Source: Sphingobium sp. MI1205
GTDB taxonomy: Bacteria; Pseudomonadota; Alphaproteobacteria; Sphingomonadales; Sphingomonadaceae
Direction of reading: 5' to 3'
Length of the DNA: 64,000 nt
NCBI RefSeq assembly: GCF_001563285.1
Contig: NZ_CP005188.1
Location: forward strand, 1,307,501 to 1,371,500
In this document: piece after piece, positions 1 through 64,000 of the stretch
Layout: each line of letters begins with the position of its first letter
How positions within the stretch are numbered: the first letter of the stretch is position 1
Program-made: the position numbers and the translations under genes
The notes under the pieces: generated by a model
What the model was told of the DNA's origin: nothing
Databases searched by the model: none
What the model saw: the letters and a program-made list of their open reading frames with translations, nothing else

Positions 1-708
1 CGCGCCAATGTTGCAGCGCAGCAAGGAGCGCTTCAATCCGCGCAGGTGAACCAGAACTTCACCCGCATTCGCGCGCCCATCTCCGGCCGCATCGGTCGTT
101 CGCTCTACACGCCCGGCGCGCTCGTTTCGGCGGCGCAGGCGGACGCTCTGGCGACGATCCAGCGCACGGACTCCGTCTATGTCGATGTCACGCAGTCCGC
201 CGCGCAGATCATCGACCTGAAGCAGGCCATGGCATCGGGCGGTGTCAGCGAGGCCGAAGGAGCGCGGATCCAACTAATTCTGCCCAACAATACGGTATAT
301 CCAATCGAGGGCCGCCTGCAATTCGCCGACGTCACGGTCGATCCCAACTCGGGCTCGGTGATTCTGCGCGCGACGTTCCCGAACCCCGACGGATTGCTGC
401 TCCCTGGCATGTACGTTCGGGCGAAGCTCGTCGAAGGGCTGCGCAGGAATGTCATCCTTGCCCCGCAGCAGGGTGTGACGCGCGATCCACGTGGCCGCGC
501 CACTGCAATGGTGGTGGGCAAGGGCGACAAAGTTGAAGTCCGCCAGATCGAAACGGATCGCGCGGTCGGCGACAAGTGGATCGTGACCAAGGGCCTCCAC
601 ACCGGTGACAGGCTGATCGTAGAGGGTTTGATGAACTTGCGCCCGGGTGCGGTCGTCAAACCGGGCAAGCCCCAGCAGATTACCGTTTCGGCGGGGGGAA
701 CCAGGTAA
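1..708 (+). CDS. RND efflux periplasmic adaptor (MFP) subunit, 3' part
   Basis: The reading frame is open from base 1, so the gene begins outside the window; 235 codons of its C-terminal part are visible. The segment starts in the end of the coiled-coil hairpin and lipoyl region (the NFTRIRAPISGRIG motif near residues 18-31), followed by the beta-barrel and membrane-proximal domains typical of AcrA/MexA/OqxA adaptors. Such lipoproteins bridge the inner-membrane pump and the outer-membrane channel. The stop lies 3 bases before the pump start, and the downstream pump and NodT factor make a complete tripartite operon. The GTG at 46 is internal to the open frame and is not the true start. The substrate cannot be read from sequence. 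Confidence 0.93.
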   Translation, partial: RANVAAQQGALQSAQVNQNFTRIRAPISGRIGRSLYTPGALVSAAQADALATIQRTDSVYVDVTQSAAQIIDLKQAMASGGVSEAEGARIQLILPNNTVYPIEGRLQFADVTVDPNSGSVILRATFPNPDGLLLPGMYVRAKLVEGLRRNVILAPQQGVTRDPRGRATAMVVGKGDKVEVRQIETDRAVGDKWIVTKGLHTGDRLIVEGLMNLRPGAVVKPGKPQQITVSAGGTR

Positions 709-711
709 CCC

Positions 712-3700
712 ATGTCCCGCTATTTCATAGACCGGCCCATCTTCGCATGGGTCATCGCCATCGTCATGATGCTTGCAGGCGTCCTGGCAATCCGCTCACT
801 GGCTGTGGCCCAGTTCCCTGAAATCGCGGCGCCCGCCGTGCAGATATCGACCAGCTATCCCGGCGCCAACGCGGAGACGCTGGAAAGCACGACGACGCAG
901 GTGATCGAGCAGCAGCTCAAGGGCATCGACCACTTGCGCTACTTCTCGTCATCGAGTGACGGCGCGGGCCGCCTGACCATCACCCTGACGTTCGAGCAGG
1001 GCACCGATCCTGACATCGCTCAGGTTCAGGTGCAGAACAAACTCGCACAGGCGACGCCGCTGCTTCCGCAGGAAGTGCAGCAGCAGGGCCTGCGCGTGAC
1101 CAAGTCGAGCGCCACATTTCTCATGATCATGGCCATCTATGCCGATGATGGTATCCACGACCAGCAGGATGCGGGCGACTTCATCGCATCCTCGTTGCAG
1201 GACCCGATCAGCCGCCTGAACGGCGTGGGTGATACCCAGCTTCTGGGTGCGCAATACGCCATGCGCGTCTGGCTCGATCCGACCAAGATGGCCAGTCTGG
1301 GCGTTACCGCGACTGATGTGACCGCCGCGATCCGGGCGCAGAACGCACAGGTTTCCGCCGGCCAGGTCGGCGCTTCGCCGTCACCCAAGGGACAAGCGCT
1401 CAACGCCACGATAGCCGCCCAGTCGCGCCTGCGCACCGCCGAGCAATTCCGCAAGATCATGCTGCGGAACAATCCCGATGGCTCGGTGGTCCACCTTTCC
1501 GACGTCGCACGCGTCGAACTGGGCGCCGAAAACTACAGCTTCGGCGCCTCACTCAACGGCCATCCAGCCGCGGGCTTGGGCATCAAGCTGGCGCCCGGCG
1601 CCAACGCCCTCGATACCGTGGACGGTGTGAAGACGAAGATCGACCAGCTCTCCAAGGACTTTCCGAGCTGGGTGAAGTACAAGTTCCCGGTCGATAACTC
1701 GACTTATGTCAAGCTCTCCGTCGAGCAGGTTGTCCATACACTTGTCGAAGCAGTCGTGCTCGTCTTCCTCGTCATGTTCCTGTTCCTGCAAAACTGGCGC
1801 GCGACGCTGATCCCCACCATCGCCGTCCCTGTGGTCCTGCTGGGATCGATCGCGATCCTGCAATTGGCCGGCTTTACCATCAATACCTTGACCCTGTTCG
1901 GCATGGTCCTGGCGATCGGCCTCCTGGTCGATGATGCCATTGTCGTAGTGGAGAATGTCGAACGTCTCATCCAGACTGAAGGGCTGAGCCCCAGGGAAGC
2001 GGCGCGCAGGTCGATGGACGAGATCAGCGGTGCGCTGGTCGGCATCGGCCTCGTGCTTTCGGCGGTGTTCCTGCCGATGGCGTTCTTCGGCGGTTCCACC
2101 GGCGTGATCTTCCGCCAATTCTCGATCACGATAGTCTCCTCGATGGTGCTTTCGGTGCTGGTCGCCCTAATCCTGACGCCGGCGCTTTGCGCGACCATCC
2201 TCAAGCCGGCTAAGGACGGCCATGGTCATGGCGAAGGTAAGCAGACCGGTATCGCTGGCCTGTTCAACCGTTTCTTCGCCTGGTTCAATGCCGCGTTCGA
2301 TCGCGGGGTGGGACGCTACGGCGGGACGGTAGAGAAAGTTGAACGCCGTTGGGTCCGAACGATGCTGATCTATGCCGCCATCGTGATTGGCATGGGTGTC
2401 ATCTTCCTGCGGATTCCCGGCGGTTTCCTGCCCGACGAAGACCAGGGCATCCTGATCAATCAGGTGTCGATGCCGGCGGGCACGACCCTGGAGGAAACCG
2501 AACGCACGCTCGCCCGAGTGCGCAATTACTACTTCAAGAATGAAAAGGCCAACGTCGCTGACATCTTCACGATCTCGGGCTTCGGATTCGTCGGACAGGG
2601 AGAGAATGTGGGCCTTGCCTTTGTCCGCATGAAGGACTGGTCCGAACGCAAGGGCAAGGACAACGCGGTGATGGCGATCGCGCAGCGCGCCAACATGGCG
2701 TTCCACAAGATATCCTCCGGCATGGTCATCGCCTTTGCTCCGCCCGCCGTGCAGGAACTGGGTAACGCCACGGGCTTCGAGTTCCAGCTCGTCGACAGGG
2801 GCGGTCTTGGCCATCAGAAGATGCTCGAAGCGCGAAACCAGTTCCTCGGCATGGCCGCCGGTGACGAGCGTCTGGCGCAAGTTCGTCCCAACGGTCTTGA
2901 GGACACGCCTCAGCTCAAGCTCAATGTCGATCAGGCCGCTGCCGGTACTCTCGGCATCGCCCAGTCCGACATCAATGCGACCATCAGCACCGCGATGGGC
3001 AGTACCTACGTCAATGACTTCATCGACCGCGACCGTGTGAAAAGGGTGTTCGTGCAGGCCGATGGCCAGTTCCGCTCCACTCCCGACGCGATTGGCGCGT
3101 TCTTCGTGCGGGGCAATTCCGGTGTGATGGCGCCGATCTCCTCCTTCGGGAGGACGGAATGGACCTATGGCCCGGCCAAGCTTGAACGCTTCAACGGCGT
3201 TTCGTCGATGCAGATCATGGGTGCGCCGGCGTCGGGCGTTTCGACCGGTGAGGCGATGAAGGTCGTCGAACAGCTTGCCAGCAAGCTGCCCGCGGGCGTC
3301 GGCCTTGAATGGAGCGGCATTTCCTATGAGGAAAGGACCTCCGGCGGCCAGGCCCCGGCGCTCTACGCGCTGTCCATGCTGATCGTGTTCCTGTGCCTTG
3401 CCGCGCTCTATGAGAGCTGGTCGGTGCCGATCGCGGTCATTCTGGTCGTGCCCCTCGGCGTGCTCGGCGCAGTGATCGCGGCGACGCTGGTGGGTCTCAA
3501 CAACGATATCTACCTGCAGGTGGGCCTCATCACGACCATCGGCGTTTCGGCCAAGAACGCGATCCTTATCGTCGAGTTCGCGGAAGAGAAGATGCGGGGC
3601 GGACTGTCTCCGGTGCAGGCGGCCCTCGAAGCCGGCAAGCTGCGTCTGCGGCCGATTCTGATGACAAGCTTCGCCTTCATATTCGGCGTGTTGCCGCTTG

Positions 3701-3900
3701 CGCTCTCCACCGGCGCGGGCGCCGGCGGCCAGAACGCGATAGGCTGGGCCGTGGTGGGCGGGATGGTCTCCGCCACCGTTCTGGCAATCTTCTTCGTACC
3801 CGTGTTCTTCACCGTGGTGAAACGCCTGTTCCGCGAACACCACGGAACGGACGGTGCAAATCTCGACGGCGAGGCTCCGACCGCGTCGCAGGAGGCATGA
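712..3900 (+). CDS. RND multidrug efflux inner-membrane transporter (HAE-1 family)
   Basis: This 1062-residue protein has the length and layout of AcrB/MexB/OqxB proton-drug antiporters. It shows the N-terminal [10 protein letters not shown] start, two blocks of transmembrane helices around large periplasmic loops, the TM4 proton-relay pair in [16 protein letters not shown], and the TM10 lysine in [16 protein letters not shown] His-rich cytoplasmic linker (HGHGEGK) sits between the halves. HAE-1 pumps take hydrophobic and amphiphilic drugs from periplasm or membrane using the proton gradient. The start lies 3 bases after the adaptor stop and the end overlaps the outer-membrane factor by ATGA. 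All key proton-relay residues appear intact. Substrate range is unknown. Confidence 0.95.
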
Positions 3901-5324
3901 AAATGCGAAATGTGAAAGCGCTTACCGCCACTTCGCTGGCGCTCGCGCTGGCGGCCTGCAACATGGCGCCCAAATATGTCCGCCCCGAACTGCCCGTCCC
4001 CGCGACGAGTCCATCGGCGCCAGTCGAAGGGACGGCGGATGATGCGGCCAGCGTGTCGGCCGATACCGCTTGGAAGGATTTCTTCACTGACCCGCGCTTG
4101 GTGCGCGTCATCCAGACCGCGCTTGACAACAACCGCGACTTGCGCATTGCGGTCGCCAATGTCGAGCAGGCGCGCGCACAATACCGCGCGCAGCGTGCTG
4201 ATCTGCTGCCCACGCTGGGCGCCAGCGGCAGCGCGACCTATCAGGATCAGCCGTTCGCCCAGTCATCGGCGGGCGGCTCCGGATCGGCAACCGGCCGGAC
4301 GGACATTTACAGCGCCCCGGTGGGCGTTTCGGCATGGGAGATCGATCTCTTCGGTCGGGTCCGCAATCTGAGCAAGGCCGCGCAGGAATCCTACTTCGCC
4401 TCAGTCGAGAACCGCAATGCCGCGCAGGTCTCGCTGATCGCCGAAACGGCGACGGCATGGCTGACGATGGCGGCGGATCAGGAACGGCTTCGGATCGCCC
4501 GAGATCTCGAAACGGCATTCGGACAGACGCTCGATCTCACCAAGGCGCGGTTCGCCAAGGGCGTCGCTTCCGAACTCGAAGTGCATCAGGCCCAGACCAG
4601 CTACGATCAGGCCCGTTCTGACATTGCCTCGGCAGCCACCCTGGTCGCGCAGGACAAGAATGCGCTCGATCTGCTGGCGGGAACCAGCCTCGCGCCCGAC
4701 GTCCTTCCGGCCACACTGCCCGAAAGCGACGTGACGCTGACCAACCTGCCGGCGGATCTGCCTTCAACGCTGCTGTTGCGCCGCCCGGACATTGCCGCCG
4801 CAGAGCACCGGTTGAAGGTGGCCAACGCCAATATCGGCGCGGCCCGCGCGGCGTTCGTCCCGAACATTTCGCTCACCGCCGCTTTCGGAACCGTAAGCCT
4901 TGGCCTCTCCAACCTGTTCAAATCGGGTAGCGACTTCTGGTCAGTGGCGCCCTCGGCCACTGTGCCAATCTTCGATTTCGGCAAGAACCAGGGCAACCTT
5001 CGCTACGCTCGCGCCACTTACGATGCCATGGTCGCAACGTACGAGAAGAGTGTGCAGACGGGCTTCAGGGAAGTCGCCGATGCACTCACCCGGCGGGCGA
5101 CGATGACCGCGCAACTGGAAGCGCAGACCTCGCTGCGGGACTCCGCGCGGGCCGGCTATCGCCTGTCGGACGCCCGCTTCCGGGCGGGTGTCGATGACTT
5201 CCTGACGACGCTCGATGCCCAGCGCACGCTCTACAATGCCGAGCAGGCACTGGTCGCTACGCGGCTGATCCGGGCAAGCAATATGGTAGAGATCTACCGT
5301 TCTATCGGTGGCGGGTTGAAATAG
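3897..5324 (+). CDS. NodT/OprM-family outer-membrane efflux lipoprotein
   Basis: A 475-residue outer-membrane factor. The N-terminus is a lipoprotein signal with lipobox LALAAC (Cys about residue 20), followed by the [12 protein letters not shown] motif common to NodT/OprM proteins. Two OEP repeats follow, with the conserved [14 protein letters not shown] segment near residues 292-305. It forms the trimeric exit duct for the RND pump. The start overlaps the pump stop by four bases (ATGA), indicating translational coupling; a second in-frame ATG at 3903 is an alternative. No T-rich terminator is visible directly downstream. Confidence 0.95.
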
Positions 5325-5845
5325 CCTCGTTACGGCAAGACTGCATCCTTACAGATCTCCAAATAAAGAAGGGTTTCCGAGAGTTTTCGTCAAATAAATG
5401 AACCAATGAGCGCCGGTATGGGTTCAATTTGTCTGTCGGAAAACAGATGTATTCCGGTTTTTTAGATCCGACCAATTTTACAGTAAGAACGTGCCTGCGG
5501 CATCGTACCGCAGTCCGGTTTGGCGAAATGCACGAAAAGCCCTGTCGGATGGGAAAACTGCCCAGCAACTTCGAAAGCAAGGTTTTCCGTCAGGGGGCAA
5601 CGGCAGCTGTATAGGGGCGCCGGTCGAAACCGGCCATTCTCCTATCTGCCCAAGAGGCGCCACAAGCCGCCGCCTGAATGAACGGCCGGTTTGGAAGACA
5701 AGCGAAGTATCGCGAACGTCAGCTATGTTGGCGTTCGTTGCCTGACAGACCCGACCTTAGGGCGAGTTCAGCGAATAATAATAATAATAATCGATCCGCA
5801 TTATTGGCTGTCACTCCATGGTGGGCAAGCCATTTTGGGATACGA
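5325..5845. other. Non-coding stretch between efflux operon and ampR
   Basis: About 520 bases without a convincing gene. It lies downstream of both flanking genes, since the efflux operon and ampR converge here. It is less GC-rich than its surroundings. It holds three short perfect inverted repeats: arms CTGCGG/CCGCAG at 5495-5513, GCCGGT/ACCGGC with a CGAA loop at 5619-5634, and CGAACG/CGTTCG at 5712-5736. An AAT microsatellite lies at 5774-5791. None of the hairpins has a following T-run, so none is a clear intrinsic terminator. The open frames here lack ribosome sites and recognisable motifs. Confidence 0.6.
5774..5791. repeat. AAT trinucleotide microsatellite (6 copies)
   Basis: Six uninterrupted AAT units lie in the non-coding stretch just downstream of ampR, immediately followed by TCG and later by ATTATT. 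Such an AT-only run is unusual in this GC-rich sequence. It is outside any likely promoter, so no regulatory role is proposed. Confidence 0.85.
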
Positions 5846-6721
5846 TCACGCCTCCGCTGCAACCTCATTCATCAGCCAGTGCCGAAATGAACGCATAGCA
5901 TCGCTGTCCTTTCGCGATATAAGCCGGGTCAGCCAGTAGCGCCCAGCATCGACCGCAATGTCGAATGGCTGGACTAGGTGCTCGGCGATTAGTTCGTATG
6001 TAAACATCGCAGCGGGCGCCAGCGCTACTCCCAGGCCATTTGCCGCCGCCGCAACCATCAGTGCGGAGCTGTCGAATACCGGGCCGCGCAGCACGGGTTG
6101 AGAGGCACCTGCCGCTTCAAACCAGCGACGCCATTCGTCGGGCCGATAGGAACGCAATAATAATTCCTGGGTCAGGTCGCGGGGGCTGCTCAGCCGGTGG
6201 GCGATCGACGGCGCGCAGAGCGGGGTCAACCTAGCCTCGAACAGCGGTTCTGCAATGGTGCCATGCCACGCGCCGTCCCCGAAGCGGATCGCGAAGTCGA
6301 GCGCTTCGCCCGCGATGTCGACGCGGTTGTTGTTGGTTGAAACGCGCAAGTCGATGTGAGGACAGGCACGCTCGAACCCGCCAAGCCGATGAAGCAGCCA
6401 GCCGGTCGCGAACGTACCGACGACGCCGATGTGCAACACCTCGCGAAATCGACCGTCCGTATATTGGTCGAGCAAAGCGCCTACCCGATCGAACATGTCG
6501 GCCAGCACTGGCACCAGAGCCTGCCCGTCGTCGGTTAGTGCCAAGCCCCGCGGCAGCCGATGGAACAGACGGGTGCCGAGCCGCCGTTCGAGTTGCGCAA
6601 CCTGATGGCTCACGGCCCCTTGACTGACGCACAGTTCGATCGCGGCGCGAGTGAAGTTGAGATGGCGCGCCGCCGCCTCGAAAGCACGTAGGGCATTGAG
6701 AGGAAGCTGGGATCGATCCAT
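5846..6721 (-). CDS. ampR: AmpR-type LysR transcriptional regulator of beta-lactamase
   Basis: A 291-residue LysR-family regulator that reads closely like AmpR. The N-terminal winged HTH contains LPLNALRAFEAAARHLNFTRAA and ELCVSQGAVSHQV (about residues 6-42). The effector domain has the AmpR-type stretches VGTFATGWLL (about 100-109), NNRVDIAGEALDFAIRFGDGAWHGT (split motif, about 130-155), LLRSYRPDEW and the C-terminal YWLTRL. AmpR senses muropeptides and switches between repressing and activating an adjacent beta-lactamase gene. The gene is divergent from a metallo-beta-lactamase with a 97-base shared control region, the classical ampR-bla arrangement. The muropeptide import and recycling genes (ampG, ampD) are not in the window. 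Confidence 0.92.
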   Translation of the reverse strand: MDRSQLPLNALRAFEAAARHLNFTRAAIELCVSQGAVSHQVAQLERRLGTRLFHRLPRGLALTDDGQALVPVLADMFDRVGALLDQYTDGRFREVLHIGVVGTFATGWLLHRLGGFERACPHIDLRVSTNNNRVDIAGEALDFAIRFGDGAWHGTIAEPLFEARLTPLCAPSIAHRLSSPRDLTQELLLRSYRPDEWRRWFEAAGASQPVLRGPVFDSSALMVAAAANGLGVALAPAAMFTYELIAEHLVQPFDIAVDAGRYWLTRLISRKDSDAMRSFRHWLMNEVAAEA

Positions 6722-6727
6722 CGCTTA

Positions 6728-6756
6728 GTTATGAATTAAACTCATGACTCTGTCGA
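6728..6756 (-). promoter_or_regulatory. Candidate sigma-70 promoter of ampR
   Basis: On the minus strand a -35-like TCGACA (6756-6751) is separated by 17 bases from a -10-like CATAAC (6733-6728). Only six bases (TAAGCG) separate the -10 element from the ampR ATG, so transcription would begin at or next to the start codon and the message would be nearly leaderless. No ribosome-binding site is visible before ampR, which agrees with this. The promoter matches are imperfect. Confidence 0.45.
6731..6745. promoter_or_regulatory. Candidate AmpR/LysR operator between ampR and the lactamase gene
   Basis: A 15-base inverted repeat, ATGA-N7-TCAT, contains the T-N11-A core expected of LysR-family binding sites. 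It lies in the ampR/lactamase intergenic region and inside the spacer of the proposed ampR promoter, a placement compatible with AmpR autorepression. It is the best dyad in this region, but binding is inferred only. Confidence 0.5.
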
Positions 6757-6818
6757 GAAATGATGCTTTGTTTCTGCATCGTCCATGTCGCAATCCTGGC
6801 TGCGAAGGAGATTTGTAA

Positions 6819-7691
6819 ATGTCGAGGATGCGACTTTTAACGGCGGGCGCGTTGGCAGCATTGTTGGGCTCGATTAGTCTATTGGCGCAAACGCAGGAGG
6901 ACGTCCTGACCAAGCCCATTATCGGCTCCCGAACCGCAGAATGGCTTTCCCCCCTGCCGCCACAGAAAATCTTCGGCAATAGCTATCTTGTTGGCTTCGG
7001 CGGTCTGAGTGTCGCCTTGATCGACACAGGTGCGGGGCTGATTCTGATTGATGGCGCGTTACCGCAGGCTGCACCCGCCATCCTCGACAATGTCAGGCGG
7101 CTGGGCTTTCATCCGCGCGACATCAAATATATTCTCAGCACCGAACCCCATTTCGACCATGCCGGTGGCATCGCGGCGCTGGCGCGCGACACGGGCGCTA
7201 CCGTCGTCGCCAGTCCACGGGGTGCGGAAGGACTGCTGGCCGGTCGCCTTGCTGCCGATGATCCGCAGCATGGTTATGGCGGCTCCTGGCCGGCCGTGGC
7301 AAAGGTTCAAACCATCCGCGACCACCAAACCCTGCGGCTGGGTAATACAACGGTCACCGCGCTGGCAACGCCGGGTCATACCATGGGCAGCATGAGCTGG
7401 CGCTGGAAGTCGTGCGAACAGCGGACGTGCCGGATGATCATATTTGCCGCGAGCTTGAACCCGGTATCGACCGACGATTATCGTTACACCGCGCCGACCG
7501 CGCGCCCGATCGTCACCGGTTTCAGCAAAAGCTATAAAGCGATGAACAAGACCCCCTGCGATATCCTGATCTCGGCCCACCCGGACAATGCCGGCGAAGG
7601 CCGGTACAACGACCACCCCGGAGCCTGCCGCGCTTATGCCGAACACTCGCGCAAAGCGCTGGGCCAGCGCATGAAATCACAGCGGCGCTGA
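6819..7691 (+). CDS. Subclass B3 metallo-beta-lactamase, B3-E type (Glu at zinc ligand 1)
   Basis: A 290-residue secreted zinc hydrolase with an N-terminal signal peptide (about residues 1-23). The fold markers are those of B3 lactamases: zinc motif STEPHFDHAGG (Glu109, His111, Asp113, His114), TPGHTMGS (His187) and ISAHPD (His254). In ordinary B3 enzymes the first motif is HxHxDH; here the first His (standard position 116) is Glu, giving E-x-H-x-D-H. This is the defining feature of the small B3-E group first characterised with SIE-1 from Sphingobium indicum. The expected role is beta-lactam hydrolysis in the periplasm. The start is supported by AAGGAG at 6805-6810, eight bases upstream. Divergent ampR suggests inducible expression. 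Cys247 and Cys270 could form the C-terminal disulfide. Confidence 0.92.
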   Translation: MSRMRLLTAGALAALLGSISLLAQTQEDVLTKPIIGSRTAEWLSPLPPQKIFGNSYLVGFGGLSVALIDTGAGLILIDGALPQAAPAILDNVRRLGFHPRDIKYILSTEPHFDHAGGIAALARDTGATVVASPRGAEGLLAGRLAADDPQHGYGGSWPAVAKVQTIRDHQTLRLGNTTVTALATPGHTMGSMSWRWKSCEQRTCRMIIFAASLNPVSTDDYRYTAPTARPIVTGFSKSYKAMNKTPCDILISAHPDNAGEGRYNDHPGACRAYAEHSRKALGQRMKSQRR

Positions 7692-7809
7692 ATGTCCTCA
7701 TGATTGGCACCTGAGCGGAGTGGGCGCGTAGGGAGTCTGAGCGGACGACTGCTTTCGCAAGGTGATCTCTAGGCTTGAACGACCGCTAAGTTGGCGAGTA
7801 CAGACGCTT

Positions 7810-8565
7810 CTATAAATCCGTTCCACTTGTTCCTTGCGGCTTTGAGACGGCTGCGCCGTTCAGACGCAGCCAGGGAAGGAGGAACGGTCGGGGGAACGGC
7901 GAAGTGCCATTGGGCGTTTCGACGTCGATGTTTCGCCGCCTGAACTGCCAGTAGATCACCATGCTCAGGGTCGCGGCATAGAAACACCAGACAGAGGCGA
8001 AAGCGAACTCCTTTACGAGCTGTGCAATCGTCAGGCCGATGATGTTGAGTACCCCATACCATCTGACGACGCGATGGGTAGAAAGCACCAGCGCGCCGCA
8101 GGTGGCGAGAATATACAGCAGCGACACCCCGAAATTGCCAGTGAGCGGGTTGCGGTAGGCGATGGAATACTGCTCGACGGAACAGGTGCTCTCGAAGAAG
8201 ATCAGCCCATAGATCATCCACGCACATACGAGCGCGCCGAGAACGGTCAGCGCCATGATAGCGCTGCGGCGCTGACCGGGCGGCTCCATCAGCAGGACCG
8301 CGAGCGGCATCAGAAAAGGCAGGACGCCTTGGGCGTAGAACATGAACAGGAAAGTGACGTGATCGAGCGCCACCGGTCCGATCCGGCCATCCAGCCCGAG
8401 CCAGACGAAGCCTTCGGTGAACTGATGGGCAGCGAACAAGAGGGGTACGGCGGCAAACAGCAGCGCGCGCGGCTCCCGGACATGGCTCAGCGTCGCCACG
8501 CCGATCGACCCGATCACGCCGGAGGCAACAAAGCTGGCGCTGGCCGAATAGCAGATGCGGCTCAC
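7810..8565 (-). CDS. DUF6629-like multipass membrane protein
   Basis: A membrane protein of about 251 residues when read from GTG at 8565. It has some six or seven hydrophobic helices and motifs resembling the DUF6629 family: CYSASASFVASG at the N-terminus, LLFAAHQFTEGFVWL, VLLMEPPGQRR and FASVWCFYAATLSMVIYW. Function is unknown. Family members normally begin MCYSA or MCFSA; here that initiator position is an ATC (Ile) codon, so the nearest in-frame start is GTG three codons upstream, with only a weak GGA nearby. The frame stays open to an ATG at 8706, but those extra residues look unlike coding sequence. The gene converges with the lactamase gene. Confidence 0.7.
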   Translation of the reverse strand: MSRICYSASASFVASGVIGSIGVATLSHVREPRALLFAAVPLLFAAHQFTEGFVWLGLDGRIGPVALDHVTFLFMFYAQGVLPFLMPLAVLLMEPPGQRRSAIMALTVLGALVCAWMIYGLIFFESTCSVEQYSIAYRNPLTGNFGVSLLYILATCGALVLSTHRVVRWYGVLNIIGLTIAQLVKEFAFASVWCFYAATLSMVIYWQFRRRNIDVETPNGTSPFPRPFLLPWLRLNGAAVSKPQGTSGTDL

Positions 8566-8729
8566 TCCAATAGAAACGGCAGGAACTGCTGTGCAGTGCT
8601 TTCTGCCATATAGCCAGTACGATGACGGAAGGGCGAAACAAATTGGGCGCACATGTCCCCCTCCAGATGAACGACCGACAGCAACCAGACAGGGGCTTCG
8701 GCACACTGAGTGGCCGCAATTGATGGCGG

Positions 8730-9032
8730 TCAGGCGGCTCTTGCAAACTTCTGGACCTTGATGTCGCGCTCATGCTCACGGGCTTGGGCCAGTTCATAGG
8801 CGGTCTGCATCCGCAACAGCGTATCGGCCTTGAGCCCGAAAGCCTTCTCGAACCGAATAGCCATATCGGCAGAGAGGTTCGCATTACCGTTCAACAAGGT
8901 GCTAAGTGCCTGCCTCGAGACGCCAAAATGCTCTGCCAAGGCCGTTACGCTGACCTGTGCCGGCTCAACAATTTCCGTCTTCAGCCAGTCGCCGACGTGG
9001 ACGGCGAGCGAAGGGTGCATCTTAAGCGCCAT
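8730..9032 (-). CDS. higA: HigA-family antitoxin (XRE-type HTH)
   Basis: A 100-residue HTH protein beginning MALKMHPSLAVHVGDWL. The helix-turn-helix is VTALAEHFGVSRQALSTLLNG, followed by the IRFEKAFG motif usual in HigA/VapI antitoxins. It would bind and neutralise the HigB toxin and repress the shared operon through a palindromic operator. It is the second gene of the pair, starting 11 bases inside the end of the toxin gene, the reverse toxin-first order typical of higBA. The start at 9032 was preferred over a longer frame because the product then begins like family members. Confidence 0.9.
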   Translation of the reverse strand: MALKMHPSLAVHVGDWLKTEIVEPAQVSVTALAEHFGVSRQALSTLLNGNANLSADMAIRFEKAFGLKADTLLRMQTAYELAQAREHERDIKVQKFARAA

Positions 9033-9312
9033 GATAATCCTCCAAATCCATATCGACGAGCGCGCCTTCGTCATTCAAGCCAAAGGTCATTCGCCAGTTT
9101 CTTGTCACCGTCATCGACCAGCTACCTTTCCGGTCGCCTGTCAGCTCATGCAATCCGAAATTCGGGGGCACCGACAGTTCATCGAAGCTTTCCGCAGCGT
9201 CGATGAAAGCAAGCATCTTACGCAACCGTCCTGCATCTCCAACCAAGCCTTTAGCGTTGCCGGTCTCAAAGAAGCGGCGCAGGCCTTTGTGCCTGATGCT
9301 CTCAATTTCCAT
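9022..9312 (-). CDS. higB: HigB-family ribosome-dependent mRNA interferase toxin
   Basis: A 96-residue RelE/HigB-fold protein starting MEIESIRHKGLRRFFETG. Family signatures include KGLVGDAGRLRKMLAFIDAA, SVPPNFGLHELTGDRKG and the C-terminal WRMTFG and VDMDLEDYH segments. HigB toxins cleave mRNA on the translating ribosome. It is the first gene of the higBA pair, overlapping higA by 11 bases. ATG at 9312 matches the family start. It has no ribosome site and lies six bases after a good -10 box, so translation may be leaderless. A further upstream frame start (9339) would run into the promoter. Confidence 0.9.
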   Translation of the reverse strand: MEIESIRHKGLRRFFETGNAKGLVGDAGRLRKMLAFIDAAESFDELSVPPNFGLHELTGDRKGSWSMTVTRNWRMTFGLNDEGALVDMDLEDYHGA

Positions 9313-9318
9313 TCTTAG

Positions 9319-9346
9319 ATTATGACTCGTCACGCACAAATGTCAA
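9319..9346 (-). promoter_or_regulatory. higBA promoter
   Basis: On the minus strand a perfect TTGACA (9346-9341) is followed after 16 bases by CATAAT (9324-9319). The higB ATG follows the -10 element by six bases, so the transcript would start at or within a base or two of the initiation codon. The -35 box overlaps the end of the palindromic operator, which fits repression by HigA. Confidence 0.7.
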
Positions 9347-9363
9347 GTGTCGCGCGACACTTG
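9344..9363. promoter_or_regulatory. 20-bp perfect palindrome, probable HigA operator
   Basis: Two 10-base half-sites, CAAGTGTCGC and its exact complement, meet without a spacer. The palindrome overlaps the -35 box of the higBA promoter by three bases. HigA-family antitoxins bind palindromes over their own promoter, so autorepression is the likely role. Binding is inferred. Confidence 0.75.
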
Positions 9364-9427
9364 TCTAAGCTTATCCGGCAACGGGGTTTATTGCGGCCTT
9401 GGCCATTCCGGTCATCGGAGACGTAAC

Positions 9428-10060
9428 ATGGGACATTCAGACCTAGACCCTGCCATTCATGAGCGGCATCCATGAAATGCCGGTAAAAACGTCGGCCCAA
9501 AGCGACCGCTGAAGCCGCGCGATATCTGGGCGATCCGCTTCTATCTCGATGAGCACAGACGTCTGCGCGACCGGGCGCTATTTGACCTAGCTATCGACAG
9601 TAAGCTGCGCGGCTGTGATCTGGTGAAGCTCAAGATCGGTGATCTGATGAGCGCTGGGTCATTTCGTGATCGTGCGACGGTCATCCAGCAGAAGACCGGT
9701 CGTCCGGTGCAATTCGAGATCATGTCCGAGACACGAACGAGTCTGAGGGCATGGCTTGACCGGCGCGGCGGAACAATCCGTGACTTCGTGTTCCCAAGCC
9801 GTATTGATTATCTCGGTCACCTGAGCACACGGCAGTATGCGCGCCTTGTCGATGAGTGGGTCTCAACGATCGGTCTCGACAAACGGGAGTACGGTACGCA
9901 CTCGATGCGAAGGACGAAGGCTGCACTGATCTATAAGGCAACCGGCAATCTTCGCGCAGTGCAAATCTTGCTGGGTCATACCAATATTGAAAACACCGTC
10001 AGATATCTTGGCGTGGACGTCGACGATGCGCTGACACTATCTGAGCGCACCGAAATCTGA
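9428..10060 (+). pseudogene. Tyrosine-type recombinase/integrase interrupted by an in-frame TGA
   Basis: The gene reads from ATG 9428, with GGAG at 9417-9420 seven bases upstream, through 15 codons (ending AIHERHP) to a TGA at 9473-9475. It then continues in the same frame as NAGKNVGPKRPLKPRDIWAI and on to the stop at 10058-10060, 211 codons in all. A single TGG-to-TGA change would explain the interruption. The rest is intact for a short tyrosine recombinase: Arg in SKLRGCDL, HSMRR, LLGHTNIENTVRYLG with the final His and Tyr. An internal GTG at 9623 could give a 145-residue product lacking the first Arg box. It is probably inactive, a remnant of a mobile element. Confidence 0.75.
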
Positions 10061-10419
10061 CACCGGTTCCAGCCCTCACCCCAAAAGGGGGCCGGAATCA
10101 TCTCATGAATGAGCGGCAGGTATCGACGGACCGAAGTGGGCCAAGGAATGACCGCTTTGTTCGCGGGCAGCCGACGTTAGTAATCACAGCAGCAAGAAAA
10201 ATCTTGGTCAGCGGGCGGTTGGAAATTGCTAGGGCTGGCTCGACGAGGTATTGTGGCTTTGCACAAGCGTAGCCCGCCAGTGAGCCATGTTTAAGCTTCG
10301 AACCCGATTTACGGGAAGGGAGTGGGGCCACTGTATGGGGCCTAATTTCTTGCTGCAGTGCAGCAATTTACTTGATTACAGTCCCTTAGGTGAACCTTGC
10401 GATTCCCCTCACCGCATTC
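10061..10419. other. Non-coding stretch between integrase remnant and regA
   Basis: About 360 bases lying downstream of both flanking genes. No frame here looks like a protein. The only clear structure is a 17-base inverted repeat at 10350-10366. A short CCCC-AAAA-GGGG dyad follows the integrase stop near 10079-10090 but has no T-run. The stretch may be decayed mobile-element DNA, which cannot be shown from sequence alone. Confidence 0.5.
10350..10366. repeat. Inverted repeat downstream of regA
   Basis: TTGCTGCA and its exact complement TGCAGCAA are separated by one base. Read from regA (minus strand) it could fold as a short hairpin after the regA stop, followed by GAAATT rather than a T-run, so it is at best a weak terminator. 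A protein-binding site is equally possible. Confidence 0.5.
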
Positions 10420-10953
10420 TCACCCGACCTGGCGCTTGGCGAGCTTTCTGGCCAGCGTGCGGCGGTGCATGCCCAAGCGGCGCGCTGCCTCTGAAATGTT
10501 GAAATCGCTGTCTTTCAGCACCTCGTGGATATGCTCCCATTCCAGCGTCTTGATCGATGTAGGACGTGGGGCGAGAGGGGTTGAGGGGTCGCCTGCGGAT
10601 CGGGCAAAGGCTGCTTCGATATCGTCTGTGTTGGATGGCTTGGCGAGATAATGGGATGCGCCCAGCTTGATCGCTTCCACTGCGGTCGCGATGCTCGCGA
10701 AACCAGTGAGGACAACGATCAGCATTTCGGGGTTGTGGGCATGCAGGGACTGGACGCAAACCAGACCTGATTCCGGGCCGAGCTTAAGATCTACGACGGC
10801 ATAGCCGGGTTTGTGATTTTCCAGCTGCGACAGGACTGCGGCGTGGCTGCCAGCGGTCAGGACCTTATAATTCCGCCGTTCGAAGGAGCGCTTCAGGGTC
10901 TTGGTGAGGGCCTCGTCATCTTCGACCAGAATGAGGACCCGTTCATTTGACAT
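10420..10953 (-). CDS. regA: RegA/ActR/PrrA-family response regulator
   Basis: A 177-residue two-domain regulator. The receiver domain has the acidic pair EDD (12-13), phospho-acceptor Asp55 in AVVDLKLG, Thr83 in VVLTGFAS and Lys105 in YLAKP. A short proline-containing linker leads to a Fis-type HTH, NISEAARRLGMHRRTLARKL (about residues 150-169). This layout is that of RegA/PrrA/ActR, which control respiratory oxidases and other redox genes. The start lies 11 bases inside the end of the sensor-kinase gene, so the two are translationally coupled. It is the last gene of the cyoABCD-surf1-regB-regA run. Confidence 0.92.
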   Translation of the reverse strand: MSNERVLILVEDDEALTKTLKRSFERRNYKVLTAGSHAAVLSQLENHKPGYAVVDLKLGPESGLVCVQSLHAHNPEMLIVVLTGFASIATAVEAIKLGASHYLAKPSNTDDIEAAFARSAGDPSTPLAPRPTSIKTLEWEHIHEVLKDSDFNISEAARRLGMHRRTLARKLAKRQVG

Positions 10954-12268
10954 CGGGCTGATCCTCCAATGCGACGGTGCCCAACGGCAGGCGTAGCAGG
11001 ATCAGGGCGCCACCGTCCGCGCCGTTGCTGGCAGAGACGCTGCCCCCCAGTTTGCGGACGACATTGACGACTAGGAAGAGTCCAAGCCCGCCGCCCTGCT
11101 TATCCTTGCTGGTGCGATAGGGTTTGCCGAAATCCGCGAGCATCTGTTTGGAAAAACCGCAGCCATTGTCGCGAACAGCAATATTGAGCGATGTGCTGTC
11201 GCGCCCGACGAGCAAGTCGATATAGGTGGTGCCCGCTTCCCGAGCATTGTCGAGCAGATTGCCGATCGCCTGCCGGATGACGGGGTCCGCGATGATAAGT
11301 GGGTAGTCGTGGGGGCCGAAATCGCATCGCAATGGCATGCCCGGATTGGTATCGCGCCACGCAGTGGCAATGCCCTCTATGAAGTCACGGACATTGGTGA
11401 CTTGCGGCGCTTCCCCGCGAGCTTCGCCGGCGGATAGCAAAATGCCGGTCACGATCGCCTTGCAGCGTTGAACAGCGGCTTGCATTTCCTCTACCTCCTC
11501 GACCATCGGGGGGTGATCGATGATCTCTGGCATGCGCCGCCAATCGCCAAGTACGACCGCCAGTTGAGAAAGCGGCGTGCCGAGTTCATGGGCAGCGCCC
11601 GAAGCGAGAAGGCCCATGCGGACGATATGTTCTTCTTCGGCCGCTTGCTGGCGTAGCTGAGCCAGATAGGCCTCGCGCGCCTGGAGGTTGCCGGTCACGC
11701 GGGTCATGAACAGTACGAGCAGAATGGCGATCATGGCCAGACAGATCCATGTCCCGACAATATGCAGGTCGAACAGATGCCCTTCCAATGCGTCGGTGAG
11801 GCCGAGGGGCTGGTACGCGAAGGAAAGCAGCGCGGCGCACAGCATCGACATCAGGACGATGCCCCAAATGCTGAGCCGGTCGAGCAACACAGCGCCCAGA
11901 GCAACCTGAAGGAGATACAGCGTGATAAAGGGGTTGGTCGCCCCGCCGGACAGATACAGTTGAGCGGTGAGGAGGAGTACGTCGAACAGCAATGCCAGGA
12001 AAAGCTCCGCATGGGCGACATCCGTGCGACGGCGTAGCGCGGCGAACGTGATGACGTTCACAATCGCAGCGACCGAAGCTACCAGCAGCATGGCCGCGAC
12101 CGGAAGGTTGATGCCCATGCCCCAGTGAACGAAGGCTATGGTTGCGACTTGCCCCGCGATCGCGATCCAGCGCAATTGCACCAGCAGCGCCATATTCTTC
12201 CGCCCTGCGGCGTCGGCGGGCCATTTGCTGGGTAGCCAGCGGGCGCTGAGGGGCGTTTTCGGCGTCAT
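10943..12268 (-). CDS. regB: RegB/PrrB/ActS-family redox sensor histidine kinase
   Basis: A 441-residue membrane histidine kinase. Six hydrophobic helices occupy about residues 28-190 and include the quinone-site heptapeptide GGATNPF (108-114) that marks RegB proteins. The H-box is GAAHELGTPLSQ (His227). Cys269 in AVQRCKAIV probably corresponds to the redox-active cysteine of RegB, by my alignment from memory. The ATPase part has NLLDNAREAG, DNGCGF and GGGLGLFL. The start at 12268 overlaps the surf1 stop by ATGA and was chosen over a longer frame for that reason. It likely senses the ubiquinone redox state and phosphorylates RegA. Confidence 0.92.
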   Translation of the reverse strand: MTPKTPLSARWLPSKWPADAAGRKNMALLVQLRWIAIAGQVATIAFVHWGMGINLPVAAMLLVASVAAIVNVITFAALRRRTDVAHAELFLALLFDVLLLTAQLYLSGGATNPFITLYLLQVALGAVLLDRLSIWGIVLMSMLCAALLSFAYQPLGLTDALEGHLFDLHIVGTWICLAMIAILLVLFMTRVTGNLQAREAYLAQLRQQAAEEEHIVRMGLLASGAAHELGTPLSQLAVVLGDWRRMPEIIDHPPMVEEVEEMQAAVQRCKAIVTGILLSAGEARGEAPQVTNVRDFIEGIATAWRDTNPGMPLRCDFGPHDYPLIIADPVIRQAIGNLLDNAREAGTTYIDLLVGRDSTSLNIAVRDNGCGFSKQMLADFGKPYRTSKDKQGGGLGLFLVVNVVRKLGGSVSASNGADGGALILLRLPLGTVALEDQPDVK

Positions 12269-12981
12269 GCCCGACGCTCTTTCCATTCGTACCGCATGAC
12301 GATCATGTAAGCGCCAGCGGCCATGGCTGCCAGCGCGAACCATGTGAGAGCGTAGGAAAGATGATTATTGGGGAATGTCAGAACGGTGAGACCGCCCATC
12401 GGCAGGGTATTAGCGGGGCCGCTATGCTCGGCATCAATGAAATAGTTGGCGATGGGCGAGCGAAGCGAGCGAGCGGCGGCTATGGCGGCGACGTCGCGTG
12501 AATACCAGCGGTCGGCAGCAGGAGCATTGCTGCGCAGGAAGCCGCCGTCCGGCTCCGAGGAGCGCATGAGACCTGTCACCTGCACAATGCCCTTTGGCTT
12601 CGAATATCGTGACCGCTCATCTGGCGGCACGAAGCCGCGGTTCACCAGCAGTGTGAAGCCGCGATCGGTGACCAGTGGGGTCAGCACCCAATAGCCCGCA
12701 CCGCGCACAGTGGAAGCCTGCACCAGCGTGGCGCGGTCATGGAGGAAGTGCCCGGTGACGGTCACGCGGCGGTAGACGTCCTCCTTGCTCCCGGTAGAGG
12801 GCGCGGGAACGGGTGCGGCATTGACACGGCTTGCCACCTTTTCAATGAGGTCGCCTTTCCAGGCGAGCCGGTCGATCTGCCACATGCCAAGGGCTACAAG
12901 CCCGCCGACGATCAGGGCGGTTATGAGTGACAAAGTGATGAGAAACCCCGCCGAGCGGCGGCGAGGTACATCGCTCGTCAC
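12265..12981 (-). CDS. surf1: SURF1-family oxidase assembly protein
   Basis: A 238-residue protein with one transmembrane helix near residues 13-33 and a second near the C-terminus (about 208-228), the SURF1 topology. Family motifs include the GLVALGMWQIDRLAWK region, YRRVTVTGHF and LLVNRGFVPPDER. SURF1/Shy1 proteins help insert heme into the large subunit of heme-copper oxidases. Its place directly after cyoD, overlapping by four bases, suggests service to the CyoB quinol oxidase rather than a cytochrome c oxidase. It is followed by regB with an ATGA overlap. Confidence 0.92.
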   Translation of the reverse strand: MTSDVPRRRSAGFLITLSLITALIVGGLVALGMWQIDRLAWKGDLIEKVASRVNAAPVPAPSTGSKEDVYRRVTVTGHFLHDRATLVQASTVRGAGYWVLTPLVTDRGFTLLVNRGFVPPDERSRYSKPKGIVQVTGLMRSSEPDGGFLRSNAPAADRWYSRDVAAIAAARSLRSPIANYFIDAEHSGPANTLPMGGLTVLTFPNNHLSYALTWFALAAMAAGAYMIVMRYEWKERRA

Positions 12982-13382
12982 GGCATCTGGCTCATGTCAT
13001 GCGCGCTCATCCCCTGCATCTGCGGCATCATATTGTGATTGAGATGATACATGACCCAGATGGATCCTGACAGGGTGATGACGACGAGCACGATCGTGAA
13101 GATCAGCGCCAACATGGTCCAGCCGCCTTCCGAACGCGTATTCATGTGCAGGAAGTAGATCATGTGAACGACGATCTGCACCACCGCAAAGCCCAAGATG
13201 ATGAAGGCCGTCAGCTGCGCATCGCCAAGCACGCCGGTCATGACGAGCCAGAAGGGGATGGCCGTCAGGATCACCGACAGCGCAAATCCAATCATGTAGC
13301 TGCCGAAGGTGCCGTGGGCATGGCCGTCGCCATGATGGGCGTCATGGTGCCCGTTGGCGTCGTGTTGGTCGTGGGCGCTCAT
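12978..13382 (-). CDS. cyoD: Cytochrome bo3 quinol oxidase subunit IV (CyoD)
   Basis: A 134-residue subunit IV with three membrane helices (about residues 30-115), including the conserved [15 protein letters not shown] stretch. It is longer than E. coli CyoD (about 109 residues) because of a His/Asp-rich N-terminus ([21 protein letters not shown]) and a Met-rich C-terminus ([17 protein letters not shown]). Subunit IV supports assembly of the CuB site. The start at 13382 follows family length and overlaps the cyoC stop by four bases. The metal-binding look of both tails is unusual. Confidence 0.93.
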
Positions 13383-14023
13383 AGCAGCATCCCCATGAGA
13401 TAGACGAAGGTGAAGACGCCGATCCAGACGACGTCGAGGAAATGCCAGAACATGGACAGGCACATCAGGCGGCGCTGATTTGCTGGGATCAGGCCCTTTT
13501 TGGCGATCTGGACCATCAGCGTGACCAGCCAGATGATGCCGAAGGTGACATGCAGGCCGTGGGTGCCGACCAAGGTGAAGAAGGCCGACAGGAAACCGGA
13601 TCGCATCGGGGTCGCGCCCTCATGGATGAGGTGGGCAAATTCGTACAGTTCGATGGAGAGGAAGGCGAGGCCGAACAGGCCGGTGATCGCCAGCCAGCCC
13701 TGCGTTGCTGCTACCCGGTTCTTGTCCATGGCCAGCATGGCAAAGCCATAGGTGATGGAGGAGAAGAGCAGCATCGCAGTATTCAGCGCGACGAGCGGCA
13801 GGTCGAACAGATCCCTGGGGCTTGGTCCTGCCGCATAATTGCCGCCCAGCACCGCATAGGTCGCGAACAGGCAGGCGAAGATGAGGCAGTCGCTCATCAG
13901 GTAGATCCAGAAGCCCAGCATGGTGCTGGAGCCTTCCGGATGATGCGGCTCGTGCGGCAGGTGGAAGAGCGGCCTGCCGTCTTTGTCGAGGAAGGCGGAA
14001 TCGACTGTTGGTGCGCTTGCCAT
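13379..14023 (-). CDS. cyoC: Cytochrome bo3 quinol oxidase subunit III (CyoC)
   Basis: A 214-residue heme-copper oxidase subunit III with five membrane helices, as in CyoC. Recognisable stretches are [34 protein letters not shown] and [12 protein letters not shown], ending [19 protein letters not shown]. It stabilises the catalytic core. It starts seven bases after the cyoB stop and its end overlaps cyoD, within the leftward cyoABCD operon. Confidence 0.95.
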
Positions 14024-14029
14024 GATGGT

Positions 14030-16048
14030 TCAGCCCTGCATGGCGAGTTGACGCGTGCGCTCGCCCTCGGTGCGCTCGACCACATCCTGCGGGATGTAGA
14101 AGTCGCGCTTGTAGTTGAAGGTATGGCCGATCGCGACCGCCAGCATGCCGATGAAGCTGAGCCCCGCCAGCCACCACATGTACCAGATCATGCCGACGGC
14201 GAACGCGACGGACAGGCCGGACAGGATGATCCCCGTGCCCGTATTGCTGGGCATGTGGATCGGCTGATAACCTGTGAGCGGGCGCTGGTAGCCGCGCTTC
14301 TTCATATCCGCCCAGGCGTCGCCGTCATGGATGACGGGGGTGAAGGCGAAGTTATAGTCCGGCGGAGGCGAACTGGTCGACCATTCCAGCGTGCGACCAT
14401 CCCAAGGATCCCCGGTCGTGTCGCGCAACTGGTCGCGCTTCATGATGCTGACGCCGAACTGAATGAACATGCACGCGATACCCGCCGCGATCATCATGGC
14501 GCCCAGCGCCGCGATCTGAAACCAGATTTGCAACGAAGGATCGTCGAATACGCGCATGCGGCGGGTGACGCCCATCAGGCCGAGAATGTAAAGCGGCATG
14601 AAAGCGACCCAGAAGCCCACGACCCACAGCCAGAAGCTGCGGACGCCCCAGGTGCGATCAAGCCTGAACCCGAAAGCCTTTGGCCACCAGTAGTTGATTG
14701 CCGCAAACATGCCGAACAGCACGCCCCCGATTATCACATTGTGGAAATGCGCGATCAGGAACAGCGAGTTGTGCAGCACGAAGTCCGCGGGCGGCACGGC
14801 GAGCAGCACGCCGGTCATTCCGCCGACCACGAAGGTCAGCATGAATGCTACCGTCCACATCATCGGCAGTTCGAACCGGATGCGTCCCCGGTACATGGTG
14901 AAGAGCCAGTTGAAGAGCTTGGCCCCCGTGGGAATGGAAATGACCATCGTCGTGATGCCGAAGAAGCTGTTGACGCTGGCCCCCGATCCCATGGTGAAGA
15001 AGTGGTGCAGCCAAACGAGGTAGCTGAGGATCGCGATCACGACCGTGGCATAGACCATAGAGGAATAGCCGAAGAGCCGCTTCGACGAGAAGGTGGAGGT
15101 GACCTCGCTGAACACACCGAACAGCGGCAGGATGAGGATGTAGACTTCCGGGTGGCCCCATATCCAGATGAGGTTAACATACATCATGGGATTGCCGCCC
15201 ATGTCGTTGGTGAAGAAGGCGGTGCCGACATAGCGGTCAAGGCTGAGCAGCGCGAGGACCGCAGTCAGAACCGGGAAGGCGGCGACGATCAGAATGTTGG
15301 CGCAAAGCGAGGTCCATACGAAGATGGGCAGCTTCATCATGGACATGCCGGGCGCGCGCATCTTGACGATGGTCGCGATCAGGTTGACCCCCGATAGCAG
15401 CGTGCCGATGCCCGCAACCTGCAATCCCCATATATAGTAATCGACGCCGACGCCGGGGCTGTAGGCTATGCCCGAAAGGGGCGGGTAGGCGAGCCAGCCG
15501 GTACGCGCAAACTCCCCCACGAACAGTGACATCATGGTGATGACCGCACCCGCAGTGGTCATCCAGAAGCTGAAATTATTGAGGAAGGGAAAGCTGACGT
15601 CGCGCGCGCCGATCTGTAGCGGCACCATATAGTTCATGATTCCGGTAATCATCGGCATCGCCACGAAGAAGATCATGATGACGCCGTGCGCCGTGAAGAT
15701 CTGGTCGTAATGGTGCGCGTTCAGATAGCCTTCCGACCCGTTGAAGGCCCATGCCTGCTGAAGGCGCATCATCAGCGCGTCCGCGAAACCGCGCACGAAC
15801 ATGATGAGGCCCAGGATCATGTACATGATGCCGATGCGCTTATGATCCACGGTGGTGAACCAGTCGCGCCAAAGCACCCCCCACAAGCGATATTTGGTGA
15901 CAAGGCCAAGGATGGCCACGCCGCCGATCACGACCGCGATGAAGGTGCCCATCACGATCGGTTCGTGAATGGGGATCGCGCTCCAGTCGAGCCGACCGAA
16001 GATCAGCTTCCAGATGCCGCTATTTTCTGATGCGGGATGGGGAGACAT
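14030..16048 (-). CDS. cyoB: Cytochrome bo3 quinol oxidase subunit I (CyoB)
   Basis: The 672-residue catalytic subunit with about 15 membrane helices, close to the 663 residues of E. coli CyoB. Heme and copper ligands are visible: [10 protein letters not shown] (low-spin heme His), [12 protein letters not shown] (CuB His and cross-linked Tyr), LHHFFTM (two CuB His) and [12 protein letters not shown] (high-spin and low-spin heme His). It oxidises ubiquinol, reduces oxygen to water and pumps protons. A cyoE (heme O synthase) gene is absent from this operon. Confidence 0.97.
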
Positions 16049-16105
16049 GGGCAGAGCCTTCAGGCGAAAGAGAGACAGGGTGGAATTTGGCGGGCCTGTG
16101 CCGGG

Positions 16106-17248
16106 CTATATGCCATGGCCATGATGTCCTGCGTGATCGGCGTCCTTTTGGCCGGGCGCTTCATTGCCTTGCGCAGCGGGTGTTTTTTCTGCTGCCGGGG
16201 TCATGCCTGCAGGCTGAGCGATCTCGCCTTTCTTGCCTGGCTCGACAGGGTGGTATCCGCCGACGTCGATCGTGCCGTCATGACGCAGGCCTTGTGTATC
16301 GCGTGCCGACTCCTTGCCTGCGCCACCCATTATGTCAGTCATCATGACCTCATCCATGCAGCGCTTGCCCGTCTGGGCGCACATGTTGAGCGCAGCGTGG
16401 AACAGCTTCGGTTCAACGCCGGCAAAGTACATCGGCGGCACTTTTTCGCTCGGCTGCTCCAGCTTTACATAAGTGGCGCGATCCAGCTTGGCGCCGCTTG
16501 CCTTGACCTTGGCGACCCAATTTTCAAAGCCCGCCTGGTCCATTGCCTTGAACCTGAAGCGCATGTTGGAAAAGCCTGCGCCCGAATAGTTCGCGGAGAA
16601 GCCTTCGAAATTACCCGGTTTGTTGGCGACGGCGTGCAGCACCGTCTGCATGCCGGGCATTGCATAGATCTGCCCTGCGAGTGCGGGGACGAAGAAGCTG
16701 TTCATCAGGGTGGATGAGGTGATCTTGAATTCGATCGGCTGGTCGATCGGGGCGGCCAGTTCGTTGACGGTCGCGATCCCCAGTTCCGGGTAGATGAACA
16801 GCCATTTCCAGTCGAGGGCGACGACTTCGACCTGCAGCCGCTTTGCCGATGGTTCGACCTTGCGGTCGGCATCCAGGCGCTCGATCGGGCGGTAGGGATC
16901 GAGCAGGTGCGTGCTGGTCCAGGTGATTGCACCCAGCGCGATGATGATCAGCAGCGGGGCCGACCAGATCAGCAGTTCAAGGCTGGTCGAGTGATCCCAA
17001 TCGGGATCATAGTCCTTCGCCTGCGCCTTTTCCCGGTAGCGCCATGCGAACCATATCGTCATGGCCATCACCGGCAGGATGATGAGCAGCATCAGCAGCG
17101 TGGAAATCACGATCAGGTCGCGTTGCTGCATTGCGACATCGCCGGAGGGCGACATGACCACCCAGTCGCACGCCCCCAGCGGAAGCAGCAAAAAGGGCGC
17201 GAATCGGCGCAAAAATGCAGCTGGTACGGGAGCGAGGCGTGCGGTCAT
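16106..17248 (-). CDS. cyoA: Cytochrome bo3 quinol oxidase subunit II (CyoA)
   Basis: Subunit II, about 380 residues from ATG 17248. The signal carries the lipobox LLPLGAC, so it is probably a lipoprotein, followed by two membrane helices and a periplasmic cupredoxin domain (VEVVALDWKWLFIYPELGIATVNELA) that lacks CuA ligands, as in quinol oxidases. The COX_ARM extension follows (Met/Cys-containing region near NMCAQTGKRCMDE). The C-terminal tail is unusually charged and ends in a His-rich HAGHHGHGI. An upstream in-frame ATG at 17284 adds 12 residues; the later start was preferred because it gives a normal signal length. It is the first gene of the cyo operon. Confidence 0.93.
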   Translation of the reverse strand: MTARLAPVPAAFLRRFAPFLLLPLGACDWVVMSPSGDVAMQQRDLIVISTLLMLLIILPVMAMTIWFAWRYREKAQAKDYDPDWDHSTSLELLIWSAPLLIIIALGAITWTSTHLLDPYRPIERLDADRKVEPSAKRLQVEVVALDWKWLFIYPELGIATVNELAAPIDQPIEFKITSSTLMNSFFVPALAGQIYAMPGMQTVLHAVANKPGNFEGFSANYSGAGFSNMRFRFKAMDQAGFENWVAKVKASGAKLDRATYVKLEQPSEKVPPMYFAGVEPKLFHAALNMCAQTGKRCMDEVMMTDIMGGAGKESARDTQGLRHDGTIDVGGYHPVEPGKKGEIAQPAGMTPAAEKTPAAQGNEAPGQKDADHAGHHGHGI

Positions 17249-17285
17249 GAAGCCCGCATAGGAGGGGTGCTTCGGGATCGACATT

Positions 17286-17298
17286 GGACGTTTTGTCC
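17286..17298. promoter_or_regulatory. Short inverted repeat upstream of cyoA
   Basis: GGAC-N5-GTCC lies in the 166-base gap between the divergent cyoA and MFS genes. It is close to the cyoA start and could be part of an operator. It is a short dyad and could be chance. Confidence 0.25.
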
Positions 17299-17414
17299 TA
17301 TCCCCTCGCGGGTGCGAAATAGGGCAATGGCCTGTCGATCACCGGGATGATTCGCTATGCTGCGACGAATGTTGGCATGGATCGTTCCCGCAGCATGAAG
17401 GCTTGCTATCCCCG

Positions 17415-18746
17415 ATGAACGCCGCGACCACCACTCCATCGTCCACATCACTGGAGCGCGACGCGCGTCTCGTAACCGCGCGGGATCACAAGGTTGCCCC
17501 CGGAGAGATCGCAATTGGCGTCATCATCGGGCGAACATCGGAATTTTTCGATTTTTTCGTTTACGCGATCGCGTCCTGCATCGTCTTTCCGGCGCATGTC
17601 TTTCCCAATCTCTCCCCGCTGGCTGGCACGCTCTGGTCCTTCGCTATCTTTGCGCTGGCCTTCATCACGCGGCCGATTGGTTCTTTCATCTTCATGGCGG
17701 TGGATCGTGCCCATGGGAGGGGGGTGAAATTGACTATCGCGCTGTTTCTGCTGGGTGGATCAACCGCCTTTATCGCCTTCCTGCCTGGATATGAGACCAT
17801 CGGCATCTGGTCTGCCGTTCTGTTGGCCGTGTTTCGGGCGGGGCAGGGGATCGCGCTGGGTGGGACCTGGGACGGCCTCGCGTCACTGTTGTCGCTCAAT
17901 GCGCCGCAGAACAAGCGCGGCTGGTATGCGATGATGCCGCAGCTTGGGGCGCCAATGGCGTTGGTGGTGGCGAGCGGCCTGTTCGCTTTCTTCCTGTCAG
18001 TGCTCTCTCGGGCGGATTTCCTTGATTGGGGGTGGCGCTATCCCTTCTTCGTGGCGTTCGCGATCAACGTCGTGGCGCTGTTCGCACGGTTGCGGATTGT
18101 GGTGACGCATGAGTTCGAACGGTTGTTTGAAGCTCGTGAGTTGCAGCCTTCGCCCGTGCTGGAAACGGTGCGGAGCGAAGGGCGTAACATCGTCATCGGT
18201 GCATTCGCCCCGTTGGCCAGCTTCGCGCTGTTTCACATGGTGTCCGTGTTTCCGCTGTCGTGGATCGCGCTTTACACGAAGCAGCCGCTGGAGCGGTTCC
18301 TGGTGATCGAGGCGATTGGGGCCAGCGTTGGCATTCTGGCGATCGTGGTTTCGGGGTTCGTTGCAGACATGGTCGGGCGGCGCAAGCTGCTGGCCTGGTC
18401 GGCGCTTGGCATCGGTATATTCAGCATCGCGGCGCCTCTGCTTCTGAATGGTGGCGAATTGGCCGAGATTGCGTTCATGATTCTTGGCTTCATGCTTCTG
18501 GGGCTAAGCTTTGGGCAGTCGTCGGGCGTGGTGGCGTCCAACTTCTCGACCGCGACCCGCTATACGGGGTCGGCCTTGACGTCCGATCTGGCCTGGCTGG
18601 TGGGTGCGGGCTTCGCACCGTTAGTGGCGCTGGCGCTGTCAGTGACCTTTGGTCTGGCGGCGTCCGGCGTATATTTGCTTTCGGGTGCGATCGTCACCGG
18701 CCTTGCGCTGTTCATCAACAAGGAACTGGCGGGCAAGGATCGCTAA
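17415..18746 (+). CDS. MFS transporter, metabolite:H+ symporter type
   Basis: A 443-residue protein with 12 predicted membrane helices. The RTSEFFDFFVYAIASCIVFP segment of helix 1 and AFITRPIGSFIFMAVDRAHGRG between helices 2 and 3 are typical of the MHS/ProP-like subgroup of the major facilitator superfamily, which takes up organic acids or compatible solutes with protons. The start at ATG 17415 was chosen over a TTG 12 bases upstream. It is divergent from cyoA. Its stop overlaps the stop of the convergent glycosyltransferase gene (CTAA). The substrate is unknown. Confidence 0.88.
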   Translation: MNAATTTPSSTSLERDARLVTARDHKVAPGEIAIGVIIGRTSEFFDFFVYAIASCIVFPAHVFPNLSPLAGTLWSFAIFALAFITRPIGSFIFMAVDRAHGRGVKLTIALFLLGGSTAFIAFLPGYETIGIWSAVLLAVFRAGQGIALGGTWDGLASLLSLNAPQNKRGWYAMMPQLGAPMALVVASGLFAFFLSVLSRADFLDWGWRYPFFVAFAINVVALFARLRIVVTHEFERLFEARELQPSPVLETVRSEGRNIVIGAFAPLASFALFHMVSVFPLSWIALYTKQPLERFLVIEAIGASVGILAIVVSGFVADMVGRRKLLAWSALGIGIFSIAAPLLLNGGELAEIAFMILGFMLLGLSFGQSSGVVASNFSTATRYTGSALTSDLAWLVGAGFAPLVALALSVTFGLAASGVYLLSGAIVTGLALFINKELAGKDR

Positions 18747-19585
18747 ATCGCCTGCCGCATCCGTGCGAGCGCCTTTCGATCGAACAAGCCAGTGGGGCCG
18801 GGACGAGGGGCAAAGCGAGGAAGCCATGAGGGATAGAGGACGCGAAGTTCATGGGGCAGACCGCCCGGCCCGTCCCGCCCCATGATGTCAGACACGATCC
18901 GGTTCTGGAAGAAGCGAACCGAATAGTTGATCATGCGGCAATATTGCATCTTCCACGTCAGCGGGCTGGCGAGCCGGACCGGCTCACAGAAGAAACCCGC
19001 ATCCTCGCAGGTGGCAATGCGTTTGCGCTCCCATGCAGCATCAGTCGACAGATCGGTATGTGCCCAGGCCGCGACAAGCCCATCATCGCCGATCAGGTCT
19101 TCGGGAAGCCGCAATCCGCGCGCCCGAACACGGTTCACGAAGTCGCCTGACAGCGCATATAGATCGCCAAACAGGCCGCCTTCCTCGCGCAGCATGTCGC
19201 GGTATCGGGATGCCAGGCGACCATTGAGAGGCATGGCTGAAGCTGCATTTACGCCTTTTCTCTCAAGGGTCCGTACCAGGCTGTCGATCGAACCCGGCGC
19301 GATTTCCGCGTCGCCATCAAGGAAGATGACAGCCTGATCGTTCCCGATCAGCAGATCGTGGACGAAGTGGTTCCAGGTCCGCGATTTGCCGCCTGCAGCG
19401 ATGTCGTGGACCAGCACATTGGATCTTCCATCCGCAGCGCTGCGCGCTTGGGCGGCGGTAGCGTCAGTCGATCCGTTCACCAGCACATGATAGATTGTGT
19501 CTGGGCGATCCAGGGGCAGCGAGGAAAGGCAGACGCCAATTCGCCGCTCTTCCTGATATGCGAAGATGCCGACGGCAGTCCCCAT
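18743..19585 (-). CDS. Family 2 glycosyltransferase
   Basis: A 280-residue GT-A fold transferase beginning MGTAVGIFAYQEERRIGVCL. The nucleotide-sugar site is seen in GSTDATAAQ and the DxD-type metal motif in AVIFLDGDAEIAPGS. No membrane helix is obvious, so it is probably cytosolic or membrane-associated. It starts four bases after the ammonium-transporter stop and is probably co-transcribed with it, although no functional link is evident. Longer in-frame starts would extend into the transporter gene and were not used. The acceptor is unknown. Confidence 0.82.
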   Translation of the reverse strand: MGTAVGIFAYQEERRIGVCLSSLPLDRPDTIYHVLVNGSTDATAAQARSAADGRSNVLVHDIAAGGKSRTWNHFVHDLLIGNDQAVIFLDGDAEIAPGSIDSLVRTLERKGVNAASAMPLNGRLASRYRDMLREEGGLFGDLYALSGDFVNRVRARGLRLPEDLIGDDGLVAAWAHTDLSTDAAWERKRIATCEDAGFFCEPVRLASPLTWKMQYCRMINYSVRFFQNRIVSDIMGRDGPGGLPHELRVLYPSWLPRFAPRPGPTGLFDRKALARMRQAI

Positions 19586-19589
19586 GGCT

Positions 19590-20858
19590 TTAACGGAAAT
19601 CCCAGCCCTGCTGCCCATGATCGATCTGATCAAGGCCGCTTGCAGCCTGCTGTGCACTGATACGCATCGGGAGCATGACGGAGAGCAGAAGTGCTGCGAT
19701 AGCTGTCCCTGCCATCGACCACAGCGCGACGATAGCAACGCCCGAAAGCTGGCTCAGCATGGCAGCGGAAATGCTGATGTCCCCTTCATACCCTACGCCG
19801 CCAAGAAGCGGCTGGACGAACAGCGGCAGCAGAAGCGTACCGATCAGGCCACCGACGCCGTGAAGCAGGAAGACGTCCGCCGGGTCATCGATGCGGTTTG
19901 CAAGCATGGCCTTACCCGCCCGGCACAGAAGGGCGGAGATCGCGCCGATCAGCATTGCGCCACCTGTGCCAATGAGCGGGGCCGAAGCAGATATGGCGAC
20001 AAGGCCCGCAAGAGCGCCGGCAAATGCACCTCTGGGGCTCACGCGCCCCGTGGCGACGCGATCGATGAGCATCCAGGTTAGTGCCCCGGTGCAGGCGGCA
20101 AAATGCATGTTGAGGATGGCGGTGGCGGCGGAGTCGGTCGCGCCCAGCGCCCATCCACCAACCACGCCCGCCCAGCCGATCCAGACCAGCGCGCCACCCG
20201 CAAGGCTGAGCAGCGGTGCATGACTGACGGTGCCCGGCGTCCGGCGCCTGCCGAGGATCACCGATAAGGCAAGCGCGGAAAACCCCGCGCTTGTGTGAAC
20301 GACGAGGCTGCCCGCGAAGTCCATGACGCCGAGGTCTGCGAGCCAACCCCCACCCCAGACGGCATGTACCACCGGGGCGTAGACGATGAGCAGCCATAGC
20401 GGCGCAAGCCCTGCAATCCATCCGAACCTCGCGCGCTCGGCCACAGCGCCAGGAAGGAGGCAGGCGGCCAGTAGCGCAAGAGCCATCTGGAACAGGGCGA
20501 AGGCGGATTCAGGAACGGTCAGCCCTTCACGCAGCGAACTTAGATTGGCGAGGAACAGGTTGGCGCCGCCACCCAGCCAAGTGGTTCCGGGTGCGTAGGA
20601 CAAGCTGTATCCAGCGATCGCCCATGCCAGCGATGCCCCCGCAGCAACGGCAATGCCCTGCAAGGCTGTGGAAAGGGCGCTGCGCACATTGACCAGCCCC
20701 GCATGGCGCAGCAGCAGGCCCGGTAGAGCGGCAAACAGGATCAGCAGTGCACATATGATCATCCAGCCGGTGTCGCCGCTGTCCGCGACGGGAACCTGCG
20801 CGTTCGCGGTTTGAGGCGCGGCCAAAAAAAGGAAGAGCAGGAGGCAACGGGCGAACAT
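19590..20858 (-). CDS. amt: Divergent Amt/MEP/Rh-family ammonium transporter
   Basis: A 422-residue protein with an N-terminal signal peptide (to about residue 20) and 11 membrane helices. Amt signatures are present: Trp168 in HAVWGGG, Asp180 and His188 in DFAGSLVVH, and the second pore His in FLLHGVGG. Compared with E. coli AmtB, the phenylalanine gate is lost: Phe107 is Leu127 in ALFQMALALL, and GWFGFN is GWAGVV, so Phe215 is Val232. The ammonium-binding outer Trp and twin-His pore remain. No glnK lies beside it. It may conduct ammonia/ammonium or have become a sensor; the sequence does not decide. Confidence 0.88.
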   Translation of the reverse strand: MFARCLLLFLFLAAPQTANAQVPVADSGDTGWMIICALLILFAALPGLLLRHAGLVNVRSALSTALQGIAVAAGASLAWAIAGYSLSYAPGTTWLGGGANLFLANLSSLREGLTVPESAFALFQMALALLAACLLPGAVAERARFGWIAGLAPLWLLIVYAPVVHAVWGGGWLADLGVMDFAGSLVVHTSAGFSALALSVILGRRRTPGTVSHAPLLSLAGGALVWIGWAGVVGGWALGATDSAATAILNMHFAACTGALTWMLIDRVATGRVSPRGAFAGALAGLVAISASAPLIGTGGAMLIGAISALLCRAGKAMLANRIDDPADVFLLHGVGGLIGTLLLPLFVQPLLGGVGYEGDISISAAMLSQLSGVAIVALWSMAGTAIAALLLSVMLPMRISAQQAASGLDQIDHGQQGWDFR

Positions 20859-20964
20859 GAGGCAATCCGGCTGTTTCAGATTGCCTTGATGCTAGCGGGC
20901 GCGCGGTAAAGACTTTGATAAGGAAGGCGGGGAGAACCAGGATGCACGCGAACAGATTGCGCGA

Positions 20965-21675
20965 CTAATAGTTTTCACCGCCACAGGATATGCGGCCGGT
21001 GCCGCGATTATCGACCTGACAGGCGGCTTTGCCCATTATCGTCACGTCGCCGGAGCCGGAGGCCGATATTTCAGCTGTCACCTCTGCCGTTACCATGACA
21101 TTTCCCGGGCCGTCATTGCTGACCGTCGCCTGCCGAACACGCAGGCTCTCGGCCTCGACCGCTCCCGGGCCGTTTAACCGCAGCGATGCCGTCGCCGCCC
21201 TGCCTGCCAGCGTAGCCCGGCCTGCACCCGCAAGGCCAAGGTTCAGTTGATCGACATCGACCGCAGCGACACTGACGTCGCCGTTGCCGCCCAGTATGAT
21301 GTCCCCGCGCAACCCCTTCATCCGATTGACGGACACGGAGCCGCCGCCCGTCAGCACCAGCCTTGCCAGCGAGCCGGTGGACAGTCGCAACGTGGCGCGA
21401 CCGCCTGTCTTTTCACCCGGTTGGGGGCGGCCCAAGCGAACGGTCAGTAGGCGTCCAGACACCTCCACCTTGAGACGGTCGAGCAGTGACTGATCGCCCT
21501 CTGCACGCGCGGAGGGGCCTGCGCCCGTGGTGATGATCACTTCGACCGGAGCATCGACGCGGATCGCATCGAAGCTGGTGATAGTATAGCCATGCGTTGC
21601 CGCTGCCGCAGGAGCCGAGGACGCGAGTGCAAAGGGAGCAAGCGACCATAGGCATATCCTTTGTTCGCCCGTCAT
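20965..21675 (-). CDS. DUF2807 (head GIN domain) exported protein
   Basis: A 236-residue protein starting MTGEQRICLW with a signal peptide ending near ASSAPAAAA. The body is a beta-helical DUF2807 domain of short repeats such as FDAIRVDAPVEVIIT, LVLTGGGSVSV, LGGNGDVSV, LNGPGAVEAE and ISASGSGDVTI, ending VDNRGTGRISCGG. Members are periplasmic or surface proteins of unknown function, sometimes called putative autotransporter adhesins. The start at 21675 follows AAGG and gives a normal signal; the frame extends upstream to 21783 without support. Confidence 0.85.
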   Translation of the reverse strand: MTGEQRICLWSLAPFALASSAPAAAATHGYTITSFDAIRVDAPVEVIITTGAGPSARAEGDQSLLDRLKVEVSGRLLTVRLGRPQPGEKTGGRATLRLSTGSLARLVLTGGGSVSVNRMKGLRGDIILGGNGDVSVAAVDVDQLNLGLAGAGRATLAGRAATASLRLNGPGAVEAESLRVRQATVSNDGPGNVMVTAEVTAEISASGSGDVTIMGKAACQVDNRGTGRISCGGENY

Positions 21676-21836
21676 GACCCGGCCTTTCTTGAAAACTTTC
21701 CCTGTCAGGGTGATAGCGTGGCCTGCGCAGGCGGCAAGTGCCGATGACGGCTCGTTTCTGCTTACCGGCCGGGTGGCAGGCAAGGCGGGCGAATATCTGT
21801 CATTCGCCCTTTGATGACGCGAGCCAGCCTTGCGCC

Positions 21837-21875
21837 CTGATTATCAGGCTGAGAAGCCGTCAGCCTGATAATCAG
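21837..21875. repeat. 16-bp-arm perfect hairpin between ferredoxin reductase and DUF2807 genes
   Basis: Left arm 21837-21852 and right arm 21860-21875 are exact complements, with a 7-base loop. The left arm itself contains a smaller palindrome (CCTGA-TTA-TCAGG) and the right arm a near copy, so the element is nested. It lies 27 bases after the ferredoxin-reductase stop in the direction of transcription. No T-run follows on either strand, so it may be a non-canonical terminator, an mRNA stabiliser or a binding site. Confidence 0.75.
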
Positions 21876-21901
21876 AAGTCGTCAAGATAGGAGAGAGGTA
21901 T

Positions 21902-23128
21902 TCAGGCGAGGCCCACTTCCTTGAGCGGCACGGAGGCGTCGGCGAGCTGTGCCTGGTCGAGTAGCGCGCCCGAGACCACATGGGCGCGGCCCTGCACATA
22001 ATCCTTGACCGCATTGACGCAATCAAGGGCGATCAGCTTGCCCGCCTTCATATAAAGGACCGAGAAGCTGCGCGTTGCGGGATCGCCGCGCAAAATGGTG
22101 TGGTCATGGCCTATCGACAGCCCGACCGTCTGCAGCTTCAGATCATATTGGTTCGACCAGAACCACGGCACGGCGTCATATGCTTCTTCCTTGCCCAGGA
22201 TATGCTGCACCGCCGTTTTCGCCTGATCATTGGCGTTCTGGACCGATTCGAGCCGGATCTGTGCGCCGCGGGCGAAGCGATTGGCATGAGACGCGCAATC
22301 ACCGACAGCATAGATGTCGGGCAGGCTGGTGCGGCAATATTCATCGACATCGACGCCATTGCCACCTGCGGCGCCCGCCGCGATCAGCGGACCGGTTTCG
22401 GGGATGATGCCGATGCCGACGATAACCATGTCGGTTTCGATCCGCTCACCATCCTGCATCAACACGGCGGTAGCCTTGCCGTCTGTCACCTCGATGCAGT
22501 CCATCTTCGCGCCAGTACGCAGATCAACCCCATGCGCGCGGTGCTCGGCCTCGTAGAAGCGGGACAGTTCTTCCCCCGCGACGCGTGCGAGAACGCGGTC
22601 CAGCGCCTCAAGCAGCACGACCTTCTTGCCAAACTTGCTGAGGACAGCCGCTGCTTCCAGTCCAATATAGCCGCCGCCGATCACCGTGACATGGTTGATC
22701 CGGTCAAGCTTCGCCATCATCGCATCGACATCGTCGCGGCGGCGCACGGCGTGGACATTTTCAGCGTCGGCACCATTGCAGGTCAGCATCCGGGGGCTGC
22801 CGCCGGTGCACCAGATGAGTTTGTCATAGCCAATTTGTTCGCCGCCGGCGGTGACGGTCTTGGCCACAGGATCGATGGCCTTGACCCGACGGCCGAGCAG
22901 CATGTCGATTTTTCGGTCGTCCCAAAAGCTGGCTGGTCGGATCAGGATGCGTTCGAAGCTCTTTTCGCCCGCAAAATACTCCTTGGACAACGGCGGCCGC
23001 TCATAAGGTGGGTCTTTTTCATCGCCGATCATGGCGACCGAACCTTCAAAGCCCAATTGACGAAGCGCAATGGCTGCCTGCGCGCCGGCGTGCCCCGCGC
23101 CAACGATCAAAACGTCATAATGGCTCAT
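21902..23128 (-). CDS. FAD-dependent ferredoxin reductase (NAD(P)H-dependent)
   Basis: A 408-residue flavoprotein. It has the FAD-binding [18 protein letters not shown] (8-25), the [14 protein letters not shown] motif, the NAD(P)H-binding [19 protein letters not shown] (about 148-166) and the second FAD motif [11 protein letters not shown], followed by a reductase C-terminal domain ([18 protein letters not shown]). These features define the reductases that pass electrons from NAD(P)H to 2Fe-2S ferredoxins for cytochrome P450s or ring-hydroxylating oxygenases, for example RedA2 of sphingomonads. No ferredoxin or oxygenase gene is adjacent, so the partner is unknown. Confidence 0.92.
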
Positions 23129-23316
23129 CGGCCAGCAATCCCCTCAATCCATGTTGCTGCCGTCATTGGCGCGCTTTCCAGGGGCTGACAAGGGGCAGGG
23201 CGGAGATTCGCCCTAAAGGCCAGCGATATTAATTTCATGGGTCGCGCCTTCGCCCCATGGCGTCACCGCCTAAGTCTGTGGCATAGGCATTGCGCGGACT
23301 GGGGACTTTCTGCCTG

Positions 23317-25215
23317 ATGGCTGGCAATGACGTAAGTACGAGTACTGACGCCCGTGGTGAGCATGGCTCGTTACCTTCGCTGGCGTTTGGCGCCTTGGGG
23401 GTGGTGTTCGGCGACATCGGCACGTCCCCGCTTTATGCACTGAAGGAAAGTTTCGTCGGCCATCATCCATTGGCTGTCGATCCCGTTCACATCTATGGTG
23501 TTCTATCGTTGATCTTCTGGACCATGATGCTGGTCGTGACGGTCAAATATGTGTTCATCGTCATGCGCGCAGACAATAGCGGCGAAGGCGGCAGCATGGC
23601 CCTGCTGGCGCTGATCGGACGCCGGATGGGAGAGACGCGCTGGACGCCAGCCGTTGCGGTGCTGGGCGTGCTGGCTACGGCGCTGTTCTATGGCGATGCC
23701 ATTATCACGCCCGCAATCTCGGTGCTGTCGGCGGTAGAGGGGTTGACGGTCGTGCAGGCGGGGTTGACTCCTCTGGTCCTGCCCGTCGCGATCGTGATCC
23801 TGATCGCGCTCTTCGTGATCCAGAGCTTCGGCACGGCAAGGGTCGGCGCGTTGTTCGGCCCCGTTATGGCGGTTTATTTCCTGGTGCTCGCGATATTGGG
23901 CATAGCCAATATTATCCGGCATCCAGAGATCATCCTGATCATCAACCCATGGTGGGCGCTGCATTTCTTCCAGATCGATCCCAAGCTTGCCTTCCTGGCG
24001 CTTGGATCGGTGGTGCTTGCGGTGACGGGGGCAGAGGCGCTTTACGCCGACATGGGGCATTTCGGGCGTAGGGCGATCAGCATCGCCTGGCTATATGCGG
24101 CGCTACCCTGCCTGATGCTGAATTATCTAGGGCAAGGCGCGCTGTTGCTGGATCAACCGGAGGCTGCCCAGAACCCCTTCTTCCTCTTGGCCCCGGAATG
24201 GGCGCGGTTGCCGTTGGTGATTCTGGCGACGCTGGCGACGGTGATCGCCAGTCAGGCGGTCATTTCGGGTGCCTTTTCCGTGACGCGCCAAGCTGTGCAG
24301 CTGGGATTCCTGCCGCGCTTGCGCATCCTGCACACAAGTGCGTCGGCCGCTGGGCAAGTCTATATGCCTCTGATCAACTGGACATTGTTGGTTCTCGTCA
24401 TCCTGCTCGTTCTGGGCTTTGGCAGTTCCAGCAACCTGGCAGCTGCCTACGGTATCGCGGTCACCGGCACGATGCTGATTACGACCTGTATGATGGGCGT
24501 ACTGACCTTTAGCGTATGGCGCTGGAACCCGTTTCTGGCGGGTGCTGTAACCGGCCTGTTCCTTGTAATCGATGGCGCCTATTTCCTGTCGAACGCCACC
24601 AAGATTCCCGATGGCGGTTGGTTCCCGCTGTTGGTGGCGGCGGTATGCTTCCTGATCCTGACAACCTGGGCGACGGGACGGCGGATCATGCGCAACTATC
24701 TGCGCGACGACGCGATGGATCTGGAGCTGTTCATCAAATCGGCAGGCGCTTCGCTGAAACGGGTGCCGGGGACGGCCATTTTTCTGTCATCGACGACGGA
24801 GGGCGTCCCTCCTGCCTTGCTCCACAATGTGAAGCACAACCGCATCCTGCACGAACGCAATATCATTCTGACGGTGCGGACAGAAGACGTACCGCATCTG
24901 CCTTTTGAAGGGCGCACGAGCGCGGAAGCTTATGGGGTAGGCTTTTATCGCCTGATTCTGCGTCATGGTTTCATGGAGAGTGTCGATGTCCCGGCAGCCA
25001 TGAAAGCAGTCCATGATTGTGGCGGACCGATTAGTGTTGCCGACACCAGCTATTTTCTTAGCCGTGAGACGCTCGTTCCGTCTTCGCGGCCCGGGATGGC
25101 GATCTGGCGCGAGCGGCTCTTTGCCTGGATGGTGCGAAACGCAGAAAGCCCAATGGCCTTCTTCAAGCTGCCGACTAACCGGGTGGTCGAGCTGGGCTCG
25201 CAACTGGAAATCTGA
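23317..25215 (+). CDS. kup: Low-affinity potassium uptake transporter Kup
   Basis: A 632-residue KUP/HAK/KT protein starting MAGNDVSTS. The hallmark [14 protein letters not shown] lies near residues 31-44, followed by about 12 membrane helices, [26 protein letters not shown] and a cytosolic C-terminal domain with [14 protein letters not shown]. It imports potassium with protons. The start was set at ATG 23317; an in-frame TTG at 23290 would add nine residues. It stands alone between the divergent ferredoxin reductase and a tRNA. Confidence 0.94.
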
Positions 25216-25286
25216 AACCTGCGTAACGCTGGAATCCGCGCATAGATGGGGCAGTTTTCGAGTTTTCCATTATCAGAAAGATAGCG

Positions 25287-25433
25287 ATGTGGACGCTGCT
25301 GGTCGCTGCTGGCTTCGTCGCGGTATCGGTAGTGTTGAATTGGCAATCCTATGCCGAGCCTGCACATCAGGCCATCTTCCTGGGGGCGCTGAAATGGACC
25401 CTGAAGCTCGAGGGGCCGCGTTGCGTTAGCTGA
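25287..25433 (+). CDS. Possible small membrane protein, 48 residues
   Basis: A short frame beginning MWTLLVAAGFVAVSVVLNW, a plausible single N-terminal transmembrane helix, followed by a short amphipathic tail ending in GPRCVS. A GAAAG lies about seven bases before the ATG but is a weak ribosome site. It follows kup by 71 bases on the same strand. No family is recognised and it may be chance coding. Confidence 0.3.
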   Translation: MWTLLVAAGFVAVSVVLNWQSYAEPAHQAIFLGALKWTLKLEGPRCVS

Positions 25434-25495
25434 TCGCAGGTAGAGAGAGGATTACATCGCCGCTGCGGATGGCTGTCCCAGTCATGGATGTAAAA

Positions 25496-25572
25496 TGGTA
25501 GCGGAGGAGGGACTTGAACCCCCGACACGCGGATTATGATTCCGCTGCTCTAACCAGCTGAGCTACTCCGCC
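25496..25572 (-). tRNA. tRNA-Met (CAU), elongator type
   Basis: Read on the minus strand, a 77-nt cloverleaf is clear: acceptor GGCGGAG pairing with CTCCGCT, D-arm AGCTCAGCTGGTTAGAGC, anticodon stem GCGGA/TCCGC enclosing the loop ATCATAA (anticodon CAU), T-arm GGGGGTTCAAGTCCCTC and an encoded 3' CCA. The body resembles alphaproteobacterial elongator tRNA-Met rather than initiator or tRNA-Ile2. Confidence 0.95.
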
Positions 25573-25814
25573 CCATGGGCTGCGCTGGAACGTCGTTCCC
25601 TGCGGTGGGCGCGCTATAAGCAGAGCAGTTGGTGGGGTCAACGGGGTTTGGCAGGTCGCGCACAAAATCTCTTTCCATGCTCGGGGTAGCTCCATCGCCG
25701 AAAAAGATGGCACCGTCGGGGCGGCGATCGTCATTTGCGCTTGCAATCATTCCGTCACATTGCACTATGCTGCAATGCACAACCGGGGATCGTCCCCGAG
25801 GGAGGATTGACGCT

Positions 25815-27224
25815 TTGCCCTTCCAGGAAATGTTTGAGCCCGATGGTTCGATACGCCCTTGCTACGCGGAAGTGCAGAATTGGGTAGAGCGGACTGGCAT
25901 TGCCGGGCTTAACCGTCGATTGGATGAAGCTGAGGCGATTTTCCGCAGGATCGGGATAACCTTCGCCGTCTATGGCGAGGGTGGGGACCCAGAGCGGTTG
26001 ATCCCGTTCGACCTCCTGCCACGCATCTTCACCGCGCAGGAGTGGCGTGTGCTTGATCGGGGCATTCGCCAGCGGGCGCGGGCATTGAATGCGTTTTTGC
26101 ACGATGTCTATCACCGGGGCGAAATCGTGAAAGCGGGGATCATGCCTGCCGACATTATCTATCAGAATAGCGCATATCTCGCTGAAATGGCGAACTTTTC
26201 GCCGCCTGGAAAAGTTTACAGCCACATTGTCGGCATCGATATTGTCCGGACGGGACCGTCACGCTTCGAGGTGCTGGAGGATAATTGCCGCACTCCCTCG
26301 GGTGTTTCCTACATGCTCGAGAATCGAGAGATCATGACGCGCATGTTTCCCGAGCTGTTTGGTCAGGGGCTGGTGGCGCCGGTGGACGATTATCCCGCCG
26401 AACTGCTCAAGAGTCTGAAGGAGGTTGCACCTCCCGCGTGCAAGGGCGATCCGGTGGTCGTGCTGCTCACACCAGGATCGCTTAACAGCGCCTATTATGA
26501 GCATAGCTTCCTAGCCGACCTGATGGGCATCGAACTGGTCGAGCCGGCGGACCTGTTCGTCGATGATGAGCGCGTCTGGATGAAGACGACGCTCGGTCCC
26601 AAGCAGGTGGACGTTATTTATCGGCGGATCGACGACGAATATCTCGATCCACTGGTGTTTCGTCCAGACAGTATGCTCGGCATTCCAGGTATTTTTAACG
26701 TCTATCGCCGCGGCGGGGTGACGCTGGCCTCGGCTCCTGGTGCCGGGATTGCGGACGACAAGGCGGTCTATATCTATGTGCCCGAAATGATCCGCTTCTA
26801 TTTGGGCGAGCAGCCGATCCTGGACAATATCCAGACGTGGCAATGCAGCAAGCCCGACGAATGCGCCTATGTGCTGGAGCATCTGCACGAACTGGTCGCA
26901 AAGGAGGTTCACGGGTCTGGCGGCTATGGAATGCTGATCGGTCCTAAATCCACCAAGGATGAGATCGCCGCTTATGCGGAGCGCATCCGGGCCAATCCGG
27001 GCGAGTTCATCGCGCAGCCGACCTTGGACCTTTCGACCGTCCCAACGCTGGGGCCGGCGACGGTCGTTGGGCGGCATGCAGATTTCCGACCTTATTGCCT
27101 CGTCGGCAAGCAGATCCGACTGGTGCCCGGCGGCCTCACCCGTGTCGCGCTGACCGAAGGATCGCTGGTGGTGAACTCCAGTCAGGGCGGGGGGGTGAAG
27201 GATACGTGGGTGTTGCAGGATTGA
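25815..27224 (+). CDS. Circularly permuted ATP-grasp protein (COG2308 type)
   Basis: A 469-residue protein of the CP_ATPgrasp family. It starts LPFQEMFEPDG at a TTG codon (25815) preceded by GAGGGAGGA (25798-25806), a strong ribosome site that decides the start; the open frame extends upstream without support. Signatures include RARALNAFLHDVYH, VRTGPSRFEVLEDNCRTPSGVSYMLENR, YRRIDDEYLDPLVF, GAGIADDKAVYIYVP and the C-terminal QGGGVKDTWVL. ATP-grasp enzymes form amide or ester bonds from a carboxyl phosphate. It heads a four-gene operon with alpha-E, transglutaminase and Anbu, proposed in the literature to make or process a peptide. The substrate is unknown. Confidence 0.9.
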   Translation: MPFQEMFEPDGSIRPCYAEVQNWVERTGIAGLNRRLDEAEAIFRRIGITFAVYGEGGDPERLIPFDLLPRIFTAQEWRVLDRGIRQRARALNAFLHDVYHRGEIVKAGIMPADIIYQNSAYLAEMANFSPPGKVYSHIVGIDIVRTGPSRFEVLEDNCRTPSGVSYMLENREIMTRMFPELFGQGLVAPVDDYPAELLKSLKEVAPPACKGDPVVVLLTPGSLNSAYYEHSFLADLMGIELVEPADLFVDDERVWMKTTLGPKQVDVIYRRIDDEYLDPLVFRPDSMLGIPGIFNVYRRGGVTLASAPGAGIADDKAVYIYVPEMIRFYLGEQPILDNIQTWQCSKPDECAYVLEHLHELVAKEVHGSGGYGMLIGPKSTKDEIAAYAERIRANPGEFIAQPTLDLSTVPTLGPATVVGRHADFRPYCLVGKQIRLVPGGLTRVALTEGSLVVNSSQGGGVKDTWVLQD

Positions 27225-27297
27225 TCGACATGAATAGCGCGCGCACTTCGGTATCGTCCCAGCGTGCTCCGGGCCGAACGGCGGAGAGGAACGGCGC

Positions 27298-28230
27298 ATG
27301 CTGAGCCGTACAGCGGAAAATCTGTTCTGGATGGCGCGCTACATGGAACGAGCAGAGGCTACCGCGCGCCTGCTGACCATGGGGCAGCGCATGGCGATCC
27401 TGCCCGGCGCGCACCATCGGGACGAATGGCGATCGGTGGTACGGGCAACAGGCAACGGTGGCAGCTTTCCCGAAGGCGTGCAGGTGACGGAGAGCGACGC
27501 TGTTTCCTACCTGATGCTGGATCCGGACAATGCCAGTTCGATTCGATCCTGTCTGCTCAAGGCCCGCGCGAACGCGAAGTCGGCACGCACCATGCTGACG
27601 CAGGATATGTGGGAGGCGCTGAACGAAGGCTGGCGCAAGCTGGACAGTTATGACGTTGGAGAAGCGCGGCAGCAGCTTCCGGCCCTGATCGACTGGGTAA
27701 AAACGCGTGTCATGACATTTCGCGGAGCCGCGCATTCCGGGCAGTTGCGCAATGAGGGGCACGACTTCCTGCGCGCCGGGTCGGCGCTTGAGCGGGCGCA
27801 GATGACGCTGCGGCTTTTGGACGTCAAATATTATGTGCTGCTGCCAGAGACTGAGGTTATCGGCGGCAATCGGGACCATTATCAATGGACGTCGGTGCTG
27901 TACGCACTATCGGGAGCGCGGGCCTATCATCACGTGTATGGCGGCACCTACACGCCTTGGCAGATCACCGACTTCCTGATGCTGAACCGTCTTTTCCCCC
28001 GCAGCATCGCTTATTGCTATGATCAACTCGACTATCGCCTGAATCGGCTCGCGGGGTGGCACAATAGCCGCGGGACCTGTCACGAAACGGTGCGGCAGAT
28101 GGTCGCCCACATCGAGCAACTCGACAGTGGTGAGATTTTCCGTGTTGGTCTGCATGAAACGGTGCAGAGCGGATTGCAGATGACCAATAAGCTGGGCGCT
28201 GAGATCGCCCAAACCTACCATTTCGGATGA
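27298..28230 (+). CDS. Alpha-E domain protein (COG2307)
   Basis: A 310-residue all-helical protein starting MLSRTAENLFWMARYMERAEATARLL (split motif), the characteristic alpha-E/DUF403 opening. Other family stretches are ARANAKSARTMLTQDMWEALN, VKYYVLLPE, LNRLFPRSIAYCYDQL and NKLGAEIAQTYHF. Biochemical function is unknown; it is consistently encoded with circularly permuted ATP-grasp and transglutaminase genes. A GGAGAGG lies shortly upstream of ATG 27298. It is 73 bases after the ATP-grasp stop and 16 bases before the transglutaminase gene. Confidence 0.9.
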   Translation: MLSRTAENLFWMARYMERAEATARLLTMGQRMAILPGAHHRDEWRSVVRATGNGGSFPEGVQVTESDAVSYLMLDPDNASSIRSCLLKARANAKSARTMLTQDMWEALNEGWRKLDSYDVGEARQQLPALIDWVKTRVMTFRGAAHSGQLRNEGHDFLRAGSALERAQMTLRLLDVKYYVLLPETEVIGGNRDHYQWTSVLYALSGARAYHHVYGGTYTPWQITDFLMLNRLFPRSIAYCYDQLDYRLNRLAGWHNSRGTCHETVRQMVAHIEQLDSGEIFRVGLHETVQSGLQMTNKLGAEIAQTYHFG

Positions 28231-28246
28231 AAGGGGCAGGCACACC

Positions 28247-29119
28247 GTGAAATTGCTGGTCCGCCACCAGACCATGTATCGCTATTCAGCGACGGCTGGG
28301 CGCGTGGCGATGCGGCTGAAGCTCATGCCAACCGATACGCGCTCGCAGAAGGTGCTGGAATGGCAGGTGAGCGTAAATGGTGAACCCGTGGATGGTTTTC
28401 GCGCCAACAGCTTTGGCGAGATGGAGGCAGTCTGGATCCGGCACGATCGGTTGGATAACGCCGTTATCGTGGCGGAAGGGCTGGTTGAAACCTGCGACAC
28501 TAACGGCGTGCTCGGTTGGACAACCGGGGGCGTGCCGCATGCCTATTTTCTGCGTGAAACCCGGCTGACCCGCATGTCCGATGCGATCCGGGACATGGCC
28601 CTGTCTTTGCCCGATACAGGCGGCGCGCTGGCGCGTCTCCATTCTCTATCGGCGGCGGTCAGCGACGCGGTGGCCTATCGCAGCGGAGTCACGACGGCCA
28701 ACACCACGGCGGCGGAGGCTTTCGCGCTGGGAGCGGGCGTATGCCAAGACCATGCGCAAATCTTCATAGCGGGCGCGCGCGCGCTGGGCATGGCGGCGCG
28801 CTATGTCACGGGCTATCTGCTGGCTGAAGGCGGCGTCGCATTGCATGAAACCCATGCGTGGGTTGAGGCATTGGTGCCTGATCTGGGCTGGGTCGGTTTC
28901 GACCCGTCCAATCGGGTCTGCGTGACTGAACGCTATTTGCGTCTGGCGTCAGGCCTGGACGCCGATGCCGCGGCGCCAATCCGTGGATCGGTAACGGTGG
29001 CGGGCGATATCTGGATTGACGCGGACGTCCGGATCGCGCAGGCGGAGGAAGGGGTGGAAGAAAGGCAGTTGCAAAGGCAGCAGCAACAAAGCCTTCAGCC
29101 ATCCATCCCGCAGGGTTGA
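28247..29119 (+). CDS. Transglutaminase-like cysteine protease family protein
   Basis: A 290-residue protein with a bacterial transglutaminase N-terminal domain (MKLLVRHQTMYRYSATAGRV) and a transglutaminase-like core. The catalytic triad is visible: Cys in GAGVCQDHAQIFI, His in LHETHAWVEALVP and Asp in GWVGFDPSNRVC. The C-terminus is Gln-rich (QLQRQQQQS). It could hydrolyse or transfer amide bonds in a peptide product. The start is GTG 28247 after a GGGGC stretch. It is the third gene of the ATP-grasp/alpha-E/Anbu operon. Confidence 0.92.
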   Translation: MKLLVRHQTMYRYSATAGRVAMRLKLMPTDTRSQKVLEWQVSVNGEPVDGFRANSFGEMEAVWIRHDRLDNAVIVAEGLVETCDTNGVLGWTTGGVPHAYFLRETRLTRMSDAIRDMALSLPDTGGALARLHSLSAAVSDAVAYRSGVTTANTTAAEAFALGAGVCQDHAQIFIAGARALGMAARYVTGYLLAEGGVALHETHAWVEALVPDLGWVGFDPSNRVCVTERYLRLASGLDADAAAPIRGSVTVAGDIWIDADVRIAQAEEGVEERQLQRQQQQSLQPSIPQG

Positions 29120-29143
29120 ACGGATATAGGAGCCCGTTGGGCA

Positions 29144-29881
29144 ATGACCTATTGTGTGGCGGTGCGAGTAGACCGGGGACTGGTCATGCTGTCGGACACC
29201 CGCACGAATGCGGGCATGGACAATATCGCGCGCTTTCGGAAAAGTTTTACCTACAGCGTGCCGGGCGAACGCGCGTTGGTCCTGATGTGTTCGGGCAACC
29301 TGTCCATTACGCAGGGCGTTAAGGCCATTGTCGGTCGTGCGATCAAGGATTCGCAGCTTGATCCAGAAGTAGAGAGCATCCTCAATTGCGCGACGATGCA
29401 TCGGGCGGTCCAACTGGTCGGTGACGCCATGTGCGCGATGCAGCACCATTATCGCAGCACGATCGAAATGCAGGGATCGGGCGCGGATGCTTCCATCCTG
29501 TTGGCGGGCCAGCGCCGTGGCGGAAAACCCCGCCTTTATCTGATCTATTCGGCGGGCAATTTCATCGAGGCGACGGAGGACACCCCCTTTTTCCAGATTG
29601 GCGAGCATAAATATGGCAAGCCGATCCTCGATCGCATTATAAAGCGGGACACGACGCTGGAAGATGCGACGAAGGCAGTTCTGGTTTCCATGGATTCGAC
29701 GCTGCGATCGAACCTGTCGGTCGGCATGCCACTGGACCTGAACGTGATCGAGCGGGACAAGTTCGACTTCCGCGTCCGCACGCGGATCGAAGCGGATAAT
29801 GAGGAATTTCAGCTGCTGTCGCACAGCTGGTCGGCGGCGTTGCGCAAGGGATTTGAGGACCTGCCCAACGTAATGGATTGA
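29144..29881 (+). CDS. Anbu (bacterial proteasome homologue) N-terminal nucleophile peptidase
   Basis: A 245-residue HslV/proteasome-beta-like protein. Removal of Met1 exposes Thr as the nucleophile in MTYCVAVRVDRGLVMLSDTRTNAG. The conserved Asp/Arg of SDTRTNAG and the following MDNIARFRKSF match Anbu, a proteasome-like family distinct from HslV with no HslU partner; none is encoded nearby. Anbu proteins assemble into open helical or ring forms in studied cases. Its constant neighbours (ATP-grasp, alpha-E, transglutaminase) are all upstream here in one operon, so a joint peptide-processing role is likely but unproven. Confidence 0.9.
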   Translation: MTYCVAVRVDRGLVMLSDTRTNAGMDNIARFRKSFTYSVPGERALVLMCSGNLSITQGVKAIVGRAIKDSQLDPEVESILNCATMHRAVQLVGDAMCAMQHHYRSTIEMQGSGADASILLAGQRRGGKPRLYLIYSAGNFIEATEDTPFFQIGEHKYGKPILDRIIKRDTTLEDATKAVLVSMDSTLRSNLSVGMPLDLNVIERDKFDFRVRTRIEADNEEFQLLSHSWSAALRKGFEDLPNVMD

Positions 29882-30047
29882 TCTCCGCAGGGTGTGGAGG
29901 TGCCTGCTTGAGTTGCGGGCGTGTGGGGTGGTGAAGAGGCGTATCTTCCCATCCCCCAAGTAAATCGATGCCATCGTCAGGCTTGCGTGCCTCGCGCTGC
30001 TGCCTATTTCATCCCGACGAACGAATCCAAAGAGCTGGGGACATCAG

Positions 30048-31010
30048 ATGACCGCTACCCATTCTACTCGCATGCTGATTCTCGGTTCGGGTCCAGCGGG
30101 CCTTTCCGCCGCCATTTACGGCGCGCGCGCGGGCTTGGCGCCAATCGTGGTGCAGGGCATGCAGCCGGGCGGGCAACTGACCATCACCACCGACGTTGAA
30201 AACTATCCTGGCTTTCGGGATGTGATCCAAGGTCCATGGCTTATGGAGCAGATGCAGGCTCAGGCCGAGCATGTCGGCGCAAAGATGATGTATGATCAGA
30301 TCGTGGACGTCGATCTATCCGATCGCCCGTTCCGCCTGAAGGGAGATGGCGGCACCGTCTATTATGCCGACAGCCTGGTGATCGCGACGGGCGCGCAGGC
30401 GAAATGGCTGGGCGCGGAAGGCGAGCAGCTATTGCAGGGGAAGGGCGTATCTGCCTGCGCAACCTGCGATGGGTTCTTCTACCGCGGCAAGAAGGTTGTC
30501 GTGATCGGCGGCGGCAACACGGCGGTTGAAGAGGCGCTGTACCTCACCAACCACAGTCATGACGTGACGCTGATCCACCGGCGCGATTCGCTGCGTGCGG
30601 AAAAAATCCTGCAGCAGCGGCTGTTCGCCCATCCGAATATCAAGGTGCTCTGGAACCAGAAGATCGATCGCTTCGTGGGTGGCGGCAACCCGGAAGGGCT
30701 GGTCGGCGTGGACCTGATCGATACGGTCACGGGCAAAGCATCCCATATTGAAACAGATGGCGCGTTCGTCGCGATTGGGCATCAGCCTGCGACCGAATTG
30801 TTCGTCGGCAAGCTGCCGATGGACGAAGGTTATCTGTTGGTTGAGCCCGGCACCACGCGGACGGCGGTTTCAGGCGTGTTCGCAGCGGGCGACGTCAGCG
30901 ATAAAATCTATCGCCAGGCTGTGACGGCTGCAGGCATGGGCTGCATGGCGGCGCTGGATGTCGAGAAGTTTCTCGCAGAAGCGGACTTCGACGCTATGGC
31001 TGCAGAATAG
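30048..31010 (+). CDS. trxB: Thioredoxin-disulfide reductase
   Basis: A 320-residue low-molecular-weight thioredoxin reductase. The FAD site is ILGSGPAGLSAAIYGARAG (11-29), the redox disulfide is CATC (Cys137, Cys140) in SACATCDGFFYRG, the NADPH site is VVVIGGGNTAVEEALYL, and the second FAD motif is GVFAAGDVSDKIYRQ. It reduces thioredoxin with NADPH in the cytosol. It lies 166 bases downstream of the Anbu gene, so probably has its own promoter, and is followed by a strong hairpin. Confidence 0.97.
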   Translation: MTATHSTRMLILGSGPAGLSAAIYGARAGLAPIVVQGMQPGGQLTITTDVENYPGFRDVIQGPWLMEQMQAQAEHVGAKMMYDQIVDVDLSDRPFRLKGDGGTVYYADSLVIATGAQAKWLGAEGEQLLQGKGVSACATCDGFFYRGKKVVVIGGGNTAVEEALYLTNHSHDVTLIHRRDSLRAEKILQQRLFAHPNIKVLWNQKIDRFVGGGNPEGLVGVDLIDTVTGKASHIETDGAFVAIGHQPATELFVGKLPMDEGYLLVEPGTTRTAVSGVFAAGDVSDKIYRQAVTAAGMGCMAALDVEKFLAEADFDAMAAE

Positions 31011-31022
31011 GCGTGTCAGGGG

Positions 31023-31044
31023 GAGGGCGCATTTTTGCGCCCTC
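31023..31044. terminator. Hairpin terminator between trxB and the ACP gene
   Basis: Nine-base arms GAGGGCGCA and TGCGCCCTC enclose a TTTT loop, 12 bases after the trxB stop and 35 bases from the end of the convergent ACP gene. T-rich sequence after the stem is poor (TATT), so it may act on both strands with limited strength. Confidence 0.7.
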
Positions 31045-31079
31045 TATTCAGTTCGGCGGGAAGAGGCCGTAGCCGCAGC

Positions 31080-31370
31080 TTAGTTGCCGACCTTCGTTTT
31101 CGCAAAGGTGGTCAGCGTACCGAACGTCTCGAATGTTTCGCCGTCGATGTCGTCATCCTCGATCAGGATGCCGAGGCGGTCTTCCATTTCGGTGAGCAGC
31201 GTTGCGACCGCCATGGAATCCAGTTCCGGAAGGGCGCCGAAAAGGGGCGTGTCCACATCGAATGAATCCACGCGATCCTGTGCCAGCCCTAGCACATCGC
31301 GCAGCAGATCGCGCATCGCGTTTGTTACGTCGGTTGTCCGGTCGACCGGCATAGAGGTTTCTGCCCGCAT
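31080..31370 (-). CDS. Acyl carrier protein of the XrtA cluster
   Basis: A 96-residue acidic four-helix carrier. The phosphopantetheine serine is Ser52 in PELDSMAVATLLTEMED. XrtA/PEP-CTERM clusters often encode such an ACP with an acyl ligase and a PLP decarboxylase, both of which lie divergently beside it. It probably carries an acyl or aminoacyl intermediate for that module. The start at 31370 lacks a good ribosome site; Met at 31352 is an alternative. It is downstream of and probably co-transcribed with the acetyltransferase gene (14-base gap). Confidence 0.87.
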   Translation of the reverse strand: MRAETSMPVDRTTDVTNAMRDLLRDVLGLAQDRVDSFDVDTPLFGALPELDSMAVATLLTEMEDRLGILIEDDDIDGETFETFGTLTTFAKTKVGN

Positions 31371-31384
31371 GATGGGGGGCTTAC

Positions 31385-32407
31385 CTAGTCGTTCCGCCCT
31401 TGGCCCACAAGGGCGGAAATGGCGGTTCGTGCGGCGGGAATCCATGTGGACGCGTATCGGGGATTGAAGAAGTCGAGCCGGTAGAGGATCTGGCGCTGCT
31501 CCATCCACTCGGCCTTGTAGCTGTTATCGCCGGTTCCATAATCGATGAGTTGGACGCGATCGCTGTCTATGGCGTGGGCGAACATAGCATGGCTAAGCAG
31601 CGTGCCGGGCGAGCCGCCATCGAAGGCGCGGTCGTGCGACAGCTTGTGAATTAAGGCTGTGCCATTTTCGACTGTCCAGAGTTGGGTCGCAACCGCTTGG
31701 CTATTCAGCCGCGCGAAGCCCAGACGCAGCGTTCCGGCTTCCGCTTCACGGGCGGCCATTTCGCGCAGGAAAGACAGGCCCGGCTCGGGCTGCTTCCAAC
31801 TGCTGGCATGAACCGCGAGATAATCGTTCCAGAGCGCTTCTGTAAGGTCATGGCGAATGTCGATGGTGAAGCGGCTGGTGCGCGCCTTGCGCTGCACCTG
31901 ATTGCGCAGCCGTCCGGGACGACCTGCCCAATATGTGGCAAAATCCCGGCCGTTGAGGGCTAGCAGATGGCGTCCGCCCATAGGCCGCCGCACCCCAAAC
32001 CAGCCGCTGCGCCGGAATACGTCGAGCAACATGCCGGAACATTCGGTGACGGGATAGAGATCGATATGACGACCTGTCTTGATAAGGTTGGCAGCCAGCA
32101 CTTCCGTCAGCCTGCGCCGGGTCGGCGCGTCGGGATCGCCGAGATAGATCGGAGACCACGAAAAGCTATACCAGTTGGCGAGCGCGCTCTGTCGCTCTGG
32201 TGAGGGGGAAAGCAGGAAGAGCCAGGCCTCTGTGGCGCCTTCAATCACCTGTAGTATGCGGACAGGCTGTAGCGCGAAGCAGTGGCCGTGGAGCGATTCG
32301 AACCAGCCGATGCGGTCAAAGAGGGATGATATCGAGGCGCGGTCCATCTTTCCCGCGAGCGTCATTCGGGCATCTGCAATCGTGCTATATTCCCTTGTGA
32401 CCAGCAA
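31385..32407 (-). CDS. GNAT-like (BioF2/CelD-type) acyltransferase
   Basis: A 340-residue protein with an acetyltransferase fold of the BioF2-like type often found in polysaccharide and cellulose clusters. Typical stretches are PGRLRNQVQRKARTS, LAVHASSWKQPEPGLSFLREM, TQLWTVENGTALIHKLSHD and the C-terminal DYGTGDNSYKAEWM. It starts with TTG 32407, supported by GGGGAG seven bases upstream; Met at 32365 is an alternative. It probably transfers an acyl or aminoacyl group, perhaps from the ACP encoded next. It is divergent from the acyl ligase with only 49 bases between. Confidence 0.82.
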   Translation of the reverse strand: MLVTREYSTIADARMTLAGKMDRASISSLFDRIGWFESLHGHCFALQPVRILQVIEGATEAWLFLLSPSPERQSALANWYSFSWSPIYLGDPDAPTRRRLTEVLAANLIKTGRHIDLYPVTECSGMLLDVFRRSGWFGVRRPMGGRHLLALNGRDFATYWAGRPGRLRNQVQRKARTSRFTIDIRHDLTEALWNDYLAVHASSWKQPEPGLSFLREMAAREAEAGTLRLGFARLNSQAVATQLWTVENGTALIHKLSHDRAFDGGSPGTLLSHAMFAHAIDSDRVQLIDYGTGDNSYKAEWMEQRQILYRLDFFNPRYASTWIPAARTAISALVGQGRND

Positions 32408-32456
32408 ACCACTATCTCCCCGGCACCATCCTCTGCCTTAGGTGAAAAGTCTGGAA

Positions 32457-33989
32457 ATGGAGTTAAGCGGCTCAACCCTGATCGATGGAGAGGAAGTTCG
32501 GCCGATCGACCATCTGCTGCTGCGAGGGGATCCCGCGCGCCCGGCGCTTGATGGGCGTTCGGGATCGCAAAATTATGCGGAGCTGGAGGAGACGCTCGGA
32601 CGGCTGGCCGGATGGCTGGCGGGTTTTGGCCTGGAAGGGGGCGCCCGAGTCGCGAGCTGGATCGCTAAAGGCCCCGTCGCGGCGTTGATGCCGCTTGCCG
32701 CGCCGCGTGCAGGGCTGGTGCATGTGCCGGTCAATCCGTTGCTCAAGCATGCGCAGGTGGCTCACATATTGGCCGACAGCGGTGCGCAACTGTTGATAGG
32801 GACGGTGAGCCGCCTCGATACGCTGGCGCCGGGTGACGTGCCAGTGGGATGCCGCCTGTTGCGAGAGGATGACGCGGCTTGCGCCATGAGCGGGGGGAGC
32901 GTCATGCCGCCCTCACGATCCGAGCCGCACGATCTGGCGGCTATACTTTACACCAGCGGATCTACCGGCCGTCCCAAGGGCGTGATGTTGAGCAACGCGA
33001 ACCTCTGGCTCGGCGCGGCGGCCGTGGCGAATTATCTGAAGCTGACGGCGGATGACAGGACATTATGCGTGCTGCCTTTCAGCTTCGATTACGGACAGAA
33101 TCAGTTGTTTTCCACCTGGTACGCCGGCGGGTGCGTCTATCCACTCGATTATCTCACCGCGCGTGACGTCATGAAGTCGATCGACCGTCGTGACATCACG
33201 ACCCTCGCGGGCGTGCCGCCGCTGTGGGTGCAACTGACCGAATTGAACTGGCAGGCTGAAGTGGCCGGTAAGTTGAAACGCCTGACCAACAGTGGGGGCA
33301 CGCTTACCCGGCCGCTCGTCGCGAAATTGCGAAGCCTGTTCCCACAAGCGGATCTCTATCCGATGTACGGGCTGACCGAGGCTTTCCGGTCTACCTATCT
33401 CTCACCGGATCAGGTCGTCAGCCATCCTGATTCCATGGGTTCGGCGATACCGCATGCAGAGATATTGGTCGTTCGGCCGGATGGCAGCCTGACCGATGAT
33501 GGTGAGATCGGCGAGCTTGTGCATTGTGGGCCGCTGGTCGCGCGAGGCTATTGGCGCGACTCTGCGCGGACCGCCGAACGGTTCAGGCCAGCTCCCCCCG
33601 CATCGCGCTATGGCGGCCTGGCAGTGTGGTCGGGAGATAGCGTCCGACGAGATGCGGACGGCCTGCTCTATTTCGTCGGTCGCGATGATGCGATGATCAA
33701 GTCCTCGGGCAACCGCATCAGTCCTACCGAAATTGAGGAAGCGGCCGTGGCTGTGCCGGGAGTTGGCGAAGCGGTTGCGCTTGGGGTGAAGGACGAGAGG
33801 CTGGGGCAAGCGGTGCTGCTGCTGATCCGATCGGACGACCCGCTGACCGAAGCGACGGTTGAGACGAGCCTGAAGATCGAATTGCCCAATTTCATGCAAC
33901 CACGAAGGATCGTCAGGCTCGTGAAATTTCCCCGCACGCCTAACGGCAAGATTGATCGCGTAGCGCTTGCCAAGGAATATGACCGATGA
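32457..33989 (+). CDS. Acyl-CoA ligase (AMP-forming), exosortase A system-associated
   Basis: A 510-residue ANL-superfamily adenylating enzyme. The P-loop is LYTSGSTGRPKGVMLS, followed by YPMYGLTEAFRSTYL, the SGD motif in LAVWSGDSVRRDADGLLYFVGRDD, and the C-terminal lysine in PRTPNGKIDRVAL. It activates a carboxylate as an adenylate and loads CoA or, here, likely the cluster ACP. It matches the TIGR03098-type ligases seen only in XrtA loci. ATG 32457 was preferred over GTG 32442. Its stop overlaps the decarboxylase start (ATGA). Confidence 0.9.
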   Translation: MELSGSTLIDGEEVRPIDHLLLRGDPARPALDGRSGSQNYAELEETLGRLAGWLAGFGLEGGARVASWIAKGPVAALMPLAAPRAGLVHVPVNPLLKHAQVAHILADSGAQLLIGTVSRLDTLAPGDVPVGCRLLREDDAACAMSGGSVMPPSRSEPHDLAAILYTSGSTGRPKGVMLSNANLWLGAAAVANYLKLTADDRTLCVLPFSFDYGQNQLFSTWYAGGCVYPLDYLTARDVMKSIDRRDITTLAGVPPLWVQLTELNWQAEVAGKLKRLTNSGGTLTRPLVAKLRSLFPQADLYPMYGLTEAFRSTYLSPDQVVSHPDSMGSAIPHAEILVVRPDGSLTDDGEIGELVHCGPLVARGYWRDSARTAERFRPAPPASRYGGLAVWSGDSVRRDADGLLYFVGRDDAMIKSSGNRISPTEIEEAAVAVPGVGEAVALGVKDERLGQAVLLLIRSDDPLTEATVETSLKIELPNFMQPRRIVRLVKFPRTPNGKIDRVALAKEYDR

Positions 33990-35218
33990 AGCCGATGGGA
34001 CCTATCCCGCCCTTTTTTGAAGGCGAAGACGGCATGCTGCTGATCGGCGGTTGCGGCGCGGCCAGCCTTGTCGATGAAGCGGGGGGCACGCCGCTGTTCG
34101 TCTATGACATGAATATTGTAGAACGACAGGTGCAAGCCCTGCGTGACGCCATGCCTAAGGAATTGTCGCTCCACTACGCAGTAAAGGCCAATCCGCACCC
34201 CGGATTGCTTGAACGGATGGTGCGGCTGGTCGATGGTTTCGATGTTGCATCGGGTGGTGAACTGGCGCGTGCGTTAGACGCTGGCATGGATGCGGCTCAT
34301 ATCAGCTTTGCGGGGCCGGGTAAGCGCGACGACGAACTGGTTGCTGCCATTGATGCGGGCATCACGCTGAATCTGGAGTCCGAGGGCGAAGCGCGACGGG
34401 CGCTCTCCGTTGCCGAGAAGCGTGGGCAGATTCCCCGCTTAGCAGTAAGGGTCAATCCCGATTTCGACCTTAAAGGATCGGGCATGCGCATGGGAGGCGG
34501 GGCCAAGCCCTTCGGTGTCGATGCGGACAGGGCTGCCGCACTTGCACGGTCGCTCATCGCCGCCGGGGCGGACTGGCGCGGTTGGCATATTTTCGCCGGC
34601 TCGCAAGCCCTCGACGCCGAGGCGCTGATCGATACGCAAGCGGCGACGGTGGGTCTCGCGGCGCGGTTGTCGAACGAGGTGGGAACATCGCCGCCGCTGG
34701 TCAATCTGGGGGGCGGCTTTGGCATACCCTATTTCCCCGGCGATCAACGGCTGGATGTCGCTCCCATCGGCGAAGCATTGGGTCAGACACTGAATGCGCG
34801 GCCCGACATATTGGCGACAAGCGGGTTTGCGATTGAGCTTGGCCGCTGGCTGGTTGGGGAAGCGGGAGTTTACCTGACGCGCGTAATCGACGTGAAGAAG
34901 AGTAAGGGCGAGACGTTCGTGGTCGTCGATGGGGGGTTGCACCATCAACTCGCGGCGAGCGGCAATTTCGGGACGGTGGTGCGGCGCAACTATCCTATCG
35001 CGGTGGCTAACCGCTTTGGAGAGGCCACTGTCGAGGAAGCGGTCACGGTGGTGGGATGCCTGTGCACACCCATTGATAAGCTCGGCGAAAAGGTTGCCTT
35101 GCCAGCCGTGATCGAGGGCGACCTAATCGCGATTTTCGTCGCAGGGGCCTATGGAGCGTCCGCCAGCCCCGCAGCCTTTCTAGGACATCCACCTGCCCTG
35201 GAACTATTACTTGGCTGA
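33986..35218 (+). CDS. PLP-dependent decarboxylase, exosortase A system-associated
   Basis: A 410-residue fold-III PLP enzyme of the ornithine/diaminopimelate decarboxylase class. The Schiff-base lysine lies in HYAVKANPHPGLLERM (near residue 60), with SGGELARALDAG, VNLGGGFGIPYF and the C-terminal VGCLCTPIDKLGEKV and GAYGASASPAAFLG. It matches the XrtA-associated decarboxylase group (TIGR03099-like). Together with the ligase and ACP it probably makes an amine-containing small molecule or substituent; the substrate is unknown. It overlaps the ligase by four bases. Confidence 0.9.
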   Translation: MKPMGPIPPFFEGEDGMLLIGGCGAASLVDEAGGTPLFVYDMNIVERQVQALRDAMPKELSLHYAVKANPHPGLLERMVRLVDGFDVASGGELARALDAGMDAAHISFAGPGKRDDELVAAIDAGITLNLESEGEARRALSVAEKRGQIPRLAVRVNPDFDLKGSGMRMGGGAKPFGVDADRAAALARSLIAAGADWRGWHIFAGSQALDAEALIDTQAATVGLAARLSNEVGTSPPLVNLGGGFGIPYFPGDQRLDVAPIGEALGQTLNARPDILATSGFAIELGRWLVGEAGVYLTRVIDVKKSKGETFVVVDGGLHHQLAASGNFGTVVRRNYPIAVANRFGEATVEEAVTVVGCLCTPIDKLGEKVALPAVIEGDLIAIFVAGAYGASASPAAFLGHPPALELLLG

Positions 35219-35350
35219 TATGCCAATAGTTTGACGCCTAACCGTATCTTTACCCTTTGAAGGCAAGAAGATGGCCAAAGCCCACCGCTTTGCAGCCGCT
35301 TCATCATCTGGCGGCAGCGCAGCCGTGCGGCCGCATCATGAGGTGAAGAT

Positions 35351-35995
35351 ATGCGTTTCCTGTCACTTTCCCGAGCTTTGATCGGTGCTTCGGTGCCCGC
35401 CGTGCTCCTGTCAGGTTGCGCCTCGGGCGGCGGCGGTCGGCAACTCCCGCCAGCATCGTTCGTCTCACAGCAGGAGGGGCCGGGCGAGGAGTATGTCATA
35501 GGGCCGCTCGACGACTTGACCATATTCGTGTGGCGCAACCCGGAACTGGGCGCAAAGGTGCAGGTGCGGCCGGACGGGCGCATCACGACGCCGCTGATCT
35601 CCGATATGCCCGCCGTGGGAAAGACGCCCAAGCAGCTGGCCGACGACATGAAGGTCGCGCTGACCAAATATATCGAAAATCCCTTGGTATCGGTGATCGT
35701 CAACCAATTTTCCGGCACATTCAGCCAGCAGGTGCGGATCGTCGGCGCGACTGAAAAGCCTGCCTCGATTCCCTATCGCGCCAATATGACGCTGCTCGAC
35801 GCGATGATCTCTGTCGGGGGGCTCAGTGAATATGCGGCGGGTAACCGCGCGCGGTTGGTCCGCTTCAACAAGGACGAGGGCAAGCAGCAGGAATTCAACG
35901 TGCGCATTGGCGACCTGCTGAAACGCGGCGACAGCAAGGCGAATGTCATGCTGGCGCCCGGCGACGTCATCATCATCCCTGAAAGCATGTTCTGA
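35351..35995 (+). CDS. XrtA-associated polysaccharide export outer-membrane lipoprotein (Wza-like)
   Basis: A 214-residue export protein. The lipobox is VLLSGCASGGG near residue 20. A Poly_export domain (YVIGPLDDLTIFVWRNPELG) and a SLBB domain (VRIVGATEKPASIPYRANMTLLDAM) follow, ending APGDVIIIPESMF. Such proteins form the outer-membrane exit for capsular or exopolysaccharide. The ribosome site is AGGTGAAG just before ATG 35351. It follows a 132-base gap after the decarboxylase gene, probably holding the promoter for the main exopolysaccharide run. Confidence 0.92.
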   Translation: MRFLSLSRALIGASVPAVLLSGCASGGGGRQLPPASFVSQQEGPGEEYVIGPLDDLTIFVWRNPELGAKVQVRPDGRITTPLISDMPAVGKTPKQLADDMKVALTKYIENPLVSVIVNQFSGTFSQQVRIVGATEKPASIPYRANMTLLDAMISVGGLSEYAAGNRARLVRFNKDEGKQQEFNVRIGDLLKRGDSKANVMLAPGDVIIIPESMF

Positions 35996-35997
35996 TC

Positions 35998-37512
35998 ATG
36001 GCGGGTCTTTACGACGAACTGCTGATTGCCCTGCATGGCATATGGATCCGGCGCTGGGTGGCGCTTGGCGTGGCGTGGGCCGTGTGCATGCTGGGCTGGC
36101 TGGGCATCGCGCTGGTGCCCAACAGCTATGAAAGCAAGGCGCGGGTCTATGTGAACACGCAGTCGCTACTGCAGGACAAGGTGGGCATCACCCAGGTCCA
36201 GTCGCAGCAGGATTTGGACCGTGTTCGCCAGACGCTGGCGAGCACGGCCAATCTGGAGCGTGTCGTCAAGGAGACCGATCTCAATCAGACGGTCAGCGGC
36301 CCGCGCGACATGGCAGCGAAGATTACCGCTCTGCGTGAAGGCATCACCGTCGTGGCGCAGGCCGATCCCAGCATGATCGACATCAGCGCCAAGTCTGCCG
36401 ACTCCAGCCTGTCCGACGGCGCCAATGCCCGGATCGCGCAGCAAGCCGTGCAAAAGCTGATCGACATTTTCCAGGAAGCGAACCTGTCTTCGGATCGGGT
36501 AGAGACCAAGCAAAGCCTGGCTTTCCTTGATGAACAGCTCGCCGCGCGCGGCCGCCAGCTTGCCGCCGCCGAACAGCGGCGTGTCGAATTCGAGCAGCGC
36601 TACGCCGGGGTGCTTCCCGGCGCAGGCTCCATCGGGCAGCGCATGGATGCCGCGCGGATGGAGATCAACAATATCGAGTCTCAGCTGGTGCAGGCGTCCA
36701 GCGCACTAAGCGCCATGAATGGTCAACTGGCAGGAACGCCGCAGGTGTTGCCGGGTACATCCGCTTCGGGTGGCCCCTCGGCACTGGCGCAAGCGCAGGC
36801 GGACCTGGCTGGCATGCGTGCGCGTGGCTGGACCAACGACCATCCCGATGTGATCACCGCGCAACGGCAGCTCGATTCTCTGCGTCGCCAGAGAGGCGAT
36901 GTTGGTCCAGGCGGATCGCCCAATCCCGCCTATCTTTCGATCAAGTCGATGCAGGCCGAGCGGGCTGCGACCGTTCAGGCGTTGCAGGCACGCAAGTCGC
37001 AGCTTCAGGCTGACCTCAATGCCATGTCCTCGCGGCAGGCCGACGAGCCGGGCCTTGCCGCCGAGCAGGAAAAGCTCGATCGAGATTATGAGGTTTTGAA
37101 GACGCAATATGACAAGCTGCTGGCCGACCGCGAGGATGTGCGCCTAAGGGGCGATGTGAAGTCCGAGACCGGCTCGGTCCAGTTTCGCGTCATCAATCCG
37201 CCCAACGCTCCGACGGTGCCCACGGCGCCCAATCGACCGCTGCTCTTGCTGGCCGTGCTGGTCCTTGGGATCGGGGCGGGGATCGGCAGCGCTTTTGCCA
37301 TGGGACAGCTCAAGGGTAGATTCCCGACGTCGGCGCGTCTGGAAAGGGCGGTAGGACTTCCGGTCATCGGCTCCATCACCCTGACGGTCAATGCCGCGCA
37401 AAAGGCAGTCGAGAAACAGCGATTGAAATGGTTCGCCGGCGCAACTGGCGGGCTGGCGGGGCTTTGCCTGCTGCTGATCCTGGTCGAATTCATTCAGCGC
37501 GGAATGGCGTGA
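35998..37512 (+). CDS. XrtA-associated chain-length determinant protein (Wzz/Wzc N-terminal type)
   Basis: A 504-residue inner-membrane protein with a helix near residues 20-40, a large periplasmic coiled-coil domain (about 60-400, rich in Q/R/A heptads such as LRRQRGDVG and QALQARKSQLQADL) and a C-terminal pair of membrane helices around PNRPLLLLAVLVLGIG and FAGATGGLAGLCLLL. This is the PCP2-type layout (TIGR03007-like) that sets chain length and connects to the exit channel. It starts two bases after the export gene stop; the kinase domain is a separate gene. Confidence 0.92.
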   Translation: MAGLYDELLIALHGIWIRRWVALGVAWAVCMLGWLGIALVPNSYESKARVYVNTQSLLQDKVGITQVQSQQDLDRVRQTLASTANLERVVKETDLNQTVSGPRDMAAKITALREGITVVAQADPSMIDISAKSADSSLSDGANARIAQQAVQKLIDIFQEANLSSDRVETKQSLAFLDEQLAARGRQLAAAEQRRVEFEQRYAGVLPGAGSIGQRMDAARMEINNIESQLVQASSALSAMNGQLAGTPQVLPGTSASGGPSALAQAQADLAGMRARGWTNDHPDVITAQRQLDSLRRQRGDVGPGGSPNPAYLSIKSMQAERAATVQALQARKSQLQADLNAMSSRQADEPGLAAEQEKLDRDYEVLKTQYDKLLADREDVRLRGDVKSETGSVQFRVINPPNAPTVPTAPNRPLLLLAVLVLGIGAGIGSAFAMGQLKGRFPTSARLERAVGLPVIGSITLTVNAAQKAVEKQRLKWFAGATGGLAGLCLLLILVEFIQRGMA

Positions 37513-37522
37513 GGAGCGGACG

Positions 37523-38440
37523 ATGAACAAGCATAGCTCCCTGTCCAAAGGTTCGCTGATCGAGCGCGCCACTGAGATCTACGACTTCAGCGCCGCGCTG
37601 CAAGGACGCGCGGCGCCATCCGTGGAAGTGCCCGATGAAGCGTCACCCCTGCCGGGGGTGGACTTTGCGGAGCCGGCTACCGTCTCAGCGGGTTTTCGCG
37701 CGCCGGACTGGCGCGGGCCAGTGCAAAGCATTGATCGCATCGCGCTGGCTGAAGGCGATTATCTGCTGCCGGACGCGCCGGTTACGGCGATGAGCGAAGA
37801 ATTTCGCCTGCTCAAGCGGGACCTGCTTGCCCAATTGGGTGACGATCCGCGCGGCAATCGCATCCTCATTTGCTCCGCCCACAGCGGTGAGGGGAAGAGC
37901 TTCTGTGCGATCAACCTTGCGCTCAGCCTGGCGGCGGAAAAGGATAAGGAAATACTGCTGGTCGATGCCGACTTCGGCAAGCCAGGCATTCCCGAGGCGC
38001 TGGGGCTTACGGCCGGTTGCGGCCTGATGGATGCGCTCGCCGATCCGGCAATCACGATTGAGAATTGCGTGATTCGGACAGACATTCCATCGCTGTCAGT
38101 GCTGCCTTCTGGTCGGCCCAGCAACAACGATACCGAATATCTGGCGTCCGCGCGCACCGAGGCGCTGCTGAACCGCCTTACAGAAGGGCGTCCCGACAGG
38201 ATCATCCTGTTTGATTCGCCGCCGTTGCTCGCAGCCTCTGCCGGGGCCGTCCTGGCGACCCACGCTGCGATCGCGCTGCTGGTCGTTCGTGCCGATCAAA
38301 CCAGCGAAAGCGCGCTGCGCGATGCGGCGGGCATGCTGAAAGGCGCGGGACAGGTCCAGTTGCTCCTGAATGGTGTTACTTTCTCCGGCAGTGGCCGCCG
38401 TTTCGGCAGCTACCCAGTCAAGGGGAGCGAGGGCGAATGA
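37523..38440 (+). CDS. XrtA-associated CpsD/BY-kinase-like ATPase
   Basis: A 305-residue cytosolic ATPase of the bacterial tyrosine kinase family. Walker A is SAHSGEGKS (118-126), Walker A' LLVDADFG (145-152) and Walker B IILFDSPPLL (about 233-242). It would partner the chain-length protein to control polymerisation. The usual C-terminal cluster of tyrosines is missing: the tail SGSGRRFGSYPVKGSEGE has one Tyr. GAGGAG lies just before ATG 37523. Its stop overlaps the next gene by four bases. Confidence 0.9.
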   Translation: MNKHSSLSKGSLIERATEIYDFSAALQGRAAPSVEVPDEASPLPGVDFAEPATVSAGFRAPDWRGPVQSIDRIALAEGDYLLPDAPVTAMSEEFRLLKRDLLAQLGDDPRGNRILICSAHSGEGKSFCAINLALSLAAEKDKEILLVDADFGKPGIPEALGLTAGCGLMDALADPAITIENCVIRTDIPSLSVLPSGRPSNNDTEYLASARTEALLNRLTEGRPDRIILFDSPPLLAASAGAVLATHAAIALLVVRADQTSESALRDAAGMLKGAGQVQLLLNGVTFSGSGRRFGSYPVKGSEGE

Positions 38441-40041
38441 CATTGCGCATCTCGTCCAAGCCGATGCGCCTTAAACTGTTGGCGGTGATGGCGCTTGCTA
38501 CGGCACAGGCTTCGGCGTCGGCGCAGGAGCGCAAGATCGATGTGACGCCGTATCTGGGTGTCGATCAGACAGTCATGGCGCCGCTTAAGGGCGGCGGCGA
38601 TGTTCTGACCTATACCAATGTCACTGCTGGCGTAACCGCCGAAATGCGGACGCGTCGGGTCGAAGTCGTGGCGGATGTGCAATATAATCATAGTTTCGGC
38701 TGGGGACGCGAAGCGACCGATCAGGACATCATCAGTGGCATCGTTTCAGGTCAATACCTCATCTCGCGGGGGCTGACACTGAACGCGGGCGGACTAGCGA
38801 CGCGCGTCCGCGCCGATGGCCTTTCCGGCGCTGCTACATTGAATGATAGCCAGACCAGCCAGGTTTATGCCGGCTATGTGGGACCCTCCTACGCGACGTC
38901 GCTGGGCGACGTGGACGTCGCGGCTTCTTATCGCTTGGGCTATGCGCGGGTGGACGAGGATGTCGATGCCGGTTTCGCGGGCTTTCCTGACGCAGGCTCT
39001 TTCGCCGACTCCGTTTCGCACAGCCTGGCAGGGTCCGTGGGCGTTGCGCCAGGCGTCTGGCTGCCGCTCGGCATTGTGGTCAGCGCTGGTTATGACCGCG
39101 AGGATGCCAGCCAGCTTGATCAGCGGTTCGAGGATGGGTGGGGTCGTGTCGATGCTACGCTCCCCATATCGCCGACTGTCGCGCTGGCAGGCGGTGTCGG
39201 ATATGAGAGGATAAAGGTCAGCCAGCGCGCGCCGCTGCTGGATGGCAATGGAGCGCCGGTGGTTCGCAACGGACGCTATGTCACCGACGATAACTCACCA
39301 CGCGCGCTGTTATATGATTTTGACGGCATGATCTGGGATGCGGGCGTTCTGTGGCGACCCAGCCGCCGCACCTCCTTGGAAGCGCGGGTCGGCGAGCGCT
39401 ATGGCGGCATGAGCTATACCGGCACCTTTGTTTGGGAAGGCCGCAACCAGTCCTTCGCACTGGTGGTGTTTGATGGCATCGACAGCTTTGGGCGGATCAT
39501 CACGTCAAACGTAGCGGCGGTGTCCGGCAGCAGCCTGGATGTTGTCCGCAATCCCTTCACAGGGGACTTCACAGGCTGTGCATTCTCGCAGAGTGGGGGT
39601 GGGCAGTGCTTCAACGATGCACTTGCCGGTACCACTGGCGCGAACTTTCGCTACCGAGGCGTCGCCGCGCAATATGCTGCGCAGCGCGGCCCATGGGGGC
39701 TGGGGGTCGGCATGGGCTATTCGCAGCGCAAGTTCGTGACGCCCTCGGGCCAGACTGTGTTCGTACGCGGGACAAAGGACCAGAATTGGTACGGCACGGC
39801 CTCGCTCAGCTATGTCATCGATGCCCGGTCCAGCATCGATAGCGCTATCTACGCCAATTATTTCGATGCCGGCGACGCACGGCTGGATGTGCTGAACCTC
39901 GGTGCGTTCACCAGCTATAACCGGCTCATCAATCGCAATCTTCAAGCATCCGCTTCGCTCGGACTCGACAGCGCCAAGGCCGACGATCTGGATAGCGTGA
40001 TCAACGCCATGGGCCAGATTGGCCTGCGGTACAGTTTTTAA
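38437..40041 (+). CDS. XrtA-associated outer-membrane beta-barrel protein
   Basis: A 534-residue exported protein with a signal peptide ending near AQASASAQE. The body alternates short amphipathic strands and aromatic residues, such as VEVVADVQYNHSFGWG, AASYRLGYARV and GLGVGMGYSQRKFVT, and ends with the beta-barrel signature GLRYSF (terminal Phe). This matches the TIGR03016-type barrel of PEP-CTERM/XrtA loci. It may help polysaccharide export across the outer membrane or anchor the system; its exact role is unknown. Confidence 0.88.
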   Translation: MTLRISSKPMRLKLLAVMALATAQASASAQERKIDVTPYLGVDQTVMAPLKGGGDVLTYTNVTAGVTAEMRTRRVEVVADVQYNHSFGWGREATDQDIISGIVSGQYLISRGLTLNAGGLATRVRADGLSGAATLNDSQTSQVYAGYVGPSYATSLGDVDVAASYRLGYARVDEDVDAGFAGFPDAGSFADSVSHSLAGSVGVAPGVWLPLGIVVSAGYDREDASQLDQRFEDGWGRVDATLPISPTVALAGGVGYERIKVSQRAPLLDGNGAPVVRNGRYVTDDNSPRALLYDFDGMIWDAGVLWRPSRRTSLEARVGERYGGMSYTGTFVWEGRNQSFALVVFDGIDSFGRIITSNVAAVSGSSLDVVRNPFTGDFTGCAFSQSGGGQCFNDALAGTTGANFRYRGVAAQYAAQRGPWGLGVGMGYSQRKFVTPSGQTVFVRGTKDQNWYGTASLSYVIDARSSIDSAIYANYFDAGDARLDVLNLGAFTSYNRLINRNLQASASLGLDSAKADDLDSVINAMGQIGLRYSF

Positions 40042-40064
40042 TCCCGTCCAGTTGGAGACGAGAG

Positions 40065-41261
40065 ATGTACGATCAATTCTACGGATTTGAGGGCCGCCCG
40101 TTTCAGCTGACCCCCGACCCGCATTTCTATTTTGAAAGCGCGACGCACCGCAAGGCGCTGTCCTATCTTGGCTACGGTCTGGCACAGGGCGAAGGTTTTA
40201 TCGTCATAACCGGCGATATCGGCGCCGGTAAGACGACGCTGGTGGGGCACTTGATGGCGACGATCGATCCGGCGCGGCTGACCGCCGTAAAGATCGTTTC
40301 GACCCAGGTCGGCGGGGACGACATGCTGCGCCTCACAGCGCAAAGCTTCGGCCTGCCGACGACCGATATGCCCAAGGCGCAGATACTGCGGCAGATCGAA
40401 GCGTTTCTGCATAGTCAGGCGCGTGCAGGCCGCCGGTCTCTGCTAATCGTTGACGAGGCGCAGAATCTTTCGGTCCCCGCTATCGAGGAACTGCGGATGC
40501 TTTCCAACTTCCAGTTGGGTGGCCAGTCGCTGTTGCAGATATTCCTGCTGGGGCAGCCAGAATTTCGCGATCTGATGAAGTCCGCTCAATTGGAACAGTT
40601 GCGCCAGCGCGTGATTGCAACCCATCACCTTGATCCGATGCAGCCGGGCGAGGTCGAACCTTACATTCTGCACCGCCTGGCGATCGTGGGATGGAAAGGC
40701 GATCCGCAATTCACGCCAGAAGCCTTCGCCGCCATCTATGCCGCGACCGGCGGCGTTCCGCGCCGCGTGAACGTGCTGGCCAGCCGTGTCCTGCTGCTGG
40801 GCGCGCTCGATCAACTGTCAGAGATTGACGCGGACGCCGTTCAGGCGGTGATCGAGGACATGGGCGCGGATAGCGACGCGAATTTGCAGGCCGTGCCCCC
40901 CTCGGTTCTGGACCGTGTGGATGAAGCGCCTGCGTCTGCGTCCGCCCCTGCGCGGGAAACGCTGCGTGCCGAACTGGATGCGCTGCGCATGCGTCAGCCC
41001 GAGCCTCCCTCGACACTGATGGACGAGATGGCCGCGCTACGCGCCGAGGTCGATTCGTTGCGTATCGAGCAGGCCGCGATCACAGCCGTTGATCCCGAAG
41101 CTCTGAAGGATTGCTTTACCTTGATCGAGGAGCGGCTGTCATCGCTGGAGTTTCGTGTCGGGGAGCAGGATACCGCGTTGCGCCGTGTACTGACATTGCT
41201 GGTCGAATGGGTCGAGCGTGAGCAGCGCATGGGGGATACCCCGCACAGCGCCGCGGCCTGA
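40065..41261 (+). CDS. XrtA-associated ExeA-like AAA ATPase
   Basis: A 398-residue protein starting MYDQFYGFEGRPFQLTPDP, as in ExeA/GspA and the TIGR03015 group. Walker A is ITGDIGAGKTTLV (49-60), Walker B LLIVDEAQNLS, with the sensor region LRMLSNFQLGGQSLLQIFLLGQPE. The C-terminal part is rich in Glu/Arg/Leu heptads (LRAELDALRMRQ), a probable coiled coil. It probably supplies ATP-driven assembly for the envelope machinery. GGAGACGAGAG precedes ATG 40065. Confidence 0.92.
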   Translation: MYDQFYGFEGRPFQLTPDPHFYFESATHRKALSYLGYGLAQGEGFIVITGDIGAGKTTLVGHLMATIDPARLTAVKIVSTQVGGDDMLRLTAQSFGLPTTDMPKAQILRQIEAFLHSQARAGRRSLLIVDEAQNLSVPAIEELRMLSNFQLGGQSLLQIFLLGQPEFRDLMKSAQLEQLRQRVIATHHLDPMQPGEVEPYILHRLAIVGWKGDPQFTPEAFAAIYAATGGVPRRVNVLASRVLLLGALDQLSEIDADAVQAVIEDMGADSDANLQAVPPSVLDRVDEAPASASAPARETLRAELDALRMRQPEPPSTLMDEMAALRAEVDSLRIEQAAITAVDPEALKDCFTLIEERLSSLEFRVGEQDTALRRVLTLLVEWVEREQRMGDTPHSAAA

Positions 41262-41279
41262 ACGCGTCGCCAGCCGCCC

Positions 41280-42128
41280 ATGATGCAGAACGCCCTGTCG
41301 GTTGATGTGGAAGATTGGTTCCATGTCGGCGCTTTCGAACGGACGATCGAACGGGCCGACTGGGACGCGCTGACGCATCGGGTCGAGCGCAACACCGATG
41401 CCGTTCTGGCGCTGTTCGCTGAGGCGGGCGTGAGCGCGACCTTCTTCACGCTCGGTTGGGTGGCGGAGCGCTATCCCTCGCTGATCCGGCGGATCGCCGA
41501 TGCGGGACACGAGGTTGCAAGCCATGGCTATGACCATGCGCGCGTCTTTTCCTTGACGCCGGGGGCGTTTCGCGCCGATCTGCGTCGGTCCCGCGCTCTG
41601 CTGGAAGATGCGAGCGGCCAGCGCGTCGTAGGTTACCGCGCGCCGAGCTTTTCGATCGACCATCGTACCCCATGGGCACACAGCATCTTGGCGGAAGAAG
41701 ATTATCTCTATTCCAGCAGCGTCGCGCCGATCCGCCATGACCATTATGGCTGGCCCGAATCGCCGCGCTTCGCCTGGAAGCCAGTCTCAGGCGCTTCTCT
41801 GCTGGAGATGCCCGTTACGACTGCGGAATTTCGTGGGCGTCGGTTGGCGGCGGGGGGAGGCGGCTTTTTCCGGCTGCTGCCTTATGGCTTCTCCCGCTGG
41901 GCGATCCGGCAGGTGAATGCCCGGGAAAGGCGGCCGGCGATCATCTATTTCCATCCGTGGGAGATAGACCCGGGCCAGCCGCGCGTGCCGGGCGCTCCGC
42001 TCCGCTCGCGCTTGCGTCATTATACGAACCTATCGGTCATGGCGCAGAAGCTGCAGATGCTGATGCGCGATTTCTCTTGGTCGCGCATGGACGCGGTCGT
42101 TGCCAGTGAAGCGGATCGCGCAGCATGA
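41280..42128 (+). CDS. XrtA-associated polysaccharide deacetylase
   Basis: A 282-residue NodB-fold deacetylase with the C-terminal DUF3473 segment. Metal and catalytic motifs are visible: SVDVEDWFHV (Asp and Asp near residues 9-12) and SHGYDHARVF (His pair). RAPSFSID and YFHPWEIDPGQPRVPG complete the family pattern (TIGR03006-like). It would remove N- or O-acetyl groups from the exopolysaccharide. The start is ATG 41280 or 41283; neither has a strong ribosome site. It ends with an ATGA overlap into the FemAB gene. Confidence 0.9.
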   Translation: MMQNALSVDVEDWFHVGAFERTIERADWDALTHRVERNTDAVLALFAEAGVSATFFTLGWVAERYPSLIRRIADAGHEVASHGYDHARVFSLTPGAFRADLRRSRALLEDASGQRVVGYRAPSFSIDHRTPWAHSILAEEDYLYSSSVAPIRHDHYGWPESPRFAWKPVSGASLLEMPVTTAEFRGRRLAAGGGGFFRLLPYGFSRWAIRQVNARERRPAIIYFHPWEIDPGQPRVPGAPLRSRLRHYTNLSVMAQKLQMLMRDFSWSRMDAVVASEADRAA

Positions 42129-43189
42129 TCGTTGGAAACGACATTGGCGTCGTTGAGATCGATCTGAATGACGCGGCGCAGGTGGGAGCCGCCGAAACAT
42201 TCGTAATGGGAATGGCGGATGGCACTGCTTTCCATCGCCCCGCCTGGCTGAAAGCCATCGAGCGCGGCACGGGCAATCGCGCCCATATGCTTGCGGCCGT
42301 AGCGCCTTCAGGACGGATCGCGGGCCTGTTGCCGTTGACCCATATGAGGAGCTGGCTATTCGGTCAGGCGCTGGTGTCCTCGGGCTTCGCGGTAGATGGC
42401 GGGATTTTGGCGGATGATGCCGCCGTAATCGCAGCGCTTGCGAACGCCGCCCAGGGCATGGCGCGCGATCGCGGCGTGGGCTCTGCCGAACTGCGTGGCG
42501 GTCCGCAGCCTGGGGCAGGCTGGACCATGCATGAAGGAAGCCATTGCGGCTTTGTCCGGCCGATTGCCGCGGACGACGAGGCCGAACTGCTCGCAATCCC
42601 TCGCAAGCACCGGGCCGAACTGCGCAAGGCGCTCGCCAACCCTGCGCTGCGGGTTCAGGTGGGGCGTGACGAGGCGCTCGTTCGCGCGCATTACAATGTT
42701 TATGCGCAGAGCGTACGCAATCTTGGCACGCCCGTTTTCCCGGCACTGCTCTTTCGTGAGGTGCTGTCCGCCTTCGGAGAGGATGCGGACATATTGCTGG
42801 TCATTGAAGATGATCGACCCGTGTCCGCCGTTCTGACCCTCTATCATCAAGGGCGCGTGATGCCTTTTTGGGGCGGGGGCATAGCGGATGCCCGCCGCGT
42901 GCGCTCCAACGAACTTATGTACTATCGGCTGATGAGCCATGGCCGGGCGCGTGGCATGACCCTGTTCGATTTCGGTAGGTCGAAGGTTGGCAGCGGCCAG
43001 GCGGCGTGGAAGAAGAGCTTCGGCTTCGATCCTGTGCCTCTTGCCTATTATCACTGGACAGCGTCCGGCGAGCGGCGTGATATCAATCCCAACAGCGCAC
43101 GATATCAGCGCCGCGTCGAGCTTTGGAAGAAGCTGCCGCTGCGTGTCGCGAACCTGCTCGGTCCCTTCATTTCGCGGGGGCTGGGATGA
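42125..43189 (+). CDS. XrtA-associated FemAB family protein
   Basis: A 354-residue FemAB/GNAT-type protein (TIGR03019-like). Typical stretches are GTAFHRPAWLKAIERGTG, KHRAELRKAL, YNVYAQSVRNLGTPVFPALLFREVL and the C-terminal TLFDFGRSKVGSGQAAWKKSFGF. FemAB proteins transfer amino acids from aminoacyl-tRNA; in XrtA loci the donor and acceptor are unknown. It overlaps its neighbours by four bases on both sides. Confidence 0.9.
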   Translation: MIVGNDIGVVEIDLNDAAQVGAAETFVMGMADGTAFHRPAWLKAIERGTGNRAHMLAAVAPSGRIAGLLPLTHMRSWLFGQALVSSGFAVDGGILADDAAVIAALANAAQGMARDRGVGSAELRGGPQPGAGWTMHEGSHCGFVRPIAADDEAELLAIPRKHRAELRKALANPALRVQVGRDEALVRAHYNVYAQSVRNLGTPVFPALLFREVLSAFGEDADILLVIEDDRPVSAVLTLYHQGRVMPFWGGGIADARRVRSNELMYYRLMSHGRARGMTLFDFGRSKVGSGQAAWKKSFGFDPVPLAYYHWTASGERRDINPNSARYQRRVELWKKLPLRVANLLGPFISRGLG

Positions 43190-44415
43190 CGGGCGAGATA
43201 TTGTTCCTCTGCCACCGCATTCCATTCCCGCCGGACAGGGGCGACAAGATCCGTTCCTTTCACATTCTGAAGAGATTGGCGGAAATCGCGCCGGTGCATG
43301 TAGGCTGCTTTGCCGACGACGACCGGGACATGGGCTTTGCGGCGGAGATGGAGGCACTTACTGCGAGTCAGTGCGTACTCGCGCGCAACCGGTCGCTCGC
43401 AGTGGCGGGGCTGGCTGGTTTGGTCAGGCGTCAACCGATGCTGGTGAGCATGTATGAGAGCGCCCAGATGCATCGGTGGGTCAAGCGCACCATGCGCGAG
43501 CGACCAATTGCCGCAGTGATGGGCTATTCGGCGCAGATGGCGCATTTCATTCCCGACCTTCCCCCAGGGGTTCGTTTCGTGATGGACTTCGTCGATTTTG
43601 ATTCGGCGAAATATGCTGCCTATGGTGAGCTTGGCCGAGGCATGATGGGTTGGGTGAACCGGCGTGAGGGGCGGCTCCTCCGGGACTTTGAGCGCACCAT
43701 CGCTGGCCGCGCGGACATTAGCGCATTTGTAAGCGAAGCGGAAGCCGGGCTGTTTCGCACCGCAAGTGGTTTCGACAATCGGCGCGTGATCGCGATCGAT
43801 AATGGCGTTGCGCTTGACTATTTCAATCCGGCGGCGCGCTTCGATCCGGTGGGGAGGGTAGGGCGCCCCCTGATCGTCTTCACGGGCCAGATGGACTATC
43901 GGCCGAACATCGAGGCGGTTGACAGCTTCGCTCATCAGTCGCTGCCAGCCTTGCGAGCAATACATCCAGATGCCTGCTTTGCCATTGTAGGACGCAATCC
44001 TGCACCACAGGTTGAGGCGCTAAAGCAGATGCCGGGTGTGATCGTCACCGGATCTGTGCCGGATGTGCGAGGGTGGCTGGCGGCGGCGGACGTGGTGGTT
44101 GTGCCCCTGCGCATCGCCCGTGGCATTCAGAACAAGGTGCTGGAGGCGATGGCAATGGCGCGTCCGGTCGTGGCTTCGCCCGAAGCGGCGGAGGGGATTG
44201 ACGCTAGCGACGGCACGCATTTCCTGATTGCTGCCGACTCTGCCGAAGAAACCGAGAAGGTCGCAGCCTTGTTGGCCGATCCGGGCCGCGCGCGCAGCCT
44301 TGGTCAGGCGGCGCGGGCTAGGATGGAAGAACGCTATCGGTGGCAGGAAACGCTGAAGGAATTGCCTGATATGCTGTTCGGCCAGCCAGAGCGCATGATT
44401 GTCAGGGCGGCATGA
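43186..44415 (+). CDS. XrtA-associated GT4-type glycosyltransferase (TIGR03087-like)
   Basis: A 409-residue GT-B transferase starting MTGEILFLCHRIPFPPDRGDKIRSFH (split motif), the mark of the PEP-CTERM/EpsH1-associated group. The C-terminal half has the sugar-nucleotide region VVVPLRIARGIQNKVLEAMAMARPVVAS with the EX7E-like spacing. It probably adds a sugar to the lipid-linked repeat unit. The start at 43186 overlaps the FemAB stop (ATGA), which decides it over a longer frame. Confidence 0.92.
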   Translation: MTGEILFLCHRIPFPPDRGDKIRSFHILKRLAEIAPVHVGCFADDDRDMGFAAEMEALTASQCVLARNRSLAVAGLAGLVRRQPMLVSMYESAQMHRWVKRTMRERPIAAVMGYSAQMAHFIPDLPPGVRFVMDFVDFDSAKYAAYGELGRGMMGWVNRREGRLLRDFERTIAGRADISAFVSEAEAGLFRTASGFDNRRVIAIDNGVALDYFNPAARFDPVGRVGRPLIVFTGQMDYRPNIEAVDSFAHQSLPALRAIHPDACFAIVGRNPAPQVEALKQMPGVIVTGSVPDVRGWLAAADVVVVPLRIARGIQNKVLEAMAMARPVVASPEAAEGIDASDGTHFLIAADSAEETEKVAALLADPGRARSLGQAARARMEERYRWQETLKELPDMLFGQPERMIVRAA

Positions 44416-45947
44416 CTCTGGATACGCTCTCCATGCCCCGGATGCCGGCCTTGGTTGGCCTCGGCTGGCGGAGGCATTTGGCGGCGCTTGGCATATTCGC
44501 CTTCCTGATCCTGTCGTTGTTCCACCGGGACGCCATTGATATGGTGTCTATCTGGTGGAACGCCTCGACCTTTGGTCACTGCCTTTTTATCCCAGTTCTG
44601 ATCGCGTGGTTGGTGCAGCAGCGTTTGCCCGGTTTGCGTCAATTGAAACCGGTGGCGTGGGCACCGGGATTGCTGTGGATCGGCTTGGGTGGCTTTGCCT
44701 GGCTGTTAGGCGCAGCGGCTGGCGTCGCCCTTTTCCGCCATGCTGCCCTGATCCTCATGATGCAGGGCGCGGTCGTCACCCTACTGGGTCCAGCGATTGG
44801 GCGAGGGCTCATCTTTCCGCTCTTTTACGCCTTTTTCATGGTGCCGGCAGGTGAGGAGATCGTCGCGCCGCTGCAATTGATCACCGCGCGACTTTGCATG
44901 GCGTTCCTCGGCCTGTCGGGGGTGCCTGCCCATCTGGACGGCATATTCATCACCACGCCGACCGGTTATTTCGAGGTGGCGGAGGCCTGTTCGGGAGCGA
45001 AATTCGTTATTGCCATGACAGCCTATGGCGCGCTTGTCTGCAATGTTTGCTTTGCCAGTTGGCCGCGCCGAATCATCTTCATGACGGGTGCCCTGACGCT
45101 GTCGGTGCTGGCCAACGGCCTGCGCGCCTTCGCGACGATCCTTGTGGCCCATCTGACCAGCATCAATGCCGCGGTGGGGTTCGATCATGTTCTTTATGGC
45201 TGGGTCTTCTTCGCCGTCGTGATGACATTGGTGATGGCGGCGGCATGGCCGTTTTTCGATCGGCGTCCTGACGATCCCTGGTTTGACCCTTCGAAGCTGG
45301 CAGGTGTCTGGCGGGGCCAAGCGCCACTTCCCATCGCCGCCGGCGCTGGATTGTCGCTGATCGCCGCGGCGCCCTTGTGGCTGATGGCGAGCGCCGCGGC
45401 GAGCGATCCACTGCCGGTCGCACTGGAACTGCCGACCATCAAGGGCTGGACCCTGACTGCCGAGCCGCCTGCCTATCCATGGAAGCCGCGCTTCGATGGC
45501 GCGGACCATCTTGTCATGGGGCGTTATCGTAACACCGCAGGGCAGGTCGTTGACCTTGCTATGGTGAGCTTCGACGGGCAGAGCGAGGGACGCGAACTGG
45601 TGGGCTTCGCACAGGGCGCCGCCGATCCAGACCAGAATTGGGCCTGGTCCTCCCCCGCGCCCTCACCAAAGGACGGGCGCGGCGACCAGGTCACCGCGCC
45701 GGGTCCTGTGGTCCGGCATGTGGTAAGTTTCTACAAGGTGGGCGAGGCGCCCCTCACCGGGAGTGCGCCACGCGTTAAATTCGATACCATGAAGGCAAGA
45801 CTGCTGGGCAGGGATCAGCGCGCGGGCGCTATACTGGTCTCAGCGGAAAACTGGCCCGGGATGGCGGCCGACGCTGCCATCGCCATGTTTCTGCGGGATA
45901 TCGGAGATGTGAAGGATTTGGCTGACCGCGGCCTCGGCATCCGCTAA
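44412..45947 (+). CDS. xrtA: Exosortase A (XrtA) with C-terminal EpsI domain
   Basis: A 511-residue integral membrane cysteine transpeptidase. The exosortase catalytic residues are Cys193 in VAEACSGAKFVI, Arg238 in LANGLRAFATIL and His259 in GFDHVLYGWVFF. About eight to ten helices fill residues 20-300, then a periplasmic EpsI/DUF3485 domain follows (about 330-505). XrtA processes PEP-CTERM proteins at the cell surface and defines this polysaccharide cluster. It overlaps the upstream gene by four bases. No PEP-CTERM substrate is seen in the window. Confidence 0.95.
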   Translation: MTLDTLSMPRMPALVGLGWRRHLAALGIFAFLILSLFHRDAIDMVSIWWNASTFGHCLFIPVLIAWLVQQRLPGLRQLKPVAWAPGLLWIGLGGFAWLLGAAAGVALFRHAALILMMQGAVVTLLGPAIGRGLIFPLFYAFFMVPAGEEIVAPLQLITARLCMAFLGLSGVPAHLDGIFITTPTGYFEVAEACSGAKFVIAMTAYGALVCNVCFASWPRRIIFMTGALTLSVLANGLRAFATILVAHLTSINAAVGFDHVLYGWVFFAVVMTLVMAAAWPFFDRRPDDPWFDPSKLAGVWRGQAPLPIAAGAGLSLIAAAPLWLMASAAASDPLPVALELPTIKGWTLTAEPPAYPWKPRFDGADHLVMGRYRNTAGQVVDLAMVSFDGQSEGRELVGFAQGAADPDQNWAWSSPAPSPKDGRGDQVTAPGPVVRHVVSFYKVGEAPLTGSAPRVKFDTMKARLLGRDQRAGAILVSAENWPGMAADAAIAMFLRDIGDVKDLADRGLGIR

Positions 45948-45958
45948 AGCCCTTTCGC

Positions 45959-47854
45959 ATGTGCGGGATAGCGGGCATCTTCCATCTTGAAACGGCCAAG
46001 CCGGTCGATCCAGCGCGCGTGCAAGCGATGCTCGACGTCATGCCGCATCGTGGTCCGGACGGCAGCGGCATCTGGACTGCGCCCGGCGTGGGCCTAGGGC
46101 ATTTGCGCCTTTCCATCATCGACCTTGGAGGCGGGGCGCAACCCATGCTGACCGAGGACGAAAGCCTCGCCGTTACCTTCAACGGTGAAATCTATAATTT
46201 CAGTGATGTCCGCGCCGAACTGGAAGCGAAGGGTCACGTTTTTCGGACACACAGCGATACAGAAGTCATTCTGCACGGCTATCGCCAATGGGGTGAAGCC
46301 TGTGTCGAGCGATTTCACGGTATGTTTGCGTTCGCGCTGTTCGACGCGCGTGCGCAGTCGCTCTGGCTCACGCGCGACCGGCTGGGGGTCAAGCCGCTCC
46401 ATTATGCCCAGCTATCCGATGGCAGCCTGATCTTCGGATCGGAACTGAAAAGCCTGCTTGTTCACCCGCTGCTGCGTCGCGCACCCGACCTGTCGGCGGT
46501 CGAGGATTATATGGCCTATGGCTATGTGCCGGACGATGCCTGCATGGTGGCGGGCGTGCGCAAGCTGGGGGCGGGCGAGACATTGCGCTTGGTCCGCGGG
46601 CGACCCGCGCCGCAGCCACAACGCTATTGGGATGTCAGTTTCGCCGAACGCAGCAAGGCGACGCCCGGAGAGCTGGAGGAGGAGCTTGTCGCCTTGATGC
46701 GGCAGGCGGTTCGTTCGCGCATGGTGGCCGACGTGCCTCTTGGCGCTTTTCTCTCGGGGGGCGTCGATAGCTCCAGCGTTGTGGCGCTGATGGCGGAAGC
46801 ATCGGCCCAGGCTGTCCAGACCTGTACGATCGGTTTCGATGTCGCAAGCCTGGACGAGACCGCTTATGCTGACCGCATCGCCCGGCGCTTTGCGACTGAT
46901 CATCGCACGAGGATCGTGTCGCCCGATGATTATGGGTTGATTGATACGCTCGCCTTTCATTTTGACGAACCCTTCGCCGACGCTTCGGCGCTGCCCACCT
47001 ATCGTGTGTGCGAACTGGCGCGGGAGCAGGTGACCGTCGCCCTGTCCGGCGATGGCGCGGACGAGGCTTTTGCCGGCTATCGCAGGCATCGGTTCCAGAT
47101 GCAGGGGGAGCGGGTCCGTAGTCTCATCCCGGCATCGGTTCGCCAGCCGCTTTTCGGGACGCTTGGTCGCTGGTATCCCAAGGCGGACTGGGCGCCCCGG
47201 CCGCTGCGCGCCAAATCGACTTTCCTGGAACTGGCAGGGGAGGGCGGCGACGCCTATTCCGCATCGGTCAGCGTGACGCCCCACGGCATGCGTCAACGGC
47301 TGTTCAGCCAGGATATGCGCAGTCGCCTGGGCGCCTATCGCGCCGAGGATCGCTATATTCGCACCATGGCGCAGGCCCCGGCGCGCGACCCGCTCGACCG
47401 CGCGCAATATGCCGATATCCGTATCTGGCTGCCCGGCGATATCCTGACCAAGACCGACCGGATGAGCATGGCCGTCAGCCTTGAAGCGCGCGAGCCGCTG
47501 CTGGACCACCGGCTTGTGGAATTTGCAGCCCGCCTGCCCGTCGCCCAGCGTATTCGCGGGAATAGCGGCAAATATCTGATGAAGAAGGCGATGGAGCCTT
47601 ATCTGCCGCAAGACATCCTCTACCGGCAGAAAATGGGTTTTGTTACCCCTATCAGCAACTGGTTTCGCGGGCCTCTTTCGGGCGAAGCGACGGCTATCGC
47701 AGGCGGATCGGCGCTGACCAAGACGGGCTGGTTCGATGCGAAGATGTTGGGGCGGATCGCGGCGGATCATAAATCCGGGGTGGCCGATCATGGCCGCATG
47801 CTTTGGCAGCTGCTGATGCTGGACAAGGCGTTGAGTCGGTTGTTCAGCCTCTGA
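45959..47854 (+). CDS. XrtA-associated asparagine synthase-like amidotransferase
   Basis: A 631-residue AsnB-like enzyme (TIGR03108-like). The glutaminase nucleophile is Cys2 in MCGIAGIF, with the MPHRGPDGSG and NGEIYNF motifs. The synthetase PP-loop is SGGVDSSS (266-273), with FDEPFADASALP and ALSGDGADEAFAGYRRH further on. It likely amidates a carboxyl group, perhaps on a uronic acid or a carrier-bound acid, rather than making asparagine. It starts 11 bases after the exosortase stop. Confidence 0.93.
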   Translation: MCGIAGIFHLETAKPVDPARVQAMLDVMPHRGPDGSGIWTAPGVGLGHLRLSIIDLGGGAQPMLTEDESLAVTFNGEIYNFSDVRAELEAKGHVFRTHSDTEVILHGYRQWGEACVERFHGMFAFALFDARAQSLWLTRDRLGVKPLHYAQLSDGSLIFGSELKSLLVHPLLRRAPDLSAVEDYMAYGYVPDDACMVAGVRKLGAGETLRLVRGRPAPQPQRYWDVSFAERSKATPGELEEELVALMRQAVRSRMVADVPLGAFLSGGVDSSSVVALMAEASAQAVQTCTIGFDVASLDETAYADRIARRFATDHRTRIVSPDDYGLIDTLAFHFDEPFADASALPTYRVCELAREQVTVALSGDGADEAFAGYRRHRFQMQGERVRSLIPASVRQPLFGTLGRWYPKADWAPRPLRAKSTFLELAGEGGDAYSASVSVTPHGMRQRLFSQDMRSRLGAYRAEDRYIRTMAQAPARDPLDRAQYADIRIWLPGDILTKTDRMSMAVSLEAREPLLDHRLVEFAARLPVAQRIRGNSGKYLMKKAMEPYLPQDILYRQKMGFVTPISNWFRGPLSGEATAIAGGSALTKTGWFDAKMLGRIAADHKSGVADHGRMLWQLLMLDKALSRLFSL

Positions 47855-47873
47855 TCGACTGGCGCCGAACCGC

Positions 47874-49304
47874 ATGGCTCTTTTGGCGAGCCCCTTGCAA
47901 CCCACGCCCGCCGGTGCCAACGGAGCTGTCGTGCAAAGGGTAAGCAGGACGCCAGTGACAGTTTCGAAGGAAATAGTTCGAGCGCGACTATATCTGCTCT
48001 GCCTCCTTGGGGATTTGGCGGGATTATTCCTGTCTTTCCTGCTCGCGAACTGGCTTATCCTGGGCGCGCTGCTCGGCGAGCCGGGCAAGCCACATGGCCT
48101 TGTCATGTTCGCCATGGTCGCGCCGCTTTACATCCTGTTGGCGGTGCAGGGCGGTGCCTATGGCATCCATATGCTGGACAATATTCGGCGCGGCATTGTC
48201 CGGGGGTTGCTCGCCCTGGCGCAGGCGGCGCTGCTGATGCTGCTGATCGTCTATCTGGGCAAGATCGCGGAGCAGCTTTCCCGCCTCACCTTCGTGACTG
48301 GCCTTGGCCTTTCAGCGATCAGCGTTGCGCTGGTGCGGCTGGCCATAAGTCGTCTGGGCGCACGCCTGCTGGGGGAGGTGCCGCATCTGACAGCCGTAAT
48401 CATGGATGGCGTAGAGATTGCGACCGGCCCACATATGGAACTGATTGATGCGGTATCTGCCGATCTGCATCCCGGCCGTCATGACGCCGATATGGCGGCG
48501 CGGCTTGCGGCGGCGGTTGGAATGGCTGAGAGAGTGATCGTGGCTTGTCCGATGGAGCGGATGGCGGATTGGTCGGCTGCGCTCAAATCCCTGTCGGCGC
48601 GCGGTGAAATCGTCGTGCCGGAACTGCTGCGCTTCGCCCCGGCGCGCGTTGATGAATTTGACGGCCAACCGACGATCATCGTCGCCGGGGGCCCATTCCA
48701 TTTCCGCGACCGCATCATCAAGCGCATCTTCGATATCATCGTTGCTACCGGAGCCACATTGGCGTTGTCGCCTGTGCTGATCGCGGCCGCCATCGCGATA
48801 AAGCTGACCAGTCCCGGTCCTATTATCTTCAAGCAGCCACGCATTGGCCGCGACGCACGCCCCTTCAATATCTATAAATTCCGGTCGATGCGGAGCGAGG
48901 CAAGTGATTGCAAGGCCGCCAAGCTCACTGCGCGGGATGATGACCGCGTGACGAGCGTGGGCCATTTCTTGCGTCGCACCAGCATCGATGAATTGCCACA
49001 GCTCTTCAACGTTCTGCGCGGCGACATGAGCATCGTCGGTCCGCGCCCGCACGCGGCTGCCGCCAAGGCCGGGGACAGCCTCTATTGGGAGGTTGATGAG
49101 CGTTATTGGGAGCGGCACTGCATCAAACCGGGCATGACGGGCCTAGCTCAGGTGCGCGGCCACCGCGGATCGACCGACCATCATCAGGATTTGATCGATC
49201 GGCTTCAATCGGATCTGGAATATGTGACGAAATGGTCGATCTGGCGCGACCTGCGCATCATCTTCGCGACAATCGGCGTTTTGGTGCATCACAAGGCCTA
49301 TTGA
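47874..49304 (+). CDS. Priming sugar transferase (polyprenyl glycosylphosphotransferase)
   Basis: A 476-residue enzyme of the WbaP/ExoY type. The N-terminal half has about four membrane helices (residues 40-160) and a degenerate nucleotide-binding region. The catalytic half starts DRIIKRIFDIIVATGATLAL and contains SPGPIIFKQPRIGRD, FNIYKFRSM, RRTSIDELPQLFNVLRGDMSIVGPRPH and CIKPGMTGLAQVRGH. It transfers the first sugar phosphate onto undecaprenyl phosphate to begin each repeat unit. Its stop overlaps the next start (TGATG). Confidence 0.94.
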   Translation: MALLASPLQPTPAGANGAVVQRVSRTPVTVSKEIVRARLYLLCLLGDLAGLFLSFLLANWLILGALLGEPGKPHGLVMFAMVAPLYILLAVQGGAYGIHMLDNIRRGIVRGLLALAQAALLMLLIVYLGKIAEQLSRLTFVTGLGLSAISVALVRLAISRLGARLLGEVPHLTAVIMDGVEIATGPHMELIDAVSADLHPGRHDADMAARLAAAVGMAERVIVACPMERMADWSAALKSLSARGEIVVPELLRFAPARVDEFDGQPTIIVAGGPFHFRDRIIKRIFDIIVATGATLALSPVLIAAAIAIKLTSPGPIIFKQPRIGRDARPFNIYKFRSMRSEASDCKAAKLTARDDDRVTSVGHFLRRTSIDELPQLFNVLRGDMSIVGPRPHAAAAKAGDSLYWEVDERYWERHCIKPGMTGLAQVRGHRGSTDHHQDLIDRLQSDLEYVTKWSIWRDLRIIFATIGVLVHHKAY

Positions 49305-50437
49305 TGCGCGAACTTGATCTCTTTTTCCTGCTGGTTCTGCTCCTGTCCCTTGTGGCGGTGCTATGGCCATTCCTGTTCTATCCCCTGATCCTGCGCGTGC
49401 TGCCGACGCGGCCAGAAGCGCCAAGGCAGGGGGTGACCCCGTCGGCATCGCTTGTGTTTTGCGCGTATAATGAGGCTACGGCGATGTCGGACAAGCTGGC
49501 TAACCTGGCCATGCTGAAGCATCGTTATCCGGCACTCGAAATACTCGCATATGATGACGGCTCATCCGACGACACGGCGTCCTTGATTGCTGCACAGGGC
49601 GATCTGGTGACGCTGGTTCGTGGCCCCGGCCGTAGCGGCAAGGCGCATGGCATGAAGCAACTGGCAGCGCGCGCCCGTGGCGACATCCTCATCTTCACCG
49701 ATGCCAATGTGTTGCTCGATGAAGATGCCATCGACAATCTTCTCGCCCGCTATGCCGATCCTGATGTCGGCGGCGTTCTCGGATCGCTCCACTATATGGG
49801 GGAGGGCGAGAGCGCGACGGCTTCTGTCGGATCGCTATACTGGCGTCTGGAAGAGCGACTGAAGGATGAGGAGTCGCGCACCGGCAATGCGTTAGGAGCT
49901 GACGGCTCGATTTTCTCGGTTCGACGAACACTTTATCCTGACTTTCCCGACAGCGTTCTCGATGACCTGACTGTATCGATGGCCGTGTTGTTCGCGGGTA
50001 AGCGGTTGGTGAAGGCCAAGGACGTCATCGCCCGCGAGCGGCTGGTCGCCGCGCGTGGTGACGAGTATCGCCGCAAGGTTCGGATTGCCGCGCGTGCCTG
50101 GCACACGCATTCCTATCTGCGCCCGCAATTGCGGCGGATGAGTCGGCTGGATCGCTTCAAATATGGCTCGCGCAAGATCGTGCGCTGGTTCGGTGGGCTC
50201 TTCATTGTTGCGGGTGCGCTGGCGGCTCTGGCGCTGGCGTTCAGCCTGTCGCCCCTGGTGGCCCTCGCGGGGGTTATGATCGTTCTAGTCCTGCTGGTGC
50301 TTGGCTTACGCGCCAAGGGCGGGCCTCTTGCTGCGGTGGTGGATATTCTCATCGCCTATGCCGCGACGCTCCAGGGCGTGCTCAAGGCGATGAGAGGCCG
50401 GACGGTCACGGTTTGGAATCCGGCCAAGTCACGCTGA
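49304..50437 (+). CDS. Membrane family 2 glycosyltransferase
   Basis: A 377-residue transferase starting MRELDLFFLLVLLLSL with an N-terminal membrane helix. The GT-A domain has SLVFCAYNEATAMSDKLANL, AYDDGSSDDTASLI, the metal motif ILIFTDANVLL, GADGSIFSVRR and a QxxRW-like end; two helices follow near residues 300-345. It probably extends the lipid-linked oligosaccharide. The ATG shares one base with the preceding TGA, which decides the start. Confidence 0.9.
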   Translation: MRELDLFFLLVLLLSLVAVLWPFLFYPLILRVLPTRPEAPRQGVTPSASLVFCAYNEATAMSDKLANLAMLKHRYPALEILAYDDGSSDDTASLIAAQGDLVTLVRGPGRSGKAHGMKQLAARARGDILIFTDANVLLDEDAIDNLLARYADPDVGGVLGSLHYMGEGESATASVGSLYWRLEERLKDEESRTGNALGADGSIFSVRRTLYPDFPDSVLDDLTVSMAVLFAGKRLVKAKDVIARERLVAARGDEYRRKVRIAARAWHTHSYLRPQLRRMSRLDRFKYGSRKIVRWFGGLFIVAGALAALALAFSLSPLVALAGVMIVLVLLVLGLRAKGGPLAAVVDILIAYAATLQGVLKAMRGRTVTVWNPAKSR

Positions 50438-50500
50438 TCCCCTCTCGCCAAAGGTGGGGCATATTGTATAGGCCCTTGCAATGCTGATCGGAGCCAAGGC

Positions 50501-51253
50501 GTGATTACTTTTCAGCGGGTGGCGAAGGCTGCCGGCAAGCATCTAACCCGGACAATGCTCGCGCTTCGCAAGGCGATGGGCGCGCGTGCGCGCCGTGCCT
50601 GTCCGGCCTGCGGACAATCGGTGGTCGGCTTCTTTCGCTATGGCGACCAAGCCGAATGGGGCTGCCCCCGCTGCGGGGCTTCGCCACGCGAACGATTGAT
50701 GAACCATCTTATAGATGGGAGAGTGTTGAACGTTCCCAATGAAGGCGCGATCCTGCACATGGCGCCTAATGAAGCTAGCCTGGTACGCCGCTTCTCTACC
50801 GCCGCCCACTACACGCCCGCCGATATCGATCCGGATCGGTACAGCGTGCCGGGTATGCGTCGCGTGGACCTGATGAAATTGGACGATGCAGAGCGCTACG
50901 ATCTGTTTTACGCCAGCCATGTCATGGAACATGTGCCCGACGATCATGCGGTATTGAGCAACATCTACCGTGCGCTAAAGCCCGGGGGGGAAGCCTGGCT
51001 GATCGTGCCGTTGTGGAACAAGCCGACCGAGGATGGCAGTTTCGACATTCCCCCGCGTGAACGGGAGCGCCGCTTTGGCCAGTGGGATCATGTTCGCCAA
51101 TATGGTCCCGACTTTGCGGAGCGCATACGCGCGGCGGGTTTTGACCTGGAAGAGATTGACGCCAGCGGCATAGATCCTGACACCCGCCACTTCTTCGCCT
51201 TGGACGACCGCCTGTTTCGAGCCAGAAAACCTGTAGGAAGCGCTGCGCGGTGA
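50501..51253 (+). CDS. Zinc-ribbon class I SAM-dependent methyltransferase
   Basis: A 250-residue protein. An N-terminal CxxC pair (Cys34/Cys37 in ACPACGQS and Cys55/Cys58 in GCPRCGAS) suggests a small zinc ribbon. The methyltransferase core includes the Asp-containing ADIDPDRYSV, DLFYASHVMEHVPDDHAVLSNIYRALKPGG and the strand EAWLIVPLW. GTG 50501 follows GGAG by six bases. It lies inside the exopolysaccharide cluster and overlaps the flippase gene, so it probably methylates a sugar. The target is unknown. Confidence 0.87.
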   Translation: MITFQRVAKAAGKHLTRTMLALRKAMGARARRACPACGQSVVGFFRYGDQAEWGCPRCGASPRERLMNHLIDGRVLNVPNEGAILHMAPNEASLVRRFSTAAHYTPADIDPDRYSVPGMRRVDLMKLDDAERYDLFYASHVMEHVPDDHAVLSNIYRALKPGGEAWLIVPLWNKPTEDGSFDIPPRERERRFGQWDHVRQYGPDFAERIRAAGFDLEEIDASGIDPDTRHFFALDDRLFRARKPVGSAAR

Positions 51254-52572
51254 GTGCCGCGCTCGGCAGGGCGGTGGCCCGGATGGAAGGGTCCGCCCGT
51301 TTCCTTGCCCTGATAAAGCTGGCCAATGTGGGCTTGACGCTGATCTGGGGTTTTGCCGTTACCTATGTGTTCGTGCGCGTCCTGCCCCTGCGCGAATTTC
51401 AGGCTTTCTTGCTGCTCGTCGCCTTCGGCAATTTCACGATTTCTGCTGAATTTGGTCTGACCAGCATCATCTATGCGCGACTGCGGCGCTATTGGCTCGG
51501 TCTTGAGGAGGATGGCGCAGGGGGCTTCCGGTTGGAAGAGATGGGTGTTCTTTTCCTGTTTCTGGGCATGTTGATTTTCGGCGGGTTGGTGATCCTGTTG
51601 GTCGTTCTCACCGCAGGCGTGGTCGACACGTCGATGCCGTTACTTTTCATCCTTTTTTTCCTGGCGGCCTGCGTGAACCTTCCCGCGCTCCTTGCCAAGC
51701 GCGCGCTGGCGGCGGTGGATGGCAACTTCATATGGGAGGCACTGGATTGCTTGCGGCGCCTGATGATTGTGGCTTTGCTTCTTCTCATTCTGAAGGGTCT
51801 CGATCCGCGGCTTTCGATCGTGCTGCAACTCGCCACCAGCCTGATCGTCATAGGTTATGCTATCGCGCTGGTTCACAGGCGACTGGGCATGACGGCGCAG
51901 CATTGGCTGGCATTCCGTCGGGGCGGCGGGCATGTCAGGACGCATTATCTGCACGATATCGGCGCGTCCGCGCTGTTTACCATGTCGGAAATAGCAGCTT
52001 ATAATGCTCCCTATTTCATGATTGCGCTTGCCACGCAGGACGCGCGGCCAATGCTGCTTTTCGATTTTTTCTTCAAAATGTCGCGAGCCTTGTCGATGGC
52101 GATCCGCGCAATGGTGGAGGCTGCACTACCGCGAATAACCCGCGCTTTCCATTCGGGAGACATAGCGCGGCTGCGCCAGTTGCTGGTCCGAGCCCTGGGT
52201 GCGGCTTTCCTCTTTGCACTCGTCGCCTCGGCCGCCTTGTTGCTTATCGGTCAGTGGCTTTTTGCCAAGCTGTTCGCTGGCCGTGCCGCCATCGGCATAA
52301 TCGACCTCCTCCTGATCGATGGGGCGTTGCTTGCTCTGACCGTCATCTGCGTTTCTGTTTATGTGCAGGCGGCACTCGGACGTTTCGCGCATCTGTTGAA
52401 GCGGTCCTTGCCTTTCCTCGCTGGGTCGCTGCTTAGTGTGCCTGTTGCCGCGTTTCTGAACGACTGGTTCGATGCAGGATTCCTTGGTTTTTACACGCTG
52501 ACGCTGTTGATTGTGTCGGCGCTTCACGCCCATTCGCTACGCGGCCTGCTTGAGGGATATTCGCGGCGATGA
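51250..52572 (+). CDS. Oligosaccharide flippase (Wzx/MATE-like)
   Basis: A 440-residue multipass protein with about 12 helices and the polysaccharide-transporter pattern: LANVGLTLIWGFAVTYVFVRVLPLREFQ, NLPALLAKRALAAVDGNFIWEAL and FFFKMSRALSMAIRAMVEAALPRI. It would flip undecaprenyl-linked repeat units across the inner membrane. It starts with GTG 51250, overlapping the methyltransferase stop, and overlaps the next gene by four bases. Confidence 0.87.
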   Translation: MSAALGRAVARMEGSARFLALIKLANVGLTLIWGFAVTYVFVRVLPLREFQAFLLLVAFGNFTISAEFGLTSIIYARLRRYWLGLEEDGAGGFRLEEMGVLFLFLGMLIFGGLVILLVVLTAGVVDTSMPLLFILFFLAACVNLPALLAKRALAAVDGNFIWEALDCLRRLMIVALLLLILKGLDPRLSIVLQLATSLIVIGYAIALVHRRLGMTAQHWLAFRRGGGHVRTHYLHDIGASALFTMSEIAAYNAPYFMIALATQDARPMLLFDFFFKMSRALSMAIRAMVEAALPRITRAFHSGDIARLRQLLVRALGAAFLFALVASAALLLIGQWLFAKLFAGRAAIGIIDLLLIDGALLALTVICVSVYVQAALGRFAHLLKRSLPFLAGSLLSVPVAAFLNDWFDAGFLGFYTLTLLIVSALHAHSLRGLLEGYSRR

Positions 52573-53714
52573 AGGTCTCCATGGTCGATCCGTCGCTGTT
52601 CACAGGGCGCTATGATGACAGCCTGTGCGCGGCGCTTGGAGAACTGGGTGCCGATGTGACCTTGCTCGCTCGCCCGACGCGGCCCACCGACGCGATCATC
52701 CCCCATGGCTATCAATATTGTCCCCATTTCTTTCGGCGAAGCGAGGCGTTGCGCGGGCGACTGGGGGACGGGCGACCCTTTCGCATGTTAAAGGCGGTTG
52801 AATATACGGCCACCTGTGCCATGGGCAGCCTCAAGCCATTGGTAGGCGCAGATGTGGCGCATTTCCAGTGGCTCCCCCTTGCCCCTGCTGACCGTCTGCT
52901 GTTGCGCCGGTTGAAGGGGCGGACGCCGCTGGTGCACACGGTTCATAATGCCGATGCCTATCATGCGGATGCCGGGGTGCAGGGGAGGGGCTATCGCGCA
53001 CTGCTTGATCTGTTCGATGCGCTTATCGTCCATGGAGATGCCACGCGACAGGCGCTGGAAAAGGAGGGAATCAATTCGCGCCATATTCATGTAGCGCCGC
53101 ACCCGCCGATGCGTCTGGCTGCCTCAACGCCTGCTGATCTGACGGGCATTCCAGATGCGGTAGTGCCTCGGTTGCTGTTCTTCGGCACTATCAGGCCCTA
53201 CAAAGGCGTCGATATTCTGATCGATGCATGCCTGTCGTTGTGGGGGATAGGGCACAGGTTCGAACTGGTGGTCGCAGGAAAGCCCTTCATGAACATTGAC
53301 CCTGTTCTGGACAGAGTCCGCGACGCCGGATTTGCCGATCGCCTGATCACTGATCTTGGCTTCCTTACCGAAAGCCGGCTCGATGCGCACATGGCCAAGG
53401 CCGATGCCATAATCTTTCCCTACCGCCAGATCGATTCCAGCGGCGCCTTCCTGTCGGCGCTACATCATGGCAAGACGATGGTTACATCCGATGTCGGCAT
53501 GTTCGCTTCGCTTCCCGACGACGTCGTGGTCCGCACGCCCGCTGGAAATGCAGCAGCCCTTGCGCAAGCCCTCTTGCGGCTCCTTGAAAGCCCCGCCATC
53601 AGGCAGGCAACAGGCGCGGCGGCACGCGCCTATGGAGACAGCATGAGCAGTTGGAAAGATATGAGCTCAGCAACGATCGATGTCTATCGGTCCGTGATGG
53701 CAGGGCGGGCATGA
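52569..53714 (+). CDS. Family 4 glycosyltransferase
   Basis: A 381-residue GT-B transferase. The C-terminal domain begins at LLFFGTIRPYKGVDILIDA, with ITDLGFLTESRLDAHMAKADAIIFPYRQIDSSGAFLSALHHGK giving the acidic sugar-nucleotide site in split form. The N-terminal half has DVAHFQWLPLAP and HTVHNADAYH. It probably builds the repeat unit on the cytosolic face. It overlaps both neighbours by four bases. Donor and acceptor are unknown. Confidence 0.88.
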   Translation: MKVSMVDPSLFTGRYDDSLCAALGELGADVTLLARPTRPTDAIIPHGYQYCPHFFRRSEALRGRLGDGRPFRMLKAVEYTATCAMGSLKPLVGADVAHFQWLPLAPADRLLLRRLKGRTPLVHTVHNADAYHADAGVQGRGYRALLDLFDALIVHGDATRQALEKEGINSRHIHVAPHPPMRLAASTPADLTGIPDAVVPRLLFFGTIRPYKGVDILIDACLSLWGIGHRFELVVAGKPFMNIDPVLDRVRDAGFADRLITDLGFLTESRLDAHMAKADAIIFPYRQIDSSGAFLSALHHGKTMVTSDVGMFASLPDDVVVRTPAGNAAALAQALLRLLESPAIRQATGAAARAYGDSMSSWKDMSSATIDVYRSVMAGRA

Positions 53715-54463
53715 ACCGTTATGTTCGCGAATTGACGGACCGATTGCTGGCCGTTGGCCTGGCGCTCACGGGTCGTGTGCATCAATATCCAGAGATCCAG
53801 GCGCTGCGCCGATTCCTGTCGGGGTTTTCCATCGATTGCGTAATCGACGTAGGCGCCAATCGCGGGCAATATGCGATCATGCTGCGCAAGGATGCAGGCT
53901 TTTTCGGCACTATTCTGTCCTTTGAGCCAAATCCGGACATATTCGCCGAACTGTCCCGCCGGGCAGCGTCGGATAAGAAGTGGCACGTCTTCAACCTCGC
54001 TTTGTCCGACTTTGACGGCATCAGCAGCTTCAACATCATGGCGGCAGACCAGTTTAGTTCCCTCAAGAAGCCTGCCAAGGCGCAAGACGCTGTCTTTGCC
54101 GACCGCAACCGTGTTACTCGAACGGTGGATATACAATGTCGCCGCCTCGAAAGCCTTCTTCCCGAATTGCGCGCAGCACATGCTTTCGCCCGTCCGTTCC
54201 TGAAGATGGACACGCAGGGGCATGACCGGTCGGTCTGCGAAGGCGCGGGGGTGGTACTCCAGGAAATGATGGGCGTGCAAACCGAGCTTGGGGTAAGGCC
54301 GATCTATGAAGGCGGAACGGGCTATCGCGCCATGATTGACTGGCTGGCCGACAGAAATTTTCTCCCTTCTGCCTTCTTCGCCAACAACAAGGGGCATTTT
54401 CCGCTGCTGGTCGAGATGGACGGCATTTTCGTCAATCGGGCGCTACTGCCGCAGGAAGGCTGA
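53711..54463 (+). CDS. FkbM family methyltransferase
   Basis: A 250-residue SAM-dependent methyltransferase. The SAM site is DCVIDVGANRGQYAIML (about residues 43-59), followed by LSFEPNPDIFAEL, the FNLALSDFDG strand and FLKMDTQGHDRSVCEGA. FkbM enzymes O-methylate sugars in many exopolysaccharide loci. The start at 53711 overlaps the glycosyltransferase stop (ATGA). Its stop is immediately followed by the next ATG. Confidence 0.91.
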   Translation: MNRYVRELTDRLLAVGLALTGRVHQYPEIQALRRFLSGFSIDCVIDVGANRGQYAIMLRKDAGFFGTILSFEPNPDIFAELSRRAASDKKWHVFNLALSDFDGISSFNIMAADQFSSLKKPAKAQDAVFADRNRVTRTVDIQCRRLESLLPELRAAHAFARPFLKMDTQGHDRSVCEGAGVVLQEMMGVQTELGVRPIYEGGTGYRAMIDWLADRNFLPSAFFANNKGHFPLLVEMDGIFVNRALLPQEG

Positions 54464-56206
54464 ATGTACGCCCCGCCCACTAGGCCTATCAATGCTCGCC
54501 GCCTTTTTCTGGCCGGCGCGATCGGGCTTACGCTGTGGCTGGGCGCAACCTTCCTTTGGCATGTCACTTATCGGCAGGGAATCAGCCTTGCCGTCATCTT
54601 GTTGCTGGATCAGGACTTCCCTGCCCTGATCGTCGGCCTGTTGCTGCTGACACTTGCGGTCCCCTTCGCGGAAGGAATGGGGTTTCGCCTGCCTACCCCT
54701 CGCCCCCGAATCATCGTGCCGATTGTCCTGCTATTCGGGTTGGTCGCCTGGGCCGGGCATTATTGGCTGTTCCAGGACTACTCCATTTCGCGCGACGAAG
54801 AAGTCGCCCGTTTCGCCGCAGCCTATATGCGCGAGGGGCTTTTGGCGCGGCCGATCCCCGCAGAGTGGGAACCCTATCGTCGGGCGATCATGCCGGAATT
54901 CTTCTCGCCATTCGGCGCGGCGGATTACTGGACGGCGGCTTATCTACCGGTCAACAGCGCAATACAGGCGCTCTTCTGGCAGTTGGGAGATCCCAATCTT
55001 GCTGGCCCGACGCTCCTGATCGCAGGACTGTTCGCGTTGTGGCGCGTTGCGCTGCACCTTTTTCCTACGCGGCCCGACGCGGTCTGGTTGACAATGTTGC
55101 TGGGACTTTCCTCGGCCCAGTTGTGGGTTACGGCGATGACGCCATACGCCATGACCGGCCATTTCGCATTGAACATGATCTGGTTAGCGCTGGTACTGCG
55201 TGGCGGGTTGCTCGGCCATGTCAGTGCAGGAGCTGTCGCTCTGTTAGCGGCGGGTCTGCACCAATGGCATTTCCCGCCGATCTTCATTGCGCCGTTCATC
55301 CTGTGGATGCTGCTCGCCCGGCGCTGGAAAGTGGCAGCATTCCACATCATAGTCCTTGCTGCCATCGTAGTCGTATGGGCCAAGCTATGGCCCGGATTTC
55401 TGGTGCAACTGCTTGGTCCCCCGGCTGATGTTCGGCCCTCAGCTGGTGTTGCGGACAAGGTTGGCAGCTTGTTCGAACGGCTGGGCGATCGCTGGCAGCC
55501 TCTTGTCAACCTCAGCCGGTTCGTCGCCTGGAACAATATATTGATGGTGCCGCTTGCGACGCTTGGGGTGTTCGCAACGCGGTGGCGTAGCGCTTTGCGC
55601 GGACAGGAAATCGCGCTGCCTCTGGCCTTGGGCTGCTTTGCTGGTTGCGGCTTGGCGCTGGCGCAGGGCTATGGCTGGGGTTTTCGCTATGCCCATGGCT
55701 TCATCGGGCCATTCTGCCTGCTTGCTGGATTGGGATGGGCACGTTTTCGTCCCGCCGCAATGCGGCCGCTGTATCTGGGCTTGGCGATCACGCTTGTAAT
55801 GAGCACCTTCCTGGTCTGGCGCACCCATGCTTTCGTGGCCCCCTATGCCGCCAGCCATCGCATGATCGATGCATCGAAGGCCGATGTTGTTCTGGTCGAC
55901 CCGCGGGGTGGGCTGTATGTCACTGATTTGGTGCGCGGGCGTGACGGCGTGCCTGGGCGGCCAATGGTGATGAATCTTGGCATGCTCACGCTTGATCAGG
56001 TCGATGAGCTTTGCCAGCTTTATATCGTCGAACTGTTCGATCGCGCCGAGTTTCGTCCGCTAGGCGTGCCGCTCGCTCGGTGGAATCTTGGTCGTATGGA
56101 TGCACTGCGCGCGCATATGAAGGCGGAGGGGTGCGACAAGCCTGTGCAGCCGCCTTTGCCCGAAGCGATCGAAGATGCGTTCAACGCATCGGGCGATGTG
56201 CTTTAA
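54464..56206 (+). CDS. Large multipass membrane protein, possible GT-C glycosyltransferase
   Basis: A 580-residue protein with about 11 membrane helices. An acidic loop after the third helix, FQDYSISRDEEVARFAAAYM, resembles the DE-containing first loop of GT-C/PMT-type transferases that use lipid-linked sugars. FSPFGAADYWTAAYLP and HQWHFPPIFIAPF are further conserved-looking parts. The C-terminal part is soluble. It may be the missing polymerase or add a side sugar; neither can be proved. It is the last gene of the cluster and its stop overlaps that of the convergent amidohydrolase gene. Confidence 0.6.
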   Translation: MYAPPTRPINARRLFLAGAIGLTLWLGATFLWHVTYRQGISLAVILLLDQDFPALIVGLLLLTLAVPFAEGMGFRLPTPRPRIIVPIVLLFGLVAWAGHYWLFQDYSISRDEEVARFAAAYMREGLLARPIPAEWEPYRRAIMPEFFSPFGAADYWTAAYLPVNSAIQALFWQLGDPNLAGPTLLIAGLFALWRVALHLFPTRPDAVWLTMLLGLSSAQLWVTAMTPYAMTGHFALNMIWLALVLRGGLLGHVSAGAVALLAAGLHQWHFPPIFIAPFILWMLLARRWKVAAFHIIVLAAIVVVWAKLWPGFLVQLLGPPADVRPSAGVADKVGSLFERLGDRWQPLVNLSRFVAWNNILMVPLATLGVFATRWRSALRGQEIALPLALGCFAGCGLALAQGYGWGFRYAHGFIGPFCLLAGLGWARFRPAAMRPLYLGLAITLVMSTFLVWRTHAFVAPYAASHRMIDASKADVVLVDPRGGLYVTDLVRGRDGVPGRPMVMNLGMLTLDQVDELCQLYIVELFDRAEFRPLGVPLARWNLGRMDALRAHMKAEGCDKPVQPPLPEAIEDAFNASGDVL

Positions 56207-57897
56207 GGCTTAACGCCGCTCATATAGACGCGTTTGCCGCCGACCCATGTTTCCAGCACTTGCGCCGAACGAAGGTCAGCCGGGCGCGCGATCGAAATAT
56301 CGCGATCGAGAAGGACGAAGTCCGCCCGCTGTCCGGGAATCAGGCTGCCAAATCGCTTTTCCGCAAACGCCGCATAGGCTGCTTGCCGCGTATAGCCGTC
56401 GAGGGCGACTTCGAAGCTCACCCGCTGCTGCGGCATCCACCCCTCGGCTGGTCGGCCATTCGCATCCTCGCGGCTCATAGCGGTAGCGATGCCGATGAAG
56501 GGGTTAGCGATCCTTCCCTGCATGCCCGACCCAAAGGCGAGAGGCACGCGATTGTCGATCATCGCTTTCCAGGCGTAGGCGCCCTTCAACCGTTCCTCTC
56601 CAACTCTTGCAACTGCGGCGCGCCAGTCCGACGCTTGGCTCGCCGGTTGCATCGAAGCCACGATGCCATTCTGTCCGAAGCGGGGCAGGTCGGCGGGATC
56701 GACGACCTCGGCAAGCTCAACCCGCCAGCGCCGATCGCCCTTGTAGGTTTGCGCCAGTTCCGTGATCGCGTCGAGAAGTTCACTGTTTGCCGCGTCGCCG
56801 GTAGCATCAACAGCGACCTGGAAGTTATCCATTGCAGCCCGGCTCATCACGTTTCGCAAGGTGGTGGCGGAGATCAGTGGATACCCACGCTGCCCCGCCG
56901 CGTCAGTATAGTCCGCCTTCAACCAAGCACCGCGCGATCCCAGCGAACCATCGAGGTCGAGCTTCAGGCCGCCCATCCGCAGACGGTCATCATATAACCA
57001 AGGCGTAGGCTCCGGCCCTGCGATCAACACCATATTATCGACGCCGAGTGCGTAAGACAGGATCCGTATTCTTAGCGCCCCCCGATCCGCCGATCGCCGG
57101 AACGCCTGCCAGTCTTCTATGCTGGTCCCCAAGTCCGCGATGGCGGTAACGCCATTGGCTAGCAACTGCTGCTGGGCCTTTTCGAGCGCGATGTCCCGGT
57201 CCTTGGGGGCGGGTGCCGGAACGATGCGCTGGATCAACTCCATCGCCTGTTCCAGGAATACGCCTGATGGTTTGCCGCCCGCCATTTCGATCCGACCACC
57301 TGTCGGAGCTTTGCTGGTGGGAGTGATATTGGCCGTCCGCATTGCCATCGAATTGGCCCAGCCGGCATGCCCGTTGATCCCCTCGAGCCAGACCGGCACA
57401 TTGCTCGCTGCCGCGTCCAGTTCAATTGCGGTCGGGAAGCGGCCCAGCCCCCACCGATCATGGTTCCATCCGCTCCCGATGATCCATTTGCGCGCCGGAT
57501 TGGCCGCCACATAATCCCGGATCATGTCCTGCGCCTCGGCCAAGGAACGGGTGCCGGACAGGTCCAGGGTGATATGGGAGAGCCCTAACGCCATGACATG
57601 CCCGTGGGAGTCGACAAGGCCAGGGATCAGCGTCTTGCCGCCGCCGTCGAGCTGAAAGGCGGGGCCCTTGGGCCAAGTTTCGCCTTTCTTCAGCCTCTTC
57701 TTGCGCGGAGGCGCTTCATAGCGGTTGGGCAGCAGCTTCTCTACCTTGCCCTCGTTGTCGATCAACAATGCCCGGAAGCGGACGACCTTGCCTGTCGAAT
57801 CCAGGGCAATTCCATTAACATTATCGATGACGCCCGATGCGAGAGCGGGCATGGGTAGCGTAAGGGCGGCGACCGCAGCCAGCAGTGCAGGCTTCAT
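56203..57897 (-). CDS. Amidohydrolase_3-family protein lacking several metal ligands
   Basis: A 564-residue exported protein (signal peptide to about residue 20) with the YtcJ-like fold: IPGLVDSHGHVMALGL (His98, His100), GSGWNHDRWG, the LKLDLDGSLGSRGAW lysine strand (Lys312) and C-terminal GQRADFVLLDRD. Three positions that are normally ligands or catalytic are changed: HAIGD is DATGD (Asp364), the His of EHAQ is Leu395 in VELAEVV, and the Asp of GSD is Gly458 in AFGSGMQ. Hydrolase activity is therefore doubtful. Its start overlaps the end of the dehydrogenase gene by four bases, so they are co-transcribed. Confidence 0.85.
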   Translation of the reverse strand: MKPALLAAVAALTLPMPALASGVIDNVNGIALDSTGKVVRFRALLIDNEGKVEKLLPNRYEAPPRKKRLKKGETWPKGPAFQLDGGGKTLIPGLVDSHGHVMALGLSHITLDLSGTRSLAEAQDMIRDYVAANPARKWIIGSGWNHDRWGLGRFPTAIELDAAASNVPVWLEGINGHAGWANSMAMRTANITPTSKAPTGGRIEMAGGKPSGVFLEQAMELIQRIVPAPAPKDRDIALEKAQQQLLANGVTAIADLGTSIEDWQAFRRSADRGALRIRILSYALGVDNMVLIAGPEPTPWLYDDRLRMGGLKLDLDGSLGSRGAWLKADYTDAAGQRGYPLISATTLRNVMSRAAMDNFQVAVDATGDAANSELLDAITELAQTYKGDRRWRVELAEVVDPADLPRFGQNGIVASMQPASQASDWRAAVARVGEERLKGAYAWKAMIDNRVPLAFGSGMQGRIANPFIGIATAMSREDANGRPAEGWMPQQRVSFEVALDGYTRQAAYAAFAEKRFGSLIPGQRADFVLLDRDISIARPADLRSAQVLETWVGGKRVYMSGVKP

Positions 57898-58763
57898 GCC
57901 CGGGTGATCCGTCGCACAAGCGCACTTGTATCCTGGCGGTTGCCGCCCATCGCCTGCACATCGCCGTAGAACTGATCGACTAATGCTGTCACAGGTAACG
58001 TCGCTCCATTGGCCCGCGCCTCCTCCAGCGCCAGGTCCAAGTCCTTGCGCATCCAGTCAACTGCGAAGCCAAAATCGAAACTGTCCTGAGCCATTGTCTT
58101 CCAGCGATTGTCCATCTGCCAGCTTTGCGCTGCTCCTCCCGAAATTGCCTCGAACACCTTGTCCAGGTCCAGGTCCGCCGCTTGGGCAAAGCGTAGCGCC
58201 TCCGACAGGCCCTGTATGACGCCGGCGATGCAGATTTGGTTCACCATTTTGGTTGTCTGGCCAGCGCCAGCGGCGCCGACATGGACAATACGCGCTGCAT
58301 AGGATTGCATCACTATCTGCGCCGCTTCCACCGCTGGTTCCGCGCCCCCGCACATGATGGATAGACGCCCATTTTCTGCGCCCGCCTGCCCGCCCGATAC
58401 CGGTGCATCTACGCAGTGCAGGCCCCGGCTTTCGCCCTCAACGAACAACTGGCGCGCAATCCGCGCCGAAACGGTCGTGTGGTCTATAAACAGGCCGCCC
58501 GGCTTCATGGTGCGGAATGCACCTTCACGGCCCAAGGTGACCTGGGACAGATCATCGTCGGTGCCCACGCAGCTGATGACGATTTCCGCGTCCTCGGCGG
58601 CCTTGGCCGGACTTACCGCCACCGCGCCGCCATAGGTTTCCGCCCAGCGCTTCGCCTTGCCGATGGAACGGTTGTAGACTGTCAGATTGTGCCCAGCCTT
58701 GGCCAAGTGCCCGGCTATCGGGCCGCCCATGATCCCCAGGCCGATAAACGCGATATTAGCCAT
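57894..58763 (-). CDS. NAD(P)-dependent beta-hydroxyacid dehydrogenase (3-hydroxyisobutyrate type)
   Basis: A 289-residue enzyme starting MANIAFIGLGIMGGPIAGHLAKAGHNLTVYNRS in split form, with the Rossmann motif GLGIMG. The substrate loop DAPVSGGQAGAENG and the catalytic lysine in GAGQTTKMVNQICIAG (about residue 170) identify the 3-hydroxyisobutyrate/glyoxylate reductase family. The C-terminal helical domain is complete. The start at 58763 matches the family; longer frames run into non-coding sequence. The exact substrate cannot be told. Confidence 0.92.
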   Translation of the reverse strand: MANIAFIGLGIMGGPIAGHLAKAGHNLTVYNRSIGKAKRWAETYGGAVAVSPAKAAEDAEIVISCVGTDDDLSQVTLGREGAFRTMKPGGLFIDHTTVSARIARQLFVEGESRGLHCVDAPVSGGQAGAENGRLSIMCGGAEPAVEAAQIVMQSYAARIVHVGAAGAGQTTKMVNQICIAGVIQGLSEALRFAQAADLDLDKVFEAISGGAAQSWQMDNRWKTMAQDSFDFGFAVDWMRKDLDLALEEARANGATLPVTALVDQFYGDVQAMGGNRQDTSALVRRITRA

Positions 58764-58860
58764 ATGCCTCGTACAGTTAGCCGCGTGATCTTTCGCCATA
58801 GGGCGAGATTTCGATGAGGGCCAGTTCCTTCCGCCGCAAATTTCAGCTAGGGGCGACCCC

Positions 58861-60108
58861 ATGAACACCTTGAGCAAGATCGAAAGCGCGATGCCGCTGC
58901 CCGTTACCGTCGATGACATATTGGCGGCGCGCGTGCGGATTTCGGGCGCGGTCGTGCATACCCCGACTATGGTCAGCCAGACGCTGTCCAATATGCTTGG
59001 CTGCAAGGTCTTTCTGAAGTTTGAAAACCTTCAGTTCACTGCCGCCTACAAGGAGCGCGGAGCGCTCAACCGGTTGCTTCAGCTGGACAAGGCGGCGAAG
59101 GAAAAAGGCGTCATCGCCGCTTCAGCCGGTAATCACGCGCAAGGCCTGGCCTACCATGGCCGCCGTTTGGGCGTGCCGGTGACAATCGTCATGCCCGTGA
59201 CCACGCCAACGGTGAAGGTGACCCAGACGCAAGGTCATGGCGCGACCGTTGTCCTGCATGGCGAAAAGTTTGATGATGCCAGCACCTACGCGCGCCAGCT
59301 CGCCAAGGAGCACGGCCTCACCTTCGTTCATCCGTTCGATGAACCCGATATCATGGCGGGGCAGGGGACGGTCGCGTTGGAAATGCTGGAAGACGCGCCA
59401 GAGATCGACACGCTGATCATCCCGATCGGAGGCGGCGGTCTGTTTTCCGGCATGGCGACAGCGGCCAAGGCGATGAAGCCCGATATAAAGGTTTATGGTG
59501 TGCAGGCGGAACTTTATCCGTCGATGTACAGCCATATAAAGGGATCGAAACTCGCTTGTGACGGCGACACGCTTGCCGAAGGTATAGCTGTTAAGGAACC
59601 GGGCGAACTCACCCGCCGCTTTGTCGAGCGGCTGGCCGACGATGTGCTGCTAGTCAGCGAACGTCATCTGGAAGAAGCGGTAAGCCTGCTGCTACAGATC
59701 GAAAAGACCGTGGTGGAGGGCGCCGGGGCTGCTGGCCTCGCCGCACTGATCACGCACAAGGAACTGTTTGCGGGGCGTAATGTCGGCTTGGTGCTGACCG
59801 GCGGCAATATCGACACACGCCTGCTGGCAAATGTGCTATTGCGTGACCTTGCTCGATCAGGCCGGTTGGCGCGCCTTCGTATCATTCTGCAGGATCGGCC
59901 GGGCGCGCTCTTTCACGTCGCGCGCATTTTCGATCAGGAAGCGGTGAACATTCTGGAGTTGTCGCACCAGCGCATCTTCACCAATCTTCCGGCCAAGGGA
60001 TTGAGCCTCGACGTCGAGTGCGAGACTCGCGATGGCGCGCATCTGGAACGGCTGGTCACCGCGCTTCGTGCCGCAGGTTATGAGGTCGCTCCGATCGAGG
60101 TAGCCTGA
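58861..60108 (+). CDS. ilvA: Threonine ammonia-lyase with C-terminal ACT-like domain
   Basis: A 415-residue fold-II PLP enzyme. The Schiff-base lysine is in FTAAYKERGALNRL (about residue 64), with SAGNHAQGLAYHGRRLG and the glycine loop PIGGGGLFSGMA. A single regulatory ACT-like domain occupies about residues 335-415, starting RLRIILQDRPGALFHVARIF. It deaminates threonine to 2-oxobutanoate for isoleucine synthesis or catabolism. The 97-base gap upstream separates it from the divergent dehydrogenase gene. Confidence 0.94.
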   Translation: MNTLSKIESAMPLPVTVDDILAARVRISGAVVHTPTMVSQTLSNMLGCKVFLKFENLQFTAAYKERGALNRLLQLDKAAKEKGVIAASAGNHAQGLAYHGRRLGVPVTIVMPVTTPTVKVTQTQGHGATVVLHGEKFDDASTYARQLAKEHGLTFVHPFDEPDIMAGQGTVALEMLEDAPEIDTLIIPIGGGGLFSGMATAAKAMKPDIKVYGVQAELYPSMYSHIKGSKLACDGDTLAEGIAVKEPGELTRRFVERLADDVLLVSERHLEEAVSLLLQIEKTVVEGAGAAGLAALITHKELFAGRNVGLVLTGGNIDTRLLANVLLRDLARSGRLARLRIILQDRPGALFHVARIFDQEAVNILELSHQRIFTNLPAKGLSLDVECETRDGAHLERLVTALRAAGYEVAPIEVA

Positions 60109-60118
60109 CCGCCGGCTA

Positions 60119-60139
60119 CGCGGGAGCGCGCATTTTTTT
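60119..60139 (+). terminator. Possible weak intrinsic terminator after ilvA
   Basis: A short CGCG-GGAG-CGCG hairpin is followed by CAT and seven T residues, starting 11 bases after the ilvA stop. The four-base stem is short, but the T-run is a clear one. Confidence 0.4.
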
Positions 60140-60229
60140 CGTGGTAAATGGACTTTTCATGGAAGGCTGCGGACGTCATAGTCTGTCCATGACTCAGGTT
60201 TGGCGCAGCGTTTTGACGGAGATCGTGGC

Positions 60230-61048
60230 GTGAGCGCACCATTTCGTTTCCCGCGCTTTTTCGTGACTAATCCCAGCCCCTGTCCCTATCTGCCGGGACG
60301 GAGCGAGCGGAAGGTTTTCACCGAGCTTAACGGCGACAATGCGGCTGAGCTTAATGATGCACTTGGCCGCATCGGTTTTCGCCGTAGCCAGAATGTGGCC
60401 TATCGCCCGAGTTGCGCCGATTGCTCTGCCTGCGTGTCGGTTCGCGTGGTCGCAGGTGAATTCACGCCCAACGCGACCCAGCGCAAGCTCATCCGCCGAA
60501 ACAGCGACCTTATCGTGACCGCGTGCAAGCCTTGGTCGACAGAGGAGCAGTTCGAACTGCTTCAACGTTACCTTCGCGCGCGCCATCCGGGCGGTGGCAT
60601 GACCGAGATGGATGAGATGGATTTTGCCGATATGGTCGAGCAGACGCCCGTTGAAAGTCATGTCGTCGAATATCGCGAACCAGGTGAAAATGGCCGCCCC
60701 GGCAGATTGATCGGTGCCTGCTTGACGGATCGGCAGGGTGACGGGCTGTCGATGATATACAGCTTTTTTGACACGGAGCTTGAGCAACGAAAGGGCTTGG
60801 GCAACTTCATCATTATGGATCACATCCTGCGCGCGGCGAAGGCGGGGCTACCCTATGTTTATCTCGGCTATTGGGTCGAGGGGTCGCAGCGGATGCAGTA
60901 CAAGGTCCTTTATCGCCCCCTGGAAAAGCTCAGCCGCAGCGGATGGGTGCGTTTCGAGCCGCAGGAGCAGGCGCAGGCAATTCGTGGTGTTCTACCGCGG
61001 GATGAGCCGCCGTTGCCCATCGAACTGGCGGGCATCTTCCGAAAATAG
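60230..61048 (+). CDS. bpt: Arginyl/leucyl-tRNA--protein transferase (Bpt)
   Basis: A 272-residue N-end rule transferase. It starts at GTG 60230, with GGAG about 12 bases upstream, giving the family opening [22 protein letters not shown]. The conserved cysteines are in [13 protein letters not shown], followed by [21 protein letters not shown] and [20 protein letters not shown]. Bpt adds Leu to N-terminal Asp or Glu to mark proteins for ClpAP. The open frame extends to 60200 but the longer start gives an atypical N-terminus. Confidence 0.93.
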
Positions 61049-61225
61049 GCTTATAACCGAGGCAATGGCGGAATAGGTGCTGATTCGCCCGTAAATGTCG
61101 CGGACGAACGCTCCCAGATATTGCGCATGTAGCTATGTTCGTCATTGCTCCCGATTCATTGATGGATCGTGCTTCTAACTCCCCTTCCCGTCAAATTGAG
61201 GCGCGGAGCCGTTAAGCCATCGAGG

Positions 61226-62065
61226 CTATTTGCAGTTGCATTTGCGCCGCGTGGCATGACGCTGATGGGTTGAGCCTTGGCTCACGTAGGTGGTTTTCGT
61301 TACTGCGGGAGTCACAACTATAGTGGTCGTTGTCGCGCCCGGGTAATAATATCCGCCGGAAAAGTAACCGGGTGCGTGCGTGGTGGTCACGACCGGCTGG
61401 GTGGGCCCTGTATGATGCACGGTCGCCGGCGGGGATGCATAGGCCTGAGCATCGTAATCGACGCCGTAATTGCTTCGCGCCTCGCCTTCGAAACGGCCTT
61501 CATATTCGCCGCTGATCTTGCGGCCTTTATCGTCCGTCCATGTGCCGGTCCAGCGCCCCTCATATTCGTGAGGCGGCGGTGTGCCGTCATGTGCGGTGAC
61601 ATCATCATCATAAGGTACGCCGGGCTGCACGCCATTGCGTCCATGAGCATCCCAATCGATACCGCTGCGATGGTCCCGTACCCGTCCCCGACGATCCACC
61701 ATCACGGCGTCATCATAATAGCGGGACCAGGCATAGCCATTCATCGGGGCGGGCAGACCATAGCTGTGATAGTTGCCGAGGCGATAATAGGGATTTGACC
61801 AGTAAGCAGGCAAAATATAACCGATGACGGGGCGCCTATATGCCGCCCAACCACCGGGCGCATGCCAGCGTCCCTGAAAGCGCGGCCCCCAGCGATGCAT
61901 GATCGATCCCGGATGTATTCCGCCATGCCGAAGTGGAGAACCGGTGAAGCTTTTACCCATCACGGACAGCGCGGCGCCTCCAGGGATGGCTTCGCCCGCT
62001 GCAGCCGGCACCGAGAGGGCAAGAGTGACGCCGGCACTCGCCAGCATGATGCTCCAAATCCGCAT
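61226..62065 (-). CDS. RcnB-family exported protein
   Basis: A 279-residue protein with a signal peptide (to about AAAGEA, residue 26) and an RcnB-like domain, YWSNPYYRLGNYHSYGLPAPMNGYAWSRYYDDAVMVDR in split form (about residues 90-130). RcnB proteins are periplasmic factors in nickel/cobalt handling, but many members are uncharacterised. The rest is rich in Gly, Tyr, His and Thr with a basic, Cys-containing end (ATRRKCNCK). GGGGAG lies upstream of ATG 62065. The exact role is unknown. Confidence 0.82.
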   Translation of the reverse strand: MRIWSIMLASAGVTLALSVPAAAGEAIPGGAALSVMGKSFTGSPLRHGGIHPGSIMHRWGPRFQGRWHAPGGWAAYRRPVIGYILPAYWSNPYYRLGNYHSYGLPAPMNGYAWSRYYDDAVMVDRRGRVRDHRSGIDWDAHGRNGVQPGVPYDDDVTAHDGTPPPHEYEGRWTGTWTDDKGRKISGEYEGRFEGEARSNYGVDYDAQAYASPPATVHHTGPTQPVVTTTHAPGYFSGGYYYPGATTTTIVVTPAVTKTTYVSQGSTHQRHATRRKCNCK

Positions 62066-62195
62066 GCTAAAACTCCCCGTCGCGTGCAAACAAGCCGTTC
62101 GCACGGTCAATTGTTAACGCCTTGTTTAGCATGGTGATCCGCGTCGATCCACGCGCGGATAGCAAGGAACTTGTCCCGAAACAGGTCAGGGCGTG

Positions 62196-62681
62196 TCAGG
62201 TGATACGCATTGCAATCCGTTCGGCCAGTGCCTCCAGACCTTGCTGATCGACGGCGTCGAAGCGGGCCGGTATCGGACTGTCGAGATCAAGGACTGCAAT
62301 GACACGATCCTCGATGCGTACAGGAACCACGATTTCCGAAGCGCTTGCAGCATCGCAGGCGATGTGGCCGGGAAAGCTGTGGACGTCGTCCACCAGCTGG
62401 GTTTCTGCCAGCGCTGCCGCTGTTCCGCAGACGCCCTTACCCAAAGCGATGCGTATGCAGGCCGGCTTGCCCTGGAAAGGTCCCAGCACCAGTTCGCCGT
62501 CCACCATGCGGTAAAACCCCGCCCAATTCAGATCCGGCAGATATTGCCAGATCAGGGCGGCAACATTGGCCATATTAGCGATCCCGTCCGGTTCTCCGCA
62601 TGTTACCGCCTCAGCGGCCGAGAGCAGGTCTTTGTAAAGCGCGCTCTTGTTACCTGATGCAGGGGCGGAGAAATCAAACAT
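62196..62681 (-). CDS. msrC: Free methionine-(R)-sulfoxide reductase (GAF domain)
   Basis: A 161-residue single-domain GAF protein. The three reactive cysteines of the fRMsr family are present in FQGKPACIRIALGKGVCGTAA and FPGHIACDAAS, and WAGFYRMVDGELVLGPFQG and LDLDSPIPARFD complete the pattern. It reduces free methionine-R-sulfoxide in the cytosol using thioredoxin. It stands alone, on the same strand as the RcnB-like gene. Confidence 0.93.
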   Translation of the reverse strand: MFDFSAPASGNKSALYKDLLSAAEAVTCGEPDGIANMANVAALIWQYLPDLNWAGFYRMVDGELVLGPFQGKPACIRIALGKGVCGTAAALAETQLVDDVHSFPGHIACDAASASEIVVPVRIEDRVIAVLDLDSPIPARFDAVDQQGLEALAERIAMRIT

Positions 62682-62750
62682 CGCCGTTCATCCTTCCTAT
62701 CTTCGCTGATGCCTGTCGTTGAGAACCCAGGTTGTTCCGAAAATTGCGCC

Positions 62751-63155
62751 CTAATCCAATCTCACTTTCCCGCGCCCCTGTTTCACGGAACTTCGTGCTT
62801 TCTTCGCATCCACCCGGCGCGCCTTGGCGGCCTTTCCCGGCTTGGTCGCGATCCGCCGCGCATCGCGTTTATGCGCCTGCGCAATCATCTGTGTCAGCCG
62901 GTCGCGCGCGTCCTGGCGATTGGCGTCCTGGGTGCGGAAGCGGGATGCCTGAATCACGACTTGGCCGCCAGAGGTTAGCCGCGATCCGGCCAGTTCCTTC
63001 ATCTTGCGAAATGCATGGACCGGTAGACCAAGCTTGTAGATGTCCACTCGCAACTGCACTGCGGTAGCGACCTTGTTGACATTCTGCCCACCCGGACCGC
63101 CTGCGGTGATGAAACGCTCCTCCAGCGCCTCTTCAGGAATATCAAAGTCTGGCAT
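62751..63155 (-). CDS. arfB: Alternative ribosome-rescue factor ArfB
   Basis: A 134-residue codon-independent release factor starting MPDFDIPEEALEERFITAGG. The peptidyl-tRNA hydrolysis motif GGQ lies in AGGPGGQNVNKVATAVQLR. The C-terminal basic tail (KAAKARRVDAKKARSSVKQGRGK) is the part that enters the empty mRNA channel. It frees ribosomes stalled on non-stop messages. It starts 14 bases inside the end of the pseudouridine synthase gene, so they are coupled. Confidence 0.93.
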   Translation of the reverse strand: MPDFDIPEEALEERFITAGGPGGQNVNKVATAVQLRVDIYKLGLPVHAFRKMKELAGSRLTSGGQVVIQASRFRTQDANRQDARDRLTQMIAQAHKRDARRIATKPGKAAKARRVDAKKARSSVKQGRGKVRLD

Positions 63156-63819
63156 CGTCCAGATACTCAGGCCCAAACCCCGCCGTGCTGAAGGTTGCGG
63201 GCAGGGGAGCGGTCGCTTCTGCTGGAGCCTTGCCCGCGCGCGGCATGCTGAGGAAGCGGCTGTGCAGCAGCATCGGCCCCTCGCCACTGCCATAGATCGG
63301 ATCGCCTGCTATGCCGAAACCCATGCCATGCAGTGTATGGGCACGGATCTGGTGCGTTCTCCCTGTGCGAGGCGTAAAGATGATGAGCGCGCGCCCGTCG
63401 CTTTCCGCCAGCTTTCGCCATTCCGTGACCGCCGATTTCCCGTCTTTCGCGGCGATCATTCTCCAGCCCTTGGCTGCGCTGCTGACCTTTTTGAGCGACA
63501 GTTCGATAGTCCCAGTCTCCGTTTCCGGCACTCCCTCCACCACGGCCACATAGCGTTTCTGGACGGTTCCGGCCTCGAACGCGGCGGCATAGCGCTTATG
63601 TGCCTTGGGGTTGCGGGCCAACAGCAGGCAACCGCTAGTGTCCCGGTCGAGCCGGTGGACGGGCAGCGGCCAGCGCTGAAAGCCGAAGGTGAGCGAGGAA
63701 AGATGATTTTCCAAACTCAGCGATCCGTCGCGCGGTGCGTCCACCGGCAGGCCGGAAGGTTTATCCAGAATGATGGCCTCGCCATCGATGAAAAGAACTC
63801 GGTCATGTAGCAAGGACAA
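63142..63819 (-). CDS. RluA-family pseudouridine synthase
   Basis: An RluA-type synthase of about 225 residues. The catalytic Asp is in PVHRLDRDTSGCLLLARN, preceded by ILDKPSGLPVDAPRDGS and followed by KRYVAVVEGVPE and the PRTGRTHQIRAHTLHGMG motif. It isomerises uridine in rRNA or tRNA; the target site is uncertain. The start is unclear: TTG codons at 63819 or 63813 give a family-like N-terminus, whereas the only in-frame ATG (63927) would overlap the divergent acyltransferase gene. Confidence 0.88.
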   Translation of the reverse strand: MSLLHDRVLFIDGEAIILDKPSGLPVDAPRDGSLSLENHLSSLTFGFQRWPLPVHRLDRDTSGCLLLARNPKAHKRYAAAFEAGTVQKRYVAVVEGVPETETGTIELSLKKVSSAAKGWRMIAAKDGKSAVTEWRKLAESDGRALIIFTPRTGRTHQIRAHTLHGMGFGIAGDPIYGSGEGPMLLHSRFLSMPRAGKAPAEATAPLPATFSTAGFGPEYLDDARL

Positions 63820-63884
63820 GGGATATGATCCGGACAAAGGGGAATGATTGACGCGCGCGCGGCATCCTATAGGGCGTGGACGCC

Positions 63885-64000
63885 ATGGAGAACAGGGGGG
63901 ACAGCATTCGGCCCAACTTCGCCTCATCTGAATGGGTGCGGGGCGGCGGCCGACTCGAGTGGATCGATGTCGCGCGCGGCATCGGCATCATTGCCGTGGT
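63885..64000 (+). CDS. Acyltransferase-3 family membrane protein, 5' part
   Basis: Only the first 38 codons are in the window. The product starts MENRGDSIRPNF and reaches RLEWIDVARGIGIIAVV, the opening of the first membrane helix typical of acyltransferase-3/OpgC proteins that O-acylate surface glycans. It is divergent from the pseudouridine synthase gene, and the frame runs off the end. Too little is present to say what it modifies. Confidence 0.7.
   Translation, partial: MENRGDSIRPNFASSEWVRGGGRLEWIDVARGIGIIAV

Follow-up and report, generated by a model that had tools for sequence, protein, structure and literature searches.

Does the AmpR-type regulator gene that stands divergent from a metallo-beta-lactamase gene in Sphingobium sp. 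MI1205 control that gene, and is the pairing peculiar to this locus? The two genes lie in a 64,000-nucleotide stretch of the chromosome (the window), for which the original prediction had proposed a B3-E type enzyme, with glutamate in place of a zinc-binding histidine, under the control of AmpR, a pairing that it regarded as a notable exception. The reading that we favor, and consider likely from sequence comparisons and from analogy with AmpR-AmpC, is that ampR and bla form an inducible beta-lactamase divergon under AmpR. The genes are separated by a 97-bp gap (6722-6818):

5846..6721, minus strand: ampR, a LysR-type regulator of 291 aa in which G102, T103, D135, S219 (S221 of AmpR) and Y262 (Y264) are kept, with Ala at 42
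6805..6810, plus strand: likely bla ribosome-binding site by its sequence, AAGGAG
6819..7691, plus strand: bla, subclass B3 metallo-beta-lactamase of the B3-E kind, zinc ligands E109, H111, H187 / D113, H114, H254

The bla reading frame starts with ATG and encodes 290 aa, the N-terminus of which looks like a signal peptide. The product passes NF033105 (bla_subclass_B3), the NCBIfam equivalog model for subclass B3, with 256.8 bits against a cut-off of 240. Its top PDB sequence match is 7luu (417 bits), and the second is 3vpe (199 bits), presumably SMB-1, in which the site of Glu109 is His. The structure 7luu is that of SIE-1 from Sphingobium indicum (PMC10318434, in excerpt), and 179 of the 268 residues aligned between SIE-1 and the window enzyme are identical, as are all six zinc ligands, Glu included; this match settles the ligands. 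The B3-E definition (EHH/DHH) is Glu at position 116 in BBL numbering with the five other ligands kept (excerpts of PMC10318434 and PMC7381538), and the bla product has exactly this pattern, E109/H111/H187 and D113/H114/H254. The Glu motif recurs in 80/80 related loci from a scan of genome contigs that was partly seeded with TEPHFDHA, and in 30/30 loci examined among those that the SIE-1 query retrieved (cut-off 1e-65, close relatives only), and being kept in both sets it is not there by chance. Thus, the zinc motif was predicted correctly at each of E109, H111, D113, H114, H187 and H254, and the kinship with SIE-1 is borne out by the alignment, in which Glu109 pairs with the SIE-1 Glu and the other B3 enzyme has His. 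SIE-1 has been assayed and its structure solved, whereas the window enzyme is known from its sequence. It is also true that very few B3-E enzymes are characterized (SIE-1 alone, in the portion of a 2023 review consulted, PMC10318434), but the type itself is not rare, being widespread in sphingomonads.

The LysR protein is AmpR-like by sequence, nearest to AmpR/PenR rather than GcvA. Among the 25 of 51 NCBIfam families listed for it, the top model is PenR_Burk_TF, a narrow 'exception'-type model (384 bits, under the cut-off of 625), the GcvA model scores 268 bits (under its cut-off of 288), and no general AmpR model appears. In the PDB, the AmpR effector domains 5mmh and 3kos rank first, with GcvA 8y6u after them. 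The three residues that separate the AmpR chains 3kos and 3kot, which we take to be T103, S221 and Y264 of the AmpR effector site, are all in the 3kos state (T103, S219, Y262). Both S38 and K42 are critical for DNA binding in Pseudomonas aeruginosa AmpR (PMC8401664, in excerpt); in the alignment S38 is kept, and the Lys of position 42 is Ala. This protein is the sole match in its own genome at E ≤ 1e-60, based on the 16 of 33 first-look candidates that were scored. The PenR score, the PDB matches and the position 97 bp from bla all agree with the prediction of a convincing divergent ampR. Furthermore, the genome encodes AmpG (364.7 bits, cut-off 350), NagZ (214 bits, cut-off 207) and one Amidase_2 protein for which AmpD is the sole model (108.5 bits, under the cut-off of 143); with AmpG, NagZ and an AmpD-like gene present, the parts for AmpR-type induction exist.

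The best-surviving alternative, which we nevertheless find improbable, is that the LysR protein controls bla but does not respond to muropeptides, acting as a repressor that beta-lactams fail to relieve. The model for this is CARR of Phytobacter, which is divergent from the B3 gene blaCAR-2 and represses it, with no relief by piperacillin or ampicillin (excerpt of PMC12434095), and the window protein does score under the PenR cut-off. However, CARR is poorly conserved with AmpR according to the same excerpt, whereas the window protein is nearest to AmpR, keeps the equivalents of T103/S221/Y264 and resides in a genome with AmpG and NagZ. Moreover, relatives of this AmpR are found beside class A genes (54-66% identity; L114, L115, L116, L118) and beside class D genes (62-67% identity; L181, L184, L191). 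We retain the inducible divergon under AmpR as the preferred reading.

The pairing of AmpR with a B3-E gene is real, but it is the usual state of these genes and no local oddity, so that the claim of exceptionality falls. In the scan of genome contigs, which kept 80 loci of 87 relatives and favors Glu because the search pattern includes TEPHFDHA, a divergent AmpR gene (68-96% identity over the best segment) stands beside bla in 59/80 B3-E loci, and a linked AmpR is absent from the available stretch in 21/80; the AmpR match of L077 is split in two, and the L078 gene is truncated by a contig end. A sample of 149 genomes of the family was chosen to escape this seed bias. The enzyme query found 69 places at E ≤ 1e-20 in 68 of these genomes, and the residue at the aligned zinc site is Glu in 8, Gln in 1 and His in 60, with three loci that were fetched twice counted once. 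AmpR adjoins (within about 1 to 1.5 kb) 6/8 Glu-type and 1/1 Gln-type genes, but 0/60 His-type genes. The same 149 genomes contain 12 AmpR places, the partners of which are six B3-E genes, one B3-Q gene, four class A genes (L114, L115, L116, L118) and one esterase-like gene (L113); a beta-lactamase gene thus adjoins 11 of the 12. Similarly, at E ≤ 1e-65 the SIE-1 query matched 33 of the 397 family genomes, and a divergent AmpR is present in 25 of the 30 loci examined from these 33. The locus sets overlap, in that L211, L208, L215 and L226 duplicate L027, L003, L059 and L089, respectively. The B3-E type is widespread in sphingomonads, with 80 loci from the contigs and matches in 33/397 family genomes.

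AmpR linkage was rejected as a strict marker of the Glu type, since 2/8 B3-E genes of the family sample and 21/80 loci have no linked AmpR, and since one locus outside the family sample (L183, 1501-3177) has AmpR divergent from a His-type B3 gene. This His-type gene is probably broken, because it is spread across two reading frames. In L117 (2475-4102), the B3-Q gene immediately precedes the AmpR gene in the same orientation, and the intergenic element described below is missing. One assembly, Novosphingobium sp. SG751A, carries two ampR-bla pairs on separate contigs (L004 and L005), and a record titled Arthrobacter sp. TPD3018 (L046) has a Sphingomonas-like ampR-bla locus, such that its label is probably wrong.

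The gap between ampR and bla contains a conserved element that we read, from its sequence pattern, as a two-part AmpR operator composed of a T-N11-A dyad and an activation half:

6730..6771: conserved 42-bp element, putative AmpR operator, consensus CATgAa.ta..CTCATGGCT.TGTCGAGAaAtGATGCTTTGT
6730..6746: left half, dyad CATGA-N7-TCATG (TATGA-N7-TCATG in the window) with T-N11-A, putative recognition and autoregulation site
6747..6771, plus strand: right half ACTCTGTCGAGAAATGATGCTTTGT, putative activation site beside the bla promoter
6766..6795, plus strand: putative weak bla promoter with a -35-like CTTTGT (6766-6771), 18 bp, and a -10-like GCAATC (6790-6795)

No consensus sigma-70 promoter was found by the scan at bla, and the left half is 8 bp from the ampR start codon in the window. 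The element is ungapped in the aligned upstream regions of linked pairs and occurs at 60/60 of these (59 loci and the window), with a lowest leave-one-out score of 34.8 for a scoring matrix that was trained on the same 60 pairs. A stricter 20-base core has no match at up to 5 mismatches in 3/59 (L043, L051, L055), and in 8/59 (L010, L011, L020, L021, L023, L024, L026, L048) the distance from ampR to the core is 127-169 bp, compared to about 30 usually, because a repeat-like stretch between ampR and the element, GTCATCCCGGACTTGATCCGGG-like in several of these loci, shifts ampR by about 100-140 bp. Information content is highest at the T and A of T-N11-A, in the TGTCGAG block and in the TTTG block. 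T-N11-A motifs are also described for varRG (excerpt of PMC5595328), and the AmpR footprint upstream of ampC spans 39 bp (excerpt of PMC3660660).

Within its own genome, the strict element pattern has one site, the ampR-bla gap; a degenerate pattern found the gap site and two 3-mismatch places, while a reversed control pattern gave 1 match. A wider AmpR regulon in this genome was rejected, based on the strict pattern occurring only in the gap, although weaker sites could escape. The genome has a second beta-lactamase gene, a class A gene of the SGM family (L168, 1282-2223; 556.5 bits, cut-off 500), which was rejected as a second AmpR target (element score -39, p 0.34).

The element is found wherever a B3-E gene of the contig scan resides in a genome with AmpR, linked or not. 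Of the 21 unlinked B3-E loci, 16 belong to genomes that encode AmpR at another place (E ≤ 1e-50) and 5 to genomes without it, and two further B3-E genes (genomes G023 and G024) are without AmpR at E ≤ 1e-60. We scanned the 250 bp upstream of bla with the matrix and found the element in 16/16 unlinked loci with AmpR elsewhere (scores of 16.8 to 71.4, each above all 200 shuffles); many of these 16 are close relatives (L060-L072), and in L019, which sits at a contig end, AmpR may truly adjoin bla. By contrast, the element is absent in 7/7 B3-E genes of AmpR-less genomes (-28.6 to -52.5), among which L056 nominally reaches p 0.045 against shuffles although its score is negative, and in 60/60 His-type B3 genes (at most -21.7). 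Among the loci from the SIE-1 query, which were scored with no shuffles, all 25 with linked AmpR score at least 3.6 and 24 score at least 42.3, L219 scoring only 3.6 with an AmpR that is 56% identical; of the five without linked AmpR, L211 scores 16.8, and L212, L215, L217 and L226 score -42 to -52.

The element is likewise present where ampR has a different neighbor. Beside the class A genes of L114, L115 and L116 and the esterase-like gene of L113, its start lies 5-12 bp from that of ampR, with scores of 56.0 for the esterase-like gene and 31.0, 20.1 and 9.3 for the class A genes, all above all 300 shuffles. It is weaker beside the class A genes of L178 (-14.1) and L179 (-9.8), both still above all 300 shuffles, and weak beside the class A partner of L118 (-24.2); the matrix scan found it neither beside the B3-Q pair of L117 nor beside the AmpR of L176. 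The element tracks AmpR rather than enzyme class, and AmpR control of bla gains support, at the level of sequence, from an element that follows AmpR even when unlinked. In L113 (1371-2433), the element lies between AmpR (73% identical) and the divergent esterase-like gene, which may be a non-beta-lactamase target of AmpR.

These distributions also bear on the idea that the 42-bp element is mainly the core promoter or leader of bla, in which case its conservation would be uninformative about AmpR. The right end of the element does reach into the likely -35 region, and in linked pairs the element closely precedes bla. We consider this idea very unlikely, as the B3-E genes of AmpR-less genomes still need promoters and yet 7/7 have no element, as its distance from ampR is unchanged when the partner gene is unrelated, and as its left half persists at ampR where bla is gone.

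The two halves of this putative operator come apart where ampR is relocated. We dissected 11 ampR-side sites of the 16 genomes with unlinked AmpR, leaving out L176 (without a site), L177 (contig end), L178 and L179 (class A) and L183 (split His-type B3, score 14.4). The left half is kept at ampR in 11/11 (6.8 to 23.5; random 99.9% point 0.1). At ampR, only L181, L184 and L191 retain the right half (11.4 to 16.7; random 99.9% point -17.1), which is lost in the other 8/11 (-35 to -63). A class D beta-lactamase gene is divergent from ampR in exactly these three (3/3), based on a 169-residue part of the L184 protein for which the best family is class D, and tblastn with the L184 protein found a class D gene in 0/8 of the 1.5-kb flanks of the ampR sites without the right half. 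The bla-side site keeps both halves in 9/9 genomes scored of the 11. From these patterns, among genomes that are close kin, we infer that the left half would be the recognition site for autoregulation, and the right half an activation site that is kept only for a target gene. As AmpR is divergent from a class D gene in L181, L184 and L191, with the B3-E gene and its element elsewhere in the genome, one regulator may serve two beta-lactamase genes; this plan is seen in the genomes of the B3-E loci L070, L072 and L065.

To place these changes, we ran a fast maximum-likelihood analysis on 110 rows, comprising 89 Glu, 1 Gln and 20 His rows, with 40 further His rows omitted for size. A branch with SH-aLRT 99 separates all 89 Glu rows from the rest, giving a single B3-E clade with the window enzyme inside. 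AmpR-linked rows occupy the deepest B3-E branches (L087, L057, L088, the L081-L067 group and a large 60-row clade), and the linked/unlinked state changes 9 times, an unrooted count in which gain and loss are not separable; support is low at many forks, and L117 and part of the His rows drew long-branch warnings from the tree program. On a plain reading of the tree, AmpR linkage would be old and then lost or broken up several times. The joint loss of AmpR and the element is judged from 5 changes of AmpR presence on the tree and from 3 independent pairs on supported branches, these pairs all being concordant (p 0.25, sign test); the sign test cannot reach significance because the independent pairs are too few.

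We lean, with some reserve, to a more specific history, in which AmpR control is ancestral to the whole B3-E clade and works through a two-part operator with naturally separated halves. A relocated ampR would keep the autoregulation half, and the activation half only beside a new beta-lactamase gene; bla would keep both, with AmpR governing it in trans; and where AmpR is lost, the operator would be lost. A bolder extension is that alteration of zinc ligand 116 accompanies this control, as AmpR adjoins 7/9 Glu/Gln genes but 0/60 His genes of the family sample; inducible expression may then have set the conditions for keeping the altered zinc site.

The mechanism that we propose for the window draws its ligand switching, AmpR binding and induction from AmpR-AmpC. 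With no drug, AmpR would sit with a cell-wall-precursor ligand on the 42-bp element, so that bla would be low and AmpR's own transcription limited. Once a beta-lactam disturbs the wall, anhydro-muropeptides that AmpG imports and NagZ trims would displace the AmpR ligand, and AmpR, acting at the element's right half, would then switch on bla. Its exported product, a two-zinc enzyme by analogy with SIE-1 (Zn1: Glu109, His111, His187), is predicted to hydrolyze the drug. In Agrobacterium, AmpC production requires AmpR (excerpt of PMC9238390).

We also consider it very unlikely that the enzyme serves chiefly something other than drug resistance, with Glu109 tuned to another cell-wall-related or natural beta-lactam substrate and AmpR signaling general wall damage: AIM-1 and GOB-18 in general outperform SIE-1 in efficiency, and SIE-1 has a preference for cephalosporins (PMC10318434, in excerpt), and one AmpR of the family sample adjoins an esterase-like gene (L113), but SIE-1 attacks all major beta-lactam classes (same excerpt), B3-E enzymes conferred resistance in Escherichia coli disc tests (excerpt of PMC7381538), and the partner is a beta-lactamase gene for 11 of the 12 family-sample AmpR genes.

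The inducible divergon that we favor resembles several known systems. It shares with the AmpR-AmpC divergons of Citrobacter, Enterobacter, Pseudomonas and, among alphaproteobacteria, Agrobacterium a divergent LysR gene of the AmpR kind, AmpG/NagZ/AmpD-like genes and, as judged by length, a short shared intergenic operator of about 40 bp, putative in the window; it differs in that their partner is a serine class C enzyme, whereas the window partner is a zinc B3-E enzyme. The nearest relatives of SIE-1 among the loci examined, L197 (82% identical to SIE-1) and L198 (78%), have a divergent AmpR and the element. In plan, the Stenotrophomonas AmpR-L2/L1 system is like the genomes of L070, L072 and L065, as the B3 gene is unlinked, but its AmpR adjoins the class A gene L2, whereas the window AmpR adjoins a B3-E gene. 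L1 of Stenotrophomonas is of the His type. Since AmpR is assumed to control the unlinked B3 gene L1 in Stenotrophomonas maltophilia (excerpt of PMC4667094), AmpR control of a B3 enzyme has a precedent. VarR-VarG of Vibrio and CARR-CAR-2 of Phytobacter are alike in that 111 bp separate the gene of a LysR regulator from a divergent metallo-beta-lactamase gene (excerpts of PMC5595328 and PMC12434095), but CARR is unlike the window AmpR in its poor conservation with AmpR, and the var regulon includes an efflux pump (PMC5595328), whereas the RND genes of the window have no relatives in 88 related loci. The neighboring RND pump (712-5324) was thus rejected as part of a var-like system, with no RND relative at E ≤ 1e-8 in the 88 loci within the reach of the flanks. 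Titles and abstract openings in the literature yielded no report of AmpR/LysR control of B3-E or sphingomonad metallo-beta-lactamases, which is weak evidence with subscription papers mostly outside the search.

The ampR-bla pair is bounded by direct repeats:

5714..5733, plus strand: left flanking direct repeat GAACGTCAGCTATGTTGGCG, where homology to a plasmid copy begins
7777..7796, plus strand: right flanking direct repeat GAACGACCGCTAAGTTGGCG, about 10 bp beyond which the plasmid-copy homology ends

Block 5713-7806 alone matches the conjugative plasmid pTomMM15b of Sphingobium sp. TomMM15 (92.1% DNA identity, 2095 bp; 24.8 kb compared) and Novosphingobium sp. Chol11 (92.0%; 12.9 kb compared), and the pTomMM15b and Chol11 copies are 99.8% identical to each other across 4364 bp. 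The 20-bp repeats are alike at 17/20 positions in the window and, with up to one mismatch to the pattern, stand at both ends of the plasmid and Chol11 copies (L003 4907 and 6953; L160 10838 and 12884). The repeat pattern, derived from the two window copies, has two more places in the same genome at up to 2 mismatches. An attC-like identity of these repeats was among the readings set aside. Just downstream of the ampR-bla pair, the window has a HigB-like toxin gene next to one for a helix-turn-helix protein (8730-9339), and also downstream is a tyrosine integrase frame (9623-10060). An integrase-borne cassette was considered and set aside; this frame has one partial relative among the 88 loci, downstream of bla in L008 only.

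If AmpR control holds as proposed, sphingomonad B3-E genes would be inducible through cell-wall recycling, a general and testable rule that differs from BlaA, the metallo-beta-lactamase of Caulobacter crescentus, which is constitutive (excerpt of PMC13046382). The natural relocations of ampR amount to a ready-made dissection of the putative operator, and the gene and its switch can travel together, as the plasmid copy shows. Susceptibility tests performed with no inducer could miss B3-E genes, if these are inducible.
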